Source: Agromyces aureus
Lineage (GTDB): Bacteria > Actinomycetota > Actinomycetes > Actinomycetales > Microbacteriaceae
Reading direction: 5' to 3'
Length of the DNA stretch: 64,000 nucleotides
NCBI RefSeq assembly: GCF_001660485.1
Contig: NZ_CP013979.1
Coordinates: 2,604,001 to 2,668,000 of the forward strand
Part shown: piece after piece, positions 1-64,000 of the stretch
Position numbering within the stretch: position 1 is the stretch's first letter
Layout of the letters: each line of letters opens with the position of its first letter
Made by a program: the position numbers and the translations under genes
Notes under the pieces: model-generated
What the model was told of the DNA's origin: nothing
Databases searched by the model: none
Seen by the model: only the letters and a program-made list of their open reading frames with translations

Positions 1-254
1 TTCGGCGAGAGGGCGACGTCGTAGCGCATGACGCTGTCGGCGAGCACGATGCCGTTTCGGTCGACGATCTCGCCGCGCGTGCCGTACACCGGAATCGGAT
101 CGGTCGAGCGCACCTCGTCGGCCTGCTCGTTGAGCGCCGCGGCGCGCACGACCTGGATGTCGACGAGGCGCACCACGAAGAGCGCGACGAGCACGACGAG
201 CACGACTCCTGCCGCGAGGATCCTCCGCATCGGGTGACGGCTGATGCGGTTCAC
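1..254 (-). CDS. ftsI: Penicillin-binding protein 2 / FtsI, N-terminal part (cut by window edge)
   Basis: Septal peptidoglycan transpeptidase; only the first 84 or so residues are inside the window, and the gene continues past the left edge. The reverse strand reads from a GTG at 254, preceded by AGGAGG at 261-266. The product has a short basic N-terminus, one membrane segment at about residues 11-32 (LAAGVVLVVLVALFVVRLVD), then the start of the PBP dimerisation domain with the typical pattern RGEIVDRNGIVLA. It lies 28 bases after the FtsL-like gene, so rsmH-ftsL-ftsI is almost certainly one dcw transcript. Catalytic motifs (SxxK, SxN, KTG) would lie outside the window, so the transpeptidase assignment rests on the N-terminal pattern plus synteny. 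Confidence 0.9.
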   Translation of the reverse strand, partial: MNRISRHPMRRILAAGVVLVVLVALFVVRLVDIQVVRAAALNEQADEVRSTDPIPVYGTRGEIVDRNGIVLADSVMRYDVALSP

Positions 255-282
255 CTGGATCCTCCTCTGGCGGCTCTGCAGG

Positions 283-885
283 TCAATGGGTGGTGGGCGT
301 CGGCAGCGAACCGCTGACGGGCGGCGGCGCCGGTGCGGCCGGTACGGCCGGATCTGCAGCCGCTCCTCCGAGGCCGGCCCCCTGACCGCCCACAGGTGCA
401 GTCTGCCCCGAGGGCTGCTCGGTCACGAGCGGCACGCCGCCGATCAGCACATTCGGAACCAGGGCAGCGGATGCCGCGGCTCCCCCGCTCGCGGCGGTCG
501 GCTGCCCGAGCACCGCGCCGTCGCTGAGCCGCAGGAACACGGGGTTCGTGTTGGGAACCATGCCGAGCGCCTCGGCGTTCTTCGCGAGGTACTGCGGGGA
601 CTGCACCCGGTCGAGGTCCTCGGAGAGGGTCTGCTGCTGCCGGGAGAGCTTGGCCTGGCTGAGTTCGTAGCCGTCGATCTCGTAGGCGCCCTGCGTGACG
701 GCGATCGACAGCATGAGCTGTGCGATCGCGATCGCCACGACGCCGCTGACGGCGATGACCGCGTACGCGAGGCGGGGCTTCGACCGCGCGGCGCGGTCGG
801 GCGCCGGGCGGAGGATCTCGGGGATCCACGCGCGACGACGGATCTGTGCGGGTGCGAGTGCGCTCTGCGCGGGAAGTGCGCTCAT
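283..885 (-). CDS. FtsL-like septum protein
   Basis: Bitopic membrane protein of about 200 residues in the FtsL position of the dcw cluster. It has a cytoplasmic N-terminus of about 40 residues, one membrane segment (AYAVIAVSGVVAIAIAQLML, about residues 40-60), and a short coiled-coil-like stretch (LSQAKLSRQQQTLSEDLDRV) followed by SPQYLAKNAEALGMVP, a pattern usual in actinobacterial FtsL. The C-terminal 60 or so residues are a low-complexity Ala/Pro/Gly tail. The ATG overlaps the rsmH stop as ATGA (882-885), which suggests translational coupling. FtsL homologues diverge strongly in sequence, so the call rests on topology and gene order more than on a conserved motif. Confidence 0.8.
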   Translation of the reverse strand: MSALPAQSALAPAQIRRRAWIPEILRPAPDRAARSKPRLAYAVIAVSGVVAIAIAQLMLSIAVTQGAYEIDGYELSQAKLSRQQQTLSEDLDRVQSPQYLAKNAEALGMVPNTNPVFLRLSDGAVLGQPTAASGGAAASAALVPNVLIGGVPLVTEQPSGQTAPVGGQGAGLGGAAADPAVPAAPAPPPVSGSLPTPTTH

Positions 886-1835
886 GTCGCCCTCCTCACG
901 CGTTCGGCGGCGCGCAGCCGCACGGGCTTCGCCCGCGGGTTCTCGACCTGTTCGGCCTCGCTCGCGAGTTCGGCGCCGCGCACGAGCAGCTTGAACTGCG
1001 GGCGGTGCTCGGGCAGTTCCATCGGCAGGTCGGCCGGAGCCGACGACGTGGAGGCGGCCTGCAGCACGCGCTTGACGATGCGGTCCTCGAGTGACTGGTA
1101 GGCGAGCACGACGATGCGGCCGCCGACGTTCAGCCCCTCGAGGGCGGCGGGCATCGCCCGCTGGAGCACCGAGAGCTCCTCGTTGACCTCGATGCGCAGC
1201 GCCTGGAAGACGCGCTTGGCCGGGTGACCCTGCCGCTGCACGGCAACCGGGGTCGCGTCGTGGATGATCGACACGAGTTCGGCCGATCGCAGGATCGGCT
1301 GGGTCTCGCGAGCCTTCACGATCGCCTTCGCGTATCGCGCCGAGAGCTTCTCCTCGCCGAAGTCCTGGAAGATGTGCCTCAGCTCGGACTCGCTGTACGT
1401 CGCGATGATGTCGGCCGCGGTGCGCCCGGTCGTGCCGTCCATGCGCATGTCGAGGGGCGCGTCCTTGGAATACGCGAATCCGCGCTCGGCGCGGTCGAGC
1501 TGCAGCGACGAGACGCCGAGGTCGAAGAGCACCGCGTCGACCTCGTCGTATCCCTCGGAGCCGATCGCCTCGAGGATGCCGTCGTAGACCGTGTGCACGA
1601 AGCGGGCGCGGTCGCCGAAGCGCGCGAGCCGCTCGCGGGCGATCCCGAGCGCATCGGTGTCGCGGTCGAGTCCGATGACCGTCAGCGACGGGAACCGCTC
1701 GAGCATCGCCGCCGTGTGGCCGCCCATGCCCAGCGTGGCGTCGACGACGACCGCGCCGTCGCGCCGCAGCGCGGGTTCGAGGAGTTCGAGCGTGCGCTCG
1801 AGCATGACCGGTGTGTGGATGCGTTCGATGTCCAT
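882..1835 (-). CDS. rsmH: 16S rRNA (cytosine1402-N4)-methyltransferase
   Basis: RsmH (MraW), 317 residues, the usual family length. It methylates N4 of C1402 in the 16S rRNA decoding centre using S-adenosylmethionine. It opens with HTPVMLERTLELL, the conserved substrate-side start, followed by the SAM-binding loop DATLGMGGHTA at about residues 33-43 and GLDRDTDAL. The downstream block VNEELSVLQRAM is also typical. The ATG at 1835 has GGAGG just upstream (about 1840-1844). It lies 103 bases downstream of mraZ and overlaps the ftsL-like gene by four bases, the standard mraZ-rsmH-ftsL-ftsI order. Confidence 0.96.
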   Translation of the reverse strand: MDIERIHTPVMLERTLELLEPALRRDGAVVVDATLGMGGHTAAMLERFPSLTVIGLDRDTDALGIARERLARFGDRARFVHTVYDGILEAIGSEGYDEVDAVLFDLGVSSLQLDRAERGFAYSKDAPLDMRMDGTTGRTAADIIATYSESELRHIFQDFGEEKLSARYAKAIVKARETQPILRSAELVSIIHDATPVAVQRQGHPAKRVFQALRIEVNEELSVLQRAMPAALEGLNVGGRIVVLAYQSLEDRIVKRVLQAASTSSAPADLPMELPEHRPQFKLLVRGAELASEAEQVENPRAKPVRLRAAERVRRAT

Positions 1836-1938
1836 GATGCCTCCGGGATCGTGTCCGACGGATTCCGATGCCCATCCGTTCGTCCTGTTGCGGGGAAGTG
1901 CAGCAGGCGCGTACGGCTGGGAGTCGCAACCCGTCGAG

Positions 1939-2370
1939 CTAGAAGAGCCCCGGGATCACCTCCTCCGCCGTCTCTGCGAAGGCCGCCTCCTGTTCGGCGA
2001 GGTAGGTCTGCCAGGCCGTGGCATCCCAGATCTCGACCCTGCTGCCGGCACCGATGACCGTGAGGTCTCGACCGAGCCCCGCATAGCTGCGGAGCGTTGC
2101 AGGGACCGTGATCCGGTGCTGCTTGTCGGGCGTCTCCGCGGAGGCCCCCGAGAGGAAGACGCGCATGTAGTCGCGCGCCTGCTTGCTCGTCACCGGGGCT
2201 TGGCGGATCTTCTCGTTCATCTGCTCGAACTCCCTGGCGCTGAACACGTAGATGCAGCGTTCCTGCCCGCGCGTGAGCACGAGACCGGTCGACAGTTCGT
2301 CCCGGAATTTGGCCGGAAGAATGACGCGGCCCTTCTCATCGAGCTTGGGCTCGTAGGTCCCGAGGAACAC
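1939..2370 (-). CDS. mraZ: Transcriptional regulator MraZ
   Basis: MraZ, 143 residues, first gene of the dcw cluster and in known cases a repressor of its own operon. It is built from two AbrB/SpoVT-like halves: DEKGRVILP near residues 11-19 and DKQHRITVP near residues 82-90. The second half has His where DxQGR normally has Gly. The start is taken as the GTG at 2370 because it gives the family-standard [14 protein letters not shown] opening and because GGAGGAAAGG lies at 2381-2390. The same frame stays open further upstream, but that part has no family match. Two GTGG boxes 10 bp apart lie at 2407-2423, the expected autoregulatory operator. Confidence 0.95.
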
Positions 2371-2406
2371 CGCACCACCCCCTTTCCTCCGACCAGGATC
2401 CAGGTG

Positions 2407-2423
2407 CCCCCACTTTACTCCAC
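2407..2423 (-). promoter_or_regulatory. MraZ operator (two GTGG repeats, 10-bp period)
   Basis: On the minus strand GTGGAG (2423-2418) and GTGGGG (2413-2408) are separated by TAAA, giving a 10-bp period, and end 37 bases before the mraZ start. MraZ proteins are known to bind direct repeats of GTGG-type boxes at this spacing upstream of mraZ. The match is by eye. Confidence 0.7.
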
Positions 2424-2669
2424 TCTCATCCCCGAAACAACGACATGCGGCCGATCGGTATGGAACAGCAGCAGAACTGCCCTGGAAAGACGGGCATTCA
2501 CGGCGTGGAGGGGTGTGGAGGGATTCGAGCGCAACGGGGAGCAACGACGGCATTCCGATCGTCGGATGCCGCGTGCGCGCGCCGAGGCGGCCGCACCGTC
2601 CTCGCCATCGAGGTCTCGGATCAGCCGCAGAACCGCCGACTCGACGTGCCGGGAGCCCGGAAACGACGA

Positions 2670-2698
2670 AACGGGCCGATCCGGAGGATCGACCCGTT
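2670..2698 (-). terminator. Terminator of the DUF3040 gene
   Basis: Arms AACGGGCCGATCC (2670-2682) and GGATCGACCCGTT (2686-2698) pair over 13 positions with one mismatch and a GGA loop. On the minus strand the hairpin is followed by a T-rich stretch TTTCGTCGTTTCC. It lies 25 bases after the stop of the DUF3040 gene and upstream of mraZ, so it should separate the two transcripts. Confidence 0.75.
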
Positions 2699-2722
2699 CA
2701 ACGGTGGAGGGTGGTGGAGGGC

Positions 2723-3112
2723 CTAGTCGCCGCGCTCCTGGCGACGGTCCCAACGCTCGTTGAGGCGGTCCATGAAGCCGGCGGACTGCTGGCCCTGCGT
2801 CTTGCCGGTCGACGGCGCACCCTCTTCGGGAGCCGGAGCGGACGCACCTCGTTTGCCCGGCGTGATCGCGACGAGCACGCCCGCGAACATCATGGCGAAG
2901 CCGAGGATGCCGACGATGAGCATCTGCAGCGCCACTCCCGCGATGAGGGCGCCGGCGCCGATCACGGCGAGCAGAACACCGAGCACGATCGCCCGGTAGT
3001 TCGGGCGTCGCCCATGACCACCTCCGACCGCATGCACGAAGTCCGCATCATTGCGGTAGAGGTTCCGCTCCATCTCCTCGAGAAGACGTTGCTCCTGCTC
3101 TGAAAGCGGCAT
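2723..3112 (-). CDS. DUF3040 membrane protein
   Basis: Protein of 129 residues of the DUF3040 family, found next to mraZ across Actinobacteria (the mycobacterial counterpart is Rv2169c). The N-terminal signature PLSEQEQRLLEEMERNLYRND is followed by a basic linker and two membrane segments (about residues 41-62 and 64-84). The C-terminus is a charged tail. No biochemical function is established for the family; its place beside dcw genes suggests an envelope role. It has its own terminator (2670-2698) and so is probably not in the mraZ transcript. Confidence 0.88.
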   Translation of the reverse strand: MPLSEQEQRLLEEMERNLYRNDADFVHAVGGGHGRRPNYRAIVLGVLLAVIGAGALIAGVALQMLIVGILGFAMMFAGVLVAITPGKRGASAPAPEEGAPSTGKTQGQQSAGFMDRLNERWDRRQERGD

Positions 3113-3186
3113 CTCTTTCCCCTCAGGCTCGGGACCGACGCATCCGTGCCCATTCTAGCGCCGCCCGGCCTCGCTAGGCTAGGCGA

Positions 3187-4299
3187 GTGGCTCAAGGTTC
3201 TCGACTGGTCGATCTGGTTCAAACGCGCATCGATGGGTTCCTCGATGACCGCAGCACCATTCTCCGCTCGATCGCACCCGAGCTGGAGCCGCTCGACGAC
3301 TTCTCAAGGCGCTTTCTCAGCGGAGGCAAGCGCTTCCGGGCCCTGTTCTGCTATTGGGGCTGGGAGTCCGTCGGCGGAAGCGGATTCGACCCGTTCGGCG
3401 ACGACGCCGAGCGCGACACCTTCCCGATCGTGTCGGCGGCCTCGGCGCTCGAGGTCTTCCACGCCGCGGCGCTCGTGCACGACGACATCATCGACAACTC
3501 CGACACGCGTCGTGGGGCACCGGCCGCGCACCGCCTGTTCGAGCGGATGCACGCCGATGCGGGCTGGCTGCGCAGCAGCGACGAGTTCGGCCGGGCGTCG
3601 GCGATCCTGCTCGGCGACCTCCTCCTCGGCTGGAGCGACGAACTGCTCGACGAAGGGCTCGACACTCTGAGCGACCGGGCCGCCGCTCGCGCGGCGCGTG
3701 CCGAGTTCATGCGCATGCGCACCGAGGTGACGGCCGGCCAGTATCTCGACATCCTGGCCGAGCAGTCGTGGCGCACGAAGCCCGATGACGAGCAGCGGCA
3801 GATCGCCGAGCGCGTGATCACGTACAAGGCCGCGAAGTACTCCGTCGAGTCGCCGCTCGCCCTCGGCGGGCTCATCGCCGGCGGCACACCGGCGCAGATC
3901 CGGTCCCTCCGCGACTTCGGGCTCCCGCTCGGCATGGCGTACCAGCTGCGCGACGATCTCCTCGGCGTCTACGGAGACCCGGCCGTCACGGGCAAGCCGA
4001 GCGGCGACGACCTGCGCGAGGGCAAGCGCACCATGCTCGTCGCGATCGCCAGGGAACGCCTGGCGGCCGGCCCCCGCAACCTGCTCGACGAGTTGCTCGG
4101 CGACCCCGAGCTCACCGACGAGCAGATCCGGATGCTGCAGCGGACCATCGGCGACTCGGGCGCCGTCGACGAGGTCGAGACGATCATCGCGGCCGAGGTC
4201 GGGCGTGCGCTCGCCGCCCTCGCCGACGCGCCGCTGAGCTCGCCTGCACGCTCCGAACTCGCCGCGCTCGCGACGACGGTCAGCCGCCGCAGCAGCTGA
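3187..4299 (+). CDS. Polyprenyl diphosphate synthase (IdsA-type)
   Basis: Trans-isoprenyl diphosphate synthase of 370 residues, which elongates allylic diphosphates with isopentenyl diphosphate. The first Asp-rich motif is DDIID at residues 99-103 (within LVHDDIIDNSDTRRG), and the second lies near residue 255 (QLRDDLLGVYGD). The conserved GGKRFRALF is at about residues 46-54. The GTG at 3187 has no Shine-Dalgarno, but TAGGCT (3175-3180) ends six bases before it, so translation is probably leaderless. Its place between the dcw end and the Rv2175c/pknL set matches mycobacterial idsA2. It is a different gene from the crtE of the carotenoid cluster; product chain length cannot be judged here. Confidence 0.9.
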   Translation: MAQGSRLVDLVQTRIDGFLDDRSTILRSIAPELEPLDDFSRRFLSGGKRFRALFCYWGWESVGGSGFDPFGDDAERDTFPIVSAASALEVFHAAALVHDDIIDNSDTRRGAPAAHRLFERMHADAGWLRSSDEFGRASAILLGDLLLGWSDELLDEGLDTLSDRAAARAARAEFMRMRTEVTAGQYLDILAEQSWRTKPDDEQRQIAERVITYKAAKYSVESPLALGGLIAGGTPAQIRSLRDFGLPLGMAYQLRDDLLGVYGDPAVTGKPSGDDLREGKRTMLVAIARERLAAGPRNLLDELLGDPELTDEQIRMLQRTIGDSGAVDEVETIIAAEVGRALAALADAPLSSPARSELAALATTVSRRSS

Positions 4300-4359
4300 T
4301 CGCATTCGGGCGGGGCCGGCCGGAGGCCGCGTCCCGGCCGTCGATCAGGTGGCGGTCGA

Positions 4360-4713
4360 TCAGGCCAGCGCCTGCGCGACGCGCCTGACCTCGGCCTTGC
4401 GACCGGCCAGCAGGGCCGTGATCGGGCTGACGCCGAGACTCTCGTCTTCGTTCAGGAGCCACTCCAGCGCCTCGGCGTCGCTGAACCCGCCATCGCCGAG
4501 CACCACGATCGTGCCGTGCAGCTCGGGCAACGGGTGGCCGTCGCGGATGAAGACCGCGGGCACCTTGAGCACGCCGTCGAAGCGGGCGGCGAGCAGATGA
4601 CGATCGTCGATCAGGCGACGCACCCGGCTGGGGGTCGAGCCGAAGAGCTCGACGAGGTCGGGAACGGTCAGCCATTCGGTCGCGGTCGAATCGGGCGCAG
4701 TCGCATCGGTCAC
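4360..4713 (-). CDS. Rv2175c-family DNA-binding protein
   Basis: Protein of 117 residues, similar throughout to mycobacterial Rv2175c. A helix-turn-helix region (LTVPDLVELFGSTPSRVRRLIDD) at about residues 15-37 is followed by the characteristic C-terminal core PAVFIRDGHPLPELHGTIVVL and an FSDAEALEWLL segment. In Mycobacterium tuberculosis Rv2175c binds DNA and is phosphorylated by PknL. The Thr/Ser-rich N-terminus here (TDATAPDSTAT) could be such a site. It is oriented against its neighbours, with the LysM gene between it and pknL. Confidence 0.85.
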   Translation of the reverse strand: MTDATAPDSTATEWLTVPDLVELFGSTPSRVRRLIDDRHLLAARFDGVLKVPAVFIRDGHPLPELHGTIVVLGDGGFSDAEALEWLLNEDESLGVSPITALLAGRKAEVRRVAQALA

Positions 4714-4898
4714 GCCTCCAGCCTAGCCAGCGCGCGGTCTCGGAAGGTACCCGTCCGAGCTTGCGGAGCACCGCGCGGAGGCACCCGCCGACGTCGCATC
4801 GGGCCACTCCCGGTGACACGCGCGCATGTCGTTGACTCCTCCGGTCCGCTGTGGAACGGTGACGCACAGAACCGATGGGGGTCGGTCGAGGGGGCAGC

Positions 4899-6050
4899 AT
4901 GACGAACGGCGAGACGCCGGCCGAGACGTCGGCACCGACGACCAGGCGCGAACTCGCGCGCGAACGGCGGCCACGCGGCATCCGTCGCCTGCTGACCCTG
5001 CCGATCGCGATCGTGGGCACGCTCGCCGTGACCCTCGGCGTCGTGCAGCCGGCCGTGGCGGCCCCGCACACCGCGAAGCGGCTCGCGAAGGCCAAGGCTG
5101 CGAACACCGAGGTGCGCCGCACGGCGGCGGTCGCGGCGGTCGCCCCGCCGGCAGAGGTCGTCGTCGCCGAGGGCGACACCGTGAGCGGGATCGCCGAACG
5201 CTACGGACTCGCGACGGCCGAGGTGCTCGCCGCGAACGGACTCGGATGGTCGAGTCTCATCTTCCCGGGCCAACGGCTGGCGCTGCCTGGCGGCTCGGTG
5301 CCCGTCGCGCCTCCACCCACGGCGGCCACCGACATCCGTCGCCACACCGTCGTCGCGGGCGACACCGTGAGCGGGATCGCCGAGCAGTACGGCCTTCGGG
5401 CGAGCGATGTGCTGAGCGCCAACGGCCTGAGCGCGTCGAGCCTGATCTTCCCCGGCGAGTCGATCGTGCTGCCAGGTACCGGTGGAGCGCCGGATGCCGC
5501 GGCGACCGCCGCTCCCCCGGCCGTGCCGCCGCCGGCCGCGCCCGAGCCCGCCGCCGCCGAAGCCGTGACCGCGGAACCCGTCGCACAGGTGGAGCCCGCC
5601 GCGCCGGCGGAACCCGCAGCGCCCGAGCCCGACCGCCCGGCAACGCTCACCGACGAGATGCGCGCCAACGCGCAGCTCGTCATCGATGTCGGCCGGTCGA
5701 TCGGAGTGTCCGATGCGGGCATCGTGGTGGCGCTCGTCGCCGCGGCGCAGGAGTCCGGGCTCCGCGACCTCGACACCGGCGACCGCGACTCGCTCGGGCT
5801 CTTCCAGCAGCGGCCGAGTCAGGGCTGGGGAACGGTGGAGGAGGTCTCCGACCCCGCGCACGCGGCGCGCTCGTTCTACGGGGGGCCCGGCGGGCCCAAC
5901 GCGGGCCGTGCACCGGGCCTGCTCGACGTCGACGGCTGGGAGTCCATGCCGGTCTCGGCCGCGGCGCAGGCCGTGCAGCACTCCGCGCACCCCGATCACT
6001 ACGCGAAGTGGGAGACGGCGGCACGGGTCTGGATCGCAGAACTCGGCTGA
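4899..6050 (+). CDS. Secreted LysM-domain peptidoglycan-binding protein
   Basis: Cell-wall protein of about 383 residues. A signal-like segment (LLTLPIAIVGTLAVTLGVVQPAVA) is followed by two LysM repeats, each with GDTVSGIAE(R/Q)YGL and LIFPG(Q/E), then a Pro/Ala-rich linker. The C-terminal domain of about 135 residues contains AAAQESGLRDLDTGDRDSLG and LFQQRPSQGWG, a pattern seen in actinobacterial wall hydrolase-like proteins. The ATG at 4899 is preferred over one at 4875 because GAGGGGGC precedes it. It is transcribed toward pknL. The C-terminal domain is probably a muramidase/transglycosylase-like fold, but no catalytic residue can be fixed by eye. Confidence 0.82.
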   Translation: MTNGETPAETSAPTTRRELARERRPRGIRRLLTLPIAIVGTLAVTLGVVQPAVAAPHTAKRLAKAKAANTEVRRTAAVAAVAPPAEVVVAEGDTVSGIAERYGLATAEVLAANGLGWSSLIFPGQRLALPGGSVPVAPPPTAATDIRRHTVVAGDTVSGIAEQYGLRASDVLSANGLSASSLIFPGESIVLPGTGGAPDAAATAAPPAVPPPAAPEPAAAEAVTAEPVAQVEPAAPAEPAAPEPDRPATLTDEMRANAQLVIDVGRSIGVSDAGIVVALVAAAQESGLRDLDTGDRDSLGLFQQRPSQGWGTVEEVSDPAHAARSFYGGPGGPNAGRAPGLLDVDGWESMPVSAAAQAVQHSAHPDHYAKWETAARVWIAELG

Positions 6051-6145
6051 CCCGCGACCACCGGTCGCATCACGAAGCGATTCCGATCCCAGCGTGCACG
6101 GTGTGTAGTCGGCCATCGGCATGAACGACTTCGTACACTTCTCTG

Positions 6146-8095
6146 GTGACCACTGCGCCCGTCGACCCGATGATCGGCCGTCTCATCGACGGCCGGTACC
6201 AGGTGCGCTCGCGGATCGCGCGCGGCGGCATGGCCACGGTGTACCTCGCGACCGACCTGCGCCTCGAGCGCCGGGTCGCGATCAAGATCATGCACGGGCA
6301 CCTCGCCGACGACAACACGTTCAAGACCCGCTTCGTGCAGGAGGCCCGCTCGGCCGCACGCCTGGCGCACCCGAACGTCGTGAACGTCTTCGACCAGGGC
6401 CAGGACTCCGACATGGCGTACCTCGTCATGGAATACCTGCCGGGCATCACCCTGCGCGACCTCCTCAAGGACTACAAGCGCCTCACGCCGGAGCAGACCG
6501 TCGATATCCTCGACGCCGTGCTCGCCGGCCTCGCGGCCGCGCACAAGGCCGGCATCGTTCACCGCGACCTCAAGCCCGAGAACGTGCTGCTCGCCGACGA
6601 CGGCCGCATCAAGCTCGGCGACTTCGGCCTCGCGCGCGCAGCCAGCGCGAACACCGCGACCGGGCAGGCGCTGCTCGGCACGATCGCCTACCTCTCCCCC
6701 GAGCTCGTGACCCGCGGCATCGCCGATGCCCGCAGCGACATCTACGCCGTCGGCATCATGGTCTACGAGATGCTCACGGGCGAGCAGCCCTACGTCGGCG
6801 AGGCACCGATGGCGATCGCGTACCAGCACGCGAACGACCAGGTGCCGATGCCGAGCACCAAGAACCCGTCGGTCCCGGTCGAGCTCGACGAGCTCGTGCT
6901 GTGGTCGACGTCGCGCGACCCCGACGCGAGGCCTCGCGACGCGAAGGAGATGCTCGACCGGCTCCGGCAGATCGAACCCGAGATCCGCGGCGGTCGCATG
7001 AACACGACGCAGGCCACCTCGGTGCTCACCGGCGGCTTCCTCGCGGCACCCGCTCCGGTCGGCGCCTCGACGGCGGCGACCACGGTGCTCACGGGCACCG
7101 CGCTCGCGCCGACGCCCGTGCCGTCCCCGTCGTTCCCCCCGTCGGATGCCGACGGCGACGGCCCCGACGCTGCGGCGCTCACCACTGCGGCGGCGCACCG
7201 CCGCCGACGCGGCTACTGGATCCTCGCACTCGTGCTGCTGCTCACCGGCCTCGCCGCGGGCACCGGATGGTACTTCGGCGCCGGCCCCGGCTCCTACGCG
7301 ACCGTGCCCCAGATCGTGAACGAGACCCCCGACGACGCTCGTGCCGCCCTCGTCGATGCGGGCTTCGAGGTCACCGATGCGCAACGCTCCGACCCCGAGG
7401 TCGCCGATGGACTGGTGTCGGGCAGCGATCCCGCGCCGGGCGAGCAAGCACAGCGCGGGTCGGCGCTCACGATGTACATCTCCACCGGTCCGGCGATCAT
7501 CGCCGTCCCGCAGGTCGTCGGTGCTGCCGAGGCCGATGCCAGAACCCAGCTCTCGGCGTTCACGGTGAACGCGAAGTCGGTGGAGCAGTTCTCGGCCGAT
7601 GTCCCCTCCGGCTCGGTCATCGCGGTGCTGGCCGCCGACGGCTCCCCCGTTCCCGACCAGTACGCGGAGCGCGGCAAGCTGAGCCTCGTCGTCTCCGTCG
7701 GTGCCGTGCCCCCGGTCGAGGGCAAGCTCGCGACCGACGCGGAGGCCGAGTTGAAGGCGGCCGGCCTGACGGTCGAGTACGCCGAACCGGTGTTCGACAA
7801 CGAGGTGCCGAAGGACCACGTGAAGACGGCCGACTGGGCCGACGACCCGATGGTGCCGGGCTCGAAGGTCATGCTCACCGTCTCGAAGGGGCCCGACCTC
7901 GTCGCGGTCCCCGACGTGGTCGGCCAGTCCATGCGCGACGCCATCGCCGCGCTCGAGGCCGCGGAATTCGAGGTCAGCTACAGCCTGCCCGACGTGTTCC
8001 TCGACTTCGCCAAGGTGACCTCGACGGATCCCGCCGGGGCCGCGCAGGCACCGCGCGGCTCGACGATCACCGTCGTCGGTCAGCTCACGCTCTGA
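6146..8095 (+). CDS. pknL: Serine/threonine protein kinase with four PASTA repeats (PknL-like)
   Basis: Membrane kinase of 649 residues. The cytoplasmic kinase domain (about 12-275) has the Gly-rich loop RIARGGMATVY, catalytic Lys in VAIKIM, HRDLKPENVL near residue 138 and DFG near 158. A Thr/Ala/Pro linker leads to one membrane segment at about 355-378. Four extracellular PASTA units follow (about 379-649), the type that senses peptidoglycan fragments. The GTG at 6146 lacks a Shine-Dalgarno; TACACT (6134-6139) ends six bases upstream, so it is probably leaderless. Proximity to Rv2175c and the DAHP synthase gene is the mycobacterial pknL arrangement. M. tuberculosis PknL has no large PASTA region, so the orthology rests on synteny. 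Confidence 0.92.
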   Translation: MTTAPVDPMIGRLIDGRYQVRSRIARGGMATVYLATDLRLERRVAIKIMHGHLADDNTFKTRFVQEARSAARLAHPNVVNVFDQGQDSDMAYLVMEYLPGITLRDLLKDYKRLTPEQTVDILDAVLAGLAAAHKAGIVHRDLKPENVLLADDGRIKLGDFGLARAASANTATGQALLGTIAYLSPELVTRGIADARSDIYAVGIMVYEMLTGEQPYVGEAPMAIAYQHANDQVPMPSTKNPSVPVELDELVLWSTSRDPDARPRDAKEMLDRLRQIEPEIRGGRMNTTQATSVLTGGFLAAPAPVGASTAATTVLTGTALAPTPVPSPSFPPSDADGDGPDAAALTTAAAHRRRRGYWILALVLLLTGLAAGTGWYFGAGPGSYATVPQIVNETPDDARAALVDAGFEVTDAQRSDPEVADGLVSGSDPAPGEQAQRGSALTMYISTGPAIIAVPQVVGAAEADARTQLSAFTVNAKSVEQFSADVPSGSVIAVLAADGSPVPDQYAERGKLSLVVSVGAVPPVEGKLATDAEAELKAAGLTVEYAEPVFDNEVPKDHVKTADWADDPMVPGSKVMLTVSKGPDLVAVPDVVGQSMRDAIAALEAAEFEVSYSLPDVFLDFAKVTSTDPAGAAQAPRGSTITVVGQLTL

Positions 8096-8175
8096 CGCGG
8101 GTCTCCTGATCCGCGGCTCGGCTCCCCGTCGAACGGTCGCGACCTCACCTGCGCGCACCGGCGCGCAACGCAGAA

Positions 8176-8210
8176 GCGCGGCATCCGCTCATCGAGAACG
8201 GATGCCGCGC
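8176..8210. terminator. Bidirectional terminator between pknL and aroG
   Basis: A perfect 12-bp stem, GCGCGGCATCCG (8176-8187) with CGGATGCCGCGC (8199-8210) and an 11-nt loop, sits between the convergent stops at 8095 and 8222. No strong T-tract is present on either strand, as is common at actinobacterial terminators. Confidence 0.75.
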
Positions 8211-8221
8211 GCGCGGATGGA

Positions 8222-9661
8222 TCAGCGGGCCGAGAGCTCCTCGGCCACGAGGAAGGCCAGCTCGAGCGACTGCATGTGGTTCAGTCGCGGGTCGCAGAGC
8301 GACTCGTACCGGGTCGCGAGCGAGGCCTCGTCGAGGTGCTCGGAGCCTCCGAGGCATTCCGTGACGTCGTCGCCCGTGAGCTCGACGTGGATGCCGCCCG
8401 GGAACGTGCCCGCTGCGCGGTGCGCCTCGAAGAAGCCCTTGACCTCGTCGACCACATCGTCGAAGCGACGTGTCTTGTAGCCGTTCGGCGTGGTGATGCC
8501 GTTGCCGTGCATCGGGTCGGTGACCCAGAGCGGCGTGGCGTCGCTGGCCTTGACGGCCTCGAGCAGGGGCGGCAGCCCGTCGCGGATCTTCGATGCGCCC
8601 ATCCGGGTGATGAAGGTGAGCCGGCCGGGCTCGCGGTTCGGGTCGAGCTTGTCGATGAGCTCCAGCATGGTCTCGGGCGACGTGGTCGGGCCGAGCTTCA
8701 CGCCGATCGGGTTGCGCACCCGCGACAGGAAGTCGACGTGCGCGCCATCGAGCTCGCGCGTGCGCTCGCCGATCCAGATGAAGTGCGCCGACGTGTCGTA
8801 CGGCGTGCCCGTGCGGGAGTCGATGCGCGTCATCGGGCGCTCGTAGTCCATCAGCAGGCCCTCGTGGCCCGTGTAGAACTCGGTGTGCTTCAGCGCCTCG
8901 AAGTCGGCACCGCAGGCGTCCATGAACCGGACGGCACGATCGATGTCGCGCGCCATGGTCTCGTAGCGGGCGTTCGCGGGGTTCGCGGCGAAGCCCTGGT
9001 TCCACGAGTGCACCTGCCGCAGGTCGGCGAACCCGCCCTGCGTGAATGCCCGGATGAGGTTCAGCGTCGACGCGGCCATGTGGTAGCCGCGCACGAGCCG
9101 CGCCGGGTCGGCGTTGCGCGACTCGGGCGTGAAGTCGTAGCCGTTCACGATGTCGCCGCGGTAGGCGGGCAGCGTGACGTCGCCGCGGGTCTCGGTGTCG
9201 CTCGAGCGGGGCTTGGCGAACTGCCCGGCCATGCGGCCCATCTTCACGACGGGCATCGAGGCGCCGTACGTGAGCACGACGGCCATCTGCAGCACGGTCT
9301 TGACCCGGTTGCGGATCTGGTCGGCCGTGGCGCCCGCGAAGGTCTCGGCGCAGTCGCCGCCCTGCAGCAGGAAGGCCTCGCCGCGCGACGCGGCGGCGAG
9401 CCGGTCGCGCAGGTTGTCGACCTCGCCCGCGAACACCAGGGGCGGCAGCGTGGCCAGCTCGGCGGATGCCGCGGCCGCCGCTGCGGCGTCGGGCCACTGC
9501 GGCTGCTGCTTGATCGGCAGGGTGCGCCAATAGTCGAGGCCGTCGATCACGGAAGGATCTGCATTGACGACGGGCTCGACGAGCTGTACCACGGATATGT
9601 CCTGAGGGGTTTCGGGGCGCGGGGCGCCGGTGACTTGAGATCGGGGGCGCGAGCGCGCCAC
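8222..9661 (-). CDS. aroG: 3-deoxy-7-phosphoheptulonate synthase, class II
   Basis: Class II (plant/mycobacterial-type) DAHP synthase of 479 residues. It condenses phosphoenolpyruvate with erythrose 4-phosphate, the first step of aromatic amino acid synthesis. Diagnostic segments include AFLLQGGDCAETFAG, KMGRMAGQFAKPRS, GDIVNGYDFTPESR, YETMARDIDRAVRFM and WVTDPMHGNG, covering PEP- and metal-binding residues of the family. The chosen GTG at 9661 gives an N-terminus slightly longer than usual; an internal GTG about 23 codons later is an alternative. Its position next to pknL and a PlsC gene matches the mycobacterial Rv2176-Rv2178c-Rv2182c region. Confidence 0.95.
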   Translation of the reverse strand: MARSRPRSQVTGAPRPETPQDISVVQLVEPVVNADPSVIDGLDYWRTLPIKQQPQWPDAAAAAAASAELATLPPLVFAGEVDNLRDRLAAASRGEAFLLQGGDCAETFAGATADQIRNRVKTVLQMAVVLTYGASMPVVKMGRMAGQFAKPRSSDTETRGDVTLPAYRGDIVNGYDFTPESRNADPARLVRGYHMAASTLNLIRAFTQGGFADLRQVHSWNQGFAANPANARYETMARDIDRAVRFMDACGADFEALKHTEFYTGHEGLLMDYERPMTRIDSRTGTPYDTSAHFIWIGERTRELDGAHVDFLSRVRNPIGVKLGPTTSPETMLELIDKLDPNREPGRLTFITRMGASKIRDGLPPLLEAVKASDATPLWVTDPMHGNGITTPNGYKTRRFDDVVDEVKGFFEAHRAAGTFPGGIHVELTGDDVTECLGGSEHLDEASLATRYESLCDPRLNHMQSLELAFLVAEELSAR

Positions 9662-9672
9662 ACCTTTCGAGA

Positions 9673-10362
9673 CTACCCCGATTGCGCGGCGCGTTGCTCC
9701 CGCACGGAACTCGCGTAGACGTCGACGTAGTCCTGCCCGCTCAGGGCGCGGAGCGAGTGCACGAGTTCGTCGGTGACCGACCTCAGGACGAAGCGATCGC
9801 CCTCGAGGCCCTCGAAGCGCGTGAAGTCGATCGGCTCGCCGATGATGATGCCGATGCGGCGGACCTTCGGAAGGCGGGTGCCAATGGGCATGACCTTCTC
9901 GGTGTCGATCATCGCCACCGGGACGACCGGCACGCCCGCCTCGAGCACCATGCGCGCGACACCGGTGCGGCCGCGGTACAGGCGGGCGTCGGGGCTGCGC
10001 GTGCCCTCGGGATAGATGCCGAGGATGCCGCCGCCGCCCAACACGCGGAGTCCGGTGGCGAGCGAGGCCTCGGACGCCTTGCCGCCCGACCGGTCGATCG
10101 GGAGCTGTCCGGCGGCCTGGAAGAACATCTTCGTCGCCCAGCCCTTGAGCCCCTTGCCCGTGAAGTACTCGCTCTTGGCGAGGAACACGACCGGACGATC
10201 GACGATGAGCGGCAGGAAGATCGAGTCGATGAAGGAGAGGTGGTTGCTGGCGAGCACCACGGCCCCCTGCTTCGGGATGTTCTCGAGGCCGACGACCCAG
10301 GGCCGGAAGATCGCGAGGAGGATCGGTCCGACCACGATGTGCTTCATGATCCAGTAGAACAC
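9673..10362 (-). CDS. plsC: 1-acyl-sn-glycerol-3-phosphate acyltransferase family protein
   Basis: PlsC-family acyltransferase of 229 residues, expected to acylate lysophosphatidic acid or a related lysolipid at the membrane. Motif I is NHLSFID (the H-x4-D catalytic pair) and motif III is YPEGTRS; QAAGQLPIDRSGG lies between them. The hydrophobic N-terminus (MKHIVVGPILLAIFRPW) probably associates with the membrane. The GTG at 10362 is chosen because GGAAGGAGCG lies at 10371-10380; an internal ATG at 10347 has no ribosome-binding site. It may be cotranscribed with the ROK kinase gene upstream. Confidence 0.9.
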   Translation of the reverse strand: MFYWIMKHIVVGPILLAIFRPWVVGLENIPKQGAVVLASNHLSFIDSIFLPLIVDRPVVFLAKSEYFTGKGLKGWATKMFFQAAGQLPIDRSGGKASEASLATGLRVLGGGGILGIYPEGTRSPDARLYRGRTGVARMVLEAGVPVVPVAMIDTEKVMPIGTRLPKVRRIGIIIGEPIDFTRFEGLEGDRFVLRSVTDELVHSLRALSGQDYVDVYASSVREQRAAQSG

Positions 10363-10412
10363 CGCGCTGTCGCTCCTTCCGCTCGCCGGGTCAACCCTAT
10401 CGCCGGAGCGCG

Positions 10413-11366
10413 TCAGGCGTGCTCGGCCGCCCAGACGCGCGCGAGATCCGCGGCGCCGACCACGCCCGCGTCGTTGACGAGCTCGGCGATGACGAAGTCC
10501 GGCTCGGGGTGGTACCCGCGGGCGGGAAGGTGCTCGAGGTACGCCTCGCGGATCGGGCCGAGGAGCAGCTCGCCCGCCGCGGCGACGCCGCCGCCGAAGA
10601 CGAAGCGCTGCGGGTCGAGCACGGCCGAGATCGACGCCGAGGCCTCGCCGAGCCAATGCCCGAGCTGTCGGAGCGCGGCGATCGCGCCCGGGTCCTCGGC
10701 TTCGATCATCTTGCCGACGATGCCGCCGTCGAGTGCACCGCTCGCCTCGCGGGCGCGAGCCAGCTGCAGGCCGATGCCACCGGCATCCGCGATCTCGTTG
10801 GCCATGCGCAGCAGTGCGCGACCCGAGCCGTACATCTCGATGCAGCCGCGCTGGCCGCAGCCGCACGGAAGGCCGCCCGGCACGACCCTGAGGTGGCCGA
10901 GCTCGGCTCCGGCGCCGAACCCGCCGCGGAACAGCCGATCGCCGGCGACGATCGCGCCGCCGACGCCCGTGCCGATCGTGAGCATGACCATGTCGCTCAC
11001 CATGCGGCCCGCGCCGAACCTGAACTCGGCCCAGCCGGCGGCATTCGCGTCGTTGTCGACCACCACGGTCGCGCCCACGCGGGCCTCGAGCTTGGCGCGG
11101 AACGGCTCGTTGCGCCAGTCGATGTTCGGCGCGTAGTAGACGGTCGACTGCGCGGCGTCGATGAACCCCGCAGCCGCCACGCCGACGACCACGTCGTCGG
11201 CCGCACCGTCGGAGAGCGTGCGGATCATCTCGACGACCGCGTCTTCGAGCAACTGCGAATCGCCGGCTGGCGTAGGAACACGTTCGCTGCGGACGATGCC
11301 TCCGGCCTCGTCGACGACCGCTCCCGCGATCTTGGTTCCGCCGATGTCGATGCCGATCGCGTGCAC
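10413..11366 (-). CDS. ROK-family glucokinase
   Basis: Sugar kinase of 317 residues. It opens with GIDIGGTKIAGAVVDEAG (ATP phosphate-binding loop), has the active-site region VVVDNDANAAGWAEF, and the ROK zinc-binding pattern CGCGQRGCIEMYGSG. Family members of this length in Actinobacteria are mostly ATP- or polyphosphate-dependent glucokinases that phosphorylate intracellular glucose; the substrate is inferred from the family. The start is the GTG at 11366, which directly precedes the domain and has AAAGG upstream, although the frame is open a little further. Confidence 0.9.
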   Translation of the reverse strand: MHAIGIDIGGTKIAGAVVDEAGGIVRSERVPTPAGDSQLLEDAVVEMIRTLSDGAADDVVVGVAAAGFIDAAQSTVYYAPNIDWRNEPFRAKLEARVGATVVVDNDANAAGWAEFRFGAGRMVSDMVMLTIGTGVGGAIVAGDRLFRGGFGAGAELGHLRVVPGGLPCGCGQRGCIEMYGSGRALLRMANEIADAGGIGLQLARAREASGALDGGIVGKMIEAEDPGAIAALRQLGHWLGEASASISAVLDPQRFVFGGGVAAAGELLLGPIREAYLEHLPARGYHPEPDFVIAELVNDAGVVGAADLARVWAAEHA

Positions 11367-11520
11367 GGTGGATCGCCTTTCCGTTGGGCTGCCGTGGGAG
11401 GGTTGCGCGCCGCCCGGGCACTGGGATCCGAGGGCAACCACTAGAGTGTAATGGACCGGGACGTCTCCCCTACAGCGGCCCGGGAGCCCCCCGTTCGACC
11501 CCGGTGCCGAAGGAGCTACC

Positions 11521-13356
11521 GTGATTCAGTTCGAAACCCCCGCTGTCGTCCCCGCCGATCCCGAAGCGAACACGACGGACCTGCTGGTCCAGCGTGTCGC
11601 GGCGACTCCAGACTCCGTCCTCTTCTCGCTGCCGACCGCCGACGGCGGCTGGTCGCCCGTGACGACCCGCGAGTTCTACGACCAGGTCATCGCCCTCGCC
11701 AAGGGGTTCGTCGCCGCCGGCATCCAGCCGGGCGACAAGGTCGGCCTCATGAGCAAGGTGCGCTACGAGTGGACCCTCATCGATTTCGCGATGTGGTTCG
11801 CCGGCGGCATCCTCGTGCCCGTCTACGAGACGAACTCCCCCGCGCAGGTGCGGTGGAGCCTCAGCGACTCGGGCGCGATCGCCGCGATCCTCGAGACCGC
11901 CGACCACTTCACGCGCTTCGACGAGGTGCACCCCGACCTCCCCGAGATCCGCAGCACGTGGCAGATCGACCTCGGAGACCTCGACAAGCTCGTCGCCGCA
12001 GGTGTCGACGTGCCCGATGAGGAGATCGAGCGTCGCCGCAACCTCGCCGTCGGCTCCGACATCGCGACCCTCATCTACACGTCGGGTTCGACCGGCAAGC
12101 CGAAGGGCTGCGTGCTCACGCACTCGAACTTCGTCGAGCTCTCCCGCAACGCGGGCGTGGCGCTCTCCGACGTCGTGGCCGACCCGAACGGGGCTTCGAC
12201 CCTGCTGTTCATCACGACCGCGCACGTGTTCGCCCGCTTCATCGCGGTGCTGAGCGTGCACGCGGGCGTGCGCGTCGGGCACCAGGCCGACACCAAGCAG
12301 CTGCTTCCCTCGCTCGCGAGCTTCAAGCCGACGTTCCTCCTCGCGGTGCCCCGCGTCTTCGAGAAGGTCTACAACGTCTCGGAGCAGAAGGCCGAGGCCG
12401 GCGGCAAGGGCAAGATCTTCCGTGCCGCAGCCGAGACCGCGGTCGCCTACTCGAGCGCGAAGGAGGCCGGCGACCGCATCCCGCTCGGCATGAAGCTGAA
12501 GTTCAAGCTCTTCGACACGCTCGTCTACTCGAAGCTCCGCGCGGCCATGGGCGGCAACGTCAAGTACGCCGTCTCCGGTTCGGCACCGCTCGGCCCGCGC
12601 CTCGGACACTTCTACCACTCGCTCGGCATCACGATCCTCGAGGGCTACGGCCTCACCGAGAGCACCGCGCCCGCGACCGTGAACCTCACGACCCGCTCGA
12701 AGATCGGCACCGTCGGACCCGCACTTCCCGGCGTCGCGGTGCGTCTCGCCGATGACGGCGAGATCCAGATCAAGGGCATCGACATCTTCAAGGAGTACTG
12801 GAACAACCCCGAGGCGACCGCTGAGGCGTTCGACGGCGAGTGGTTCAAGACCGGCGACCTCGGTTCGTTCGACGACGAGGGCTTCCTCACCATCACGGGC
12901 CGCAAGAAGGAGATCATCGTCACCGCCGGTGGCAAGAACGTCTCCCCCGCAATGCTCGAGGACCCGATCCGGGCCAACCCGCTCGTCGGGCAGGTCGTCG
13001 TCGTCGGCGATCAGAAGCCGTTCATCTCGGCCCTGATCACGCTCGACGCCGAGATGCTCCCGGTGTGGCTGAACAACAACGGCGAAGACGCGACCATGAC
13101 GGTCGAGGAGGCCGCTCTGAACCCGGCCGTGCTCGCCGAGGTGCAGCGCGCGATCGACACCGCGAACGACCACGTGTCGCGCGCCGAGTCGATCCGCAAG
13201 TTCGCGATCCTCCCGGGCGAGCTCACCGAGGCGAGCGGTCACCTCACGCCGAAGCTCAGCATCAAGCGCAACGTGATCCTGCAGGACTTCGCGCCGCAGA
13301 TCGAGGGCATGTACGCCGGCGCCCCCGCGACCGAGGGGCACTCGATCATCCGCTGA
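11521..13356 (+). CDS. Long-chain fatty acid-CoA ligase (FadD15-type)
   Basis: AMP-forming acyl-CoA synthetase of 611 residues. The P-loop-like AMP motif IYTSGSTGKPKGCVLTH lies near residues 185-201, followed by YAVSGSAPLGPRLGHFYHSL, EGYGLTEST, the ATP/hinge motif WFKTGDLGSFDDEGFLTITG and the C-terminal RKKEIIVTAGGKNVSP. It activates long-chain fatty acids for lipid synthesis or degradation. The GTG at 11521 has AAGGAG at 11508-11513. It is transcribed alone and ends at a strong hairpin shared with def. Confidence 0.93.
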   Translation: MIQFETPAVVPADPEANTTDLLVQRVAATPDSVLFSLPTADGGWSPVTTREFYDQVIALAKGFVAAGIQPGDKVGLMSKVRYEWTLIDFAMWFAGGILVPVYETNSPAQVRWSLSDSGAIAAILETADHFTRFDEVHPDLPEIRSTWQIDLGDLDKLVAAGVDVPDEEIERRRNLAVGSDIATLIYTSGSTGKPKGCVLTHSNFVELSRNAGVALSDVVADPNGASTLLFITTAHVFARFIAVLSVHAGVRVGHQADTKQLLPSLASFKPTFLLAVPRVFEKVYNVSEQKAEAGGKGKIFRAAAETAVAYSSAKEAGDRIPLGMKLKFKLFDTLVYSKLRAAMGGNVKYAVSGSAPLGPRLGHFYHSLGITILEGYGLTESTAPATVNLTTRSKIGTVGPALPGVAVRLADDGEIQIKGIDIFKEYWNNPEATAEAFDGEWFKTGDLGSFDDEGFLTITGRKKEIIVTAGGKNVSPAMLEDPIRANPLVGQVVVVGDQKPFISALITLDAEMLPVWLNNNGEDATMTVEEAALNPAVLAEVQRAIDTANDHVSRAESIRKFAILPGELTEASGHLTPKLSIKRNVILQDFAPQIEGMYAGAPATEGHSIIR

Positions 13357-13372
13357 CGATCGAGCCGACGTC

Positions 13373-13406
13373 GAAGGGCCCCGCGGAGACATCCGCGGGG
13401 CCCTTC
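13373..13406. terminator. Bidirectional terminator between fadD15-type gene and def
   Basis: A 15-bp perfect stem (13373-13387 with 13392-13406, core GGGCCCCGCGGA / TCCGCGGGGCCC) closes a GACA loop 16 bases after the acyl-CoA ligase stop and 37 bases from the def stop on the opposite strand. Confidence 0.85.
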
Positions 13407-13443
13407 GTCGTTCGCGCTGCGGCCGAACCGAACGCGGTGCGGG

Positions 13444-13935
13444 TCAGAACCAGTCCGACTCGCGCACCGCGCGCATCGCGGCACGACGTTCGTCCTTCTC
13501 GAGCCGGTCGAGGTAGACGAGCCCGTCGAGGTGATCGCACTCGTGCTGCAACGCCTGCGCCATGAGGCCGGTGCCCGAGAGCTCGATCTCATTGCCGTCG
13601 AGGTCGATGCCGCGCACCCGGGCGAACGGGTAGCGCGGGGTCTTCTGCCAGAGACCCGGCACCGAGAGGCATCCCTCGTCGATGAGTTCGAGGTCGCCGG
13701 ATGTCTCGACGACGACGGGATTGATGATGTACCCGACGTCGCCGTCGACGTTGTAGCTGAACACCCGCAGGTTGACCCCGATCTGCGACGCGGCGACGCC
13801 GGCTCGGCCGGGCACCCGCACGCTGTCGATCAGGTCGGTCACGAGCGAGCGCACGCGATCATCGACCTGTTCGACGGGGGCTGACACGGTCTTCAGTACT
13901 GGGTCGCCGAACAGGCGAATGGGTCGTTCCGGCAA
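13444..13935 (-). CDS. def: Peptide deformylase
   Basis: Peptide deformylase of 163 residues, which removes the formyl group from the initiator Met of nascent proteins. All three motifs are present: GVAASQIG (motif 1, GxGxAAxQxG type), EGCLSVP (motif 2, with the metal-binding Cys) and QHECDHLDG (motif 3, HExxH). The best start is a TTG at 13935, preceded by ACGGAGCGGC and only 12 bases after the upstream ParA-like stop. This gives [16 protein letters not shown], the usual beginning of the domain. Confidence 0.93.
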
Positions 13936-13946
13936 AGCCGCTCCGT

Positions 13947-15335
13947 TCAATGGCCGCCGCGGTCGACGGGCAGCCCCTCCACGACGAGCGCGGCGAGCTC
14001 GCGTGCGGCGTGGCGCGTGACGGGACGGAGTTCGTCCCAGTGCACCACGGATCCGGCGGCCAGTTGGGGGTCGTACGGGATGCGCACGATCTCGCGGACC
14101 CTCGACTGGAAGTGGGCTTCGATCTCGTCGACCTTGACCAGGTGCGTGCCCTGCGTCGCGAGGTTGATCGCGACGATGGCGTTGCGCACGAGTTCGCCGA
14201 AGCCGTTCGCCTCGAGCCACGTGAGGGTCTCGGAGGCGAGTCGGGCCTCGTCGACGCTGCCGCCCGAGACGATCACGATCGAATCGGCTCGCTGCAGGGT
14301 CGCGCGCATGACGGAGTGGACGATGCCGGTGCCGCAGTCGGTGAGCACGAGCGAGTAGTAACGGGCTGCCAGCCCGGCGACGACGTTGTAGTCGTCGTCG
14401 TTGAACGCTTCGGACAGCGTCGGGTCGGTGTCGGAGGCGAGGATGTCGAGGCGGGTCTCGTCGCGCGAGACGAACGCCGAGAAATCGGTGTACCCGCCGA
14501 TGGAGGACGCGCGCGTGACGACGTCGCGCACGGTCTCGCGGGTCTGGCGGTCGACCCGCTCCGCCAGTGTGCCGCGGTCGGGGTTCGCGTCGATCGCGAT
14601 GATGCGGTCGTCGCGCGCGTCGGCGAGGGCCATGCCGAGCAGGGTCGTGATCGTGGTCTTGCCGACCCCGCCCTTGCGGGTCAGCACCGGCACGAAACGT
14701 GCACCGCCGTCGAAGCGGCGCTGGATGCGGGCGCTCAGTTCTTTGTAGGCGCGGGCCTTGGCCGAGTCGCCCAGGTTGACCAGGTGCAGCGACGCCTCGT
14801 AGACGAACCGGTTGAAGCCGCCGTGCGGCGCCGGTCGCGTCGTGCGGTTGAGGTCGATGAGCCGGTCGGCGGTGAGGGATTCGGACGTCTCGGGAACCTC
14901 GGCGGGCGTCGCGGCATCCGTCGGCACGTCGACGATCGCCACGTGGCTGCCGGTGTCGGTGCTGACCCGCTCACGCCGGAGCCTCGAGGCGTCGGCCGCG
15001 AGCAGCGCGCCGTACGGCGACGGATCGGCGTGGGCTCCGGATCGGGCGGACGCGCCCGCGAGAGCCGGAGTGATGACCTCGACCGACGTGGTGGTCGGAC
15101 CCGCGACGAGCCCACCGGGATCGACCGCGACGTCGTCGATGGCCACGGCCACCTCGTCGTCGGGCATGACGGGTCTCGGCGACGGCGGAAGGTCGACGCG
15201 GATGTTCAGGCTGTCGGGAATCGTCGCCGCCGAGTGCGCCCCGTTCGACGCGTCTTGCGCGGACCGATCGATCGCCGCAGTGCGGCCACCCGAGCGCCTG
15301 GACGCCGAGTGATCGTCTCCCCTGTTGTCTGCCAC
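13947..15335 (-). CDS. MinD/ParA-like ATPase with long disordered N-terminus
   Basis: Protein of 462 residues. The first 170 or so are Ala/Pro/Asp-rich and probably disordered. The C-terminal half is a deviant-Walker ATPase with [15 protein letters not shown] (signature Lys plus P-loop, near residue 222), [17 protein letters not shown] (switch I) and [18 protein letters not shown] (switch II). This architecture resembles actinobacterial MinD-like proteins such as those linked to type VII secretion, but no ESX gene is in the window. It ends 12 bases before def. The role (positioning, secretion or polarity) cannot be told from sequence. Confidence 0.82.
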
Positions 15336-15392
15336 CGATAACCCCTCCTCAGTGCGAACGTGAGCCCACGTTACCGAGAGCTCACGCTCAGC

Positions 15393-18300
15393 CTACAGCG
15401 GACGAACGACGACGAGGAGGTCGCCGGCCTCGACCTGCTGCGTCTTCGGGATGGCGACGCGCTCGAGCACACCGGCGACCGGCGACGTGATCGCCGCCTC
15501 CATCTTCATCGCCTCGATCGACGCGACGCTCTGACCGACGGCGATCTCGGCGCCCGGCTCGACCTGCAGGGTGACCACGCCGGAGAACGGCGCTGCGATG
15601 TGGCCCGGCTGCGTGGCATCCGCCTTCTCGGCCGCGCGCGAGTCGACCTCGATGCTGCGGTCGCGCACGAACACCGGCCTCAGTTGACCGTTCAGGATGG
15701 TCATGACCGTGCGCATGCCCTTGTCGTCGGCCTCGCCGATGGCCTCGAGCCCGGCGTACAGCCGCACGCCGCGGTCGATCTCGACCACGTGCTCCGAACC
15801 CTGTCGGAGTCCGTAGAGGTAGTCGATGGTGTCGACGACCGAGAGGTCGCCGAAGAGCTCGCGGATCTGCTCGAACTGTCGGGTCGGCGCCGGGAAGAGC
15901 AGGTTGTTGAGCATCGCACGACGCGTCGTGCTGTCGCCCTCGAGTGCGGCGATCTGCTCGGCGGTCAGCTCGGTGACGCCGGTGCGCACGTCGCGGCCGG
16001 CCAGCACCTTGGTGCGGAACGGCTCGGGCCAGCCGCCGGGCAGGTCGCCGAGCTCGCCCGCCATGAAGCCGATGACCGAGTCGGGAACGTCGTACTTCTC
16101 GGGGTTCGCCTCGAAGTCGGCCGGATCGGCGCGCACCGCGGCCAGGTGCAGCGCGAGGTCGCCGACGACCTTGGACGACGGCGTCACCTTCGGCACGCGA
16201 CCGAGGATCTTGTCGGCCGCGGCGTACATGTCCTCGATGAGCTCGAAGTCGTCGGCGAGGCCGAGTGCGATGGCCTGCTGGCGCAGGTTCGAAAGCTGGC
16301 CGCCCGGGATCTCGTGGTGGTACACGCGGCCCGTGGGGCCGGGCAGCCCCGACTCGAACGGCTTGTAGACGCGACGCACGGCCTCCCAGTACGGCTCGAG
16401 GTCGGAGACGGCCTGCAGCGAGATGCCGGTGTCGCGATCGGTGTGCGCGAGGGCCGCGACGAGCGACGATGCCGACGGCTGGCTCGTGGTGCCGGCCATG
16501 GGCGCGCTCGCGACGTCGACCGCGTCGACGCCGGCGCGGCTCGCGGCGAGCAGCGTCGCGAGCTGGCCGCCCGCGGTGTCGTGCGTGTGCAGGTGCACGG
16601 GCAGGTCGAAGCGCTCGCGGAGCGCCGACACGAGCTTCTCGGCAGCAGCCGGGCGCAGGAGGCCCGCCATGTCCTTGATGGCGAGGATGTGCGCACCCGC
16701 GGCGACGATCTCGTCGGCGAGGCCCAGGTAGTAGTCGAGCGTGTACAGGTCTTCTGCCGGGTCGAGCAGGTCGCCCGTGTAGCAGAGGGCCACCTCGGCG
16801 ACCGCGGTGCCGGTCGCGAGCACCGACTCGATCGCCGGGCGCATCTGGTCGACGTCGTTCAGCGCGTCGAAGATACGGAAGATGTCGACGCCCGTCGCGG
16901 CGGCCTCGCGCACGAACGCGTCGGTCACCTCGGTGGGGTACGGCGTGTAGCCGACCGTGTTGCGACCGCGGAGCAGCATCTGGATGTTGATGTTCGGCAG
17001 CGCTTCACGGAGCGCTGCGAGCCGCTCCCAGGGGTCTTCGCCGAGGAACCGCAGCGCGACATCGTAGGTCGCGCCGCCCCAGGCCTCGACCGAGAGGAGC
17101 TGCGGGGTCATGCGCGCGACATACGGTGCGACGGCGACGAGGTCTTTCGTGCGAACCCGGGTCGCCAGCAGCGACTGGTGCGCGTCGCGGAAGGTCGTGT
17201 CGGTGACGGCGAGCGGGGTCTGCGCGCGGAGCGCGGCCGCGAACGCCGTCGGGCCGAGCTCGAGCAGCTGCTGGCGCGAGCCGGCGGGTGCGGGCGCCGC
17301 GAGGTCGATCGGGGGCAGCTTCTCGACCGGGCTGACGGTGGTGGGCGCCTGCCCGTTCGGCTGGTTCACCGTGACGTCGGCGAGCCAGTTCAGGATCTTC
17401 GTGCCGCGGTCCTTCGACACGCGACCGCGGAGCAGCTGCGGGCGTTCGTCGATGAACGATGTGCTGAGGTCGCCCGCGATGAACGCCGGGTCGTCGAGCA
17501 CGGCCTGCAGGAACGAGATGTTCGTCGACACGCCGCGGATGCGGAACTCCGCGAGGGCGCGTCGGGAGCGTGCGACCGCCGACGGGTAGTCACGGGCGCG
17601 GCAGGTCAGCTTCGCGAGCATCGAGTCGAAGTGCGGGCTGATCTGGGCACCGGGATTCACGGTTCCACCGTCGAGGCGGATGCCGGCACCGCCGGGCGAA
17701 CGATAGGTCGTGATCTTGCCGGTGTCGGGGCGGAATCCCGCGGTCGGATCCTCGGTCGTGATGCGGGTCTGCAACGCAGCACCGCGGAGCTTGATGTCGC
17801 CCTGCTCGAGCCCGAGCTCCACGAGCGTCTCGCCCGCCGCGATGCGGATCTGGGAGACCACGAGGTCGACATCGGTGACCTCTTCGGTGACCGTGTGCTC
17901 GACCTGGATGCGCGGGTTCATCTCGATGAACACGTGCTCGCCGGCACGCTCGCCCGCGGTGTCGAGTAGGAACTCGACCGTGCCGGCGTTCACGTAGCCG
18001 ATCGACTTCGCGAACGCGATCGCGTCGCGGTAGAGCGCCTGGCGGACGTCGTCGGAGAGGTTCGGCGCCGGCGCGATCTCGATGACCTTCTGGTGACGCC
18101 GTTGCACGGAGCAGTCGCGTTCGAACAGGTGAACCGTCTCACCCGTGGCATCCGCGAGGATCTGGACCTCGATGTGACGGGGACGCAGCACGGCCTGCTC
18201 GAGGAACATCGTCGGGTCGCCGAAGGCGCTGTCGGCCTCGCGCATGGCCTCCTCGAGGGAGGAGCGCAGGTCGTCTTTGGAATTCACGCGGCGCATGCCG

Positions 18301-18797
18301 CGGCCGCCGCCGCCGGCGACCGCCTTGGCGAAGATCGGGAAGCCGATCTCGTCGGCCTGGGCGACGAGCGCCTCGATGTCGCGCGAGGGCGGCGTGGACT
18401 TGAGTACCGGAACGCCGGCCGCGATCGCGTGCTCCTTGGCGGTGACCTTGTTGCCCGCCATCTCGAGGACGTCCTTCTTCGGACCGATGAAGGTGATGCC
18501 CGCAGCCTCGGCCGCCTCGGCGAGCTCGGGGTTCTCGGAGAGGAATCCGTAGCCCGGGTAGATCGCGTCGGCGCCGGACTCCTTCGCGACGCGGATGATC
18601 TCGGAGACGTCGAGGTAGGCGCGCACCGGATGCCCCGGCTCGCCGATCTGGTAGGCCTCGTCGGCCTTCAACCGGTGCAGCGAGTTGCGATCCTCGAAGG
18701 GATACACCGCGACGGTCTTCGCACCGAGTTCGACGGCCGCTCGGAACGCCCGAATGGCGATCTCTCCGCGGTTGGCTACCAGAATCTTCGAGAACAT
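15393..18797 (-). CDS. pyc: Pyruvate carboxylase
   Basis: Biotin enzyme of 1134 residues, the normal length for a single-chain pyruvate carboxylase. It makes oxaloacetate from pyruvate and bicarbonate to refill the citric acid cycle. Order: biotin carboxylase (FSKILVANRGEIAIRAFRAA at the start, then AVAGGGGRGMR and FIEMNPRIQVEHTVTEE), carboxyltransferase (DTTFRDAHQSLLATRVRT, HTHDTAGGQLATLLAA), and the biotinyl domain at the end with biotinylated Lys in EAMKMEA. The ATG at 18797 is chosen to start exactly at the domain. It is divergent from the ParA gene, sharing a 76-base intergenic region. Confidence 0.97.
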   Translation of the reverse strand: MFSKILVANRGEIAIRAFRAAVELGAKTVAVYPFEDRNSLHRLKADEAYQIGEPGHPVRAYLDVSEIIRVAKESGADAIYPGYGFLSENPELAEAAEAAGITFIGPKKDVLEMAGNKVTAKEHAIAAGVPVLKSTPPSRDIEALVAQADEIGFPIFAKAVAGGGGRGMRRVNSKDDLRSSLEEAMREADSAFGDPTMFLEQAVLRPRHIEVQILADATGETVHLFERDCSVQRRHQKVIEIAPAPNLSDDVRQALYRDAIAFAKSIGYVNAGTVEFLLDTAGERAGEHVFIEMNPRIQVEHTVTEEVTDVDLVVSQIRIAAGETLVELGLEQGDIKLRGAALQTRITTEDPTAGFRPDTGKITTYRSPGGAGIRLDGGTVNPGAQISPHFDSMLAKLTCRARDYPSAVARSRRALAEFRIRGVSTNISFLQAVLDDPAFIAGDLSTSFIDERPQLLRGRVSKDRGTKILNWLADVTVNQPNGQAPTTVSPVEKLPPIDLAAPAPAGSRQQLLELGPTAFAAALRAQTPLAVTDTTFRDAHQSLLATRVRTKDLVAVAPYVARMTPQLLSVEAWGGATYDVALRFLGEDPWERLAALREALPNINIQMLLRGRNTVGYTPYPTEVTDAFVREAAATGVDIFRIFDALNDVDQMRPAIESVLATGTAVAEVALCYTGDLLDPAEDLYTLDYYLGLADEIVAAGAHILAIKDMAGLLRPAAAEKLVSALRERFDLPVHLHTHDTAGGQLATLLAASRAGVDAVDVASAPMAGTTSQPSASSLVAALAHTDRDTGISLQAVSDLEPYWEAVRRVYKPFESGLPGPTGRVYHHEIPGGQLSNLRQQAIALGLADDFELIEDMYAAADKILGRVPKVTPSSKVVGDLALHLAAVRADPADFEANPEKYDVPDSVIGFMAGELGDLPGGWPEPFRTKVLAGRDVRTGVTELTAEQIAALEGDSTTRRAMLNNLLFPAPTRQFEQIRELFGDLSVVDTIDYLYGLRQGSEHVVEIDRGVRLYAGLEAIGEADDKGMRTVMTILNGQLRPVFVRDRSIEVDSRAAEKADATQPGHIAAPFSGVVTLQVEPGAEIAVGQSVASIEAMKMEAAITSPVAGVLERVAIPKTQQVEAGDLLVVVRPL

Positions 18798-18873
18798 GCA
18801 GGCCTTTCGGTGGGGGTTTCCGCACAGCGAACGTTTAGGTTTCGCCCAAGCAATAGAGGTAGCGTATCTGTTC

Positions 18874-19707
18874 GTGCACGTACTCAGCGTCAGTTCCCTC
18901 AAGGGCGGTGTCGGCAAGACGACCGTCACCCTCGGACTGGCGTCGGCGGCGTTCGCCCGCGGCGTCAGGACCCTCGTCGTCGACCTCGATCCGCAATCGG
19001 ACGTCTCCACCGGCATGGACATCCAGGTCGCCGGTCACCTCAACGTGGCCGACGTGCTGGCGTCGCCCAAGGAGAAGATCGTCCGTTCGGCGATCGCGCC
19101 CAGCGGGTGGGCCAGGTCCAACCCGCAGTCCACGATCGATGTCATGATCGGCAGCCCGTCGGCCATCAACTTCGACGGGCCGCACCCCTCGATCCGCGAC
19201 ATCTGGAAGCTCGAAGAGGCCCTCGCCAACGTCGAGTCCGACTACGAACTCGTGCTCATCGACTGCGCCCCGTCGCTCAACGCGCTCACACGCACGGCCT
19301 GGGCCGCGAGCGACCGTGTCGCCGTCGTGACCGAGCCCGGCCTGTTCTCGGTCGCGGCCGCCGACCGCGCGCTGCGCGCGATCGAGGAGATCCGCCGCGG
19401 CCTCTCCCCCAGGCTCCAGCCGCTCGGCATCATCGTGAACCGGGCCCGCGTGCAGTCCCTCGAGCACCAGTTCCGCATCAAGGAACTGCGCGACATGTTC
19501 GGCCCGCTCGTGCTCTCGCCGCAGCTGCCCGAGCGCACCTCGCTGCAGCAGGCGCAGGGTGCCGCGAAGCCGCTGCACATGTGGCCGGGCGAATCGGCCG
19601 AGGAGATGTCGGCGAACTTCGACCAGTTGCTCGAGCGCGTCCTGCGCACCGCGCGCATCGGCGAGTTCGCGTCGGCTCCGTACGAGCTCGAGTCTCCGCT
19701 CGCCTGA
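18874..19707 (+). CDS. ParA-family ATPase
   Basis: ParA-type ATPase of 277 residues. The deviant Walker [18 protein letters not shown] begins at about residue 6, followed by LVVDLDPQSDVSTGMD and LVLIDCAPSLNALTRTAW. There is no partner parB in the window, so this is an orphan ParA rather than the main chromosome-partitioning gene. The start is the GTG at 18874, directly before the fold. No Shine-Dalgarno is visible; TAGCGT at 18860-18865 could be a -10 for a near-leaderless message. It precedes the MerR/FtsR/GarA set and faces away from pyc. Confidence 0.86.
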   Translation: MHVLSVSSLKGGVGKTTVTLGLASAAFARGVRTLVVDLDPQSDVSTGMDIQVAGHLNVADVLASPKEKIVRSAIAPSGWARSNPQSTIDVMIGSPSAINFDGPHPSIRDIWKLEEALANVESDYELVLIDCAPSLNALTRTAWAASDRVAVVTEPGLFSVAAADRALRAIEEIRRGLSPRLQPLGIIVNRARVQSLEHQFRIKELRDMFGPLVLSPQLPERTSLQQAQGAAKPLHMWPGESAEEMSANFDQLLERVLRTARIGEFASAPYELESPLA

Positions 19708-19871
19708 GCCTGAGCCTGCGCCCCGACTCGTTCGCGTTCGTCGGTCGCTCCGTCGCGGTCTGCTCGCGGCCATCGCTCCGTTGAACGTGCGAGTCGACGT
19801 CGGTGCACCCCGCATCAGCAATCGCGGCGGACCGTCGGAAGCGGCGACCCGTCAGAGACCGGAACGCATCG

Positions 19872-20426
19872 TCAGGAGATGCGGCGGGACCTGACTCCGC
19901 GGCGAGCAGCCAGCTCGTCCATCGGATCGGCCGTCTGGGTGTCGAGCTCCACGAGCGAGTTCTCGACTTCGCGGAGCACCTTGCCGACGGCGATGCCGAA
20001 GACGCCCTGTCCGCGGTTGACGAGGTCGATGACCTCGTCGTCGGAGGTGCAGAGGTAGACGCTGGCGCCGTCGCTCATGAGCGTGGTCTGCGCGAGGTCT
20101 TCGACCCCGGACTCGCGCAGCTGCGTGACCGCGGTGCGGATCTGCTGCAGCGAGATGCCCGTGTCGAGCAGACGCTTGACGAGCTTCAGGACCAGGATGT
20201 CGCGGAAGCCGTACAGGCGCTGCGACCCAGAGCCGGCCGCACCGCGAACGGTGGGTTCGACGAGCTGCGTGCGGGCCCAGTAGTCGAGCTGCCGATAACT
20301 GATGCCGGCGGCGCCCGCCGCGACCGCGCCGCGATAGCCGGTGCCGTCTTCATGCTCGGGCATGCCATCGGTGAAGAGCAGGCCGAGGTCGTATCGATCG
20401 CGCGCGCTCCGGTCGAGCTCACTCAT
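19872..20426 (-). CDS. MerR-family regulator (Rv1830-like)
   Basis: MerR-type transcription factor of 184 residues with the winged-helix segment ISYRQLDYWARTQLVEPTVR and QRLYGFRDILVLKLVKRLLDTGISLQQIRTAV. The C-terminal part (TTLMSDGASVYLCTSDDEVIDLVNRGQGVFG) is characteristic of the actinobacterial Rv1830 subgroup and not a metal-binding domain. It follows the FtsR-like MerR gene and GarA, reproducing the mycobacterial Rv1827-Rv1828-Rv1830 neighbourhood without the intervening nuclease gene. Target genes are not known from this sequence. Confidence 0.85.
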   Translation of the reverse strand: MSELDRSARDRYDLGLLFTDGMPEHEDGTGYRGAVAAGAAGISYRQLDYWARTQLVEPTVRGAAGSGSQRLYGFRDILVLKLVKRLLDTGISLQQIRTAVTQLRESGVEDLAQTTLMSDGASVYLCTSDDEVIDLVNRGQGVFGIAVGKVLREVENSLVELDTQTADPMDELAARRGVRSRRIS

Positions 20427-20551
20427 GCGATCCCCTCACTCTCTGCCACCTCACCCCGGCGGGGCATCGACCACGCTACCGAGGTGAGGGGTCGCGACCA
20501 AACACATCCGGCCGAACGTCACGGCGTGTCGCGTTCGAGTTCAGCGGGCGC

Positions 20552-21241
20552 TCAGCGGACGAGCTTGGCGAGGGTCGCCCGCACGACCTCGGCGCGAACG
20601 CACTCGAGTCGGGCGGCCAGCTCGGCGGCGTGCTCCGAGACGCGCGCCCTGCCCGCGGCATCCGACCGCCTCGACGGGGCGATCGCGCGCTCGATGAGGG
20701 CGGCCTCGCGCTCGGCGGCCGCCCGCAGCGATCGCAGATGACGCGGCTCGATGCCGACGTCGCGGAGTGCCACGAGCGACTCCAGCACTCGGAGATCCTC
20801 GTCGTCGTAGGGTTCGGCCGAGGTCATGAGCGACATCGCGACCGCATCGTCGAGCAGGCCTCGCGGCGCCTTCGCGGTCGCGATGAGCTCGTCGCGGGAG
20901 AGTCGGCGCGCGCCGAGGAATCCGCGCGCATCGGTCGCTCCCGGCAGGGCCGGGGTGTCACCGGCGTCGATGGCCTCGAGATGTGCGCGGATGACCTTCA
21001 GCGGCAGGTAGTGGTCGCGCTGCATGGAGAGCACGAGCGTGATGCGCTCGACGTCGGCCGTGGAGAACTTGCGGTACCCGGCCGCGGTGCGGGCCGGGAA
21101 CACGAGCTGCTGCTCTTCGAGAAAGCGGAGCTTCGATGGCGTCAGGTCGGGGAACTCGGGCTGCAGGCGCGCGAGAACCTGGCCGATGCCGAGCAGGGGG
21201 GCCGAGCCGCTCGCATTCGTGGCGGCGGCGAGGCCCGGCAC
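20552..21241 (-). CDS. ftsR: MerR-family regulator FtsR-like (Rv1828 type)
   Basis: MerR-family protein of 229 residues with LGIGQVLARLQPEFPDLTPSKLRFLEEQQLV and RTAAGYRKFSTADVERITLVL as DNA-binding helices, followed by DHYLPLKVIRAHLEAID. It matches the Rv1828 family, whose corynebacterial member FtsR controls ftsZ expression. Its GTG overlaps the stop of the FHA gene by one base (TAGTG at 21239-21243), which suggests strict coupling. The C-terminal half is Ala-rich and poorly conserved. The name is given by family and synteny. Confidence 0.82.
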   Translation of the reverse strand: MPGLAAATNASGSAPLLGIGQVLARLQPEFPDLTPSKLRFLEEQQLVFPARTAAGYRKFSTADVERITLVLSMQRDHYLPLKVIRAHLEAIDAGDTPALPGATDARGFLGARRLSRDELIATAKAPRGLLDDAVAMSLMTSAEPYDDEDLRVLESLVALRDVGIEPRHLRSLRAAAEREAALIERAIAPSRRSDAAGRARVSEHAAELAARLECVRAEVVRATLAKLVR

Positions 21242-21750
21242 TAGCTGCTCGCCAGCGGCGCCAGGTCGCGGCGCGATGCGTAGAACGTGAGTCGGAACTT
21301 GCCGATCTGCACCTCGGCGCCGTCGCTGAGGAGCGCGGTCTCGATGCGCACCCCGTCGAAGTACGTGCCGTTCAGCGACGAGAGGTCCTTCACCTCGAAC
21401 GCCGTGCGGTGGCGCACGAACTCGGCGTGCCGGCGCGAGACCGTGACGTCGTCGAGGAAGATGTCGGCGTCGGGATGACGCCCGACCGTCGTGAGGTCGG
21501 TGTCGAGCAGGAATCGTGCCCCGCTGTTCGGCCCGCGACGCACGATGAGCAGTGCCGACCCCGACGGCAGCGCCGCGATCGCCTCTTGCTCCTCGGCCGT
21601 GATGTCGGCGTCGACGATCGACAACTGCGCGGCCGCTTCTCGGCTGAAGCCGATCGTCGTGCCGGCCGTGTTGCTGTCTCCGAACTCGCCGTTCGTCGTC
21701 GTGCGGCCGCCCTCAGCGCCGCCAGCCTGTGAAATGTCGGTATCCGCCAC
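21241..21750 (-). CDS. garA: FHA-domain regulator GarA/OdhI-like
   Basis: Protein of 169 residues with a C-terminal forkhead-associated domain: LIVRRGPNSGARFLLD, TTVGRHPDADIFLDDVTVSRRHAEF and SSLNGTYFDGVRIE, matching GarA/OdhI closely. Those proteins inhibit 2-oxoglutarate dehydrogenase and are switched off when Ser/Thr kinases phosphorylate an N-terminal ETTS motif. Here the N-terminus has a Thr triplet (residues 17-19, GRTTTNGEFGD) instead of canonical ETTSVFR. The GTG at 21750 has GAGGGAGG just upstream. It is the first gene of a coupled pair with the FtsR-like gene. Confidence 0.9.
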   Translation of the reverse strand: MADTDISQAGGAEGGRTTTNGEFGDSNTAGTTIGFSREAAAQLSIVDADITAEEQEAIAALPSGSALLIVRRGPNSGARFLLDTDLTTVGRHPDADIFLDDVTVSRRHAEFVRHRTAFEVKDLSSLNGTYFDGVRIETALLSDGAEVQIGKFRLTFYASRRDLAPLASS

Positions 21751-21751
21751 G

Positions 21752-22375
21752 CTAGCCTCCCTCTTCAAGCGTATCCGATCGAGACCCATCCGCCACCCGT
21801 GGAATGCGGATGACGCGTGCCGTCTCGATCGCGTAGATGACGCCCGCCCACCAGTAGAGGAACGCGCCCCAGATCGTGATGGCCCAGCCGACGGGCGCGC
21901 TCACCGGCTCCACTGCCGGGAATGCGAGACCCAGCATGATGACCGGGAGGCCGAAGAACAGCGCGAAGGTCGCGACCTTGCCCAGTTGATGCACCGGGAG
22001 CGGGCCGTAACCGTGATTCGCGAGCACCACTCCGAGGATGAGCAGGAACACGTCGCGGGCGACGATGACGATCACGATCCACCAGGGAACGAGGGCGTTC
22101 GCGGCGAGGCCGACGAGGGCGGCGAAGATGTAGAGCCGATCTGCGGCGGGGTCGAGCAGCTGCCCGAGTCGCGTGATCTGGTCGAGACGCCGTGCGAGGT
22201 AGCCGTCCAGCAGGTCGGTGAGGCTGGCCGCGACGAGCACGACGAGCGCGGTGACGTACTCGCCCGCCACCACGGCCCAGAGGAAGACGGGGACGAGCAG
22301 GAGTCTGAGCATGCTGAGGATGTTCGGAATCGTCCAAACCTGCGATCCGACCGCCCCCGCGCTCCGCCCAGCCAC
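21752..22375 (-). CDS. CDP-alcohol phosphatidyltransferase (PgsA-like)
   Basis: Membrane protein of 207 residues with the CDP-alcohol phosphotransferase signature DLLDGYLARRLDQITRLG followed by LLDPAADR (D-x2-D-G-x2-A-R-x8-G-x3-D-x3-D type), and about six hydrophobic segments. It would transfer a phosphatidyl group from CDP-diacylglycerol to a polyol such as glycerol 3-phosphate; the acceptor cannot be told by eye. Its stop lies one base before the garA start region, in the arrangement pgsA2-garA-like seen in mycobacteria. Confidence 0.87.
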   Translation of the reverse strand: MAGRSAGAVGSQVWTIPNILSMLRLLLVPVFLWAVVAGEYVTALVVLVAASLTDLLDGYLARRLDQITRLGQLLDPAADRLYIFAALVGLAANALVPWWIVIVIVARDVFLLILGVVLANHGYGPLPVHQLGKVATFALFFGLPVIMLGLAFPAVEPVSAPVGWAITIWGAFLYWWAGVIYAIETARVIRIPRVADGSRSDTLEEGG

Positions 22376-22407
22376 ACGGCGATCCTATCGACCCCTAGAA
22401 TCCAGCC

Positions 22408-23241
22408 ATGACTGCCCTCGCCGTGTGTCTGGTGCTCTGCGCCGCGATCACCGCCGCCACCTGGATCCTCTCGCTCATCACGAACGAGCACTCCTGGGTC
22501 GACCGCATCTGGTCGATCGCGCCGATCGCCTACGTCTGGGTGTTCGCGGCGTCGAGCGGCTTCGACCCGCGACTCGTGCTCATGGCGCTGCTCGTGACCG
22601 CGTGGGGCGCACGCCTCACCTTCAACTTCGCGCGGAAGGGCGGCTACCGCCCCGGGGGTGAGGACTACCGATGGGCGGTCCTTCGCGAGCGGATGCCGCG
22701 GCTCGGGTTCGCGGCGTTCAACCTGTTCTTCATCTCGATCTACCAGAACGCGCTGATCCTGCTCATCACCCTGCCGGCGCTCACCGTCGCCGAGGCGGCG
22801 GGCACGCCGCTCGGCATCTGGGACGTGGTGCTCGCGGTCATGTTCCTCGGGTTCCTCGTCGGCGAGACGATCGCCGACGAGCAGCAGTGGCGGTTCCACC
22901 GGTGGAAGGCGACCGAGCGGGCGGCCGGGCGTACGCCGACCCCGGGATTCCTGCAGTCGGGCCTGTTCGCCGTGTCGCGGCATCCGAACTTCTTCTTCGA
23001 ACAGGCGCAGTGGTGGACCTTCTACGGCTTCGCGATCGCGGCGACCGGCGCATGGCTGCACTGGAGCATCGCGGGCGCCGTGCTGCTCACCCTGCTGTTC
23101 GCGGGGTCGACGGTGTTCACCGAGTCGATCTCTCGGGGCCGCTACGCCGACTACGACGCCTACCGCTCGCGGGTGTCGGCGGTCGTGCCGTGGTTTCCGC
23201 GCGCGACGCGGGCCGAGGCATCCGTCACCGCCGGTCGCTGA
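22408..23241 (+). CDS. DUF1295 membrane protein (steroid 5-alpha reductase-like)
   Basis: Protein of 277 residues with about seven membrane segments. The C-terminal block GLFAVSRHPNFFFEQAQWWTF and YADYDAYRSRVSAVVPWFP is the DUF1295/steroid 5-alpha reductase-like signature, related to methyltransferases and reductases of the membrane-embedded ICMT-like fold. No substrate can be assigned. The start is clearly leaderless in appearance: TAGAAT (22396-22401), six bases, then ATG at 22408. Confidence 0.85.
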   Translation: MTALAVCLVLCAAITAATWILSLITNEHSWVDRIWSIAPIAYVWVFAASSGFDPRLVLMALLVTAWGARLTFNFARKGGYRPGGEDYRWAVLRERMPRLGFAAFNLFFISIYQNALILLITLPALTVAEAAGTPLGIWDVVLAVMFLGFLVGETIADEQQWRFHRWKATERAAGRTPTPGFLQSGLFAVSRHPNFFFEQAQWWTFYGFAIAATGAWLHWSIAGAVLLTLLFAGSTVFTESISRGRYADYDAYRSRVSAVVPWFPRATRAEASVTAGR

Positions 23242-23269
23242 CGGCCCGACGACCCGATGGCCCGACAGC

Positions 23270-23719
23270 TCAGAGGCGAGCCCGCAGGCCTGGCCAGGCC
23301 TCGGCGAACCGCGGATGCAGCGGCAGCGCGTCGACCTCGTCGATGGGCGTCCAGGCGACCGTGATGGACTCGGGGTCGCCGATGAGCGGCTCGAACCGGC
23401 GCTCGGCCGTGGCGACGACGGTCGTGTACGACCAGTAACCGAGGTCGAGCACGCTCGAGAACCGCACGGCGAGCGCGTCTGCGGGAACGCCGGCCTCTTC
23501 GCCCGCCTCGCGGAACGCGGCCTCGCGGGCGGTCTCATGCTCGTGGCGGGCACCGCCCGGCATGCCCCAGGTGCCGCCGAAGTGGCTCCACTCGGCGCGG
23601 TGCTGCAGCAGGACCTCGCGGTCGGCGCTCACGACGAGCAGGCCGGCCGCGCCGAAACGCCCCCAGTACCGCGCCCCGTCGGGACCCTCGACCCACCCGT
23701 CGCCGCTCGCTCCGCTCAT
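23270..23719 (-). CDS. Nudix hydrolase
   Basis: Nudix-family protein of 149 residues. The Nudix box is present as GGARHEHETAREAAFREAGE followed by EAG (G-x5-E-x7-RE-U-x-EE-x-G-U). N-terminal residues ARYWGRFGAAGLLVVSADREV lead into it, and VAWTPIDEVDALPLHPRFAEAW closes the fold. The substrate is unknown; proteins of this shape act on nucleoside diphosphate derivatives. It stands between the DUF1295 gene and the MarR gene with no clear operon partner. Confidence 0.87.
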   Translation of the reverse strand: MSGASGDGWVEGPDGARYWGRFGAAGLLVVSADREVLLQHRAEWSHFGGTWGMPGGARHEHETAREAAFREAGEEAGVPADALAVRFSSVLDLGYWSYTTVVATAERRFEPLIGDPESITVAWTPIDEVDALPLHPRFAEAWPGLRARL

Positions 23720-23753
23720 GCCTCAAGCATGGCCCACGGACGGCGCCGGCGGC

Positions 23754-24308
23754 TCACTCCGTGACGCCGGGTGGCGGACCCGGCCGTGGAGCCGACTGCT
23801 CGGGTGTCGCGTCGAGCGGCGGCGCGATCGCGTCGGCCAGCAGATCGAGGAAGCGGATGAGCACGCGCTGCTCGGCGGGGCCGAAGGACTCCGCGACGCG
23901 GCGCAGGCGCTCGTGCATGGGTCCGAGCGTGCGATGCAGGCGTTCGTGCGCCTGCGGCAGCGCGCGCAGCGACAGGATCCGTCGATCGGTCGGATGGGGT
24001 TCGCGCGCGAGGTCGCCGCTCGCGACGAGCCTCGCGACGAGCTTCACGGTGGCGGCGGTCGTGACGCCCAGTTCACGGGACAGGCCGGCGCTCGTCGGCA
24101 GTCGGCCGGCGCGCTCCTCGGCGACGATCCAGCGCAGCGCCGCGGCATCCGTGTCCCCCATGTCCATGTCGATGCGGAGGCGGCGGCGCATCTCGGCCTC
24201 GGCGGCGCGGTGGCGGCGGACGGCCTCGAGCAGGGCCACGGTGCCATCGCCGTCGGCGGCGTACCAGTAGCGCCCTGCTCTCGAACTTTCGATTGTTCCC
24301 TCGGCCAC
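23754..24308 (-). CDS. MarR-family regulator, CrtR-like
   Basis: MarR-type winged-helix protein of 184 residues with DAAALRWIVAEERAGRLPTS, LSRELGVTTAATVKLVARLV as recognition helix and REPHPTDRRILSLR as the wing. It is transcribed divergently from the idi-crt operon with a 52-base gap. In Corynebacterium glutamicum the MarR-type repressor CrtR, in the same position, represses the crt operon and responds to geranylgeranyl diphosphate; the same job is inferred here from position. The GTG at 24308 is probably leaderless: TACCAT (minus strand, 24320-24315) ends six bases before it. Confidence 0.82.
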   Translation of the reverse strand: MAEGTIESSRAGRYWYAADGDGTVALLEAVRRHRAAEAEMRRRLRIDMDMGDTDAAALRWIVAEERAGRLPTSAGLSRELGVTTAATVKLVARLVASGDLAREPHPTDRRILSLRALPQAHERLHRTLGPMHERLRRVAESFGPAEQRVLIRFLDLLADAIAPPLDATPEQSAPRPGPPPGVTE

Positions 24309-24332
24309 GCTGCAATGGTAACGTCACAATCA

Positions 24333-24345
24333 CTAACTTGGTTAG
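24333..24345. promoter_or_regulatory. Probable CrtR-type operator upstream of the carotenoid operon
   Basis: Inverted repeat CTAAC-TTG-GTTAG lies between the divergent marR-like (start 24308) and idi (start 24361) genes. Its position would let the regulator repress both its own promoter and the crt operon. Identified by symmetry and location only. Confidence 0.55.
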
Positions 24346-24360
24346 CGATTCCGGGAGGCC

Positions 24361-24906
24361 ATGATGACCATCGCAATCGACCTCATCGACGACGACGTCG
24401 TCCTGCTCGACGACTTCGGCACACCGATCGGCACCGCGCCGAAGAGTGCGGCGCACGGCCCGGACACCGCGCTGCACCTCGCGTTCTCGTGCCACGTGCT
24501 GAACGCGGAGGGCGAGGTGCTCGTCACCCGGCGTGCGCTCACGAAGCAGGCATGGGCCGGCGTCTGGACGAACTCGTTCTGCGGGCATCCGAAGCCGTCG
24601 GAACCGCTCACGGCCGCCGTGCGCCGACGCGCCGAGTTCGAGCTCGGCCTCGAACTGGATTCCCTCGAACTCGCGCTGCCCACCTTCCGCTACCGCGCGG
24701 TCGACGCCGACGGCACCGTCGAGAACGAGATCTGCCCCGTGTACATCGCGACCGTCTCGGGCGAGCCCGACCCCAACCCGCGCGAGGTCGTCGAGTACCG
24801 GTGGGTCCGACCGGCCGAACTGCGGCAGGCGATCGAGGCAGCGCCCTGGGCCTTCAGCCCGTGGCTCGGCCTCCAAGCCGGACGGCTGGAGCTCTACCGT
24901 GACTGA
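24361..24906 (+). CDS. idi: Isopentenyl-diphosphate delta-isomerase, type 1
   Basis: Type 1 IPP isomerase of 181 residues, which interconverts isopentenyl and dimethylallyl diphosphate to supply carotenoid precursors. The Nudix-like fold carries the active-site Cys in TNSFCGHPKPSE and the metal/base residues in AAVRRRAEFELGL and the later YIATVSGEPDPNPREVVEYRW. The ATG at 24361 has GGGAGG upstream. It is the first gene of the crt operon and overlaps crtE by eight bases. Confidence 0.94.
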   Translation: MMTIAIDLIDDDVVLLDDFGTPIGTAPKSAAHGPDTALHLAFSCHVLNAEGEVLVTRRALTKQAWAGVWTNSFCGHPKPSEPLTAAVRRRAEFELGLELDSLELALPTFRYRAVDADGTVENEICPVYIATVSGEPDPNPREVVEYRWVRPAELRQAIEAAPWAFSPWLGLQAGRLELYRD

Positions 24907-25966
24907 TCTCGCGCCGCCCGCCGCGACCGGTTCGGACACCGACATCGAACACGAGCTCGGCACGCTGTTCGCCGACGCCCGCCGCCGTGCCGGCGACCTC
25001 GACCCGCACTACGCGGCACTCTGGACGTCGCTGGCCAAGCAGAGCTCCGGTGGCAAGCGGATCCGGCCCCAGCTGGTCCGGATGGCCTACCGGGGACTCG
25101 GCGGAACCGATGCGACCCTCGCGACGCGCGTCGCCGTCGCCTTCGAGCTGCTCCACACGGCCTTCATCATCCACGACGACGTCATCGACCGCGACTCCGT
25201 GCGTCGCGGCGACCCGAACATCTCCGCGAGATTCGCCGCCCGCGCGATCCGCAACGGGACCGACGAGCGCACGAGCGAGATCTGGGGAGAGACCGCCGCG
25301 GTGCTCGCGGGCGACCTCGCGCTGAGCCTCGCGCACCGCGAGCTCGCACTGCTGCCCGTCGACACGAAGCGCCGCGAACGCCTGCTCGACATCCTCGATC
25401 GCGCCGTGTTCGTCTCGGCGGCCGGCGAGCTCGCCGACGTCGTGAACGCCGGTGCCGCAGAACCCACGAGCATGCCGCGCGTGCTCTCGACGCTCGAGCA
25501 GAAGACCGCCGTCTACTCGTTCGAATGCCCGCTCTCGGCCGGGGCCGTGCTCGCCGGAGCCCCGGAGCCGTCGATCGCGGCGCTCGAGCGCTTCGGACGG
25601 TTCATCGGCATCGCGTTCCAGATCACCGACGACGTGCTCGGCGTGTTCGGCGACCCCGCCGTCACCGGCAAGTCCGCGGCATCCGACCTGCGCGAGGGCA
25701 AGCGCACGGCCCTCATCGCCCACGCGGCGACCACGTCGGAGTGGCCCCGCATCGCCGCCGGACTCGGCGACCCGGCGCTCGACGACGCCGAGGCCGACGA
25801 GCTCCGCGAGGCGCTTCGCGACTGCGGCGCGCTCGACACCGCGATGGCGCTCGCCGAGGAGCACGTGACGCTCGCCAGGTACGAGCTCGATACGGCCGAC
25901 CTGCCGCCGGAACTCACGGCCGAACTCGGCGCGATCGCCCGCCGAGCGGTGGAGCGGGCCCGATGA
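24899..25966 (+). CDS. crtE: Geranylgeranyl diphosphate synthase
   Basis: Isoprenyl diphosphate synthase of 355 residues. The first Asp-rich motif is in FIIHDDVIDRDSVRRGDPN and the second in AFQITDDVLGVFGDPAVTGK; SSGGKRIRPQLVRMAY binds diphosphate. In this operon it supplies the C20 precursor for phytoene synthase. The GTG at 24899 is inside the end of idi (8-base overlap), and its own stop overlaps the crtB start as ATGA, so the block is translationally coupled. Confidence 0.92.
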   Translation: MTDLAPPAATGSDTDIEHELGTLFADARRRAGDLDPHYAALWTSLAKQSSGGKRIRPQLVRMAYRGLGGTDATLATRVAVAFELLHTAFIIHDDVIDRDSVRRGDPNISARFAARAIRNGTDERTSEIWGETAAVLAGDLALSLAHRELALLPVDTKRRERLLDILDRAVFVSAAGELADVVNAGAAEPTSMPRVLSTLEQKTAVYSFECPLSAGAVLAGAPEPSIAALERFGRFIGIAFQITDDVLGVFGDPAVTGKSAASDLREGKRTALIAHAATTSEWPRIAAGLGDPALDDAEADELREALRDCGALDTAMALAEEHVTLARYELDTADLPPELTAELGAIARRAVERAR

Positions 25967-26907
25967 GCCGCACACGGGGTTCCCTGCCGAGCGCCGCCGA
26001 GCAGACGGCCGCACGGTCCGAGCTGCTCGCACGCTACGACGACGCGGCGGTGGCGAGCGCGGCGACGGTCATCAGCCGCTACTCGACCTCGTTCGGCGCC
26101 GCGGCGCGACTGCTCGACGCCCCGGCGCGGCGCGGCATCCGCTCGATCTACGCGCTCGTGCGGGTGGCCGACGAACTCGTCGACGGCACCGCTGCGGCAG
26201 CCGGCCTCGCGCCGGTGGAGCTGCGTCGTGTGCTCGACGAGCTCGAGGCCGAGACCGAGGTCGCGATGACCCGCGGATTCTCGACCAACCTCGTGGTGCA
26301 CGCGTTCGCGACGACGGCGGTCGCCGTCGGCATCGGGCCGTCGCTGACGCGTCCGTTCTTCGCGTCGATGCGACGCGACCTCGACCCGAGCCCGATCCGC
26401 GACGACGAGGTCGGGCCCTACATCCACGGGTCGGCCGAGGTCGTCGGCCTGATGTGCCTCGCGGTGTTCCTCGCCTGCGAGGAGGCGGCCGACCCCACCA
26501 TGGCGCCCGACGCCGAACGTCGGCAGCGCCTCGAGCACGGCGCGGTCCACCTGGGCGCGGCGTTCCAGAAGATCAACTTCCTGCGCGACCTCGAGACGGA
26601 CTGGCGCACGCTCGGTCGCAACTACTTCCCGTGGTGCGACCCCGACGCCTTCACCGAGGCCGACAAGATCCGGATCCTCGACGACATCGACGACGACCTC
26701 GCGATCGCGGGTCGATCGATTCCCGAACTCCCCCGGCGAGCCCGCGGTGCGGTGCTCTCGGCGCACGGGTTGTTCGCCGGACTCGCCGCACGCTGCCGCG
26801 CGACCCCGGCCGCCGAGCTCATGTCCACCCGGATCCGGGTTCCGGACGCCGCGAAGCTCGCGATCGTCGCACGCTCGATGATCGCGGCGGCGGGAGGGTC
26901 GCGATGA
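25963..26907 (+). CDS. crtB: Phytoene synthase
   Basis: Squalene/phytoene synthase of 314 residues that joins two geranylgeranyl diphosphates head to head. ISRYSTSFGAAARLL, IYALVRVADELVDG (first Asp-rich site, DELVD) and QKINFLRDLETDWRTLGRNY (second site, DLETD) are present. It overlaps crtE and crtI by four bases each. C50 carotenoid synthesis begins with this enzyme and CrtI, then the CrtEb/CrtYe/CrtYf proteins downstream. Confidence 0.94.
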   Translation: MSRTRGSLPSAAEQTAARSELLARYDDAAVASAATVISRYSTSFGAAARLLDAPARRGIRSIYALVRVADELVDGTAAAAGLAPVELRRVLDELEAETEVAMTRGFSTNLVVHAFATTAVAVGIGPSLTRPFFASMRRDLDPSPIRDDEVGPYIHGSAEVVGLMCLAVFLACEEAADPTMAPDAERRQRLEHGAVHLGAAFQKINFLRDLETDWRTLGRNYFPWCDPDAFTEADKIRILDDIDDDLAIAGRSIPELPRRARGAVLSAHGLFAGLAARCRATPAAELMSTRIRVPDAAKLAIVARSMIAAAGGSR

Positions 26908-28538
26908 TCGGCGGTTCGGAGCGCATCGCGGTCATCGGCGGCGGCATCGCCGGACTCGCGACGGCGGCGCTCCTCGCGCGCGACGGACACCGCGTGACCC
27001 TGCTCGAAGCCTCCTCCGTGGTCGGCGGCCGCGCCGGAACGTGGAGTCGCGACGGCTTCCGTTTCGACACGGGCCCATCGTGGTACCTCATGCCGGAGGT
27101 CTTCGAGCACTTCTTCCGACTGTTCGGCACGAGCGCCGAGCGTCAGCTCGAGCTCACCAAGCTCGACCCCGGATACCGGGTGTACGCCGACGGCTACGCC
27201 GACGCCATCGACATCCGCTCGACGAGGGCCGAGAACGTCGCGCTGTTCGAATCGGTCGAGCCGGGCGCGGGCGCGGCGCTCGAACGCTATCTCGATTCGG
27301 CCGCGTCGACGTACGACATCGCCCGTCGCCGATTCCTCTACACGAACTTCGACGGCGTGCGCGGCTTCGCCTCCCCCGAGGTGCTGCGGGGCGCTGCACG
27401 GCTCACGGGCCTGCTGACGACGCCGCTCGACCGGTTCGCGGCACGTGCCGTGCACGACCGGCGACTGCAGCAGGTGCTCGGCTACCCGGCGGTGTTCCTC
27501 GGATCGGCGCCGTCGATGACGCCCGCGATGTACCACCTCATGAGCCACATGGACCTCGAGCAGGGCGTGTTCTACCCGCAGGGCGGCTTCTCACGGCTCA
27601 TCGAGGCGATCGCGTCGATCGCGTCGGAGGCCGGCGTCGAGATCGTCTGCAATGCGAGGGTCGAGCAGATCGAGATCACGGGCGAGTCGGAGCCGTCGGT
27701 CACGGGCGTCCGCTTCGTCGAGGCGTCGGGTGCGGTGCGGCGCGTGCCGGCCCACCGGGTCGTCTCGGCCGCCGACCTGCACCACACCGAAACCGAACTG
27801 CTCCCGCCGCACGCGCGCACCTATCCCGAACGCTGGTGGGATCGGCGCACCTCCGGGCCCGGCGCGGTGCTCGCGATGCTCGGCGTCCGCGGCGAGGTGC
27901 CCGGGCTCGCCCACCACACGCTGTTCTTCACCGAGGACTGGCGCGAGAACTTCGGCCGCATCTTCGGCGCCAACCCGTCGGTGCCCGACCCTGCGTCGTT
28001 CTACGTCTGCATGCCCAGTGCGACGGATGCCTCGGTGGCGCCGCCCGGCGACTCGAACCTGTTCGTGCTGGTTCCGGTGCCCGCCGACGTCTCGATCGGT
28101 CGCGGTGGCGAGGACGGTCGCGGCGATCGGCTCGTCGAGGCTGCGGCCGACCGGGCGATCGCCCGCATCGCGGAGGTCGCGGGTGAGCCCGACCTGGCCT
28201 CGCGCATCGTGGTGCGCCGCACCGTCGGGCCGGCCGACTTCGCGGCCGACCTGAACTCGTGGCGCGGCGGAGCCCTCGGGCCCGCCCACACGCTCCGCCA
28301 GAGCGCGTTCCTGCGCGGCTCGAACCGGTCGCGTCGGGTGCGCGGCCTGCTCTACGCCGGCGGATCGAGCGTGCCGGGGGTCGGCCTGCCGATGTGCCTC
28401 ATCAGCGCCGAGAACGTCGTGAAGCGCGTGCGCGGCGACCGCACGAGCGGCCCGCTGCCCGAGCCCGAGCCGGGAGCGCCGGTCGCACCCGCCGCTCCCC
28501 CGGCATCCACCGGCTCGAAGACCAGGGTGCCGAGGTGA
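26904..28538 (+). CDS. crtI: Phytoene desaturase
   Basis: FAD-dependent CrtI-type desaturase of 544 residues, converting phytoene to lycopene. The dinucleotide-binding start RIAVIGGGIAGLATAALLAR is followed by EASSVVGGRAGTW and FDTGPSWYLMPEVF. The C-terminal FAD site is LLYAGGSSVPGVGLPMCLIS. A Pro/Ala-rich tail of about 35 residues extends beyond the usual end. The stop overlaps the next gene as GTGA. Confidence 0.95.
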   Translation: MIGGSERIAVIGGGIAGLATAALLARDGHRVTLLEASSVVGGRAGTWSRDGFRFDTGPSWYLMPEVFEHFFRLFGTSAERQLELTKLDPGYRVYADGYADAIDIRSTRAENVALFESVEPGAGAALERYLDSAASTYDIARRRFLYTNFDGVRGFASPEVLRGAARLTGLLTTPLDRFAARAVHDRRLQQVLGYPAVFLGSAPSMTPAMYHLMSHMDLEQGVFYPQGGFSRLIEAIASIASEAGVEIVCNARVEQIEITGESEPSVTGVRFVEASGAVRRVPAHRVVSAADLHHTETELLPPHARTYPERWWDRRTSGPGAVLAMLGVRGEVPGLAHHTLFFTEDWRENFGRIFGANPSVPDPASFYVCMPSATDASVAPPGDSNLFVLVPVPADVSIGRGGEDGRGDRLVEAAADRAIARIAEVAGEPDLASRIVVRRTVGPADFAADLNSWRGGALGPAHTLRQSAFLRGSNRSRRVRGLLYAGGSSVPGVGLPMCLISAENVVKRVRGDRTSGPLPEPEPGAPVAPAAPPASTGSKTRVPR

Positions 28539-28936
28539 CCGGCGTCGTCTATCTCGCCGCGCTCCTGGCGTCGATCGGCGCGATGGCCCTCATCGACGCC
28601 CGCTGGCGGATCGCGTTCTGGCGCGATCCGCTGTCGGCGGGGGTCGCGGTCGGCGTCGGTACCGCCATGCTGCTCGTCTGGGACCTCGTCGGCATCGGAT
28701 TCGGCGTGTTCTTCCGCGGCGAGTCGATCTGGGCGACGGGGCTGCTGCTCGCTCCCGAGCTGCCGATCGAGGAGCCCGTGTTCCTCGCGTTCCTCTGCTA
28801 CCTCTCGCTCATCGTCGTGCTCGGTGTCGAACGCCTGCTCGCCGCGCGTCGGTCCTCGCGTCGGTCCGATCGCACCTCGCCGACCGCCGGCACGGTCGAG
28901 CTCGGGGCGGATGCCGCGAGGGAGGCCCGCACGTGA
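28535..28936 (+). CDS. crtYe: C50 carotenoid cyclase subunit CrtYe
   Basis: Small membrane protein of 133 residues with three hydrophobic segments and the lycopene-cyclase-domain signature LLLAPELPIEEPVFLAFLCY. In corynebacteria and relatives, two such small proteins, CrtYe and CrtYf, act together as a heterodimeric epsilon-cyclase on the C50 flavuxanthin-type intermediate. The GTG at 28535 overlaps the crtI stop. The C-terminus is a hydrophilic tail not needed for the fold. Confidence 0.87.
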   Translation: MTGVVYLAALLASIGAMALIDARWRIAFWRDPLSAGVAVGVGTAMLLVWDLVGIGFGVFFRGESIWATGLLLAPELPIEEPVFLAFLCYLSLIVVLGVERLLAARRSSRRSDRTSPTAGTVELGADAAREART

Positions 28937-29301
28937 CGTACCTGCTGATCTGCGTGCCGTTCCTGCTCGTCTCGGCGATCGTCGCCGTGGTCGCGCAGCG
29001 GAGGATCGAACCCGGGGCACGCGCCCGACGCACGATCGCCCTCGCCGTCGGCGCCGGCATCCTGCTCGTGCTGACGGCCGTGTTCGACACCGTGATGATC
29101 GCGGCCGGCCTCTTCGGCTACGCCGAGGGCACCCGGCTGGGGGCGACGATCGGGCTCGCCCCGGTCGAGGACTTCGCGTATCCGATCGCCGCGGTGCTCC
29201 TGGTGCCCGCGGTGTGGACCCTCATGACGACGCGGCGCGGCGCGGCGCGCCTCCGGGCCGCTTCCCCGGCTGACGATCACACCGAGGGAGGCGCGCAGTG
29301 A
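28933..29301 (+). CDS. crtYf: C50 carotenoid cyclase subunit CrtYf
   Basis: Membrane protein of 122 residues, second half of the heterodimeric cyclase. It contains three hydrophobic segments and the partner signature FDTVMIAAGLFGYAEGT and IGLAPVEDFAYPIAAVLLVP. It is coupled to crtYe and crtEb by 4-base GTGA overlaps, which would favour equal amounts of the two cyclase subunits. Confidence 0.87.
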   Translation: MTYLLICVPFLLVSAIVAVVAQRRIEPGARARRTIALAVGAGILLVLTAVFDTVMIAAGLFGYAEGTRLGATIGLAPVEDFAYPIAAVLLVPAVWTLMTTRRGAARLRAASPADDHTEGGAQ

Positions 29302-30200
29302 CCGCCATGCGATCCGCGCCGGCGCGGTCGCGCGCCGTGCAGGTGCTCATCTCGTCGCGCCCCATCAGCTGGATCAACACCGCGTTCCCGTTCGCTGCCG
29401 CGTACCTGCTGACCACGGGCCGCATCGACGTGATGTTCGTCGTCGGAACCCTCTTCTTCCTCGTGCCGTACAACCTGCTCATGTACGGCGTGAACGACGT
29501 CTTCGACTACGAGTCCGACCTGCGCAACCCGCGCAAGGGCGGCGCCGAGGGCGCGCTCCTCGACCCGTCGCTGCATCGCACCGTCGTGTGGGCCGGCGTG
29601 ATCACGGCCACCCCGTGCCTCGTGGTCATGCTGTGGTCGGCCGGCACGGGGCATCCGTGGTCCTGGGTCGTGCTCGCCGCGAGCCTGTTCGCGGTGTTCG
29701 CCTACTCGGTGCCCGGGCTGAGGTTCAAGGAGCGACCGGTCCTCGACTCGCTCACCTCGAGCTTCCACTTCGTGAGCCCCGCGCTCTACGGCCTCGCCGT
29801 CGCCGGTGCCTCGACGACGCCGCAGCTCGTCGCACTGCTGATCGCGTTCTTCTGCTGGGGCATGGCGAGCCACGCGTTCGGTGCCGTGCAGGACGTCGTA
29901 CCCGACCGCGAGGCCGGAATCGCCTCGATCGCGACGGCCTTCGGCGCCAGGGCGGTCGTGCGCCTCGCGCTCGCGCTCTGGGCGCTCGCGGGCGTCCTGA
30001 TGCTCGCGACCGAGTGGCCGGGACCGCTGGCGAGCCTGCTCGTGGTGCCCTACCTGGTGGTCGTGTGGCCGTTCCGCTCGATCGACGACGCGCACTCGGG
30101 CGACGCGAACCGAGGATGGCGCCACTTCATCGCCCTGAACTACGGGGTCGGGTTCCTCGTGACGATGCTGCTGATCTGGTGGGCGGCGATCCGGGCGTAG
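29298..30200 (+). CDS. crtEb: Lycopene elongase (CrtEb-type UbiA prenyltransferase)
   Basis: UbiA-superfamily membrane prenyltransferase of 300 residues with eight or more hydrophobic segments. The first Asp-rich site is NDVFDYESDLRNPRKGG, and the second DVVPDREAGIAS; both bind Mg-diphosphate. In C50 pathways CrtEb adds two dimethylallyl units to lycopene before cyclisation. As the last gene of the idi-crtE-B-I-Ye-Yf-Eb block, it indicates a decaprenoxanthin-like end product. Hydroxylation or glycosylation genes are not in the window. Confidence 0.9.
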   Translation: MTAMRSAPARSRAVQVLISSRPISWINTAFPFAAAYLLTTGRIDVMFVVGTLFFLVPYNLLMYGVNDVFDYESDLRNPRKGGAEGALLDPSLHRTVVWAGVITATPCLVVMLWSAGTGHPWSWVVLAASLFAVFAYSVPGLRFKERPVLDSLTSSFHFVSPALYGLAVAGASTTPQLVALLIAFFCWGMASHAFGAVQDVVPDREAGIASIATAFGARAVVRLALALWALAGVLMLATEWPGPLASLLVVPYLVVVWPFRSIDDAHSGDANRGWRHFIALNYGVGFLVTMLLIWWAAIRA

Positions 30201-30248
30201 GCCCGTCGAAGCGTGCAGGGAGGTGCGGCCCGCGCGTAGGCTGGCCGC

Positions 30249-30635
30249 ATGCCCACGCCGATCTCGGACTCCCCCGTGCGCATCGACGCATGGCTCTGGG
30301 CCGTGCGGCAGTACAAGACCCGTTCGGCGGCGACCGCGGCATGCCGCGCCGGCCATGTGCGCGTCAACGGCGAACGCGCGAAGGCCGCGCAGTCCGTTCG
30401 TCCGGGCGACGAGGTGCGCGTCAGGGTCGACGGCTTCGACCGGCAGCTCATCGTGCGCGCGACGCTCGTGAAGCGCGTGTCGGCGACGATCGCGGCCACG
30501 GCCGTCGAGGACCGCACGCCGCCACCGCCACCGCGCGAGACCGTCGCGATCCTCCCGGTGCGCGACCGCGGGGCCGGACGCCCCACGAAACGCGAGCGAC
30601 GAGACCTCGAGAAGCTCCGAGGCAGGGAGGCCTGA
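30249..30635 (+). CDS. S4-domain RNA-binding protein (Hsp15-like)
   Basis: Protein of 128 residues. The N-terminal S4 domain reads IDAWLWAVRQYKTRSAATAA, RAGHVRVNGERAKAAQSVRPGDEVRV, typical of Hsp15 (HslR), which binds 50S subunits carrying stalled nascent chains. The C-terminus is basic. TAGGCT (30237-30242) ends six bases before the ATG, with no Shine-Dalgarno, so it is probably leaderless. The stop overlaps the next gene by one base (TGATG). Confidence 0.87.
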   Translation: MPTPISDSPVRIDAWLWAVRQYKTRSAATAACRAGHVRVNGERAKAAQSVRPGDEVRVRVDGFDRQLIVRATLVKRVSATIAATAVEDRTPPPPPRETVAILPVRDRGAGRPTKRERRDLEKLRGREA

Positions 30636-30928
30636 TGCGCAAGGACTTCACCCACGAACCGGATGCGGACCGGTACGTGCTGCGTCTCGACGACGAGATC
30701 GCGAGCGTGCTCGACTACCGGGTGCTCGGCGATGCGATCGCGATGACGCGGGCGTTCACGAATCCGCGCCATCGCGGTTCGGGACTCGCGGGCGAACTCG
30801 TGGCCTACGCCGTCGACGACGTCGAGGCGACCTCTGGCCGCCACGTGGTGCCGAGCTGCTGGTACGTGGCCGAGTGGTTCGATCGGCATCCGGAGCGTGC
30901 GCAGCTGCTCCGCCCGCGGTCGACCTGA
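30635..30928 (+). CDS. Small GNAT-like N-acetyltransferase
   Basis: Protein of 97 residues of the short YjdJ-type GNAT group. The acetyl-CoA pyrophosphate loop is FTNPRHRGSGLAGELV (R-x2-G-x-G/A-like), followed by SCWYVAEWFDRHPE, a conserved end of this subgroup. It is translationally coupled to the S4 gene. The substrate is unknown. Confidence 0.82.
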   Translation: MRKDFTHEPDADRYVLRLDDEIASVLDYRVLGDAIAMTRAFTNPRHRGSGLAGELVAYAVDDVEATSGRHVVPSCWYVAEWFDRHPERAQLLRPRST

Positions 30929-30981
30929 TCGGTCGAGCTGCGAGCGGAGCGGACTGCGGCGCGGCCGCGGTCAGGGCCGGA

Positions 30982-31833
30982 TCAGTACCAGTCGACCGAC
31001 TGCGAGTGCGACCATGCGCTGCAGGGCGAACCGTACGAGCCGGCGATGTAGCCGAGGCCCCACTTGATCTGCGTGGCGGCGTTCGTCTCCCAGTCGGCGC
31101 CGGCCGTGGCCATCTTGCTTCCGGGCAGCGACTGCGGGATGCCGGTGGCGCCGCTCGAGCCGTTGTACGCCGTGTACGACCACTGGGATTCCTTGGTCCA
31201 CAGCTTGTTGAGGCACTGGAACTGGTCGTCGCCCCAGCCGTACATCGACGCGGCGAGCGAGCGAGCGGTCGCACGGGCGCCGTCGGGCGTGTTCGCGTTC
31301 GCGAGCGCCTGGGCGGCCTCGGCGGCGGCCGTCTCGGCGGCGATCCGCTGCTGCTCGTCATAGGCCTTGGTCGCGGCGGCGGTCTTCGCCGCTTCGGCCC
31401 TGGTCTGCTTCGTGAGGCCGACGATGGCCTCGGTCGGGATGACCTGGTAGTCGCTGAGCGAGGCGACGGAGGCCTGCAGGCCCGAGGCGTCCACCTTGCC
31501 GTCGGCGGCGGCGAGCGTCGCGTTGGCCAGCGTGATGGTGTCCTTCGCCTGCGAGGCGGCCTTGGCGGCGGCGATGCCGCTGTAGACGCCGAGGCCGTCA
31601 CGGCTCAGACCGGTCGCCTGCGTGAGCTGTGCGGTCGCGTCGATGCGCTCCTGCGTCTTCACGGCGTCCTGCACGGCGAAGCCGGTGCCGACGACCAGCC
31701 CGAGGGCGGCGACCGCACCGACCGCGATTAGACGCTGACGGTTCACGCGGCGCGTGCGGTTGCCGCGCCTTGTGTCATGGAGTTCGGGGGTGGTATTCGA
31801 GCGTTCTGAGGCTGCATTCGAGAAGGGGCGCAT
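30982..31833 (-). CDS. Secreted wall-hydrolase-like protein with C-terminal transglycosylase-like domain (paralogue 1)
   Basis: Protein of 283 residues. A basic N-terminus and one hydrophobic segment (LIAVGAVAALGLVVGTGFAVQDAV) anchor or export it. A long Ala-rich helical region follows, then a C-terminal domain of about 95 residues: SMYGWGDDQFQCLNKLWTKE, SGATGIPQSLPGSKM and WGLGYIAGSYGSPCSAW. This is the aggregation-promoting-factor/lysozyme-like domain common in Actinobacteria, with Glu in KE as likely acid. The ATG at 31833 is chosen over an upstream frame extension because the hydrophobic segment then lies in a normal position. Its paralogue is at 40247-41203, and both share a promoter element. 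Confidence 0.83.
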   Translation of the reverse strand: MRPFSNAASERSNTTPELHDTRRGNRTRRVNRQRLIAVGAVAALGLVVGTGFAVQDAVKTQERIDATAQLTQATGLSRDGLGVYSGIAAAKAASQAKDTITLANATLAAADGKVDASGLQASVASLSDYQVIPTEAIVGLTKQTRAEAAKTAAATKAYDEQQRIAAETAAAEAAQALANANTPDGARATARSLAASMYGWGDDQFQCLNKLWTKESQWSYTAYNGSSGATGIPQSLPGSKMATAGADWETNAATQIKWGLGYIAGSYGSPCSAWSHSQSVDWY

Positions 31834-31903
31834 GAATCCTGAGCGCTCGGGAATCGGGGGAATCGGGGGACGCGCCCGCCGAGCTCGGGCACAAGGCACA
31901 AAC

Positions 31904-31946
31904 TCTGCCGGTGCTTTCTGTACGGATCCTCATTTCTCGCTGTGCG
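31904..31946 (-). promoter_or_regulatory. Promoter element shared with the paralogue at 41294-41336
   Basis: On the minus strand, xxCACAG (31946-31940) is followed at fixed distance by TGAGG, GTACAGAA (-10 candidate TACAGA, 31922-31917) and CGGCAGA (31910-31904). The same words occur with identical spacing upstream of the paralogous gene. The hexamers CGCACA and TACAGA are 18 bases apart. The -10 lies about 84 bases upstream of the ATG. Confidence 0.6.
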
Positions 31947-31988
31947 GTCCATGACCGCACCCCGACTCGCCCCCGGAATACTGGGGGG

Positions 31989-32402
31989 ATGGCGCAAACC
32001 TCCGAATCCCCTGAGTTCCCCGCTTCGGGCAACCGCTGTCCCTGCACGAGCGGACTCGCATTCGGCGAGTGCTGCGGGCGGCGGATCGTCGGCGGCGAGC
32101 CCGCGCCGACTGCCGCGCAGCTCATGCGCTCGCGGTTCACGGCGTTCGCGATCGGCGACGTCGAGTACCTGCTCGCGACCTGGCATCCGTCGACGCGACC
32201 ACCTGCGCTCGACCTCGATCGCGACCTCAGGTGGACGCGACTGGACATCCTGCGCACCGAGCAGGGCGGACCGCTCGATCGCGACGGAGTCGTCGAGTTC
32301 GCCGCGCACTACCGGCACGCTGGCGAGCGCGGCGTCCAGCAGGAGGTCAGCACCTTCGTGCGAGAGCAGGGTCGCTGGTACTACGTCGACGCGCTCGACT
32401 GA
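31989..32402 (+). CDS. YchJ-like SEC-C motif protein
   Basis: Protein of 137 residues of the UPF0225/YchJ family. An N-terminal SEC-C zinc-binding motif (CPCTSGLAFGECCG) is followed by the NTF2-like body: AAQLMRSRFTAFAIGDVEYLLATWHPSTRP and HYRHAGERGVQQEVSTFVREQGRWYYVDA. Function of the family is not established. The ATG at 31989 is preceded by a GGGGGG run that may serve as ribosome-binding site. It diverges from the wall-hydrolase gene. Confidence 0.87.
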   Translation: MAQTSESPEFPASGNRCPCTSGLAFGECCGRRIVGGEPAPTAAQLMRSRFTAFAIGDVEYLLATWHPSTRPPALDLDRDLRWTRLDILRTEQGGPLDRDGVVEFAAHYRHAGERGVQQEVSTFVREQGRWYYVDALD

Positions 32403-32426
32403 ATCGGCGCCGCACCGGCCGACCGC

Positions 32427-33290
32427 TCACGCGTCGCCCGCACCGCCCTCGTGGAGGGGACGACCATCGAGCGCGAGGTAGGCGCGCTCCACGGCGCCGA
32501 CGAGCCCGTCGGCCGGGAACGGCCACTCGGCATGCGCCGCCAGCACGCCGTCGGTCGGCACGCCCAGCGCGTGCGCGGCGGCGAGTCGCTCGGCGATCAC
32601 CCGCAGCTCGCCGGACTGCCGTGCGACGAAGGCCCGGTCGACGACCGCCCCGTGCCCGGGGATCACGAGATCGCCGTCCTGCATGCCGGCGACGAGCTCG
32701 TCGAGCACGTCGGGCCAGGTCAACGGGTAGGAGCCGGAACCGTACATGGGCGGCCCCGACTCCTCGACGAGGTCGCCGAGCACCCACACCCTCGCATCGG
32801 GTACGAACAGCACCAGATCGGTGTCGCTGTGGGCCGGCGACTGCGGCAGGAGCCGCACGATGCGCGCGCCGAGATCCAGGTCGACGGGTTCATCGAGCGG
32901 ATGCGTCGGCGGCATGAGTTCGACGTCGGCCCACGCCCTGGCCGGCTCGCGCGACGGGTCGATGCGCCACGCGGCGAGTCGTGGCCCCTCGTACCGCGCG
33001 AAATGCGCCGCGATGAGCGCATGACCGTGGATCGCGACATCCGGAACGCCGGTCCTGAACGCCTGGTTGCCGAACGTGTGGTCGAAGTGGGCGTGCGTGT
33101 TCACGAGCCCCAGCACCGGCCGGTCGAAACGCGAGCGCACATCGTCGAGGATCTCGGCACCCTCGACGGGATCGCCGCCCGCGTCGACCACGAGCAGCCC
33201 GTCGGCGCCTTCGACGACCACGACGGACAGATCGAACGGTCCACCGCGGCGCTGGTGCACGCCCTCGGCGACGGTGGTCCAGGTCGGCAT
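32427..33290 (-). CDS. Metallo-beta-lactamase fold hydrolase
   Basis: Protein of 287 residues. Motif HAHFDHTFGN (HxHxDH) is near residue 66; LVVDAGGDPVEGAEILDDV precedes it, and the later metal ligands are in SPAHSDTDLVLFVPDARVWVLGDLVE and IPGHGAVVD. It probably hydrolyses a thioester, lactone or similar ester with two zinc ions; the substrate cannot be named. It is transcribed away from the alarmone synthetase gene. Confidence 0.87.
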   Translation of the reverse strand: MPTWTTVAEGVHQRRGGPFDLSVVVVEGADGLLVVDAGGDPVEGAEILDDVRSRFDRPVLGLVNTHAHFDHTFGNQAFRTGVPDVAIHGHALIAAHFARYEGPRLAAWRIDPSREPARAWADVELMPPTHPLDEPVDLDLGARIVRLLPQSPAHSDTDLVLFVPDARVWVLGDLVEESGPPMYGSGSYPLTWPDVLDELVAGMQDGDLVIPGHGAVVDRAFVARQSGELRVIAERLAAAHALGVPTDGVLAAHAEWPFPADGLVGAVERAYLALDGRPLHEGGAGDA

Positions 33291-33386
33291 GCCCGAAGCC
33301 TAGGTCATCGGCCGCGCTGCCACCGGCCTTCGACCACCGGCCTCGGTCAAAGGGAATGCAGAGGTTCGCCTCGTACGGTGGAACAC

Positions 33387-34130
33387 GTGACTGCGATCGA
33401 ACCCACCGCCGACCGCGACGCCGGCGGCCGAGGCCTCACCGAGCGGGCTCAGCGCGCGATCGAGGCGATCGACGGCAGCACGCTCGAAGAGATGCGCACG
33501 CTCCGCGATGAGACCGAGCGCTTCATGCTGCGCTACAAGTTCGGCATGGACGAGGTGATCACGAAACTCTCCATCCTTCGCGAGGAGTTCGGGCAGACGC
33601 ATGCGTACAACCCGATCGAGCACATCTCGAGCCGCCTGAAGAGCCTCGACAGCGTCATCGAGAAGCTCGAGCGCAAGGGCATCGACCCCACCTTCGACTC
33701 GATCCGCGAGACGATCACCGACATCGCCGGCGTGCGCGTGACCTGCAGCTTCGTCTCCGACGTGTACCGGGTCGCCGAACTGCTCACCGCGCAGGGCGAC
33801 ATCCGCGTGCTGAAGAAGAAGGACTACATCGCGGCGCCGAAGGAGAACGGCTACCAGAGCCTGCACCTCATCGTCGAGGTGCCCGTCTTCCTCTCGACGG
33901 GCACGCACCTCGTGCCCGTCGAGGTGCAGGTGCGCACGATCGCCATGGACTTCTGGGCGAGCCTCGAGCACAAGATCTACTACAAGTACGACGGCCAGGT
34001 TCCGTCGGCGCTGGTCGACGACCTGACGGATGCCGCGCACACGGCCTCCGAGCTCGATGCGCGCATGGAGCGACTGCACCGCGAGCTGCACGGCGAGCGG
34101 CCCTCGAGCCGTCGACCGATCGCCATCTGA
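33387..34130 (+). CDS. Small alarmone (p)ppGpp synthetase
   Basis: Single-domain RelA/SpoT synthetase of 247 residues lacking hydrolase and regulatory domains. Synthetase motifs: EHISSRLKSLDSVIEKLERK, DIAGVRVTCSFVSDVY, the guanine-stacking Tyr in PKENGYQSLHLIVEV, and VEVQVRTIAMDFWASLEHK. It makes (p)ppGpp or related alarmones from ATP and GDP/GTP. The GTG at 33387 follows TACGGT (33374-33379) by seven bases with no Shine-Dalgarno, so it is probably leaderless. It stands alone between two minus-strand genes. Confidence 0.92.
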   Translation: MTAIEPTADRDAGGRGLTERAQRAIEAIDGSTLEEMRTLRDETERFMLRYKFGMDEVITKLSILREEFGQTHAYNPIEHISSRLKSLDSVIEKLERKGIDPTFDSIRETITDIAGVRVTCSFVSDVYRVAELLTAQGDIRVLKKKDYIAAPKENGYQSLHLIVEVPVFLSTGTHLVPVEVQVRTIAMDFWASLEHKIYYKYDGQVPSALVDDLTDAAHTASELDARMERLHRELHGERPSSRRPIAI

Positions 34131-34170
34131 GCCGAGCGAGCACAGCGGGGAGCAGGCGACGTCGACGGAC

Positions 34171-34845
34171 TCAGGCGAGGGCGGCGAGCACGTCCCGGCC
34201 GGCGTCGGTCAGCTTGAGCGATCGATCGTGTGCCAGGCCGATCGCCCAGCCGCGCTCGAGGAAGGCGCTCCGGATGTCGGCGCCGAGAGCGCCCGCGATG
34301 TGCGGCCGGCGCTCGGTCCAGTCGAGGCACCCACGCACGGCCGGGCGTCGGCCCGAGCCGGTCTCGTGACGGAGCCCGATGAGCTGCGCGGCGCGCCCTT
34401 CGCCGGTGATCTCGCCGACGTCGCCGGCCACGAGCGGAGCGATCGACCCCTCCTCGACGAGCGCGTCGGCGACGACGAGCGCGACGCGGCCGGCGAGGTG
34501 GTCGTAGCAGGACCGCAGCTCGGCCAGCCGCAGCGCGGTCGACGACTGGCGGAGCGAGGTCACGCGCTGGCGCGGTGCGATGCGCTGGAGCGCCTCGACG
34601 GCATCGGCGACGCTCGCATCGGCGAGCGAGAAGTAACGGTGGCGGCCGAGGCGACGATCCACGAGCAGTCCGCCCTCGACGAGCTGCGCGAGATGCGCGC
34701 TCGCGGTCGGCGGGCGCACCCCGGCGATGGCCGCGAGCTCGCTCGCCGGGCGGGCACCGCCGTCGAGGAGGGCGACGAGCATCGCCGCCCGCGCCGGCTC
34801 GCCCATGAGCCTGGCGGGGTGGGAGAGGTCTGCGTCGCCGTTCAC
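34171..34845 (-). CDS. ArsR-like winged-helix transcriptional regulator
   Basis: Protein of 224 residues with an N-terminal ArsR-type domain: LMGEPARAAMLVALLDGGAR, ASELAAIAGVRPPTASAHLA and DRRLGRHRYFSLADA. The longer C-terminal half (SSTALRLAELRSCYDHLAGR onward) contains a conserved CYDHLAG found in a subgroup of these regulators. No Cys-x-Cys metal site of ArsR/SmtB is visible. The GTG at 34845 is probably leaderless: TACGCT (34857-34852, minus strand) ends six bases before it. It is divergent from the P450-like/PEP mutase-like pair, which it may control. Confidence 0.84.
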   Translation of the reverse strand: MNGDADLSHPARLMGEPARAAMLVALLDGGARPASELAAIAGVRPPTASAHLAQLVEGGLLVDRRLGRHRYFSLADASVADAVEALQRIAPRQRVTSLRQSSTALRLAELRSCYDHLAGRVALVVADALVEEGSIAPLVAGDVGEITGEGRAAQLIGLRHETGSGRRPAVRGCLDWTERRPHIAGALGADIRSAFLERGWAIGLAHDRSLKLTDAGRDVLAALA

Positions 34846-34909
34846 GTCGCCAGCGTACGCCGACGACGGTTCGCCGCGCGGCGAAGCGTTCCGGGCATAG
34901 CGTCGAAGC

Positions 34910-35764
34910 ATGCCGATCACGATCACCGAACCCGCCGAGGTGCGCCGCATGCTCGGCGACCCCGACCTGCTCGTTCCCGAAGCGGATGCCGCATCCGAAC
35001 GGGCGAACGAACGGTTCCGTTCCGCGAGCTCCCGGTTCGTGAACGGCGAGCGGCACGACCTGCGCCGGCGATGGATCGAGGAGCGGCTCGCAGCCCTCGA
35101 TGTGTCGGCACTCGCGGAGACCGCTGCGGCGCTGACCCGCCGAGCGGGGAGCACACCCTCGCACGTCATCGCCCGGACGGTGCCGGTCGAGTGCCTGGCC
35201 GCGCAGCTCGGCTTCGCCGACCCGCCGGCCCTCCCCCGGCTCGTGGCGGCCGTCGCGGCCGCCTATCCGACCGGCGAGGCGTCGGACGCCGCCGATGCCG
35301 CCGCCGCCCGCCTGCTCGCCGCCGCGCCGGTGGCGGCGATCACGACCACGACCACCTCCACGTCGTCGCTCGACGTGCAGCTGCTCGTGCAGGCTCATCT
35401 CGCGACCGCCGCGCTCATCGAGGGCGCGCTCCGCGCCGTGCACGACGAGCCGTCGCTCGGAACGAGTGCGGCGCTCCTCCGAACGCTGCACCGCACGCCG
35501 CCGGTGCCGGCGACACGCCGCATCCGCCCAGACGGCGAGGTCCTGCTCCTGCCGCTCACCGAACTCGAGGCGGCGCATGCCGGCGGCACGGAGTCGACTC
35601 CCCCGCTCGCATTCGGCGCCGGCGACCGCGCGTGCCCTGCGCCGGCGCACGCTTTCGCGATCTCGGCCGCCGTCGTCGGCGTGCTCCGGGAGCGTGGACG
35701 CGCACGAGCGTCCGATGCCGCGTCGGATCACGCCCGCACGTCTCACGACGGTTCGCTGCGATGA
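34910..35764 (+). CDS. Degenerate cytochrome P450-like protein
   Basis: Protein of 284 residues, about 110 shorter than a normal P450. Recognisable pieces are FVNGERHDLRRRWIEERL (like the conserved H-x-x-x-R C-helix region), an I-helix-like AAITTTTTSTSS, TLHRTPPVPATRRIRPDG and the heme-loop-like FGAGDRACPAPAHA with its Cys. The last Gly of FxxGxRxCxG is Ala, and the K-helix ExxR appears as RxxH. This suggests either a relic or a family that has lost oxygenase chemistry. TAGCGT (34898-34903) ends six bases before the ATG (leaderless). Its stop overlaps the next gene as ATGA. Confidence 0.6.
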   Translation: MPITITEPAEVRRMLGDPDLLVPEADAASERANERFRSASSRFVNGERHDLRRRWIEERLAALDVSALAETAAALTRRAGSTPSHVIARTVPVECLAAQLGFADPPALPRLVAAVAAAYPTGEASDAADAAAARLLAAAPVAAITTTTTSTSSLDVQLLVQAHLATAALIEGALRAVHDEPSLGTSAALLRTLHRTPPVPATRRIRPDGEVLLLPLTELEAAHAGGTESTPPLAFGAGDRACPAPAHAFAISAAVVGVLRERGRARASDAASDHARTSHDGSLR

Positions 35765-36573
35765 TCACGCCGGCCGAGTTCGCCGATCGTCACCGGCCGG
35801 GCGCGCCGCTGCTGCTGCCGAACGCGTGGGACGCGGCATCCGCCAGATGGCTCGCCTCACGCGGCCACGACGCGATCGGCACGACGAGTCTCGGCGTGGC
35901 GCTCGCGAACGGGCTGCACGACGGCATGGGCGAGACGGCCGACGAGACCATGCGCCTCGCCGAACGCCTCACCGGCGCCGGCATCGGGGTCAGCGTCGAC
36001 ATCGAGTCAGGATTCTCGGACGACCCGCACGAGGTCGGCGCCTACGCACGTCGGCTCGGCGAGCTTAGGGTGCTCGGCGTCAATCTCGAGGACTCGACCG
36101 CGGCCGGCGAACTCGTGGACCTCGACCTCGCGGCGGCGAAGGTCGCGGCGATCGCCGCCGCCGCTCCCGGGCTCTTCCTGAACGCCCGCACCGACGCCTT
36201 CTGGATCGGGGACGGCGGCTCGGCGCCAGAACGCGAGGCGGTCGCCGTGGCGCGCGCAACGCGCTACCTGCAGGCGGGCGCGAGCGGGATCTTCGTGCCC
36301 GGTCCGATGCCGATCGACCTCATCGCCCGGCTCGCCGCTCGGATCGCTGCCCCGCTCAATGTGCTCCCGCAGGCCGACGTCGCGTTCGACCGGCTCGCCG
36401 CGGCCGGCGTGGCCAGGATCAGCACCGGGTCGCTCCTGTTCCGGGCGGCGCTCGGCGCCATGGACGACGCCGTGGCACGCGTGCTCGGAACGGGAACGGC
36501 GTCGGGCTCGGTGCCGACCTACGACGAGGCGGTCGAGCTCGCCGGGCCGCCGCCTGCGCGGGAGTCGCGATGA
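35761..36573 (+). CDS. Isocitrate lyase / PEP mutase family enzyme
   Basis: Protein of 270 residues with the (beta/alpha)8 fold of the ICL/PEP phosphonomutase superfamily: LLLPNAWDAASARWLASRGHD, ATTSLG-like GTTSLGVALANG, SVDIESGFSDDP (metal-binding acidic residues), VNLEDS and LFLNARTDAFW. The KKCGH catalytic loop of true isocitrate lyase is absent, so it is probably a carbon-phosphorus or carbon-carbon lyase/hydrolase of the oxaloacetate-hydrolase/PEP mutase branch. It is translationally coupled to the P450-like gene. Confidence 0.86.
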   Translation: MITPAEFADRHRPGAPLLLPNAWDAASARWLASRGHDAIGTTSLGVALANGLHDGMGETADETMRLAERLTGAGIGVSVDIESGFSDDPHEVGAYARRLGELRVLGVNLEDSTAAGELVDLDLAAAKVAAIAAAAPGLFLNARTDAFWIGDGGSAPEREAVAVARATRYLQAGASGIFVPGPMPIDLIARLAARIAAPLNVLPQADVAFDRLAAAGVARISTGSLLFRAALGAMDDAVARVLGTGTASGSVPTYDEAVELAGPPPARESR

Positions 36574-36624
36574 GCGGTGCGCGGGGCCCGCTTCGTCGGC
36601 GCCTCGGGAGCGAACGCCCGACGC

Positions 36625-37647
36625 TCAGTCGTCGCGCTTCGCCCGGCTCGGCTGCACGCGCGTCGGCTCGCCCGGCATCTTCGGGAAGTCGGGCGGGAAC
36701 GGCAGCTCACCGAGTCCGTCGTCGAGGTCGCGCCGCCACCACTCGAGCAGGGTGTCGAGTCGCCCCGGCTCGTCGTGCATGCCCGCCCACGGGTCGCCGA
36801 CCTCGGCGAGACGAGTCGGCACCGTGCGGATCGTGAGGGTCGTCGGGTCGGTCGTCTCGAGTTCGCTCCACTCGAGCGGGCAGGAGACGGTCGCCTGCGG
36901 CAACGGCCTCGGGCTGTAGGCGCCCGCCATCGTGCGGTCGCGATTCGCCTGGTTGTAGTCGATGAAGATGCGGTCGCCGCGCTCCTCCTTCCACCAGTTC
37001 GTGGTCACGAGATCGGGCATGCGCCGCTCCAGCTCGCGCCCGAGGGCGATCACGGCGTGGCGCACGTCGAGGAACTCGTGCTCGGGCTCGATGGGCGCGA
37101 ACACGTGGATGCCGCGGCTGCCCGAGCTCTTGACGAACCCGGTGAGCCCGACCTCGCCGAGCAGGTCGCGCAGGGCGAGCGCGATCGGCACCGCTTCGGC
37201 GAATCCCGTGCCGGGTTGCGGATCGAGGTCGATGCGCAACTGATCCGGGTTGTCGGTGTTCTCGGCGCGCGACGCCCACGGATGGAACACGATCGTGTTC
37301 ATCTGCGCCGCCCAGACGGCGCCGGCGGGTTCGTCGAGCACGACCTGCGGATGGCGCCGGCCGCTCGGGTAGGTCACGGTCACCGATCGCAGCCACTCGG
37401 GGGCGCCCCGCGGCGGGTTCTTCGAGAAGAACTGCTCGCCGTCGACGCCCTCGGGGAATCGCTGCAACGACACCGGCCGCCCGCCGTTCGCCTCGATGAA
37501 CGGCACTCCGACCGCGACGAGGTACTCGGCGAGTTCGAGCTTGGTGATGCCGACCTCGGGCCAGAGCACGCGCGAGGGTGACGACACGCGCACCTGACGC
37601 TCGCCCTCGGGGCCCGGAACGATGAGCTGTGCTGCGTCGCCTGCCAT
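36625..37647 (-). CDS. LigD-type polymerase/primase domain protein
   Basis: Stand-alone NHEJ polymerase of 340 residues. Catalytic Asp residues are in LRIDLDPQPG, and the nucleotide-binding motif is in VKSSGSRGIHVFAPIEP; YNQANRDRTMAGAYSPRPL and the C-terminal DPWAGM block are usual for the family. It would fill gaps and add nucleotides or ribonucleotides at broken ends. Neither a ligase nor a nuclease domain is fused, and no Ku gene is in the window. ATG at 37647 is chosen because the frame upstream has no family similarity. Confidence 0.9.
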   Translation of the reverse strand: MAGDAAQLIVPGPEGERQVRVSSPSRVLWPEVGITKLELAEYLVAVGVPFIEANGGRPVSLQRFPEGVDGEQFFSKNPPRGAPEWLRSVTVTYPSGRRHPQVVLDEPAGAVWAAQMNTIVFHPWASRAENTDNPDQLRIDLDPQPGTGFAEAVPIALALRDLLGEVGLTGFVKSSGSRGIHVFAPIEPEHEFLDVRHAVIALGRELERRMPDLVTTNWWKEERGDRIFIDYNQANRDRTMAGAYSPRPLPQATVSCPLEWSELETTDPTTLTIRTVPTRLAEVGDPWAGMHDEPGRLDTLLEWWRRDLDDGLGELPFPPDFPKMPGEPTRVQPSRAKRDD

Positions 37648-37726
37648 GCCAGCGACGCTACTCCACGCCGCAGACACGCCGCAGACAGGATGCCGACGCG
37701 GTGCGAGAGCGACGAGGTGCCGGGGC

Positions 37727-38506
37727 CTACGGCGTCTCGGTGCGGCGCGCCTCGCGTGCGCGCTCGCGCTCGGCATCCGCCGCCGCAGCCTCTTCGGGCG
37801 TCGGAGCGGTGCCGCCGAGGTGCCTCGGCTGCCACCACTGCCCGGTGCCGTCGACGGGGTACTCGCGCTGCACCCGATCGACGAGCTCCTGCAGTCGCGT
37901 CTTGAGCTGCTCGGTGGCGACGTGGGCGTCGTCGGCGATGCCGACCGTGATCGGCGCCCCGAACGCGAAGCTCACGGGGACCCCGAACCGTTCGAAGAAC
38001 CCGACCTTGTGGCGCTTCGTGAGCAGGCGGTGGCCGCCCCACACGGCGACGGGGATGATCGGCACGCCTGCCTCGGCCGCGAGCCGCGCCGCGCCGGTCT
38101 TGAGATCGCGGACCGTGAACGACGCGCTCACCCCGGCCTCGGGGAACACGCCGAGCAGTTCGCCGCTGCGAAGCGCCTCGACGGCCTTCGCATATGCTGC
38201 GGCGCCCGCCTTCATGTCGACCGAGATGTGCCGCATGCCGCGCATGAGCGCCCCGACGACGGGCTTGTCGAACACGCTCTGCTTCGCCATGAAGCGAATG
38301 CGACGACGATTCGCGAGCCAGGTCGCCCACTCGACGAGCGCGAACTCGAGGTAGCCGAAATGCGTCATGGCGAGCACCGCGCCGCCGGTCGTCGGCACGT
38401 GCTCGACCCCGGTGACGTTGCGCTTGACGCCCAGCGCCCCGAACAGGCCGCGACCCACGACGATCGCCGTGCTGTAGATGGGTTCGCTGTCGCGTCGTGC
38501 GGTCAT
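37727..38506 (-). CDS. PlsC-like acyltransferase (variant motifs)
   Basis: Lysophospholipid acyltransferase-fold protein of 259 residues. Motif I reads THFGYLEF, H-x4-E rather than H-x4-D, and motif III is FPEAGVS rather than FPEGTRS. VPIIPVAVWGGHRLL is as in the family. The C-terminal 45 or so residues are charged and probably disordered. Such variants are common in Actinobacteria, and their acyl acceptor is unknown. It overlaps no gene but lies three bases from the next stop upstream, so it is likely cotranscribed with the fusion gene. Confidence 0.84.
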   Translation of the reverse strand: MTARRDSEPIYSTAIVVGRGLFGALGVKRNVTGVEHVPTTGGAVLAMTHFGYLEFALVEWATWLANRRRIRFMAKQSVFDKPVVGALMRGMRHISVDMKAGAAAYAKAVEALRSGELLGVFPEAGVSASFTVRDLKTGAARLAAEAGVPIIPVAVWGGHRLLTKRHKVGFFERFGVPVSFAFGAPITVGIADDAHVATEQLKTRLQELVDRVQREYPVDGTGQWWQPRHLGGTAPTPEEAAAADAERERAREARRTETP

Positions 38507-38509
38507 GCG

Positions 38510-40033
38510 TCAATCGTACGGCGGAGCGCTGAGCACGGGCTGCAGCCTGAACAACCGCACCACGCGGCCGGAGTCGCGCTCGTACGCCCGATACCCCGGC
38601 CACTGCGCCTGGATCGTCGCCCAAGCCGCCTCGCGCTCGAGGTCGTCGTCGATGAGGGTGGCGTGCACGGGCAGTTCGCGTCCGCGGACGGTGATCGCGG
38701 CATCCGGCACTCGCATGAGGTTGTAGGTCCAGCCGGGATGGTGCGCCATCGCGAAGGTCGTACCCGCGACGATCGCACGCCCGTGGCCGTCGGGCGTGTA
38801 CATGAGCGGGGTGTCCCGCGCCTCGCCGGACTTGGCGCCGACGGTGTGCAGCACGAGCGAGGGCACCAGGAGGGCGCTGAGCTGCACGCGCCCTCCGGTC
38901 AGCCGCCCGAGCGTCGACTCGATCGGCGGCAGCAGCTTCGGAGCGACGGCACGGAACACGCGGGTCCGCGTCAGCGGAGCGACCATGCTGCGCACGATGC
39001 GCAGGACCGTCGGGGTGCGCCGTCGCGCGGGCAGTCCATCGGAGGGCCCGCCCTTCGCGACCCGCTCGCGGGTGCGAACGCGTTCGAGCACCTCGCGATG
39101 CTCGAGTTCCGACTCGCGCAGGCGGCCGTCCTCGACGGCCGTGACGATGTGGGCCGACGCGATCAGGATCACCTGGGCCGAGAGGTTCAGCCACAGCAGC
39201 AGCGCGATCAGGGAGCCGAACGATGCCAGCAGGGGGTTCGAGGTCGCGCCGCCGATGAAGAGGCTGGAGAGCTGCTGCAGGACCGTGAGTCCGACGCCGC
39301 CGAGCAGCGCGCCGATCCAGAGCGCGCGCGCCCCCGGTCGGATGCCGGAGAGCATGACGAACATGCCGGCGACCGCGAGCGTGTCGATCGCGAAGATCAC
39401 GAGCACGCCGAGCGCCCCGGTGAGGAAGGCGTAGCCGTCTTCGCTCTGCGAGAGTCCGAGCCAGCCGAACAGCACGTCCAGCGCCGCCGTGCTGAGGAAC
39501 GTGACGGCGGCGGCGATCGCGAACGTCGCGCCGAACCCGATGGCGAGCAGCAGATCGCGCAGCAGTGTCCACAGGAAGAACGCCTGCGGATCGGGTTGCC
39601 CGCCGATCCTCCGCATGGCCACGCGCATCGACCCGATCGCGCCGATCGCCGCGGTCACGAGTCCGACGAGCGCGATCGCCCCGGCGATGCTCAGCGTGAC
39701 GGGTTGCACGAGGTCGTCGGGGTCGATGAGGGCGCCCTCGCCGACGAGCCCCGGGATCGCCTGCTGCACGGTGGCGACGAGCGCGTTGATCGCCTGCGGG
39801 TTGCCGGCGAGCCAGACGCCCGCGATCGCGAACCCCAGGAAGACGCCGGCGAACACCGAGAAGAGCGTGCGGTAGGTGACGCTGTCGGCGAGCACGGCGC
39901 CGTGGTAGCGCTGGTAGAGCAGGAAGGCGCGCACCGCCCTCAGCGCCATCGCCCAGTCGATCACGGCGCGCACGCGCGCCATGAAGCCGGTCTGCTCCGG
40001 GAGCCGTTCGGGTTCTGCGATCTCCCCAGTCAT
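38510..40033 (-). CDS. YihY/BrkB membrane protein fused to a deazaflavin-dependent nitroreductase domain
   Basis: Protein of 507 residues. Residues about 1-310 form a YihY/BrkB-type membrane domain with six hydrophobic segments (YQRYHGAVLADSVTYRTLFS at the entry, LLLWLNLSAQVILIASAH at the end). After a basic linker, residues about 350-507 match the F420-dependent Ddn/nitroreductase family: LVLHTVGAKSGEARDTPLMY, AGTTFAMAHHPGWTYNLMR and WPGYRAYERDSGRVVRLFRL. No stop or frame break separates the two parts. A membrane-tethered F420 reductase acting on quinones or lipids is a reasonable inference. Confidence 0.85.
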   Translation of the reverse strand: MTGEIAEPERLPEQTGFMARVRAVIDWAMALRAVRAFLLYQRYHGAVLADSVTYRTLFSVFAGVFLGFAIAGVWLAGNPQAINALVATVQQAIPGLVGEGALIDPDDLVQPVTLSIAGAIALVGLVTAAIGAIGSMRVAMRRIGGQPDPQAFFLWTLLRDLLLAIGFGATFAIAAAVTFLSTAALDVLFGWLGLSQSEDGYAFLTGALGVLVIFAIDTLAVAGMFVMLSGIRPGARALWIGALLGGVGLTVLQQLSSLFIGGATSNPLLASFGSLIALLLWLNLSAQVILIASAHIVTAVEDGRLRESELEHREVLERVRTRERVAKGGPSDGLPARRRTPTVLRIVRSMVAPLTRTRVFRAVAPKLLPPIESTLGRLTGGRVQLSALLVPSLVLHTVGAKSGEARDTPLMYTPDGHGRAIVAGTTFAMAHHPGWTYNLMRVPDAAITVRGRELPVHATLIDDDLEREAAWATIQAQWPGYRAYERDSGRVVRLFRLQPVLSAPPYD

Positions 40034-40186
40034 CCGGTCAGGCTATCGAGTCCGGATGCCGCGTGCAGGCGCTTGACGCGGCGCGCGCGGAGTGCCAGCC
40101 CCCGCGTCGCGAACACTCAGATGCGACCGGATCGAGTCGCGATTCGCCCTCGTCGGCGACGGCGTGCCCATCGCATCGGGGACGGC

Positions 40187-40218
40187 GATGGCGCCCGGGC
40201 CGGAGCCCGGGCGCCATC
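40187..40218 (-). terminator. Terminator of the second wall-hydrolase-like gene
   Basis: A perfect 14-bp stem, GATGGCGCCCGGGC (40187-40200) with GCCCGGGCGCCATC (40205-40218) and a CGGA loop, lies 29 bases beyond the stop at 40247. There is no clear T-tract. Confidence 0.8.
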
Positions 40219-40246
40219 GAGGCGATCACCGTCGGGTGGTCGGGGG

Positions 40247-41203
40247 TCAGTACCAGCCCTGCGAGAGCGCCGTGTTGTAGGCGCCGCACGCGTTGCCGTA
40301 GCGGCCGGCGATGTAGCCGAGACCCCAGGAGATCTGGGTCGCGGGGTTCGTGGCCCAGTCGGCACCGGCCGAGGACATCTTGCTGCCGGGGAGGGCCTGC
40401 GGGATGCCGTAGGCGCCGCTCGGGTTGGAGGCGTTGACTCGCCAGCCCGACTCGCGGCTCCAGAGGGCCACGAGGCAGCCGAACTGGTCCTCGCCCCAAC
40501 CGTAGCGGGCCGCCATCATGTCGCGGGCGATGGCCTGGGCCTCGCTCGGGTTGACGGGCGCGCTCGGTGCCGCGCCGCCGGTGGAGCCCGACGGGCTCTT
40601 CGCCGCGGCGGCCGCGGCTGCTTCGGCGGCGGCCTTCGCGGCGGCGGCGGCGGCAGCAGCTGCGGCCTGCTCGGCGGCGATGCGGTCGACCTCGGCGACC
40701 GCGGCGGTCACCTGGTCGGCCTGCTGCTTCGTGGTGCCGACGAGCTGGAACACCTTGCTCGGGCTGAGGAGCGCGTAGGAGTCGAGGGCGGCGACGCTCG
40801 TCGCGAGGGCCGACGCGTCGGTCTTGCCCGCCGCGGAGGCGAGGGTCGCACCGGCGGCGGTGAGGGTGTCCTTCGCCTGCTTCTCGGCACGGACGTCGAG
40901 CACGGCGCCGTGATCGACCTCGAGCCCCTGCCGCGAGTCGCGCTCGTGGGCGAGCGCGAGCGCTGCGGTGTCGGCGACGCGCTGCGCCTTGGCCGTGCTC
41001 TCGCTCTGGACGGCGTAGCCGGTGCCGACGAGGGCGCCGACCGCGATGATCGCGCCGGCGGTCAGGATCGGGGTGCGATACCGGCGGAAGGCGCCATCGC
41101 GGCGATCTCGTCGGGTCGTCTCGATCTCGGGGGTCATCTGGGGGGCGTCGGTCTCAGCCGCCAGGGCCTCGGTCGTGATGGGGGAAGGAGTCTGGTTCTG
41201 CAT
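40247..41203 (-). CDS. Secreted wall-hydrolase-like protein with C-terminal transglycosylase-like domain (paralogue 2)
   Basis: Protein of about 318 residues, built like the protein at 30982-31833. A cytoplasmic N-terminus of about 45 residues precedes one hydrophobic segment (PILTAGAIIAVGALVGTGYA), then an Ala-rich helical stretch with an uninterrupted Ala/Glu block. The C-terminal domain has AARYGWGEDQFGCLVALWSR, ESGWRVNASNPSGAYGIPQA and WGLGYIAGRYGNACGAY. ATG at 41203 is preferred over a GTG nine bases upstream because AGGTGAAAG stands eight bases before it. The catalytic Glu is probably in SRESGW. The shared promoter element is at 41294-41336. Confidence 0.84.
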   Translation of the reverse strand: MQNQTPSPITTEALAAETDAPQMTPEIETTRRDRRDGAFRRYRTPILTAGAIIAVGALVGTGYAVQSESTAKAQRVADTAALALAHERDSRQGLEVDHGAVLDVRAEKQAKDTLTAAGATLASAAGKTDASALATSVAALDSYALLSPSKVFQLVGTTKQQADQVTAAVAEVDRIAAEQAAAAAAAAAAKAAAEAAAAAAAKSPSGSTGGAAPSAPVNPSEAQAIARDMMAARYGWGEDQFGCLVALWSRESGWRVNASNPSGAYGIPQALPGSKMSSAGADWATNPATQISWGLGYIAGRYGNACGAYNTALSQGWY

Positions 41204-41293
41204 GTCTTTCACCTGGGCGGCACGACGCGACGGGGCGCTTCGAACCTTGCTTGGCGTTCCACGGACGCGGGGGCGGCCGGGCGAAGTCGCCAG

Positions 41294-41336
41294 TCTGCCG
41301 ACAGGTTCTGTACAACCCCTCAGTTGTTCCTGTGAA
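41294..41336 (-). promoter_or_regulatory. Promoter element shared with the paralogue at 31904-31946
   Basis: Minus strand TTCACA (41336-41331), 18 bases, TACAGA (41312-41307), then CGGCAGA (41300-41294). Words TGAGG, GTACAGAA and CGGCAGA and all spacings equal those upstream of the first paralogue, although the sequence between them differs. TTCACA/TACAGA look like -35/-10 hexamers; the untranslated leader would be about 95 bases. Confidence 0.6.
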
Positions 41337-41368
41337 TGTCATCTGAGGTATTGACGGATTCTCATTGA

Positions 41369-43087
41369 TCACGTTTTGGAAACATCACCTGATGGGCGGC
41401 GCAATTCGAGGCTGATCTGCACGGCGTCCAGGGCTGCGAGGGCCTCGGTGAGCGCGGTCGAACTGAATCCGCCGTCGTCCCGCTGCGCCGAGAGCGCCGC
41501 GCGTTGCTCGTCGATCACCCGCATGCGCAACGCGAATCCGCCGGCGGTCCGCGCTCGAACCGCGTCGCCCGGAACTTCCCCTGCGGCCTTCGCCTCGGCG
41601 GCCGCGTCGGCGGTCACGCGGCGGGCGATACCGCGCAGGAGGTCGTCGAGCTCGTCGCGATCCGCCTCGACCGCGGCGCGGTCGAGCTTCGCCGGCTTCA
41701 CCCAGCGCACGAGCATCGGCAGCGTGCCGCCCTGCACGATGAGCGAGGCCGCGGCGACGACGAACGCGACGAACACCAGCAGCGAACGTTCCGGCGTGTC
41801 AGGTGGCAGGGTCTGCGCGGCTGCGAGCGTCACGGCGCCGCGCATGCCGGCCCAGACGATGACCGTGCCCTCGCGCCAGCCGAGCGGCTCAGCCGTGAAG
41901 TAGTCGATGTCGGCGACCTTGCGGCGGATCCGCATGCGGAATCCCGCCAGGCGGGCCTTCGACACCGCCCGCTCGGTCCCGGGTTCGCCGGCGTACGATC
42001 CGCCCATGCGGTCGAGCCGCACCGGGGCGTCTGGGTCGGTGTGGTCGAGCCGGTCCTGCATGTTCGCCAGGTGGCCCCGCATCTCCGCGCCGCGGCGAGC
42101 ACGTCGCCGCTGCAGGCCGAGCGTCGGGAACACGTAGGCGGCGCGCACGAGCAGTACCGCGGCGAGCGCCACCCCGGCGACGACGAGTCCGGCCACGATG
42201 CCGGCACGGCCGCCCTGCACATCGGCCACGATGGCCGACATCTCGAGGCCCATGAGCAGGAACACGGCTCCCTCGAGCACGAGCTCCACCGTGCGCCACG
42301 CCTGCGTGTCCGAGGCGCGGTGCTGCGGCGAGAGCCGCTGCAGTGCGCCACGACCCGTGACCAGGCCCGCGACGACGGCCGCGACGAGCCCGGATGCGCC
42401 GAGCGCCTCGGACGGCACCGCCGCGAGGAACGGCACCGTGAACGAGATGACCGTATTGACCGTCGGGTCGGTCACGCGTTCGCGCACCCAGAGGTTCGCC
42501 TTGCCCACGAGGTAGCCGATCACGATCGCCACGACGACGGCGAACACGAAGTCCCCCACCACCTCCCAGAAGGTGACGGATGCCGCGGTCGCGACGATCG
42601 CCGACCGCAGCAGCACGAGCGCGGTCGCGTCGTTCAGCAGGCTCTCCCCCTCGAGCACGGTCACGATGCGCGGACTCACGCCGATGCGCTTCACGATGGA
42701 CGTCGCGACGGCGTCGGTCGGACTGACGATCGCGCCGAGCGCGATGCCGGCCGCGAGGCCGAGCCCGGGGATGATCAGGGCGAACACGATGCCGAGCACG
42801 ATCGAGCTCACGACGACGAGCCCGACCGACAATCCGCCGATCGCACTGAACTCGCGGCGGAACTCCATGGTGGGCATCGACACGGACGCCGAGTAGAGCA
42901 GCGGCGGCAGCACGCCCGCGAGGATGAGCTCGGGGTCGATCTCGACGTCGGGCACGAACGGCAGCAGGCTCGCGAAGATGCCGACGATCACGAGCAGCAG
43001 CGGCGACGCGACGCCGAGTCGCGGCCCGAAGGCGGTCGCGGCGGCGATGCCGAGCAGTCCGAGCACGGCCACGACGAGCAGTTCCAC
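41369..43087 (-). CDS. Na+/H+ antiporter, NhaP/CPA1 family
   Basis: Cation/proton antiporter of 572 residues with about 12 membrane segments in the first 430 residues. The ion-binding region is in [20 protein letters not shown], followed by [17 protein letters not shown], both hallmarks of CPA1 exchangers; [17 protein letters not shown] lies near the end of the transport domain. The C-terminal cytoplasmic tail (about 100 residues) is helical. It uses the proton gradient to expel Na+ or K+. GTG at 43087 has GGAGGGAGGG upstream; this start is chosen over longer alternatives because it begins directly at the first membrane segment. Confidence 0.92.
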
Positions 43088-43378
43088 AGGCCCTCCCTCC
43101 GCAGCCGCGCCCGGACTCGGCATCCGGCCCGCAGCACTGGGGAAAGTCTGGCGCACCGCGCTCGGCCTGTCACGGACCGCCGACCGCGCGCCCACCTGCG
43201 CCGCACGCGTCACGCAGCAGCACCGGCCCCGCACCGCTCACAGCGAAGTCACAGCGTGCAGGCGCGACATCCGGAACAGGCGAACCCTCCAGATGGTTTT
43301 CTCTGGTGTCGCGCATCGTCTGGCGACCAGCGACCCAGCGGGTGCCGCAGCCAGCGGCGCCCCATGAAGGAGGACCGA
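43088..43378. other. Intergenic region between nhaP-type and msrB genes
   Basis: A 291-base divergent intergenic region, the longest gene-free stretch in the window. Apart from the ribosome-binding sites at each end, I see no clear hairpin, repeat, tRNA or small open frame with a credible start. Promoters for both flanking genes must lie here but have no convincing hexamers. Confidence 0.6.
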
Positions 43379-43867
43379 ATGTCGAACGACTACCGCAGCA
43401 CTCCCGAGGCGATCGCCCGCCTCACACCCCTCCAGCGCAGCGTCACGCAGGGCGACGGCACCGAGCCGGCGTTCCGCAACGAGTACTGGGACAACCACGA
43501 CGCAGGCATCTACGTCGACGTCGTGTCGGGGCAGCCACTCTTCTCCTCGACCGACAAGTACGACAGCCGGTCGGGCTGGCCGAGCTTCACGAAGCCGCTC
43601 GACGCCACCGCCGTGACCGAGCATGTCGACCGCACCCTCTGGATGAAGCGCGTGGAGGTACGCTCATCGGGTGCCGACAGCCACCTCGGGCACGTGTTCG
43701 ACGACGGCCCCGCGGCCGAGGGCGGCCTGAGGTACTGCATGAACTCTGCCGCACTGCGCTTCGTGCCGGTCGCCGAGCTCGAGGAGCAGGGCTACGGCGA
43801 CTTCCGCAGCCTGTTCACGACAACGGATGCCGCACCCGCCGCATCCCAGAAGGAGGACGCATCATGA
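43379..43867 (+). CDS. msrB: Peptide-methionine (R)-S-oxide reductase
   Basis: MsrB of 162 residues, which reduces the R form of methionine sulfoxide in proteins. Family blocks: [52 protein letters not shown] and the catalytic Cys in [12 protein letters not shown]. The two CxxC zinc-binding pairs of many MsrB proteins are absent, so it belongs to the zinc-free group. The ATG at 43379 has AAGGAGGACC upstream. It is coupled to msrA by an ATGA overlap. Confidence 0.95.
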
Positions 43868-44385
43868 CGAACCCGACCGAGACCGCCATCCTCGCGGGCG
43901 GATGCTTCTGGGGCATGGAAGACCTGATCCGCAAGCGCCCCGGCGTCGTGTCGACGCGCGTCGGCTACACGGGCGGCAGCAACGCCGAGCCCACGTACCG
44001 CAACCACCCGGGTCACGCGGAGGCGCTCGAGATCGTCTTCGACCCCTCGCAGACGAGCTACCGCGACCTGCTGGAGTTCTTCTTCCAGGTGCACGACCCG
44101 TCGACCCTGAACCGTCAGGGCAACGACATCGGCACGAGCTACCGGTCCGCGATCTTCCCGCAGAGCCTCGAGCAGCAGGAGGTGGCGCTCGACACGATCG
44201 CCGACGTCGACGCCTCCGGCCTGTGGCCCGCGAAGGTCGTCACGACGATCGAGGAGGCCGCTCCGTTCTGGGAGGCCGAGCCCGAGCACCAGGACTACCT
44301 CGAGAAGTACCCCAACGGCTACACGTGCCACTTCGTGCGCCCCGGGTGGAAGCTGCCCAAGCGCGACGCCGAGACCGTCGCGTAG
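43864..44385 (+). CDS. msrA: Peptide-methionine (S)-S-oxide reductase
   Basis: MsrA of 173 residues, which reduces the S form of methionine sulfoxide. The catalytic site is [20 protein letters not shown], followed by [25 protein letters not shown] and [11 protein letters not shown]. The usual additional resolving Cys near the C-terminus is reduced to one candidate (YTCHF). It follows msrB in a two-gene oxidative-repair operon ending at the hairpin at 44399-44436. Confidence 0.95.
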
Positions 44386-44398
44386 CGCATGATCCCAA

Positions 44399-44436
44399 CG
44401 GATGCCCCGTCGAACCCCGGTTCGGCGGGGCATCCG
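44399..44436 (+). terminator. Terminator of the msrB-msrA operon
   Basis: Arms CGGATGCCCCG (44399-44409) and CGGGGCATCCG (44426-44436) form an 11-bp perfect stem with a 16-nt loop, 13 bases after the msrA stop. Confidence 0.75.
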
Positions 44437-44516
44437 CCGTTCCCGCGTCAGCCGGCGGGCGCGGGCCTGACGCGCGTGGTGCCGCGGCACAGGTTCGCGA
44501 ACGTAGGCTTGATCAC

Positions 44517-45095
44517 ATGGCCGCGCCCGATCAGATCCCCCTCGCCGACGCCGATGCCGTGTCCGGCATCCTGCCGACGGACGCCGCGGCGCCGACGATG
44601 CTCGACGCGACCGCCGAGGCGTTCAAGGCCGCGTTCCGCGACCATCCGGCCGGGGTCGCCCTGATCACGGCGATGACCCCCGACGGACCCGTGGGCCTCA
44701 CCGCCTCGAGCGTCGCGTCGGTCGCCGCGGAGCCGGCCGCACTCTCGTTCTCGGTCACGCGCGCCACGGGTTCGGCCGGAGGCCTGCTCGCCGCCGAATC
44801 GGTCGTCGTGCACCTGCTCGCCGCCGACCAGGTCGAGGTCGCGCGGGCCTTCGCCCGCTCGGGGGCAGCCCGCTTCACGCCAGAGCAGGGCTGGTCGTCG
44901 CTGCCCACCGGCGAGCCGTGGCTCGTCAGCGCGCCCGTGGCCCTGCGCGCGCGCATCGCGCACACGCTGCCCGTCGGCGGCTCGTCGCTCGTCGTGGCCG
45001 AAGTGCTCGACGTGCACCTCGGCGAGCGCGCTCCGTCGCTCGTGTACCGCGACCGCCGGTTCCACGTGCTCCACGACGAGTCGCCGCAGGTGTGA
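44517..45095 (+). CDS. Flavin reductase-like FMN-binding protein
   Basis: Protein of 192 residues of the flavin reductase-like domain family: AFRDHPAGVALITAMTPDGP, GLTASSVASVAAEPAALSFS and the C-terminal SLVYRDRRFHVL. It probably binds FMN and reduces it with NAD(P)H, or acts as the reductase partner of a monooxygenase; no oxygenase gene is adjacent. TAGGCT (44504-44509) ends seven bases before the ATG (leaderless). Its stop overlaps the next small gene by one base. Confidence 0.87.
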   Translation: MAAPDQIPLADADAVSGILPTDAAAPTMLDATAEAFKAAFRDHPAGVALITAMTPDGPVGLTASSVASVAAEPAALSFSVTRATGSAGGLLAAESVVVHLLAADQVEVARAFARSGAARFTPEQGWSSLPTGEPWLVSAPVALRARIAHTLPVGGSSLVVAEVLDVHLGERAPSLVYRDRRFHVLHDESPQV

Positions 45096-45241
45096 TGTCC
45101 GAGTCCACTCCCCCACGACGCCGTCGGCGACGACGGCCCGTGTCGGTCGCGCTGCTGTCGGTGCAGCTGCGTCGCTACGGGCTGGTCGCGATCATCGCGC
45201 TGACCGCGATCGGCACGATCATCGCGGCGCTCGTCAGCTGA
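45095..45241 (+). CDS. 48-residue Arg-rich single-span membrane peptide
   Basis: Small protein, 48 residues, not recognised as a named family. It has an Arg run (RRRRRRR) at residues 8-14, then PVSVALLSVQLRRYGLVAII and a hydrophobic tail to the end, giving one membrane segment of about 19 residues with a strongly positive inside. The ATG overlaps the flavin reductase stop (TGATG), so translation is coupled. It overlaps the convergent ferritin-like gene by eight bases. Confidence 0.6.
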   Translation: MSESTPPRRRRRRRPVSVALLSVQLRRYGLVAIIALTAIGTIIAALVS

Positions 45242-46025
45242 CGCCGAGCCGCTCGAGCGCGTCCTGCACGATCGTGAGACCGCCGAGCCCCGGCATCGCG
45301 CTGATGCTGTCGTCGACCTTGCGGGCTGCACGCGCGCCCTCCTGGCCGCTCATGAGGTGGGACATGACGTGGCGGACGTCGTCCTCGCTCGAGATGCTCG
45401 AGCCGACGGGCGCCCAGAACCGGCTGAGCGCGAACCGCGTGATCTTCTGCGCCTTGGTGCTCGCGGCGAGGCGTTCGCGCGCCTGCGAGGTGTAGAACGC
45501 GACGTGCCTGGCCTCCTGCTTCGCGATCCGGCGCAGGAGTTCGGCGAGCATGGGATGCTCCTCGAGTTCGGCCATGCGCTGGTACGCGGTGATCGCCGAC
45601 CACTCGTTCGCCGCACCCCAAGACATGTGCACGGCGACGAAGTCCTGCCCGACGAGACCGCCGAGCACCGACTGCTTGATCGGGTCGAGTCGGTCCTTCC
45701 AGCCGAGCTTCATGCGGTTGGCCTTCAGCGCGTCGTAGTCGACCGTGATGTCGTGCACGGCCAGCACGGCGGCGAGCGCCTCGCCGTGCCAGAACTCCTC
45801 GCGGTTCCACATCGTCATGAACGCGCTCATGTCGGCCTCGCGATGCGACGGCGTCGTGAGCAGGTCCCTCGTGTAGCAGACGGTGTGGTACTCGACGTCG
45901 GCCATGTACCGCAGGGTGCGCAGCGACGACTCGGGCAGCGGGTCGCGGCGGAACACCTCGAGATCGAGATCGCTCCAGTTCACCCCGACGGACGTCGCGC
46001 TGTACCGGTCGATGTCGAAGGCCAT
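45234..46025 (-). CDS. Ferritin-like di-iron protein (acyl-ACP desaturase-like)
   Basis: Protein of 263 residues with an all-helical ferritin-like fold. Iron ligands are suggested by REEFWHGEALAAVL (E-E-x2-H) and AKQEARHVAFYTSQA (E-x2-H), with DVEYHTVCYTRDLLTTP and ANEWSAITAYQRMAE as further helices. This pattern is that of type 2 fatty acid desaturases and related di-iron oxidases, but the first EENRH is changed to EEFWH. The ATG at 46025 has GAGAGGGGAAG upstream. It lies 11 bases after a second ferritin-like gene in the same direction. Confidence 0.78.
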   Translation of the reverse strand: MAFDIDRYSATSVGVNWSDLDLEVFRRDPLPESSLRTLRYMADVEYHTVCYTRDLLTTPSHREADMSAFMTMWNREEFWHGEALAAVLAVHDITVDYDALKANRMKLGWKDRLDPIKQSVLGGLVGQDFVAVHMSWGAANEWSAITAYQRMAELEEHPMLAELLRRIAKQEARHVAFYTSQARERLAASTKAQKITRFALSRFWAPVGSSISSEDDVRHVMSHLMSGQEGARAARKVDDSISAMPGLGGLTIVQDALERLGVS

Positions 46026-46036
46026 GGCTTCCCCTC

Positions 46037-46840
46037 TCAGCCGCCCATCCGTCGCACCACGGCGGCGGCGGTGCGGTCGTCGACACCCGGGATCGAGCGG
46101 ATGCCGCGGGCGAGCGAGCCGAGGACCGCACCGTCGGCTGCCGCGAACCGCGCGAAGGCCTTGCGGTCGGCCGGGCCGACGGCGCCTCCGCCGAGCGGCC
46201 ACGGCGAACGCCGGATCTCGCGGCGCGCGAGACGCGCGGCCCGTGGCGACGCCGTGAGGCGCAGCCTCGTCTCACCCTCGAAGAACTCGGTGTGCCTCGA
46301 CTTGATCGCCCGGATCCGGGCGACCGCCTCTCCGAGGGCCGGGTTCTCCGTCGCTGCGAGCCGCGCATAGGCGAGGTCGAGCACGAGGTCGTCGACGTAG
46401 CCGAGCGCGAGATGCGCGCCGATCACGTCGAAGCCCTGCACGAAGCCGGCCACCGCACGGCGAATAGGCCCGCGACCGGTCGTCGCGGCGTCGGACTCAC
46501 GGCGTTCGCCCTCGCCGGCGTCTCCCACGATCTGGCGCAGCGCATCGGCGATCCAGTACTTCTCGTACGCCCACGACACGAGGAACGCGGTCACCCGGGC
46601 ATCCTTGTGCGTCGCCGTCACGAGTACGTTGCGCAGGTGGGTCATGGTGGCGCCCTCGAGGTCGGCGAGCACGGCGATCGCGCGACGCGCCTCAGTCGCC
46701 ATGCCGCCGTCGGCGATCGCGACGAGGTCGAGTTCGTCGCGCAGGCTCCCATGCGCCGTGCGCGCGAACCCTCGGACGTCGAACGGCGCCGGCTCGCGCC
46801 CCGCGATGGGGGCACGGCCGACGCCGGTTGACGGGTTCAT
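46037..46840 (-). CDS. Second ferritin-like protein
   Basis: Protein of 267 residues, predicted helical throughout. LEGATMTHLRNVLVTATHKD, VSWAYEKYWIADALRQIVGD and IRAIKSRHTEFFEGETRLRL look like ferritin-like helices, the last resembling the EARHxxFF helix of the neighbour. The other iron ligands are less clear, so this could be a non-catalytic partner. The C-terminal 85 residues are Arg/Ala-rich. It is directly upstream of the desaturase-like gene (11-base gap), probably in one operon. Confidence 0.65.
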   Translation of the reverse strand: MNPSTGVGRAPIAGREPAPFDVRGFARTAHGSLRDELDLVAIADGGMATEARRAIAVLADLEGATMTHLRNVLVTATHKDARVTAFLVSWAYEKYWIADALRQIVGDAGEGERRESDAATTGRGPIRRAVAGFVQGFDVIGAHLALGYVDDLVLDLAYARLAATENPALGEAVARIRAIKSRHTEFFEGETRLRLTASPRAARLARREIRRSPWPLGGGAVGPADRKAFARFAAADGAVLGSLARGIRSIPGVDDRTAAAVVRRMGG

Positions 46841-46862
46841 GTGCCGAGGCTACTCCGCGGTC

Positions 46863-46882
46863 GGCACCCGGCACCGGGTGCC
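46863..46882 (-). terminator. Possible terminator of the PLDc_N/SHOCT gene
   Basis: GGCACCC (46863-46869) and GGGTGCC (46876-46882) form a 7-bp stem with a 6-nt loop 38 bases after the stop at 46920 on the minus strand. No T-tract. Confidence 0.45.
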
Positions 46883-46919
46883 TGGTCGACGAGCTCGAGG
46901 CGCGGCATCCGCTCAGGGT

Positions 46920-47315
46920 TCAGAACTTGCTGCCGAGCGCCTTGGCCTTGATCGCCTCGAACTCGCCGTCGGTGATCACGCCCTGATCGCGCAGCGCCTG
47001 CGCCTTCGTGATCTCCTCGGCCGGATTCGCGAAGGAGACCTTGCGCACCTCCTCGTCGGAGTACTCGACGATCTCGGGTCGAGTGCCCGCCGTGCGCTCG
47101 GCCATGCCCTGCCCGCGCACGATGAGGTAGACGATGCCGGTGAGGAACGGCAGGAACACCAGCAGGACGATCCACAGCGCCTTCATCCACCCGTTGATGT
47201 CGTGCGACCGGAAGATGTCGATCACGATGTAGATCAACGCGAAGAGGTAGGCGACGTAGGCGAAGACCCAGAAGCTGAACCAGATCCAATCCCACACGGT
47301 GGCGAACATTCCCAT
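46920..47315 (-). CDS. PLDc_N and SHOCT domain membrane protein
   Basis: Protein of 131 residues. The N-terminal half has two membrane segments in a PLDc_N-like pattern (DWIWFSFWVFAYVAYLFALI and MKALWIVLLVFLPFLTGIVY, followed by LIVRGQGMAER). The C-terminal 30 residues form a SHOCT motif: EEITKAQALRDQGVITDGEF then EAIKAKALG. These proteins are common in Actinobacteria, and their role is unknown. It is flanked by intergenic gaps, so it is probably a single-gene unit. Confidence 0.85.
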   Translation of the reverse strand: MGMFATVWDWIWFSFWVFAYVAYLFALIYIVIDIFRSHDINGWMKALWIVLLVFLPFLTGIVYLIVRGQGMAERTAGTRPEIVEYSDEEVRKVSFANPAEEITKAQALRDQGVITDGEFEAIKAKALGSKF

Positions 47316-47440
47316 GTCGAGCCCTTTCGATCGGGGGCACGCGCTCGCAGTGCCGTCTGGCGCTCAACCTATCGGCGTGCGACCTGCGGCGGTAGAGGCG
47401 CGCCACGCGGGCGGGCACGCGTCGCGCCCGCCCGCGGTGC

Positions 47441-48340
47441 TCAGACGGTCGCCGGCTGCTCGGCGGCGTCGCCGGCGGCGGTGGCTGCGGCATCCGCCCG
47501 ATCGCGGATCAGGAAGCCGAACCCGAACGCGATGAAGAACATCAGCACGCCGTAGACCGCGGCGGGCAGGCTCAACTCCGTCGAGAGCAGCACGGTCTGG
47601 GCGATCACGATCGCGAGGGTCGCGTTGTGGATGCCGATCTCGAAGGACGCGGCGATCGCCTGCCGCTTGCCGACGCGCAGCCACCGCGGCACGAGGTAGC
47701 CGATCGTGAGACTGATCAGGCAGAACACGACGGTGATGAGCGCGAGCTGCGCGAAGTTCGCGAGGAGCAACGCCCAGTTGGAGGCCACCGCTCCGGCGAT
47801 GACGACCACGAGGATCACGACCGAGGCGATGCGCACGGGCTTGTCCATGGCGTCGGCGAACGTCGCAGCGAAGCGACGCACGAGCATGCCGAGCGCGACG
47901 GGCAGCAGCACGATCGCGAACACCTCGAGCGTCTTCGACCACTGCAGGCCGAGCTGGTCGTCGAACGGGTTGAAGTACAGGATCGCGAGGTTCGTGATGA
48001 TCGGCAGCGTGAAGACCGCCAGCACCGAGTTCACGGCGGTCAGCGAGATGTTCAGGGCCACGTCGCCGCGGAACAGGTGGCTGTACAGGTTCGCGGTCGT
48101 GCCGCCGGGCGAGGCCGCGAGCATCATCATGCCCACGGCGAGCACGGGCGGCAGCTGGAACGCCAGCACCAGACCGAAGCAGATCGCCGGCAGCAGGATG
48201 AGCTGGCAGAGCAGCGCGATGATCACCGCCTTCGGCTGCTTCAGGACCCTGGCGAAGTCGCCGAGAGTCAGACTGAGCCCGAGACCGAACATGATGATGC
48301 CCAGGGCCACGGGAAGGCCGATGGTGGTCAACGCTGACAT
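47441..48340 (-). CDS. Bile acid:sodium symporter family (BASS) transporter
   Basis: Membrane protein of about 299 residues with nine to ten hydrophobic segments. GLGLSLTLGDFARVLKQPKA, PAICFGLVLAFQLPPVLAVG and MMMLAASPGGTTANLYSHLF match the SBF/BASS fold, the last being the conserved Na+-site region. Bacterial members take up keto acids, pantoate or other organic anions with Na+; the substrate is not known here. The ATG at 48340 and a GTG two codons upstream are both possible starts; neither has a good ribosome-binding site. Confidence 0.87.
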   Translation of the reverse strand: MSALTTIGLPVALGIIMFGLGLSLTLGDFARVLKQPKAVIIALLCQLILLPAICFGLVLAFQLPPVLAVGMMMLAASPGGTTANLYSHLFRGDVALNISLTAVNSVLAVFTLPIITNLAILYFNPFDDQLGLQWSKTLEVFAIVLLPVALGMLVRRFAATFADAMDKPVRIASVVILVVVIAGAVASNWALLLANFAQLALITVVFCLISLTIGYLVPRWLRVGKRQAIAASFEIGIHNATLAIVIAQTVLLSTELSLPAAVYGVLMFFIAFGFGFLIRDRADAAATAAGDAAEQPATV

Positions 48341-48385
48341 GCACACAGTGTGCCGGATGTCGCGGGTCGGCGTGAGGCCCGTGTG

Positions 48386-48420
48386 GAGGGGCCGTCACGA
48401 GGGGCCGTCACGAGGGGCCG
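48386..48420. repeat. Short tandem repeat, 13-bp unit
   Basis: Unit GAGGGGCCGTCAC occurs at 48386-48398 and 48399-48411, with a partial third copy GAGGGGCCG at 48412-48420, in the gap between the BASS and lipase genes. Confidence 0.8.
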
Positions 48421-48470
48421 GTCGTGCGAGGCGGTCGACCGGGTCGGCCGACCGCGCCGGATCGATCGGC

Positions 48471-49655
48471 TCAGTCGAGCGAGTCGAGCCAGCCCTCGAG
48501 CGTCGGCAGTGCCAGGTAGGCGATCGTGCTGTGCGTGGCGAGCGGCACGACCTCGTAGGTCACGTCGTCGCCGAGACTGCGGATCTGGTCGACGAACTTC
48601 TCGGTGTCTGCGGGCAGCACCAGGTGGTCGTCGGCGCCCTGGGCGATGTAGACCGGCGCCTCCACGGCGCGCTGGCCGGCCGAGTTCTCGGCGAGCAGGG
48701 TCGCCCATGGTTCGGTCGTGGTGGGGTCGTGCGCGAAGAAGTCGCCGATGAGGGGCTGCCCGATCTCGTGCAGCCGATCGAGGTTGGTCAGCAGGCACAG
48801 CCGGTTCATCTCCGGCGATGCGGCAACGGCCGCGGGCGTCAGGATCTCGTCGAGTTCGGCGCCGGGGACCGTCGGCCCGTACACCGAGGCGAAGGCCGGG
48901 AACGCGTACGACCCGATCGTCACGCCCGAGATGTCGTCGAGGTGCGAACCCATGAGCGCGGTGAGGTCGGCGGCGGGTGCTGCAGCCGCGACCCCGGCGA
49001 CCGTCAGCTCCGGTGCGTAGGAGGGAGCCTGTTCTGCGGCGAAGAGCACGGCCTGCCCGCCCTGCGAGTGCCCCCAGAGCACCACGCGGTCGCTCGTCTC
49101 GGTCGGCTCGAGCTCCTGCGCCGCACGCACGGCGTCGAGCACGCTCCGCGAGGCCGTCTGGGCCACGAGGTACGAGTCCGGCCCCTCGGTTCCCATGCCG
49201 GCGTAGTCGGTCGCCACGACGGTGTATCCGCGGTCGAGCATGAGTCGCAGGCCCTCGATGCCGATGAAGGGGTCGAAGCCGCGCGACGGCGCGCACGAGG
49301 GGTCAGTGCCGGTCGTCGGGTGCCCCCACGCGAGCACCGTGCGGCCGCCGTCGGGCGCAGGCCCGAGCGGGGTCACGACGATACCGGTCACGACGATCGG
49401 GTCGCCGTTCAGGTCGGTCGAGCGGTACATGATGCGCCAGGCCTCGGATGCCGCGGGCACGCCCTCGAGCGGTTCGCTCCGCACGAGGGTTCCCGGTGCG
49501 CCGTCCGCCGCGTCGGCGGGCTGCTCGTAGAAGTCGGCGAGCCCCGGCTGCTCGGCGGCGTCGCCCGCCACCCGGACCAGCTCGACGGCGACGAGCGCGC
49601 CGACCACGGCGATGACGGATGCCGCGACGACCGCGACCACTCGGCGAACCCGCAT
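48471..49655 (-). CDS. Secreted lipase-like alpha/beta hydrolase
   Basis: Protein of 394 residues. The signal or anchor segment VVAVVAASVIAVVGALVAVE is at the N-terminus. The nucleophile elbow is LWGHSQGGQAV (G-x-S-x-G), and the fold has TVLAWGHPTTGTDPSCAPSR, GYTVVATDYAGMG and, near the end, VYIAQGADDHLVLPADTEKF (acid) and VPLATHSTIAY (His). It matches the secretory lipase (LIP) family seen in fungi and Actinobacteria. ATG at 49655 has AGGGGGAG upstream. Predicted to act outside the cell on esters or triglycerides. Confidence 0.88.
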   Translation of the reverse strand: MRVRRVVAVVAASVIAVVGALVAVELVRVAGDAAEQPGLADFYEQPADAADGAPGTLVRSEPLEGVPAASEAWRIMYRSTDLNGDPIVVTGIVVTPLGPAPDGGRTVLAWGHPTTGTDPSCAPSRGFDPFIGIEGLRLMLDRGYTVVATDYAGMGTEGPDSYLVAQTASRSVLDAVRAAQELEPTETSDRVVLWGHSQGGQAVLFAAEQAPSYAPELTVAGVAAAAPAADLTALMGSHLDDISGVTIGSYAFPAFASVYGPTVPGAELDEILTPAAVAASPEMNRLCLLTNLDRLHEIGQPLIGDFFAHDPTTTEPWATLLAENSAGQRAVEAPVYIAQGADDHLVLPADTEKFVDQIRSLGDDVTYEVVPLATHSTIAYLALPTLEGWLDSLD

Positions 49656-49789
49656 GCCACTCCCCCTGCGACACCACGTGCACCGCGGGACCAGCATCGC
49701 CTGAGACAGCCCCTCGACGCAATGGCCGACGGCGCAATTCCCCGTCGTTGCCGATCTCGGCCCGCCGGGTCGGCAGGCCTGCCGCTACG

Positions 49790-51493
49790 TCACCCGGCTG
49801 ACGAACGTCGACCACGCAGCGCCGGGCGGCCTGCGCGAACGGACGCTCGCCGGTGCGCGGTCGCAGGCGGGTTCCGCCGACCGACCCTGAGCACTGCGCC
49901 CGCGACGAGGAGACCGCTGAACAGGATCGCCGCCACGGTCCGCCGGCTCGAACGCTCGAGCCGCACGATGCGCCGTTCGAGCGACGGACTCACGACCGCG
50001 AGGTCGCCCTGCTCGACCCGCGTGATCACGGCATCGAGCCGCTTCGGCAGCCGCCAGGCGAGGCCGGCGACCTCGAGCGCCTGCTGCGCGACATCCTGCA
50101 CCACGTTGCCGCGCTCGTCACGGATCAGCTTCGTCGCGTACGGCTCGATCGAGTCCCACAGGTTGAACTCGGGGTTCAGCGCGCTGCAGACCCCCGAGGT
50201 CAACGACATCGCCCTGATGATGAGCAGGAAGTGCTCGGGCAGCTGGAACGGCAGCGAACGCACGACCTCGCCGAACTGCTCGGCGAACTCCCGGAACTCG
50301 CGAGGATCGACCTCGCGCAGCTCGGCGAACCCCATGCCCCCGAACCGGGCGAAGAGCTGGGTCATCGCACGCTCGAGCTCACCCGTGTCGGCCGACGGCA
50401 GCAGCACGCCGACATCGCGCACCGCGTCGATGAGGCCCTTGCCGTCGCGCGACGCCGCCGCGATCAGCAGCTTGCGCAGGCCGCTGCGCGTGCCCGCGGG
50501 AACCTCGCCCATCATGCCGAAGTCGATGAAGGTGAGCTTCCACGGACGGGCGGTCGAGGCATCCGCTTCGGACCCGCTGCGCTCGAGCGGCGTCACGAAG
50601 ATGTTGCCGGGGTGCGGGTCGGCGTGGAAGAAGCCGTTCGTGAAGAGCTGGTCGAACATGACGGCCGCGAACACGGGCGCGACCTCGGCCGGATCGATGC
50701 CCGCTTCGACGAGCGCGGCGGCATCCGTGATCTTGACGGCCGTGACGTCTTCGAGCGTGAGCACGCGCCTGGTCGAGCGCTCCCACACGACGGTCGGCAC
50801 GCCGACCCGGTCGTCGTCGGCGAAGTCGGCCGCGAAGCGCTCGGCGTTGACGGCCTCGTGCACGTAGTCGATCTCTTCGAGGCTCGTCTGGGCGAACTCC
50901 TCGACGAGGGCGTGCGTGTTCACGCGGTCGGAGACGAGTCGCACATGGCTGAGCCAGCCGGCGACCTTGCGGAGCGCCGCCAGGTCGACGGCGACGATCT
51001 CGTCGATGCCGGGGCGCTGCACCTTGACGACGACGCTGTCGAGGCCCGTCTCGGCCGCATCGACGGGGCCCAGTCGCGCGCGGTGCGCCTGCCCGAGGGA
51101 GGCCGCGGCGATCGGCACCTCGTCGACCGACGCGAACGCCCGCGCGAGCGGCATGCCGAGTTCGGCCTCGGCGAGCGCGCGGATGGCGTCGAAGGGCACG
51201 GCGGGCACTTCGTCCTGCAGGCCGGCGAGTTCGGCGGTGATCTCGGGCGGCAGCACGTCGAGCCGCGACGACATGAACTGGCCGACCTTGATCATGAGGC
51301 CGCCGAGGTCGACCGCGAGCGCGTGGAAACGCCGTGCGAAGCGCTGCATCCGCTTCGACCTGGACCGCTCGGCGAGTCTCGCGAGCCCGATGCGCGGGAG
51401 GAACAGCTCGTACCACCACGTGACGGAGAGGTTCCAGCCGGCGAACCGCAGGATGCGGCGGTACCGCGCGCGGGTGCTGCCTGCGCCGGGCAT
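49790..51493 (-). CDS. ABC1/UbiB-family atypical kinase
   Basis: Protein of 567 residues. UbiB signatures are present: GGLMIKVGQFMSSRLDVLP (KxGQ), PIAAASLGQAHRARLG (Ala-rich nucleotide loop), VVVKVQRPG (Lys), FFHADPHPGNIF and TFIDFGMMG. Its C-terminus has a membrane segment (VAAILFSGLLVAGAVLRVG) followed by a basic tail. UbiB proteins are ATPases that handle isoprenoid lipids such as quinone precursors. ATG at 51493 is chosen; an in-frame GTG at 51526, six bases past the PadR stop, is the alternative. It likely forms an operon with the PadR gene upstream. Confidence 0.88.
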   Translation of the reverse strand: MPGAGSTRARYRRILRFAGWNLSVTWWYELFLPRIGLARLAERSRSKRMQRFARRFHALAVDLGGLMIKVGQFMSSRLDVLPPEITAELAGLQDEVPAVPFDAIRALAEAELGMPLARAFASVDEVPIAAASLGQAHRARLGPVDAAETGLDSVVVKVQRPGIDEIVAVDLAALRKVAGWLSHVRLVSDRVNTHALVEEFAQTSLEEIDYVHEAVNAERFAADFADDDRVGVPTVVWERSTRRVLTLEDVTAVKITDAAALVEAGIDPAEVAPVFAAVMFDQLFTNGFFHADPHPGNIFVTPLERSGSEADASTARPWKLTFIDFGMMGEVPAGTRSGLRKLLIAAASRDGKGLIDAVRDVGVLLPSADTGELERAMTQLFARFGGMGFAELREVDPREFREFAEQFGEVVRSLPFQLPEHFLLIIRAMSLTSGVCSALNPEFNLWDSIEPYATKLIRDERGNVVQDVAQQALEVAGLAWRLPKRLDAVITRVEQGDLAVVSPSLERRIVRLERSSRRTVAAILFSGLLVAGAVLRVGRRNPPATAHRRASVRAGRPALRGRRSSAG

Positions 51494-51531
51494 CGACTCG
51501 TCTCGATCCCGACGAACGGATGCCACCCCCG

Positions 51532-52086
51532 TCAGTCCTGGGCGAGGATCGAGTAGAGGCGGCGACGCGCCTCGTCGAGCGCGGCCACCGCCTGCTGCAC
51601 CTGCTCGGGCGTGCCCGTCCGTCCGACCTGCGCCGCGGCCTGTGCGAGTTCGAAGCCCGCCTTCGGCAGCGCGGCGGAACCGGTGGCGTCGGCCGACTGC
51701 GGGCTCCACGGGTCGGGCCCGGCCGCGTCGGCGACCGCTGCGCGACCGTCGTCGGTGAGCGAGTACGTCTTGCGGCCGTTGGACTCCTCGGCGCTGATGA
51801 GCCCCTCGTCGGCGAGCAGCTGCAGCGTCGGGTAGACCGAGCCCGCGCTCGGCTTCCACGTGCCGCCGCTGCGCAGCTCGATCTCGTGGATGATCTGGTA
51901 GCCGTGCATCGACTGCTCGGCGAGCAGCGCCAGCACCGCGGCGCGCACGTCGCCGCGCCCCGCACGGCTGCTGCCGGCGCGCTTCTCGAAGGTGGAGCGC
52001 AACTGCTCCATGGCCTGCCAGATGCTCTCGGCGCCGACGCCGAATCCACCTGACGAGCCGAATCCGGATGAGAACGAACCAGTCAT
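51532..52086 (-). CDS. PadR-family transcriptional regulator
   Basis: Protein of 184 residues. A Gly/Ser-rich N-terminus precedes the winged helix AAVLALLAEQSMHGYQIIHE, RSGGTWKPSAGSVYPTLQLL and DEGLISAEESNGRKTYSLTDDGR, the PadR signature; a helical dimerisation tail ends the protein. It precedes the UbiB gene in the same direction and diverges from the mini-AlaRS gene. On the minus strand a 10-bp direct repeat TATCG-TCGAG-TATCG lies in 52112-52126, about 27-40 bases upstream, and may be its operator. Confidence 0.87.
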   Translation of the reverse strand: MTGSFSSGFGSSGGFGVGAESIWQAMEQLRSTFEKRAGSSRAGRGDVRAAVLALLAEQSMHGYQIIHEIELRSGGTWKPSAGSVYPTLQLLADEGLISAEESNGRKTYSLTDDGRAAVADAAGPDPWSPQSADATGSAALPKAGFELAQAAAQVGRTGTPEQVQQAVAALDEARRRLYSILAQD

Positions 52087-52284
52087 GACGACCTCTTCCC
52101 TCGAGCGTGAACGATACTCGACGATATAGCCGAGAACGCCTGGCCGGTAGGGGTCGACGACTTCACCCAGCAGGCTCGCAGCATCGAGCCGGCACCAGGG
52201 CCTGCGTCGCGCCTGCGTCGCCGCTGCGTCGCCGTTGCGGCGCGTCGCTGGACGGCGGGCACTCGTCTGCGGTCGAATGGGCGG

Positions 52285-53682
52285 GTGACCGCAGACGAGA
52301 TCCGACAGGCGTTCCTCGACTTCATGGCCGAACGCGGCCACGTGATCATCCCGCGTTCGCCGCTGATCCCACGCGACGACCCCACCACGCTGTTCACGGG
52401 CAGTGGGATGCAACCGCTGCTCCCGTACCTGCTCGGCGAGGAGCATCCGGCCGGCAGCCGGCTGGCCGACAGCCAGACCTGCCTCAGGGTGCAGGACATC
52501 GAGGAGGTCGGCGACAACCGCCACACGACCTTCTTCGAGATGCTCGGCAACTGGAGCCTCGGCGACTACTTCAAGGAGGAGCAGATCCCCCAGATCTGGA
52601 CCTTCCTGACGGAGCGGGTCGGCCTCGACCCCGACCGCATCTACGTCTCGTGCTTCAGCGGCGACCCTGCCCACGGCATCCCCAAGGACGACGAGGCGGC
52701 CGGGATCTGGACCGGTCTGTTCATGGCGGCCGGCGTCTCGACGGGCACGTTCGACGCGGGCACCGAGGAGCACGCGGCCGCGGTCGGCACCGACGGCGCG
52801 CGTATCGCGTTCTACGGCAAGAAGAACTGGTGGTGCCGCGGCGGCTCGGCCGACGACATGCCCGTCGGCGAGCCGGGCGGGCCCGACAGCGAGATCTTCT
52901 ACCTGTTCCCCGACGTCGAGCACGACACCTCCTACGGCGAGCACTGCCACCAGAACTGCGACTGCGGCCGATTCATCGAACTCGGCAACTCGGTGTTCAT
53001 GGAGTACCGGAAGACGGAGACCGGCTTCGAGGAGCTGCCCCGCCGCAATGTCGACTACGGCGGCGGCCTGGCCCGCATCGCGGCCGCGGCGATGGACAGC
53101 CCCGACGTGTTCCGCATCAACCTGCTCTGGCCGATCATCGAACGGCTGCAGGAGCTCTCGGGCCGTTCCTACGACGACGAGACGCGGGCGATGCGCGTCG
53201 TCGCCGACCACCTCAGAGGAGCCGTGTTCCTGGCCGTCGACGGCGTGCAGCCGAGCAACAAGGCGCAGGGCTATGTCATGCGGCGGCTGGTCCGCCGCGC
53301 GATCCGGTTCGCGTTCGACCTCGGACTCGAGGAGAACTTCTTCGCCGAGGTCGTTCCGACCATCGGGAGGATCTACGAGGCGCACTATCCCGAAGTGGCC
53401 GAACATGCGGAGTACGTGCTGCGCGTGCTCGCCAAGGAGGAGCAGGCGTTCCGCCGCACCCTCCGGAAGGGGCTGAAGCAGCTCAAGGCGTACCGTGCGA
53501 CGGGCGTCACCGGCACGGAGCTGTTCCTGCTCTCGGACACGTTCGGCTTCCCCGTCGAGCTCTCGACCGAGGAGGCCCATCGACAGGGCATCGCCGTGAG
53601 CGAGGACTGGCGTGCCGAGTTCGACGAGCAGCTCGATGCGCAACGGCTCAGGTCGCAGCGCGCGACGACCCTGCACGTGTGA
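52285..53682 (+). CDS. Mini alanyl-tRNA synthetase (no editing or C-Ala domain)
   Basis: AlaRS-like protein of 465 residues; normal AlaRS is about 880. Class II aminoacylation domain about 1-245: EIRQAFLDFM, LFTGSGMQPLLPYLLG, motif 2 HTTFFEMLGNWSLGDYFK (80-97), motif 3 NVDYGGGLARIAA (255-267). The tRNA-recognition domain runs to about 460 with YVMRRLVRRAIR. Asn325 (in QPSNKAQGY) and Asp418 (in LLSDTFGFP) match E. coli Asn303 and Asp400, which read the G3:U70 pair. The chain ends where the editing domain would begin, close to E. coli fragment 461, which is active. The alanine-pocket loop is atypical (NWWCRGG..., HCHQNCDCG). The GTG aligns with the canonical N-terminus. A tRNA-like minihelix RNA starts 77 bases downstream. 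Confidence 0.93.
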   Translation: MTADEIRQAFLDFMAERGHVIIPRSPLIPRDDPTTLFTGSGMQPLLPYLLGEEHPAGSRLADSQTCLRVQDIEEVGDNRHTTFFEMLGNWSLGDYFKEEQIPQIWTFLTERVGLDPDRIYVSCFSGDPAHGIPKDDEAAGIWTGLFMAAGVSTGTFDAGTEEHAAAVGTDGARIAFYGKKNWWCRGGSADDMPVGEPGGPDSEIFYLFPDVEHDTSYGEHCHQNCDCGRFIELGNSVFMEYRKTETGFEELPRRNVDYGGGLARIAAAAMDSPDVFRINLLWPIIERLQELSGRSYDDETRAMRVVADHLRGAVFLAVDGVQPSNKAQGYVMRRLVRRAIRFAFDLGLEENFFAEVVPTIGRIYEAHYPEVAEHAEYVLRVLAKEEQAFRRTLRKGLKQLKAYRATGVTGTELFLLSDTFGFPVELSTEEAHRQGIAVSEDWRAEFDEQLDAQRLRSQRATTLHV

Positions 53683-53719
53683 GTCGCCCGGTGGCCGATG
53701 CCTCGGCGAGCGCGTCCTC

Positions 53720-53749
53720 TTGCCCCGATCGCGATTCACCCGCTAGTTT
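53720..53749 (+). promoter_or_regulatory. Promoter of the tRNA-like minihelix RNA
   Basis: TTGCCC (53720-53725) and TAGTTT (53744-53749) are separated by 18 bases. Initiation 6-8 bases downstream would fall at about 53755-53757, leaving only 2-4 nt before the first base of the acceptor stem at 53759. This suggests the RNA is transcribed independently of the mini-AlaRS gene. Confidence 0.65.
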
Positions 53750-53758
53750 GGCCTGCAC

Positions 53759-53809
53759 GGGGGACGCGCACTTGAGGCGCCTCGCCAGGTGCGAATCCTG
53801 GGTCCTCCA
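53759..53809 (+). ncRNA. tRNA-like minihelix with alanine identity (G3:U70, A73)
   Basis: A 51-nt predicted RNA. The acceptor arms GGGGGAC (53759-53765) and GTCCTCC (53802-53808) pair over 7 bp with one wobble, G53761:U53806, exactly position 3:70. A53809 is the discriminator. The T-arm is CCAGG (53785-53789), loop TGCGAAT (53790-53796), CCTGG (53797-53801), keeping T54, C56, G57 and A58 of a T-loop. Only 19 nt (53766-53784) replace the D, anticodon and variable parts; they can form GCGC/GCGC with a 7-nt loop. CCA is not encoded (A is followed by CT). G1-G4 pairs and the 3' CTCCA equal those of usual actinobacterial tRNA-Ala. It is inferred to be the substrate of the mini-AlaRS just upstream. 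Confidence 0.8.
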
Positions 53810-53855
53810 CTGATTGGTTCGACGCGGACGGAACGGCGAATGACGGATGCCGGTG

Positions 53856-53903
53856 GTCGAACGTCTGCGCTGTCGAACCCCTGCGCCGTAGAACCCCTGC
53901 GTC
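53856..53903. repeat. Three 16-bp tandem repeats after the minihelix RNA
   Basis: Units GTCGAACGTCTGCGCT (53856-53871), GTCGAACCCCTGCGCC (53872-53887) and GTAGAACCCCTGCGTC (53888-53903) are perfectly in register and fill the space up to the stop codon of the Lrp gene. Function unknown; a regulatory or transcription-ending role is possible. Confidence 0.8.
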
Positions 53904-54374
53904 TCAGCCGAGCGGCAGCGGCGAGCGCGGCTTCGTGACGCCGAACGCGAACGTGGTCGTGATGCCCGCGATCGAGGGGATGGCGCGGAGCTGCGTTCGC
54001 ATCAGCTCCTCGTACTCGCTGAACGAGGCCACGGCCACCTTCGCGAGGTAGTCGTCGTCACCCGCGAGCAGGTAGGCCTCAACCACTTCGGGGATGTCTC
54101 GGAGCCGGGCCTCGACCGAGTCGACCACGCCGGTCGCGTGCGACGAGAGCCGCAGTCGCACGAACGCGGTGATCGCGAGTCCGACCGCGCCGGCGGCGAT
54201 CTCCGCCGTGTACCCGGTGATGATCCCCTCGTCCTGCAGCGCCCGTACGCGGCGGAGGCACGGCGACGGCGACAGTCCCACTCGGTCGGCGAGTTCCTGG
54301 TTCGTGAGTCGGCCGTCCTGCTGCAGTTCGAGCAGGATGTGGCGATCGATGGCGTCGAGGCTTCGCATTGGCAT
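53904..54374 (-). CDS. Lrp/AsnC-family transcriptional regulator
   Basis: Protein of about 156 residues. The N-terminal HTH reads LDAIDRHILLELQQDGRLTN, QELADRVGLSPSPCLRRVRA and EGIITGYTAEI, and the C-terminal RAM domain has VVEAYLLAGDDDYLAKVAV and IPSIAGITTTFAFG, which binds amino acids. Two ATGs (54374, 54368) are possible. The palindrome TTGGCA-N5-TGCCAA overlaps the start. It is divergent from the EamA exporter, the usual Lrp-exporter arrangement, so an amino acid export function under its control is likely. Confidence 0.92.
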   Translation of the reverse strand: MPMRSLDAIDRHILLELQQDGRLTNQELADRVGLSPSPCLRRVRALQDEGIITGYTAEIAAGAVGLAITAFVRLRLSSHATGVVDSVEARLRDIPEVVEAYLLAGDDDYLAKVAVASFSEYEELMRTQLRAIPSIAGITTTFAFGVTKPRSPLPLG

Positions 54375-54384
54375 ATTCTGCCAA
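54368..54384. promoter_or_regulatory. Palindromic operator of the Lrp gene and EamA gene
   Basis: TTGGCA (54368-54373), spacer TATTC, TGCCAA (54379-54384): a perfect 6-bp inverted repeat overlapping the start codon region of the Lrp gene and 65-80 bases upstream of the divergent EamA start. A typical position for an autoregulated Lrp-type gene. Confidence 0.6.
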
Positions 54385-54448
54385 ATCCAACCTGCCGCGT
54401 GGCACGATCGGCAATCGGCTGCGGCTCGGGATTTCCTATCGTTGCGGC

Positions 54449-55423
54449 ATGCGCGAGATTCCAGCACGACGCGGCCTCATCATCGGGGTCGTGGCCATGT
54501 CGATCGTCGTGCTGCTCTGGGCGTCGTTCGCGCTCACGCTGCGCGCCGTCGGAGGGTCGTCGCTGACGACGGTCGACCTCAGCATGCTGCGGTTCGCCAT
54601 TCCGGTGGCGGTGCTCGCGCCCTGGCTGCCGCGCGCCGTCCGCGAAGTACGGGCGGAGCGACCCGCGACCGTGCTCCTGCTCCTCGTCGGCGGGCTGCCG
54701 CACTTCCTCGTCTCCGCGCTCGGGGCCCAGCTCGCGCCCGCCGCCCTCGTGGGGCTCATCATCCCGGGGACGGTGCCGCTCTTCGTCACGGTCCTTGCGG
54801 TCGCGGGCGGTCGGGCGCGGGTTCCGGCGCGGCAGCTGACATCCGTCGCCCTGATCGTCGTCGGCGTGGCCGTCGCGGCGGTCATGACGAGCGCGACGGT
54901 GCCGCCGGTCGGGATCGGCGTGCTGCTCACCGCGGGATTCGTGTGGGCCGTCTACACGGTCGGCCTGAAGCGCAGCTCGCTGAGCCTCACCTCGACGGTG
55001 CTCGTCGTCTGCGCCCCCGCGGCACTCGCGGCCGTGGCGCTGGGCGTCTCCGGCACGATGCCCTCCCACCTGTTGGCGGGAACGGCCGGCGCAGGAGACG
55101 TCGTGCTCTTCGCGGTGCTGCAGGGCCTCGGCACGGGCGTCGTCTCGACGATCGCGTATGCGCACGCGGTGCGGGTGCTCGGTAGCGGCATCGCCTCGAC
55201 GGCCGGCGCCCTGAGCCCGGTGGCTGCCGCGCTGCTCGCGGTGGCGTTGCTCGGCGAAGGCCTCACGATCGGGCTGGTCGCGGCGATGGGCGTCATCGTG
55301 TGCGGCGTGCTGCGCTTCAACGCCCCGTCGCGTCGTCGACCTGCCCGTCGTCGAGCTGCCCGTCGAGCGGATGCCGCGCCGCGCCCGCCCCGCCACGTCG
55401 CCGCCTCGGTGCTCGGGGCGTGA
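54449..55423 (+). CDS. EamA/DMT-family exporter
   Basis: Drug/metabolite transporter of 324 residues with ten membrane segments in two EamA repeats. SIVVLLWASFALTLRAVGGS begins the first; LLTAGFVWAVYTVGLKRSSL the second, and GSGIASTAGALSPVAAALLA is near the end. The C-terminal 35 residues are Arg/Pro-rich. The ATG at 54449 follows TATCGT (54437-54442) by six bases, so it is probably leaderless. It is divergent from the Lrp gene, and the inferred substrate is an amino acid or derivative. The stop overlaps a GTG in the next frame. Confidence 0.88.
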   Translation: MREIPARRGLIIGVVAMSIVVLLWASFALTLRAVGGSSLTTVDLSMLRFAIPVAVLAPWLPRAVREVRAERPATVLLLLVGGLPHFLVSALGAQLAPAALVGLIIPGTVPLFVTVLAVAGGRARVPARQLTSVALIVVGVAVAAVMTSATVPPVGIGVLLTAGFVWAVYTVGLKRSSLSLTSTVLVVCAPAALAAVALGVSGTMPSHLLAGTAGAGDVVLFAVLQGLGTGVVSTIAYAHAVRVLGSGIASTAGALSPVAAALLAVALLGEGLTIGLVAAMGVIVCGVLRFNAPSRRRPARRRAARRADAAPRPPRHVAASVLGA

Positions 55424-55437
55424 CAGCATGGGACGCG

Positions 55438-56325
55438 ATGAGCCTGCGCGACGACCATGCGGCCCGCCGCAGCCGGTGGCCCGCCCGAGGCATCCGGCCG
55501 AACGGATATCGGATGCTCGCCGGGTGCGCGCTCGCCGCGCTGATCGCGCTCACGACGGGCTGCACCGCGAATCCAGGTCGCTCCTCCGCGACTGACGCCG
55601 TTGCGTTGCCACCGGTCGGAGCCGCACCCGACTACCAGCTGGGCGGGGCGTACGAGCCCGACCCGGCGATCGGCATCGTCGCACGCGACCGCACGAGCAC
55701 GCCCGCCGACGGCCGGTACTCGATCTGCTACGTCAACGGGTTCCAGACCCAGCCAGGCGAGCGCGACGCGTGGCCCGATGCGCTCGTGCTCGCGCGCGAC
55801 GGCGCCGATGTGGTCGACCCCGACTGGCCCGACGAAGCGCTGCTCGACACGTCGACCGCCGAGCAGCGGGCCGGCATCGCCGACATCGTGGGGCCGTGGA
55901 TCGCCGGATGCGCCGACGCGGGATTCGACGGGGTCGAGTTCGACAACCTCGACTCGTTCACGAGGTCGGGCGGTGCCCTGTCGCTCGAGGACAACCTCGC
56001 ACTCGCCGAGGCGCTCGTGGCGGTGGCCCACGAACACGGCCTGGCCGCCGGGCAGAAGAACTCGGCCGAAGCGACCGAACGGCTGCACGCCGATGCGGGA
56101 TTCGACTTCGCCGTCGTCGAGGAGTGCCTCGCCTATGACGAATGCGGCGCGTACACCGCCGTGTACGGCGAGCACGTGATCGCGATCGAGTACACCGATG
56201 CACTCCCCCGCCCGTTCGCCGAGCGCTGCAGTGAACCGGATGCCCCGGCCTCGATCGTGCTCCGAGACCGCGACCTCACGACGCCGGGCGACTCCGCGTA
56301 CGTCTTCGAGCTGTGCGGGCCGTGA
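55438..56325 (+). CDS. Lipoprotein with endo-alpha-1,4-polygalactosaminidase (GH114)-like domain
   Basis: Protein of about 295 residues. A signal segment MLAGCALAALIALTTGC ends at a lipobox-like Cys, so it is probably lipid-anchored outside. The catalytic region reads ICYVNGFQTQPGERDAWPDA, FDGVEFDNLDSFTRSGGALS (two Asp typical of GH114), GLAAGQKNSAEATERL and FDFAVVEECLAYDECG. Family members cleave polygalactosamine-type exopolysaccharides, though many are uncharacterised. ATG at 55438 is chosen; a GTG at 55420 overlapping the EamA stop is possible and would be coupled. Confidence 0.85.
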   Translation: MSLRDDHAARRSRWPARGIRPNGYRMLAGCALAALIALTTGCTANPGRSSATDAVALPPVGAAPDYQLGGAYEPDPAIGIVARDRTSTPADGRYSICYVNGFQTQPGERDAWPDALVLARDGADVVDPDWPDEALLDTSTAEQRAGIADIVGPWIAGCADAGFDGVEFDNLDSFTRSGGALSLEDNLALAEALVAVAHEHGLAAGQKNSAEATERLHADAGFDFAVVEECLAYDECGAYTAVYGEHVIAIEYTDALPRPFAERCSEPDAPASIVLRDRDLTTPGDSAYVFELCGP

Positions 56326-56418
56326 CGTGGGCGCCCTGATCCGTCGCACGGCGACTCGTGTTGCGTGCGGTGACGAGCGACCTTGCGAACGACCCGTCCG
56401 CCGCCGCACAGTGGGCCC

Positions 56419-57159
56419 ATGTCCGACCCAGCTCTGACCGAGGCCGCCGCCCCATCGATCACCCCCGTACCGCACGCCGACGCGACCGTGCTCGACAACG
56501 CGCCTTGGTTCTCACTGGCCGGCCCGCACGCCTCGTTCGCGATCGGCAACGACCTCGTGCGACGGTACCCCGAAGACGTCGCGCCCTTCGTGGCCGTGCG
56601 CACCTGGGAGGATCCCGACGTCTGGGACACGCTGATCGACCTCGTCGGCCACGGGGCGGTCATCGGGCTCTCGGGCTTCGAGGGCGAACTCCCCCCGGGG
56701 TGGGAGGTCGTCGGCCGCGGCGCGGGCGTGCAGCTGGTGGAGACCGATGCGCTGACCACCCGCCCCGATGAGGAGGCGGTCCTGCTCGGCGCCGACGACG
56801 TGACCGAGATGCTCGCGATCGTGAGCCGCAACCAGCCCGGACCGTTCCTGCCGCGCACCCATGAGCTCGGGCGCTACGTCGGCATCCGGCGCGACGGCCG
56901 CCTCGTGGCCATGGCCGGCGAGCGCCTGCATCCGGAGGGCTGGACCGAGATCAGCGCGGTGTCGACCGATGAGGCGCACCGCCGGCAGGGGCTCGCGTCC
57001 CGGCTCGTGCTCGACGTCGCCTTTCACATCCAGCAGCGCGGCGACCGCGCCCTGATGCACGCCGAGGCGTCGAACCACGGCGCGATCGCCGCCTACGAGC
57101 GGCTCGGCTTCGCGCTCCGGCGCCATTCGGTGTTCTCCGCGGTGCGCTCTCCGGCCTGA
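56419..57159 (+). CDS. GNAT-family N-acetyltransferase
   Basis: Protein of 246 residues with a C-terminal GNAT domain: GRYVGIRRDGRLVAMAGERL, WTEISAVSTDEAHRRQGLAS (R-x2-G-x-A acetyl-CoA loop) and ALMHAEASNHGAIAAYERLG. The N-terminal 120 residues have another, degenerate GNAT-like half. Substrate unknown. The ATG at 56419 has no clear Shine-Dalgarno. It stands between the GH114-like gene and the two-component system. Confidence 0.86.
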   Translation: MSDPALTEAAAPSITPVPHADATVLDNAPWFSLAGPHASFAIGNDLVRRYPEDVAPFVAVRTWEDPDVWDTLIDLVGHGAVIGLSGFEGELPPGWEVVGRGAGVQLVETDALTTRPDEEAVLLGADDVTEMLAIVSRNQPGPFLPRTHELGRYVGIRRDGRLVAMAGERLHPEGWTEISAVSTDEAHRRQGLASRLVLDVAFHIQQRGDRALMHAEASNHGAIAAYERLGFALRRHSVFSAVRSPA

Positions 57160-57214
57160 CGCGAGCGCCAGCGCGGAGACGACCGGCGACACGTGCCGGG
57201 GTGGATGCCGCGGC

Positions 57215-58327
57215 TCACGCCCTGGCATCGGTGACCGACCGTCGAGTGCCCTCGCCCGCGGCCGGCAGGGCGACCACGACGCGGAGGCCGCCCCCGTCGC
57301 GCGGCGCGAGCTCGAGGGTTCCGCCGTGCGCCCGCGTGATGCTCTTCACGATCGCGAGCCCCAGGCCGACCCCGGCGTGGTCGCCCCTGATGCGCTCGCT
57401 GCCACGGCGGAACGGCTCGGTGAGCGTCGCGACGAGCGCGGGATCGAGCTGCTCGCCGGTGTTCTCGACCGTGAGCAGGGCCGCACCGGGCCTAGCGTCG
57501 ACCGCGACCCGCACGGTTCCCCCTTCGACGTTGTGCACGATCGCGTTGTGCACGACGTTCGTCGCGAGCTGCAGCAGGAGGGTCGGCGAGCCGGCCGCGA
57601 ACGCGATCTCGCCCGAGGTCTCGAGTGTGATGCCGCGCCGCTCCGCGAGCGGCAGGAGGGTCTCCGCCGCCTGCTCGGCGAGCAGCGAGAGGTCGACCGG
57701 CTGCCGGCCGAAGGACTGCGCGTCGGCCCGGCTCAGCACGAGCAGCGCCTCGGTCAGGTCGATGGCACGTGCGTTCACCTCGTCGAGGCGGTCGATCAAC
57801 GCCTCGGTGTCGCGCTGCGGGTCGGTGCGGGCGACCTCGAGCAGCGTGCGCGTGATCGCGAGCGGCGTGCGCAGCTCGTGCGAGGCGTTCGCGGCGAACC
57901 GCTGCTGCTCGGCGACGTGCGCCTCGAGCCGGGCGAGCATCGCGTCGAAGCTATCGGCGAGTTCGCGGAACTCGTCCTGCCGGCCCTCGAGCTCGATGCG
58001 GTGCGAGAGCGAGCCGCCGGCGGCCTCGCGCGTCGCAGCCGTCAGGCGCCGCAGCGGCGCGAGCATCCGGCCGGCCAGGAACCACCCGCCGAGCAGCCCG
58101 AACGCGAGCAGGAAGAACAACGCCCACGCCACCGCGGGCACGAACGCGCGCACCAGGTCGTCGCGGCCGGGCACGAACCCGCCGATGGTGTTGATCGCCT
58201 CGGCGGGCACGTAGCGCAGCAGGAACAGCCACACGACCGCGAGCAGCAGCGCCCCGGCGACCATGAGGAAGCCGGCGTAGCTCAGCGCGAGCTTGAACCG
58301 GACGCTGAGCCCTGGCGGCCTAGCCAT
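57215..58327 (-). CDS. Two-component sensor histidine kinase
   Basis: Membrane kinase of 370 residues. Two membrane segments (about 14-36 and 60-85) flank a short extracellular loop; a HAMP-like region follows (LAGRMLAPLRRLTAATREAA). The phospho-acceptor His is in FAANASHELRTPLAITRTLL, the N-box in ATNVVHNAIVHNVEGG and the G-box in DHAGVGLGLAIVKSITRAHG. ATG at 58327 overlaps the response-regulator stop by eight bases. The signal is unknown; with VanY- and VanZ-like genes beside it, an envelope signal is likely. Confidence 0.9.
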   Translation of the reverse strand: MARPPGLSVRFKLALSYAGFLMVAGALLLAVVWLFLLRYVPAEAINTIGGFVPGRDDLVRAFVPAVAWALFFLLAFGLLGGWFLAGRMLAPLRRLTAATREAAGGSLSHRIELEGRQDEFRELADSFDAMLARLEAHVAEQQRFAANASHELRTPLAITRTLLEVARTDPQRDTEALIDRLDEVNARAIDLTEALLVLSRADAQSFGRQPVDLSLLAEQAAETLLPLAERRGITLETSGEIAFAAGSPTLLLQLATNVVHNAIVHNVEGGTVRVAVDARPGAALLTVENTGEQLDPALVATLTEPFRRGSERIRGDHAGVGLGLAIVKSITRAHGGTLELAPRDGGGLRVVVALPAAGEGTRRSVTDARA

Positions 58328-59051
58328 GAGCACTCGGCTCTGGCGCGCCATCCGGCCCGCCCGCGGCATCCGCTCGACCCGTGCTGCCCGCGGCCGCGTC
58401 GATGCGGTAGCCGACCCCTGGAACCGTGACGATCAGCCAGGGTTCCCCGAGCCGCTTGCGCAGCGTCGAGACGGTGATGCGCACGGCGTTGGTGAACGGG
58501 TCGGCGTTCTCGTCCCACGCCCGTTCGAGCAGCTCCTCGGCGCTGATCACCCCGCCCTCGGCGGCGACGAGCACCTCGAGCACGGCGAACTGCTTGCGGG
58601 TGAGGCCGACGTACCGGCCGTCGCGATACACCTCGCGACGGAACGCATCGACTCGGAGGCCCGCGAGCTCCCGCACGGGCGGGCGACTGTGGGCGCGCCG
58701 GCGGTCGAGCGCGCGCAGACGCAGCACGAGCTCCCGCAGCTCGAACGGCTTCGTCAGGTAGTCGTCGGCGCCGAGCTCGAAGCCCGACGCCTTGTCGTCG
58801 AGCCGGTCGGCGGCCGTGAGCATGAGGATCGGCATGCCGGTTCCCGACGCCACGATGCGCCGCGCGACCTCGTCCCCCGACGGCCCGGGGATGTCGCGGT
58901 CGAGCACCGCGAGGTCGTAGGCGTTCAGGGCGAGCAGCTCGAGCGCCGTGTCGCCGTCGCTCGCGACATCCGCCGCGATCGCCTCGAGGCGCAACCCGTC
59001 GCGGATGGCCTCGGCCAGCAGGGGTTCGTCCTCGACGATCAGCACGCGCAC
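58320..59051 (-). CDS. OmpR-type response regulator
   Basis: Protein of 243 residues. The receiver domain has EDEPLLAEAI, phospho-Asp in LAVLDRDIPGPSG and Lys in DDYLTKPFELRELV; the winged-helix domain has LTRKQFAVLEVLVAAEGGVI and NAVRITVSTLRKRLG. The GTG at 59051 follows TAGCAT on the minus strand by seven bases, probably leaderless. A tandem repeat GCATATCG at 59074-59092 just upstream is a candidate site for its own binding. It is divergent from the VanY-like gene. Confidence 0.92.
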   Translation of the reverse strand: MRVLIVEDEPLLAEAIRDGLRLEAIAADVASDGDTALELLALNAYDLAVLDRDIPGPSGDEVARRIVASGTGMPILMLTAADRLDDKASGFELGADDYLTKPFELRELVLRLRALDRRRAHSRPPVRELAGLRVDAFRREVYRDGRYVGLTRKQFAVLEVLVAAEGGVISAEELLERAWDENADPFTNAVRITVSTLRKRLGEPWLIVTVPGVGYRIDAAAGSTGRADAAGGPDGAPEPSAHG

Positions 59052-59073
59052 GCTCTCGATGCTACGAGTCGGC

Positions 59074-59092
59074 GCATATCGCCGGCATATCG
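59074..59092. promoter_or_regulatory. Candidate OmpR-type binding site (tandem GCATATCG)
   Basis: GCATATCG occurs at 59074-59081 and again at 59085-59092, an 11-bp direct repeat, between the response regulator (start 59051) and the VanY-like gene (start 59139). Direct repeats at 10-11 bp are typical sites for OmpR-family dimers. Confidence 0.6.
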
Positions 59093-59138
59093 GAATTCGC
59101 AGACGCCACGGCAACGCGCGCCCGCCTTGGCTGGAGGC

Positions 59139-59780
59139 ATGATCTTCGAGCACCATCCCAGCCCCTCGCGCCGCGGCATCCGCTCGGCGTTCCTCATCGT
59201 GCTCGCCCTCGGCGCCGTGCTCGCCGCGACAGCGATGGTCGGCGTGTTCGGCGAGCAACTGTCGGCGGCATGGCCGCAGGGCACTCCCCCGCAGGGTGCT
59301 CCCGGGCAGGGTTCGCCCGGGTCCGCCGGGTCCGACGGTGGCCGCACGACCGGCGACGCCACCGTCTTCGACGACGAGGTCGCCGCCGTCGCGAACCTCG
59401 ATCCCGAGTTGCGCGACGCGCTGCAACGGGCGGCGACGGATGCCGCGGGCGAGGACCTCGTCTTCCTGGTCAACAGCGGCTGGCGCTCGGCCGAGTACCA
59501 GGACGAGCTGTTGCGCGACGCGGTCGTCGAGTACGGGTCGGAGGCCGAGGCCGCGCGTTGGGTGGCGACGGCCGACACCTCCCCGCACGTGCAGGGCGAC
59601 GCAGTCGACCTCGGCCCGTTCGACGCCACATACTGGCTGTCGCAGCACGGCGCCGCGTACGGCCTCTGCCAGATCTACGCGAACGAGTCATGGCACTTCG
59701 AGCTGCGCCCCGAAGCCGTCGAGGACGGCTGCCCCGATCTCTACGCCGACCCCACCGAAGACCCGCGGATGCAGCGATGA
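59139..59780 (+). CDS. D-alanyl-D-alanine carboxypeptidase (VanY/M15-like)
   Basis: Protein of 213 residues with one N-terminal membrane segment (AFLIVLALGAVLAATAMVGV), a Gly/Pro-rich linker and an M15-type zinc peptidase domain: LVFLVNSGWRSAEYQDELLR, TSPHVQGDAVDLGPFD (SxHxxGxAxD, with His and Asp ligands) and ANESWHFELRPE (Glu base and His ligand). It would trim the terminal D-Ala of peptidoglycan stem peptides. The ATG at 59139 is close to a GGAGG but spacing is short. It may be regulated by the divergent response regulator. Confidence 0.88.
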   Translation: MIFEHHPSPSRRGIRSAFLIVLALGAVLAATAMVGVFGEQLSAAWPQGTPPQGAPGQGSPGSAGSDGGRTTGDATVFDDEVAAVANLDPELRDALQRAATDAAGEDLVFLVNSGWRSAEYQDELLRDAVVEYGSEAEAARWVATADTSPHVQGDAVDLGPFDATYWLSQHGAAYGLCQIYANESWHFELRPEAVEDGCPDLYADPTEDPRMQR

Positions 59781-59842
59781 CCCGCTGCACGACGGACGGG
59801 CCTGCTCCCCACCCACCCATCACCAGAGAAGGGCGCGATGCC

Positions 59843-60469
59843 ATGACGACCACGACCACGACCACGACCACGACCTCGGGATCGGATGCCGCGGCCACCC
59901 GCCCGCAGACCCGGGCGCGCGGCATCCTGACCCTCCTGTTCGTGCTCTACCTCGCCCTGCTCGTGTGGATCGTGCTCTGGAAGTTCGAGGTGCCATGGAT
60001 CGGCGACCCCGGGGAGCGCGTGGTCAAGCTCGTGCCCTTCGTCGACACGACGCAGTTCGGTGCGAGCGCACCCCGCGAGGTGCTGGCGAACCTCGTGTTC
60101 TTCATCCCGTTCGGGGTGTATCTGGGCCTGCTCGCGCCGACATGGCCGTGGTGGCGGGCGACGTCGGTCGTCGGCCTGACGAGCCTCGGCCTCGAGGTCG
60201 CGCAGTACGTCATGGCCACCGGGAGCTCGGACAGCACCGACGTCATCGTCAACACGCTCGGCGGCCTGGTCGGACTCATGCTGCTCGGCGTGGCCCGCTC
60301 GGCGCTCGGGTCGAGAACGGCGGTCGTCGTCACCTGGCTCTGCGCGATCGGCACCGTGTTCGCGCTGCTCGCCAGCCTGCTGCTCGTCGCATCGCCGTTG
60401 CGGTACGGGCCGCCCTCACCAGGTGAGGGCGGCGAGCCGCCGATGACGGTCGGCCGCATGACACGATGA
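59843..60469 (+). CDS. VanZ-like membrane protein
   Basis: Protein of 208 residues of the VanZ-like family with about four to five hydrophobic segments: LTLLFVLYLALLVWIVLWKF, then VKLVPFVDTTQFGAS, EVLANLVFFIPFGVYLGLLA, SLGLEVAQYVMATG and STDVIVNTLGGLVG. VanZ homologues contribute to teicoplanin tolerance in enterococci, but most have unknown roles. ATG at 59843 is chosen because AGAAGGG precedes it; an ATG at 59777 overlapping the VanY stop is possible. A run of ten Thr codons follows the start. Confidence 0.83.
   Translation: MTTTTTTTTTTSGSDAAATRPQTRARGILTLLFVLYLALLVWIVLWKFEVPWIGDPGERVVKLVPFVDTTQFGASAPREVLANLVFFIPFGVYLGLLAPTWPWWRATSVVGLTSLGLEVAQYVMATGSSDSTDVIVNTLGGLVGLMLLGVARSALGSRTAVVVTWLCAIGTVFALLASLLLVASPLRYGPPSPGEGGEPPMTVGRMTR
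59846..59875 (+). repeat. ACGACC x5 microsatellite in the VanZ-like gene
   Basis: Five perfect copies of the hexamer ACGACC directly after the start codon encode ten Thr residues. Hexamer slippage would keep the frame and change the length of the Thr run. Confidence 0.85.
60409..60433. other. 25-bp perfect palindrome inside the VanZ-like 3' end
   Basis: Arms GCCGCCCTCACC (60409-60420) and GGTGAGGGCGGC (60422-60433) around a single A. It lies 33-57 bases upstream of the deaminase start, inside the coding region. It could be an operator or, if opened to a loop, a hairpin. Confidence 0.75.
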
Positions 60470-60984
60470 GTGCTGTGACCATCGAGCCCACCGACCCGAC
60501 GATCGTCTCCCCGGCCGACGAGGAGCACCTGCGACATGCGATCGAGGTCGCCCGACGATCTCGTGCCGAGGGCAACCACCCGTTCGGTGCCGTGCTCGTC
60601 GCCCCCGACGGCGCGGTCGTCGAGGGCACGAACTCGGTCGTCACCGCTGGCGACCCCACCGGCCATGCGGAGACGAACCTCGTGCGCCTGGCGAGCGCTC
60701 GCCTGGCGCCCGAGCGACTGAGACTCAGCACGCTCTACACGAGCACCGAGCCGTGCGCGATGTGCGCCGGGGCGATCTACTGGTCGGGCATCGGACGAGT
60801 GGTCTATGCCCTGTCCGAGCAGGGGCTCGCCGCCATGGTGCCGAGCCAGGACGGCGAGCCCACCATGGACCTGCCGTGCCGTGAGGTGTTCGCGCGCGGC
60901 GGCCGCACCGTCCACGTCGCTGGGCCGGCGCTCGTGGCCGACGCGGCCGAGGTGCACCGGGGATTCTGGGACGCCTCGTCCTGA
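60466..60984 (+). CDS. Nucleoside deaminase (cytidine/deoxycytidylate deaminase family)
   Basis: Protein of 172 residues. The zinc site is TGHAETNLVRLASARL (HAE: His ligand and catalytic Glu) with STEPCAMCAGAIYWSGIGRV (PCxxC). This pattern is that of tRNA adenosine deaminase and guanine or cytosine deaminases; the substrate cannot be settled by eye. The ATG at 60466 overlaps the VanZ stop as ATGA. Its stop lies six bases from the convergent permease stop. Confidence 0.9.
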   Translation: MSAVTIEPTDPTIVSPADEEHLRHAIEVARRSRAEGNHPFGAVLVAPDGAVVEGTNSVVTAGDPTGHAETNLVRLASARLAPERLRLSTLYTSTEPCAMCAGAIYWSGIGRVVYALSEQGLAAMVPSQDGEPTMDLPCREVFARGGRTVHVAGPALVADAAEVHRGFWDASS

Positions 60985-60990
60985 CGGTGT

Positions 60991-62451
60991 TCAGCCGCCG
61001 GAGGTCGCATCCGAACCATCCGACCCGCCCGATCCTTCCGGCTCGCCGTCGCGGTCACGACGATCCCGTACCGCGGTGTAGATGCGCTCGGCGATCCAGA
61101 GGACCACGCCGATCCCCAGCAGCACCAGCGCGATGCCGTACTGTCCATCTGGGCGGCCCGACGTCCACGGGAACACCAGGTAGAGGCAGGTGAGCGCCCC
61201 GATGACCGGCAGCGCGACGGGGGTTCGGAAGTGCCGGTGGTCGACGGGCTGTCGACGGAGCACCAGCACGGTCACGTTGACGATGGCGAAGACGGTGAGC
61301 AGCAGCAGCGAGGTCGTGCCGCCGAGCAGCGCGACGATGGAGCCCTCGGCGTCGAGGGACACGTAGACGATGAGACCCGCGGCGAGCGCGCTCGTGAACA
61401 GGATCGCCGCCCACGGCGTCTGCCGCTTCGGCGCGACCCTGCCCAGGAACGGCGGCAGCACCTTCTGCCGGCTCATGCCGTAGAGCAGTCGGCTCGCCAT
61501 CATCATGTTGATCAACGCGGTGTTGGCGACCGCGAACATCGAGATGAACGGCAGCAGGTCGTTGATCGGGAAGCCCGGCGCAGCGGCCTCGACCGCCGTC
61601 ACGAGCGGCGTCTCACTGCCGACGAGGTCGCCGATGGGCACGAGGGCGACCACCGTGATCGAGACGAGCACGTAGATCACCGCCGCGATGCCGAGGCCGG
61701 TCAGCATCATCTTCGGGAAGATGCGGCTCGGGTCCTTCGTCTCCTCGGCCATGTTGACCGAGTCCTCGAACCCGACCATCGCGAAGAACGCGAGAGATGT
61801 CGCGGTACTCACCGCGAGCAGCACGCCCTTGTCCTCCGGCGTCTCGAACGCCACCACCCGCGACCAGTCCGCGTTGCCGCCGGCGATCGCCCACATGCCG
61901 ATGAAGATGACGAGCAGCAGGCCCGAGAGCTCCACGAGGGTCAGCAGGACGTTGAGCCACACGCTCTCGGTCACCCCCCGCAGGTTGACCAGCATGATGA
62001 GCAGGATGAACGCGAGCGCGATGAGCATCGTCGTCACCGTGGCATCCGGGATCCCGAACGCGACGAGGAGGTTCGCCGCGAACGCCCGCGACGCCGTCGA
62101 CGCCGACGTGATCCCCGACGCCATGACGATGAAGCAGACGATGAAGGTGAAGAAGTGGATGCCGAACGCCTTGTGCGTGTAGAGGGCCGCGCCCGCTGCC
62201 TGCGGGTACTTCGTCACGAGCTCCAGGTACGAGAACGCGGTCACGGTCGCCACCGCGAAGGCGAGCAGGAACGGCAGCCACGCGGCGCCTCCGACCTCCG
62301 CGGCGACCTGACCCGTCAGCGCGTAGATGCCCGTGCCGAGGATGTCGCCGACGATGAAGAGCAGCAACAGACCAGGCCCGAGTACTCGTTTCAGTTCGGG
62401 ACCCTCCGGTTCGACGGTCTTGACCACTTGCGTCCAGGACGGATCACCCAT
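60991..62451 (-). CDS. APC-family amino acid permease
   Basis: Amino acid-polyamine-organocation transporter of 486 residues with about 12 membrane segments. GPGLLLLFIVGDILGTGIYA starts the transport fold with the unwound-helix GTGIYALTG; AFFAMVGFEDSVNMAEETKD matches the family's helix 6 region. The C-terminus is a charged tail. Substrate unknown, probably a neutral or cationic amino acid. ATG at 62451 is chosen because AAGGGGTG precedes it; a longer frame lacks this. It is divergent from the XRE-cupin regulator. Confidence 0.9.
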   Translation of the reverse strand: MGDPSWTQVVKTVEPEGPELKRVLGPGLLLLFIVGDILGTGIYALTGQVAAEVGGAAWLPFLLAFAVATVTAFSYLELVTKYPQAAGAALYTHKAFGIHFFTFIVCFIVMASGITSASTASRAFAANLLVAFGIPDATVTTMLIALAFILLIMLVNLRGVTESVWLNVLLTLVELSGLLLVIFIGMWAIAGGNADWSRVVAFETPEDKGVLLAVSTATSLAFFAMVGFEDSVNMAEETKDPSRIFPKMMLTGLGIAAVIYVLVSITVVALVPIGDLVGSETPLVTAVEAAAPGFPINDLLPFISMFAVANTALINMMMASRLLYGMSRQKVLPPFLGRVAPKRQTPWAAILFTSALAAGLIVYVSLDAEGSIVALLGGTTSLLLLTVFAIVNVTVLVLRRQPVDHRHFRTPVALPVIGALTCLYLVFPWTSGRPDGQYGIALVLLGIGVVLWIAERIYTAVRDRRDRDGEPEGSGGSDGSDATSGG

Positions 62452-62553
62452 CGCGCACCCCTTCCCCCGAGCCCACCCGACCACATCCGCCGAGCGCGCT
62501 CAACCCCTTCCGCTCGTGGTCGTGCGTATGCTCTTCCCGGTGCGAGTTGCACG

Positions 62554-62577
62554 ATCAGTGCAGTATCCTGCACTGAT
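62554..62577. promoter_or_regulatory. Perfect palindromic operator over the XRE-cupin promoter and start
   Basis: ATCAGTGCAG (62554-62563), spacer TATC, CTGCACTGAT (62568-62577): 10-bp perfect arms. It covers the -10 hexamer TATCCT (62564-62569) and the ATG at 62576 of the regulator gene, a location that fits autorepression. It is about 105-125 bases upstream of the divergent permease start. Confidence 0.7.
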
Positions 62578-63181
62578 GGAGGCGAGTGCGCAGACCCTGG
62601 CCCGCGCGATAGGTGCACGCGTGAAGCACGAGCGACGCACGCTCGGCTGGACACTCGACGGGCTCGCGGAGCGCGCTGGTGTGAGCCGCCGAATGGTCGT
62701 CAGCGTCGAACAGGGGACCGTGAATCCGAGCGTCGGCACACTGCTGCGGCTGAGCGACGCGCTCGGGGTCGGGCTTCCCGCACTCGTCGAGCCGCCGGCA
62801 TCCAAATCGCCGAAGCTCATGCGCGGCGGCAGCGGTGCCGTGCTCTGGACCGGCGAGCACGGCGGTCGCGGCATCCTCGTCGCCGGCACCGAACCGCCCG
62901 ACGTGGTCGAGCTGTGGGACTGGGCCCTGCACCCCGGCGAGCGCCACGAGAGCGAGGCGCACAGCGCCGGCACCCGCGAGCTGCTGCACCTGCTCGAGGG
63001 CACGATCATGATCGAAGTCGACGGGCAGACGTATGAGCTCGTCGCGGGCGACGCACTGACGTTCTTCGGCGACACCGATCACTGGTACGCAAACGTCTCA
63101 TCCGCACCCGCTCGCTTCTCGCTCGCGGTCTTCGAGCCCGGCGTCGGGGCCGGCCCTCGGAGCGAGATCGCCGATGCCTGA
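62576..63181 (+). CDS. XRE-family regulator with cupin domain
   Basis: Protein of 201 residues. The N-terminal HTH (about 5-70) reads RVKHERRTLGWTLDGLAERA, GVSRRMVVSVEQGTVNPSVG; the C-terminal cupin (about 110-190) has WDWALHPGERHESEAHSAGT, LLHLLEGTIMIEVDGQTYEL and FFGDTDHWYAN, a small-molecule-binding barrel. Such regulators often control amino acid or polyamine transporter genes. The ATG follows TATCCT by six bases with no Shine-Dalgarno, probably leaderless. The stop overlaps the EamA gene by eight bases. Confidence 0.9.
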   Translation: MEASAQTLARAIGARVKHERRTLGWTLDGLAERAGVSRRMVVSVEQGTVNPSVGTLLRLSDALGVGLPALVEPPASKSPKLMRGGSGAVLWTGEHGGRGILVAGTEPPDVVELWDWALHPGERHESEAHSAGTRELLHLLEGTIMIEVDGQTYELVAGDALTFFGDTDHWYANVSSAPARFSLAVFEPGVGAGPRSEIADA

Positions 63182-64000
63182 GCGCACTCCGCGCACCACC
63201 GGCACCGCACCCCGGCTGCCGGCGTGGTCGATGGCCGTCACGGCGATGCTGCTGATCCAGCTCTCGAACGCGCTCTCGATCGGCGTGATCTCGTTCATCG
63301 GCCCGGCAGGCACCGCCTGGCTGCGCATGTGCTTCGGCGCGGTCTTCCTCCTCGCGATCGTGCGTCCGAAGCTCGGTTCGATCAGGGCTGCGGATGTCCC
63401 GATGCTGCTCGCCCTCGGAACCGTCACCGGTTTCATGACGATGTTCTTCCTCTTCGCGGTCGAACGCATCCCCCTCGGCACCGCCGTGGCGATCGAGTTC
63501 CTCGGCCCGCTCACCGTCGCCGCGCTCGCGAGCAAGCGCCGGAGCGCCCTCGTCTGGCCGATGCTCGCGCTCGTCGGCGTGGTGCTGCTCACCGAGCCCT
63601 GGCTCGGCGAGATCGACCTCGCCGGCGTCGGCTTCGCGCTGCTCGCCGGGCTCTGCTGGGCGCTCTACAACGTGTTCACCCAGCTCGTCGGCGATCGGTT
63701 CTCGGGCATCAGCGGGCTCGCGCTGACCATCCCGGTCGCTGCCGTGGTCACCGGTTTCCTCGGCCTGCCGCAGGTGATCGGCGGCGACTTCACGTGGCTG
63801 ATCCTGCTCGCGGCCGCCGGCATCGCGCTCATCACTCCTGTGACCTCGTTCGCGCTCGAGATGCTGGCCCTGCGGCGCATGACGCACACCGCGTTCGGCA
63901 CCCTGCTCGCGGTCGAACCCGCGTTCGGCATCGTCGTGGGGCTCATCGTGCTGAGCCAGACGCCCACGCTCATGCAGGTCGTCGGCATCGCGCTCGTCAT
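63174..64000 (+). CDS. EamA/RhtA-like exporter, 3' end beyond the window
   Basis: Drug/metabolite transporter, at least 275 residues in the window and running past the right edge. The first EamA repeat has LIQLSNALSIGVISFIGPAG and RIPLGTAVAIEFLGPLTVAA (RhtA-like), the second LAGLCWALYNVFTQLVGDRF and TAFGTLLAVEPAFGIVVGLI. RhtA-type proteins export threonine, homoserine and similar amino acids. It overlaps the XRE-cupin gene by eight bases, so the regulator probably controls it. Confidence 0.9.
   Translation, partial: MPERTPRTTGTAPRLPAWSMAVTAMLLIQLSNALSIGVISFIGPAGTAWLRMCFGAVFLLAIVRPKLGSIRAADVPMLLALGTVTGFMTMFFLFAVERIPLGTAVAIEFLGPLTVAALASKRRSALVWPMLALVGVVLLTEPWLGEIDLAGVGFALLAGLCWALYNVFTQLVGDRFSGISGLALTIPVAAVVTGFLGLPQVIGGDFTWLILLAAAGIALITPVTSFALEMLALRRMTHTAFGTLLAVEPAFGIVVGLIVLSQTPTLMQVVGIALV

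Follow-up and report, generated by a model that had tools for sequence, protein, structure and literature searches.

The window (the whole 64,000-nt stretch of Agromyces aureus DNA analyzed here) carries a gene for a 465-amino-acid protein related to alanyl-tRNA synthetase (AlaRS) at positions 52285 to 53682 on the + strand (PF01411, E value of 4.3e-106 over residues 5 to 460). The protein comprises only the catalytic and tRNA-recognition region of AlaRS, and we refer to it as mini-AlaRS. Converging on it from the − strand is a gene encoding an Lrp/AsnC-type regulator (53904 to 54467). Between the mini-AlaRS stop (53682) and the 3′ end of the regulator gene, 76 nt from the end of mini-AlaRS, lies a 51-nt tRNA-like element without an anticodon (53759 to 53809, + strand), recognized from its sequence, fold, and covariation. 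A promoter-like box on the same strand, TTGCCC-18-TAGTTT (53720 to 53749), ends 9 nt before the element, just as an initial annotation of this DNA had described. A strict scan of 53500 to 54000 for promoters and terminators found nothing, and a scan of the locus recognized no terminator after the element.

The element opens with the 5′ strand of an acceptor stem, GGGGGAC (53759 to 53765), in which G3 pairs with U70. Directly below the acceptor stem is a D-like arm with a 4-bp stem and a 7-nt loop, GCGC-ACTTGAG-GCGC (53766 to 53780), followed by a 4-nt linker (CTCG), a T arm, CCAGG-TGCGAAT-CCTGG (53785 to 53801), and the 3′ strand of the acceptor stem, GTCCTCC, with the discriminator A73 (53802 to 53809); all parts are on the + strand, and CTG, not CCA, comes next. 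An anticodon arm and nucleotides 8-9 are absent. The initial annotation had proposed an autonomous minihelix with alanine identity elements, and its 7-bp acceptor stem, 5-bp T stem, 7-nt T loop, and 19-nt insert, along with G:U at 3:70 and the A discriminator, are where it placed them. The acceptor and T arms of that proposal stand, but the minihelix is not bare, as the 19-nt insert begins with the D-like arm, which the annotation missed. The minimum-energy fold of the window copy is the three-arm fold including the D-like stem (ensemble frequency of 0.19; the centroid differs), at an energy that is unremarkable (z score of −1.72, with 14 of 200 shuffles folding equally well or better). When 14 sequences of this type were folded singly, the three-arm fold was the minimum in 10, and another fold was preferred in L103, L107, L120, and L123.

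Known RNA models do not recognize the element. ARAGORN did not report it in the window, Rfam did not report it either at the gathering score or in a lax search of the locus, and a whole-genome search with the tRNA model RF00005 returned 50 loci, the element not among them. Neither ARAGORN nor Rfam found a tmRNA in the window. ARAGORN did call, at 48352 to 48445, an untyped tRNA whose anticodon has four letters; this call overlaps long open frames and is probably false. A bare descriptor of the element (7 bp plus 5 bp, with G3:U70 and A73) is not rare: it matched twice in the window, against a chance expectation of 0.87 on average and 4 at most in 30 first-order Markov resamplings. Requiring a tRNA-like T loop and a D stem as well left one match in the window and none in the 30 resamplings. 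As far as sequence comparison can tell, the element is more than a product of chance, and the proof lies in the comparative evidence, not in the fold energy or the bare descriptor.

The same anticodon-less architecture was found in 15 actinobacterial genomes, one of them with a degenerate copy, at 17 loci in all, and it spans at least four actinobacterial families. Searching 299 Microbacteriaceae genomes with an acceptor pattern gave 8 matches in 6 genomes, while a reversed control pattern matched in 2 of the 299. Structural scans near relatives of mini-AlaRS yielded two Pseudonocardia RNAs, for which G3:U70 and A73 were required and the acceptor sequence was left free, and a Williamsia RNA, for which neither G3:U70 nor A73 was required. 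Covariance models added Subtercola (G304, at the same coordinates as in G203), G016 with two copies, G034, G055, G314 (from another family), and the degenerate copy in G007, which scores 37 bits and has broken pairs. Two slightly different copies occur together in both Williamsia (L120 and L123) and G016 (L148 and L150). In G188, four pieces of mini-AlaRS are spread over contigs C1, C3, C5, and C18, three of them at contig ends, together with two identical RNA copies, as would be expected if a segment had been duplicated and the assembly broke there.

The RNA was unmatched in 16 of the 22 Microbacteriaceae with mini-AlaRS and in Rhodococcoides, Rhodococcus, Brachybacterium, and Brevibacterium, in model searches that scored 74 to 150 of some 1,000 to 4,500 first-look candidates per genome, so that diverged copies could be missed. 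Local structure searches around mini-AlaRS in these four genera and in Subtercola gave nothing convincing. A survey of the phylum placed the RNA in at least 2 of 396 genomes, including the window's own, a lower bound given that 14 candidates were scored per genome. Several matches were set aside. Among viral contigs, 19 stretches fit the acceptor pattern with only 0 to 4 of 5 T-stem pairs and were treated as chance; a match in contig C113 of G194 had no T arm by eye and was not reported by the covariance model. The best nonmember of model R1 scored 29.5 bits (L124, on contig C80 of G194), followed by two at 24 and 22.5 bits; L124 and L122 were not counted as members. Five matches to model R3 at 23 to 24 bits resemble ordinary tRNAs by eye, except that L173 looks like the 3′ part of a tRNA. 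On plasmids, 135 records contained AlaRS-like matches, every one below 60% identity.

We aligned 13 distinct sequences from 11 genomes (alignment A3), leaving out the G314 and G007 copies; G188 and G300 add no further rows, as their copies duplicate sequences already present. Pairing is kept in 207 of 208 cells, and of the 16 pairs, 11 have double changes (acceptor stem, 3 of 7; D-like stem, 4 of 4; T stem, 4 of 5). Sliding the pairing partners by 1 to 3 columns lowers pairing to 38 to 61%. In a test of 500 shuffles, which ignores the relatedness of the sequences, no shuffle attained the value of the alignment on four of five covariation measures; on the remaining one, further pair types, 23 did. 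Pairs 5:68, 6:67, and 7:66 change in compensation while 3:70 remains G:U and position 73 remains A in all 13 sequences. The searches behind most rows used patterns or models that favor G3:U70 and A73, whereas the search behind the Williamsia rows required neither; rows from the pattern search have an acceptor fixed by construction, and model-found rows lean toward the model. The acceptor sequence was left free in the searches that yielded the Williamsia and Pseudonocardia rows, and G034 and G016 have acceptors that differ from the pattern. Total length varies from 51 to 53 nt, and the linker between the D-like and T arms is 4 to 5 nt in every sequence. Furthermore, G at T-loop position 2 (four sequences) goes with a D loop ending in GAG or AAG, and U at that position (nine sequences) goes with one ending in GGG, a joint variation that suggests an elbow contact between the two loops and may reflect a single event. 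The conserved stems, compensatory changes, and invariant G3:U70 that the initial annotation expected among relatives were thus all found. The covariation in this alignment is that of a tRNA that has the acceptor, D-like, and T arms but no anticodon arm.

Expression signals recur at other loci. The best-scoring −10-like box ends 9 to 11 nt upstream of the RNA at 10 of 17 loci, including the window, is absent at three, and lies at other distances in four; when positions were drawn at random from these loci 2,000 times, 2.7% of the draws scored at least as high as the observed median. T runs follow a hairpin-like stretch at L123 and L174. The element is likely transcribed as an RNA. A tRNA-like 3′ end could also mark a decayed 3′ tRNA fragment or the attachment-site scar of an integrated element, and a site syntenic to the window that lacks the element would fit this origin. 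In G142, the closest relative with mini-AlaRS (87% identical), the flanking genes match those of the window, but the stretch corresponding to 53683 to 53903 of the window is a short gap without the RNA (L151, 7301 to 7400). However, compensatory changes in all three helices, including the acceptor 5′ strand and the D-like stem, which a 3′ fragment would not contain, contradict this explanation; the single architecture kept across families and the promoter-like box at similar spacing also count against it, and we consider it highly improbable. Since in G194 the RNA lies on the opposite side of mini-AlaRS relative to the window, and it is missing altogether from G142, the RNA seems to have been gained, lost, or moved as a unit.

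The RNA might instead be a regulatory or decoy mimic of tRNA that binds mini-AlaRS, an MprF-type enzyme, or an esterase, or that reports alanine charging, without donating alanine. Its own promoter-like box, the window copy without an encoded CCA, and the occurrence of the RNA without mini-AlaRS in some genomes would suit such a role. A CCA encoded at 10 of 17 loci and the invariance of A73 and G3:U70 fit an acceptor better, however, and we regard a mimic as unlikely. These features predict, from sequence, that the RNA is an alanine acceptor charged by AlaRS.

The window's genome encodes a separate canonical AlaRS that is 44% identical to mini-AlaRS. Residues N325 and D418 of mini-AlaRS align with N303 and D400 of E. 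coli AlaRS, which read G3:U70 (PMC10036535); all 22 aligned mini-AlaRSs have both residues, as does the canonical AlaRS. Mini-AlaRS has the catalytic domain of a class II AlaRS as well as the Asn and Asp that read G3:U70. These residues are not decisive, because a viral mini-AlaRS is described as specific for G3:U70 without them (PMC10036535). The same paper describes poor binding of tRNA-Ala and micro-Ala by a fragment of E. coli AlaRS comparable in extent, as well as charging of G3:U70 micro- or minihelices by the viral mini-AlaRS and a truncated Aquifex AlaRS (PMC10036535). In a tree of 38 sequences, in which the canonical AlaRS forms a long branch and the deep root is unsure, actinobacterial mini-AlaRSs form two groups inside Saccharibacteria-type AlaRS, whose members are mostly 626 to 660 amino acids long, and genomes carrying the RNA fall in both groups. 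This topology suggests two acquisitions from Saccharibacteria-like AlaRS, each followed by loss of the C-terminal part.

We asked how closely the RNA and mini-AlaRS travel together. By the strict pattern, the RNA occurs in 4 of 22 genomes with mini-AlaRS versus 2 of 277 without (P = 0.0003, relatedness ignored), and one of the two exceptions, G188, has mini-AlaRS fragments. By model, in a set of 80 genomes made up of the 22 that have mini-AlaRS, two in which the RNA was already known, and 56 more taken mostly in the order of their handles, the figures are 6 of 22 versus 5 of 58 (P = 0.06, relatedness ignored), so that here the two do not clearly co-occur; these scans scored only part of the candidates in each genome. 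The RNA is found without mini-AlaRS in G016, G034, G055, and G066, and in Subtercola it is located on a different contig from mini-AlaRS. The matching synthetase that the initial annotation saw beside the element is therefore present in the window, but across genomes it is a frequent companion rather than an obligate one.

The gene neighborhoods of the RNA point to a further set of partners. At four loci outside the window, the RNA is clustered with a PF00756-type esterase, a PF09924 synthase, and mini-AlaRS. The order is RNA, esterase, LPG_synthase_C enzyme, and convergent mini-AlaRS in Williamsia (L003); esterase, LPG_synthase_C enzyme, RNA, and convergent mini-AlaRS in two Pseudonocardia (L009 and L012); and divergent RNA, esterase, LPG_synthase_C enzyme, and a mini-AlaRS cut by the contig end in G188 (contig C18). 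The RNA adjoins the esterase at 0.1 to 1.6 kb in G066, G073, G188 (contig C1), and G274 and lies within 112 nt of mini-AlaRS in G000 and G194. Altogether, one or more of the three genes adjoin the RNA at 10 of 17 loci, and none does at the other 7; the flanks of these bare loci covered 13.5-kb stretches for G016, G034, and G055 and 1.5 kb for three others, and antisense open reading frames (ORFs) were left out of the neighborhood analysis. The predicted esterase is a 428- to 557-amino-acid ORF product common to eight RNA-bearing stretches, with a GxSxG motif and, early in the part that can be aligned, hydrophobic segments; six of the eight products were scanned, and each matched PF00756. It was matched in 12 of 14 genomes searched, once weakly, with no match in G194, which carries both the RNA and mini-AlaRS. 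Because its relatives are widespread (1,494 proteins), the esterase is not specific to the RNA. In the window's genome, the synthase (C1:4105372) and esterases are present far from the RNA.

LPG_synthase_C enzymes were found in 46 of the 80 genomes, including 19 of 53 that have neither the RNA nor mini-AlaRS. They are present in 22 of 22 genomes with mini-AlaRS versus 24 of 58 without (P = 3.5e-7, relatedness ignored) and in 11 of 11 with the RNA versus 35 of 69 without (P = 0.0019, relatedness ignored), a count that includes G007 with its weak copy and excludes G314. In 7 of the 22 Microbacteriaceae, mini-AlaRS is directly beside the LPG_synthase_C gene. Genomes of Brachybacterium and Brevibacterium that carry mini-AlaRS had no LPG_synthase_C that we could find, and mini-AlaRS possibly has another use there. 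In these genera, mini-AlaRS follows genes for a ribonucleotide-reductase small chain and an FMN reductase (L021, 3027 to 6392; L022, 3155 to 6413).

Given the recurring theme of lipid aminoacylation among the neighbors and in the MprF literature, we propose that the RNA carries alanine specifically for the alanylation of membrane lipids, a role that we consider the best explanation, with a probability of roughly 0.55. The element would be transcribed, and CCA would be added to the window copy. Mini-AlaRS, or the canonical AlaRS where mini-AlaRS is absent, would charge the RNA with alanine; an LPG_synthase_C (MprF-type) enzyme would then take the alanine from the Ala-RNA and alanylate membrane lipids, and the esterase would remove it from the lipid, reversing the modification. 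In genomes that have mini-AlaRS but not the RNA, the enzyme would have to rely on ordinary tRNA-Ala or on an RNA that escaped the searches. We infer the transfer of RNA-borne alanine to lipid, and its reversal, in part from known systems: MprF1 recognizes an Ala minihelix (PMC4052509), MprF homologues of corynebacteria produce both Ala-DAG and Ala-PG (PMC10580965), and a lysyl-lipid hydrolase is known in an operon with its synthase (AcvB/LpiA; PMC13197417). A pesT gene is named in Corynebacterium glutamicum (PMC10580965), and from its name we would guess at a parallel with the esterase here.

Alternatively, the RNA may be a genuine alanine-accepting mini-tRNA that is only partly linked to MprF and whose alanine is bound elsewhere, for a peptidoglycan bridge, a natural product, or a carrier protein. 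The seven loci with none of the three genes in their flanks and the Brachybacterium and Brevibacterium genomes described above are consistent with another destination, and AlaRS-like enzymes do serve other pathways, as in AcmF (PMC12945691) and carrier-protein ligases (PMC9437257). We nevertheless find this destination doubtful, given the LPG_synthase_C enzyme in every RNA-bearing genome of the 80-genome set and the recurring clusters of RNA, esterase, and synthase. If lipid alanylation is the correct reading, as we think somewhat more probable than its opposite, the element would represent a new class of RNA, a natural tRNA minus its anticodon arm that acts as a carrier only and, together with a dedicated mini-synthetase and lipid transferase, provides a private route for alanine outside translation. 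Having no anticodon, the charged RNA could not take part in decoding, which would keep its alanine for lipids. It has been asked how aminoacyl-tRNAs come to be diverted away from translation (PMC4052509), and a carrier physically unable to decode would be a direct answer to how amino acids are set aside from protein synthesis. Such an RNA would also provide a present-day counterpart to the minihelix that has been proposed for the early evolution of tRNA. Among the papers listed in full-text searches of an open-access library, beyond which most subscription papers lie, none described such an RNA.

Canonical tRNA-Ala has an acceptor stem with G3:U70 and A73, D and T arms, and a 3′ CCA, and the tRNA-like domain of tmRNA also has G3:U70. 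The element shares with tRNA-Ala the 7-bp acceptor stem, G3:U70, A73, and the D and T arms, along with an encoded 3′ CCA at the 10 loci noted above, the window not among them; however, it lacks the anticodon arm and nucleotides 8-9 and is passed over by RF00005 and ARAGORN. From tmRNA it differs in having no mRNA-like tag region, at a total of 51 to 53 nt, and in its paired D-like stem. Since it has neither an anticodon arm nor a tag region, we file it neither as tRNA nor as tmRNA. The tRNA-like domain of tmRNA is a natural alanine acceptor, as the element is predicted to be, and resembles a tRNA reduced to its upper half, the anticodon half being absent (PMC3985003, PMC3929946). Minihelix-Ala and microhelix-Ala likewise pair an acceptor with a T arm and are charged by truncated AlaRS (PMC10036535), but they are laboratory constructs, whereas the element is encoded in genomes, constrained in its pairing, and equipped with a D-like arm. 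Among enzymes, mini-AlaRS resembles that of Tupanvirus, which has no editing or C-Ala domains and charges micro-Ala (PMC10036535), but it is bacterial, related to Saccharibacteria AlaRS, keeps the Asn and Asp residues, and has a linked RNA. Similarly, LysX, an MprF fused to LysRS that carries its own LysRS domain, ties lipid aminoacylation to a dedicated synthetase, and C. glutamicum AlaDAGS uses alanine for it (PMC10580965). An LPG_synthase_C enzyme is present in the window's genome, but the synthetase here is a separate AlaRS-type protein accompanied by a dedicated encoded RNA. By analogy with these systems, the element would work most like the tRNA-like half of tmRNA or the laboratory Ala minihelix.
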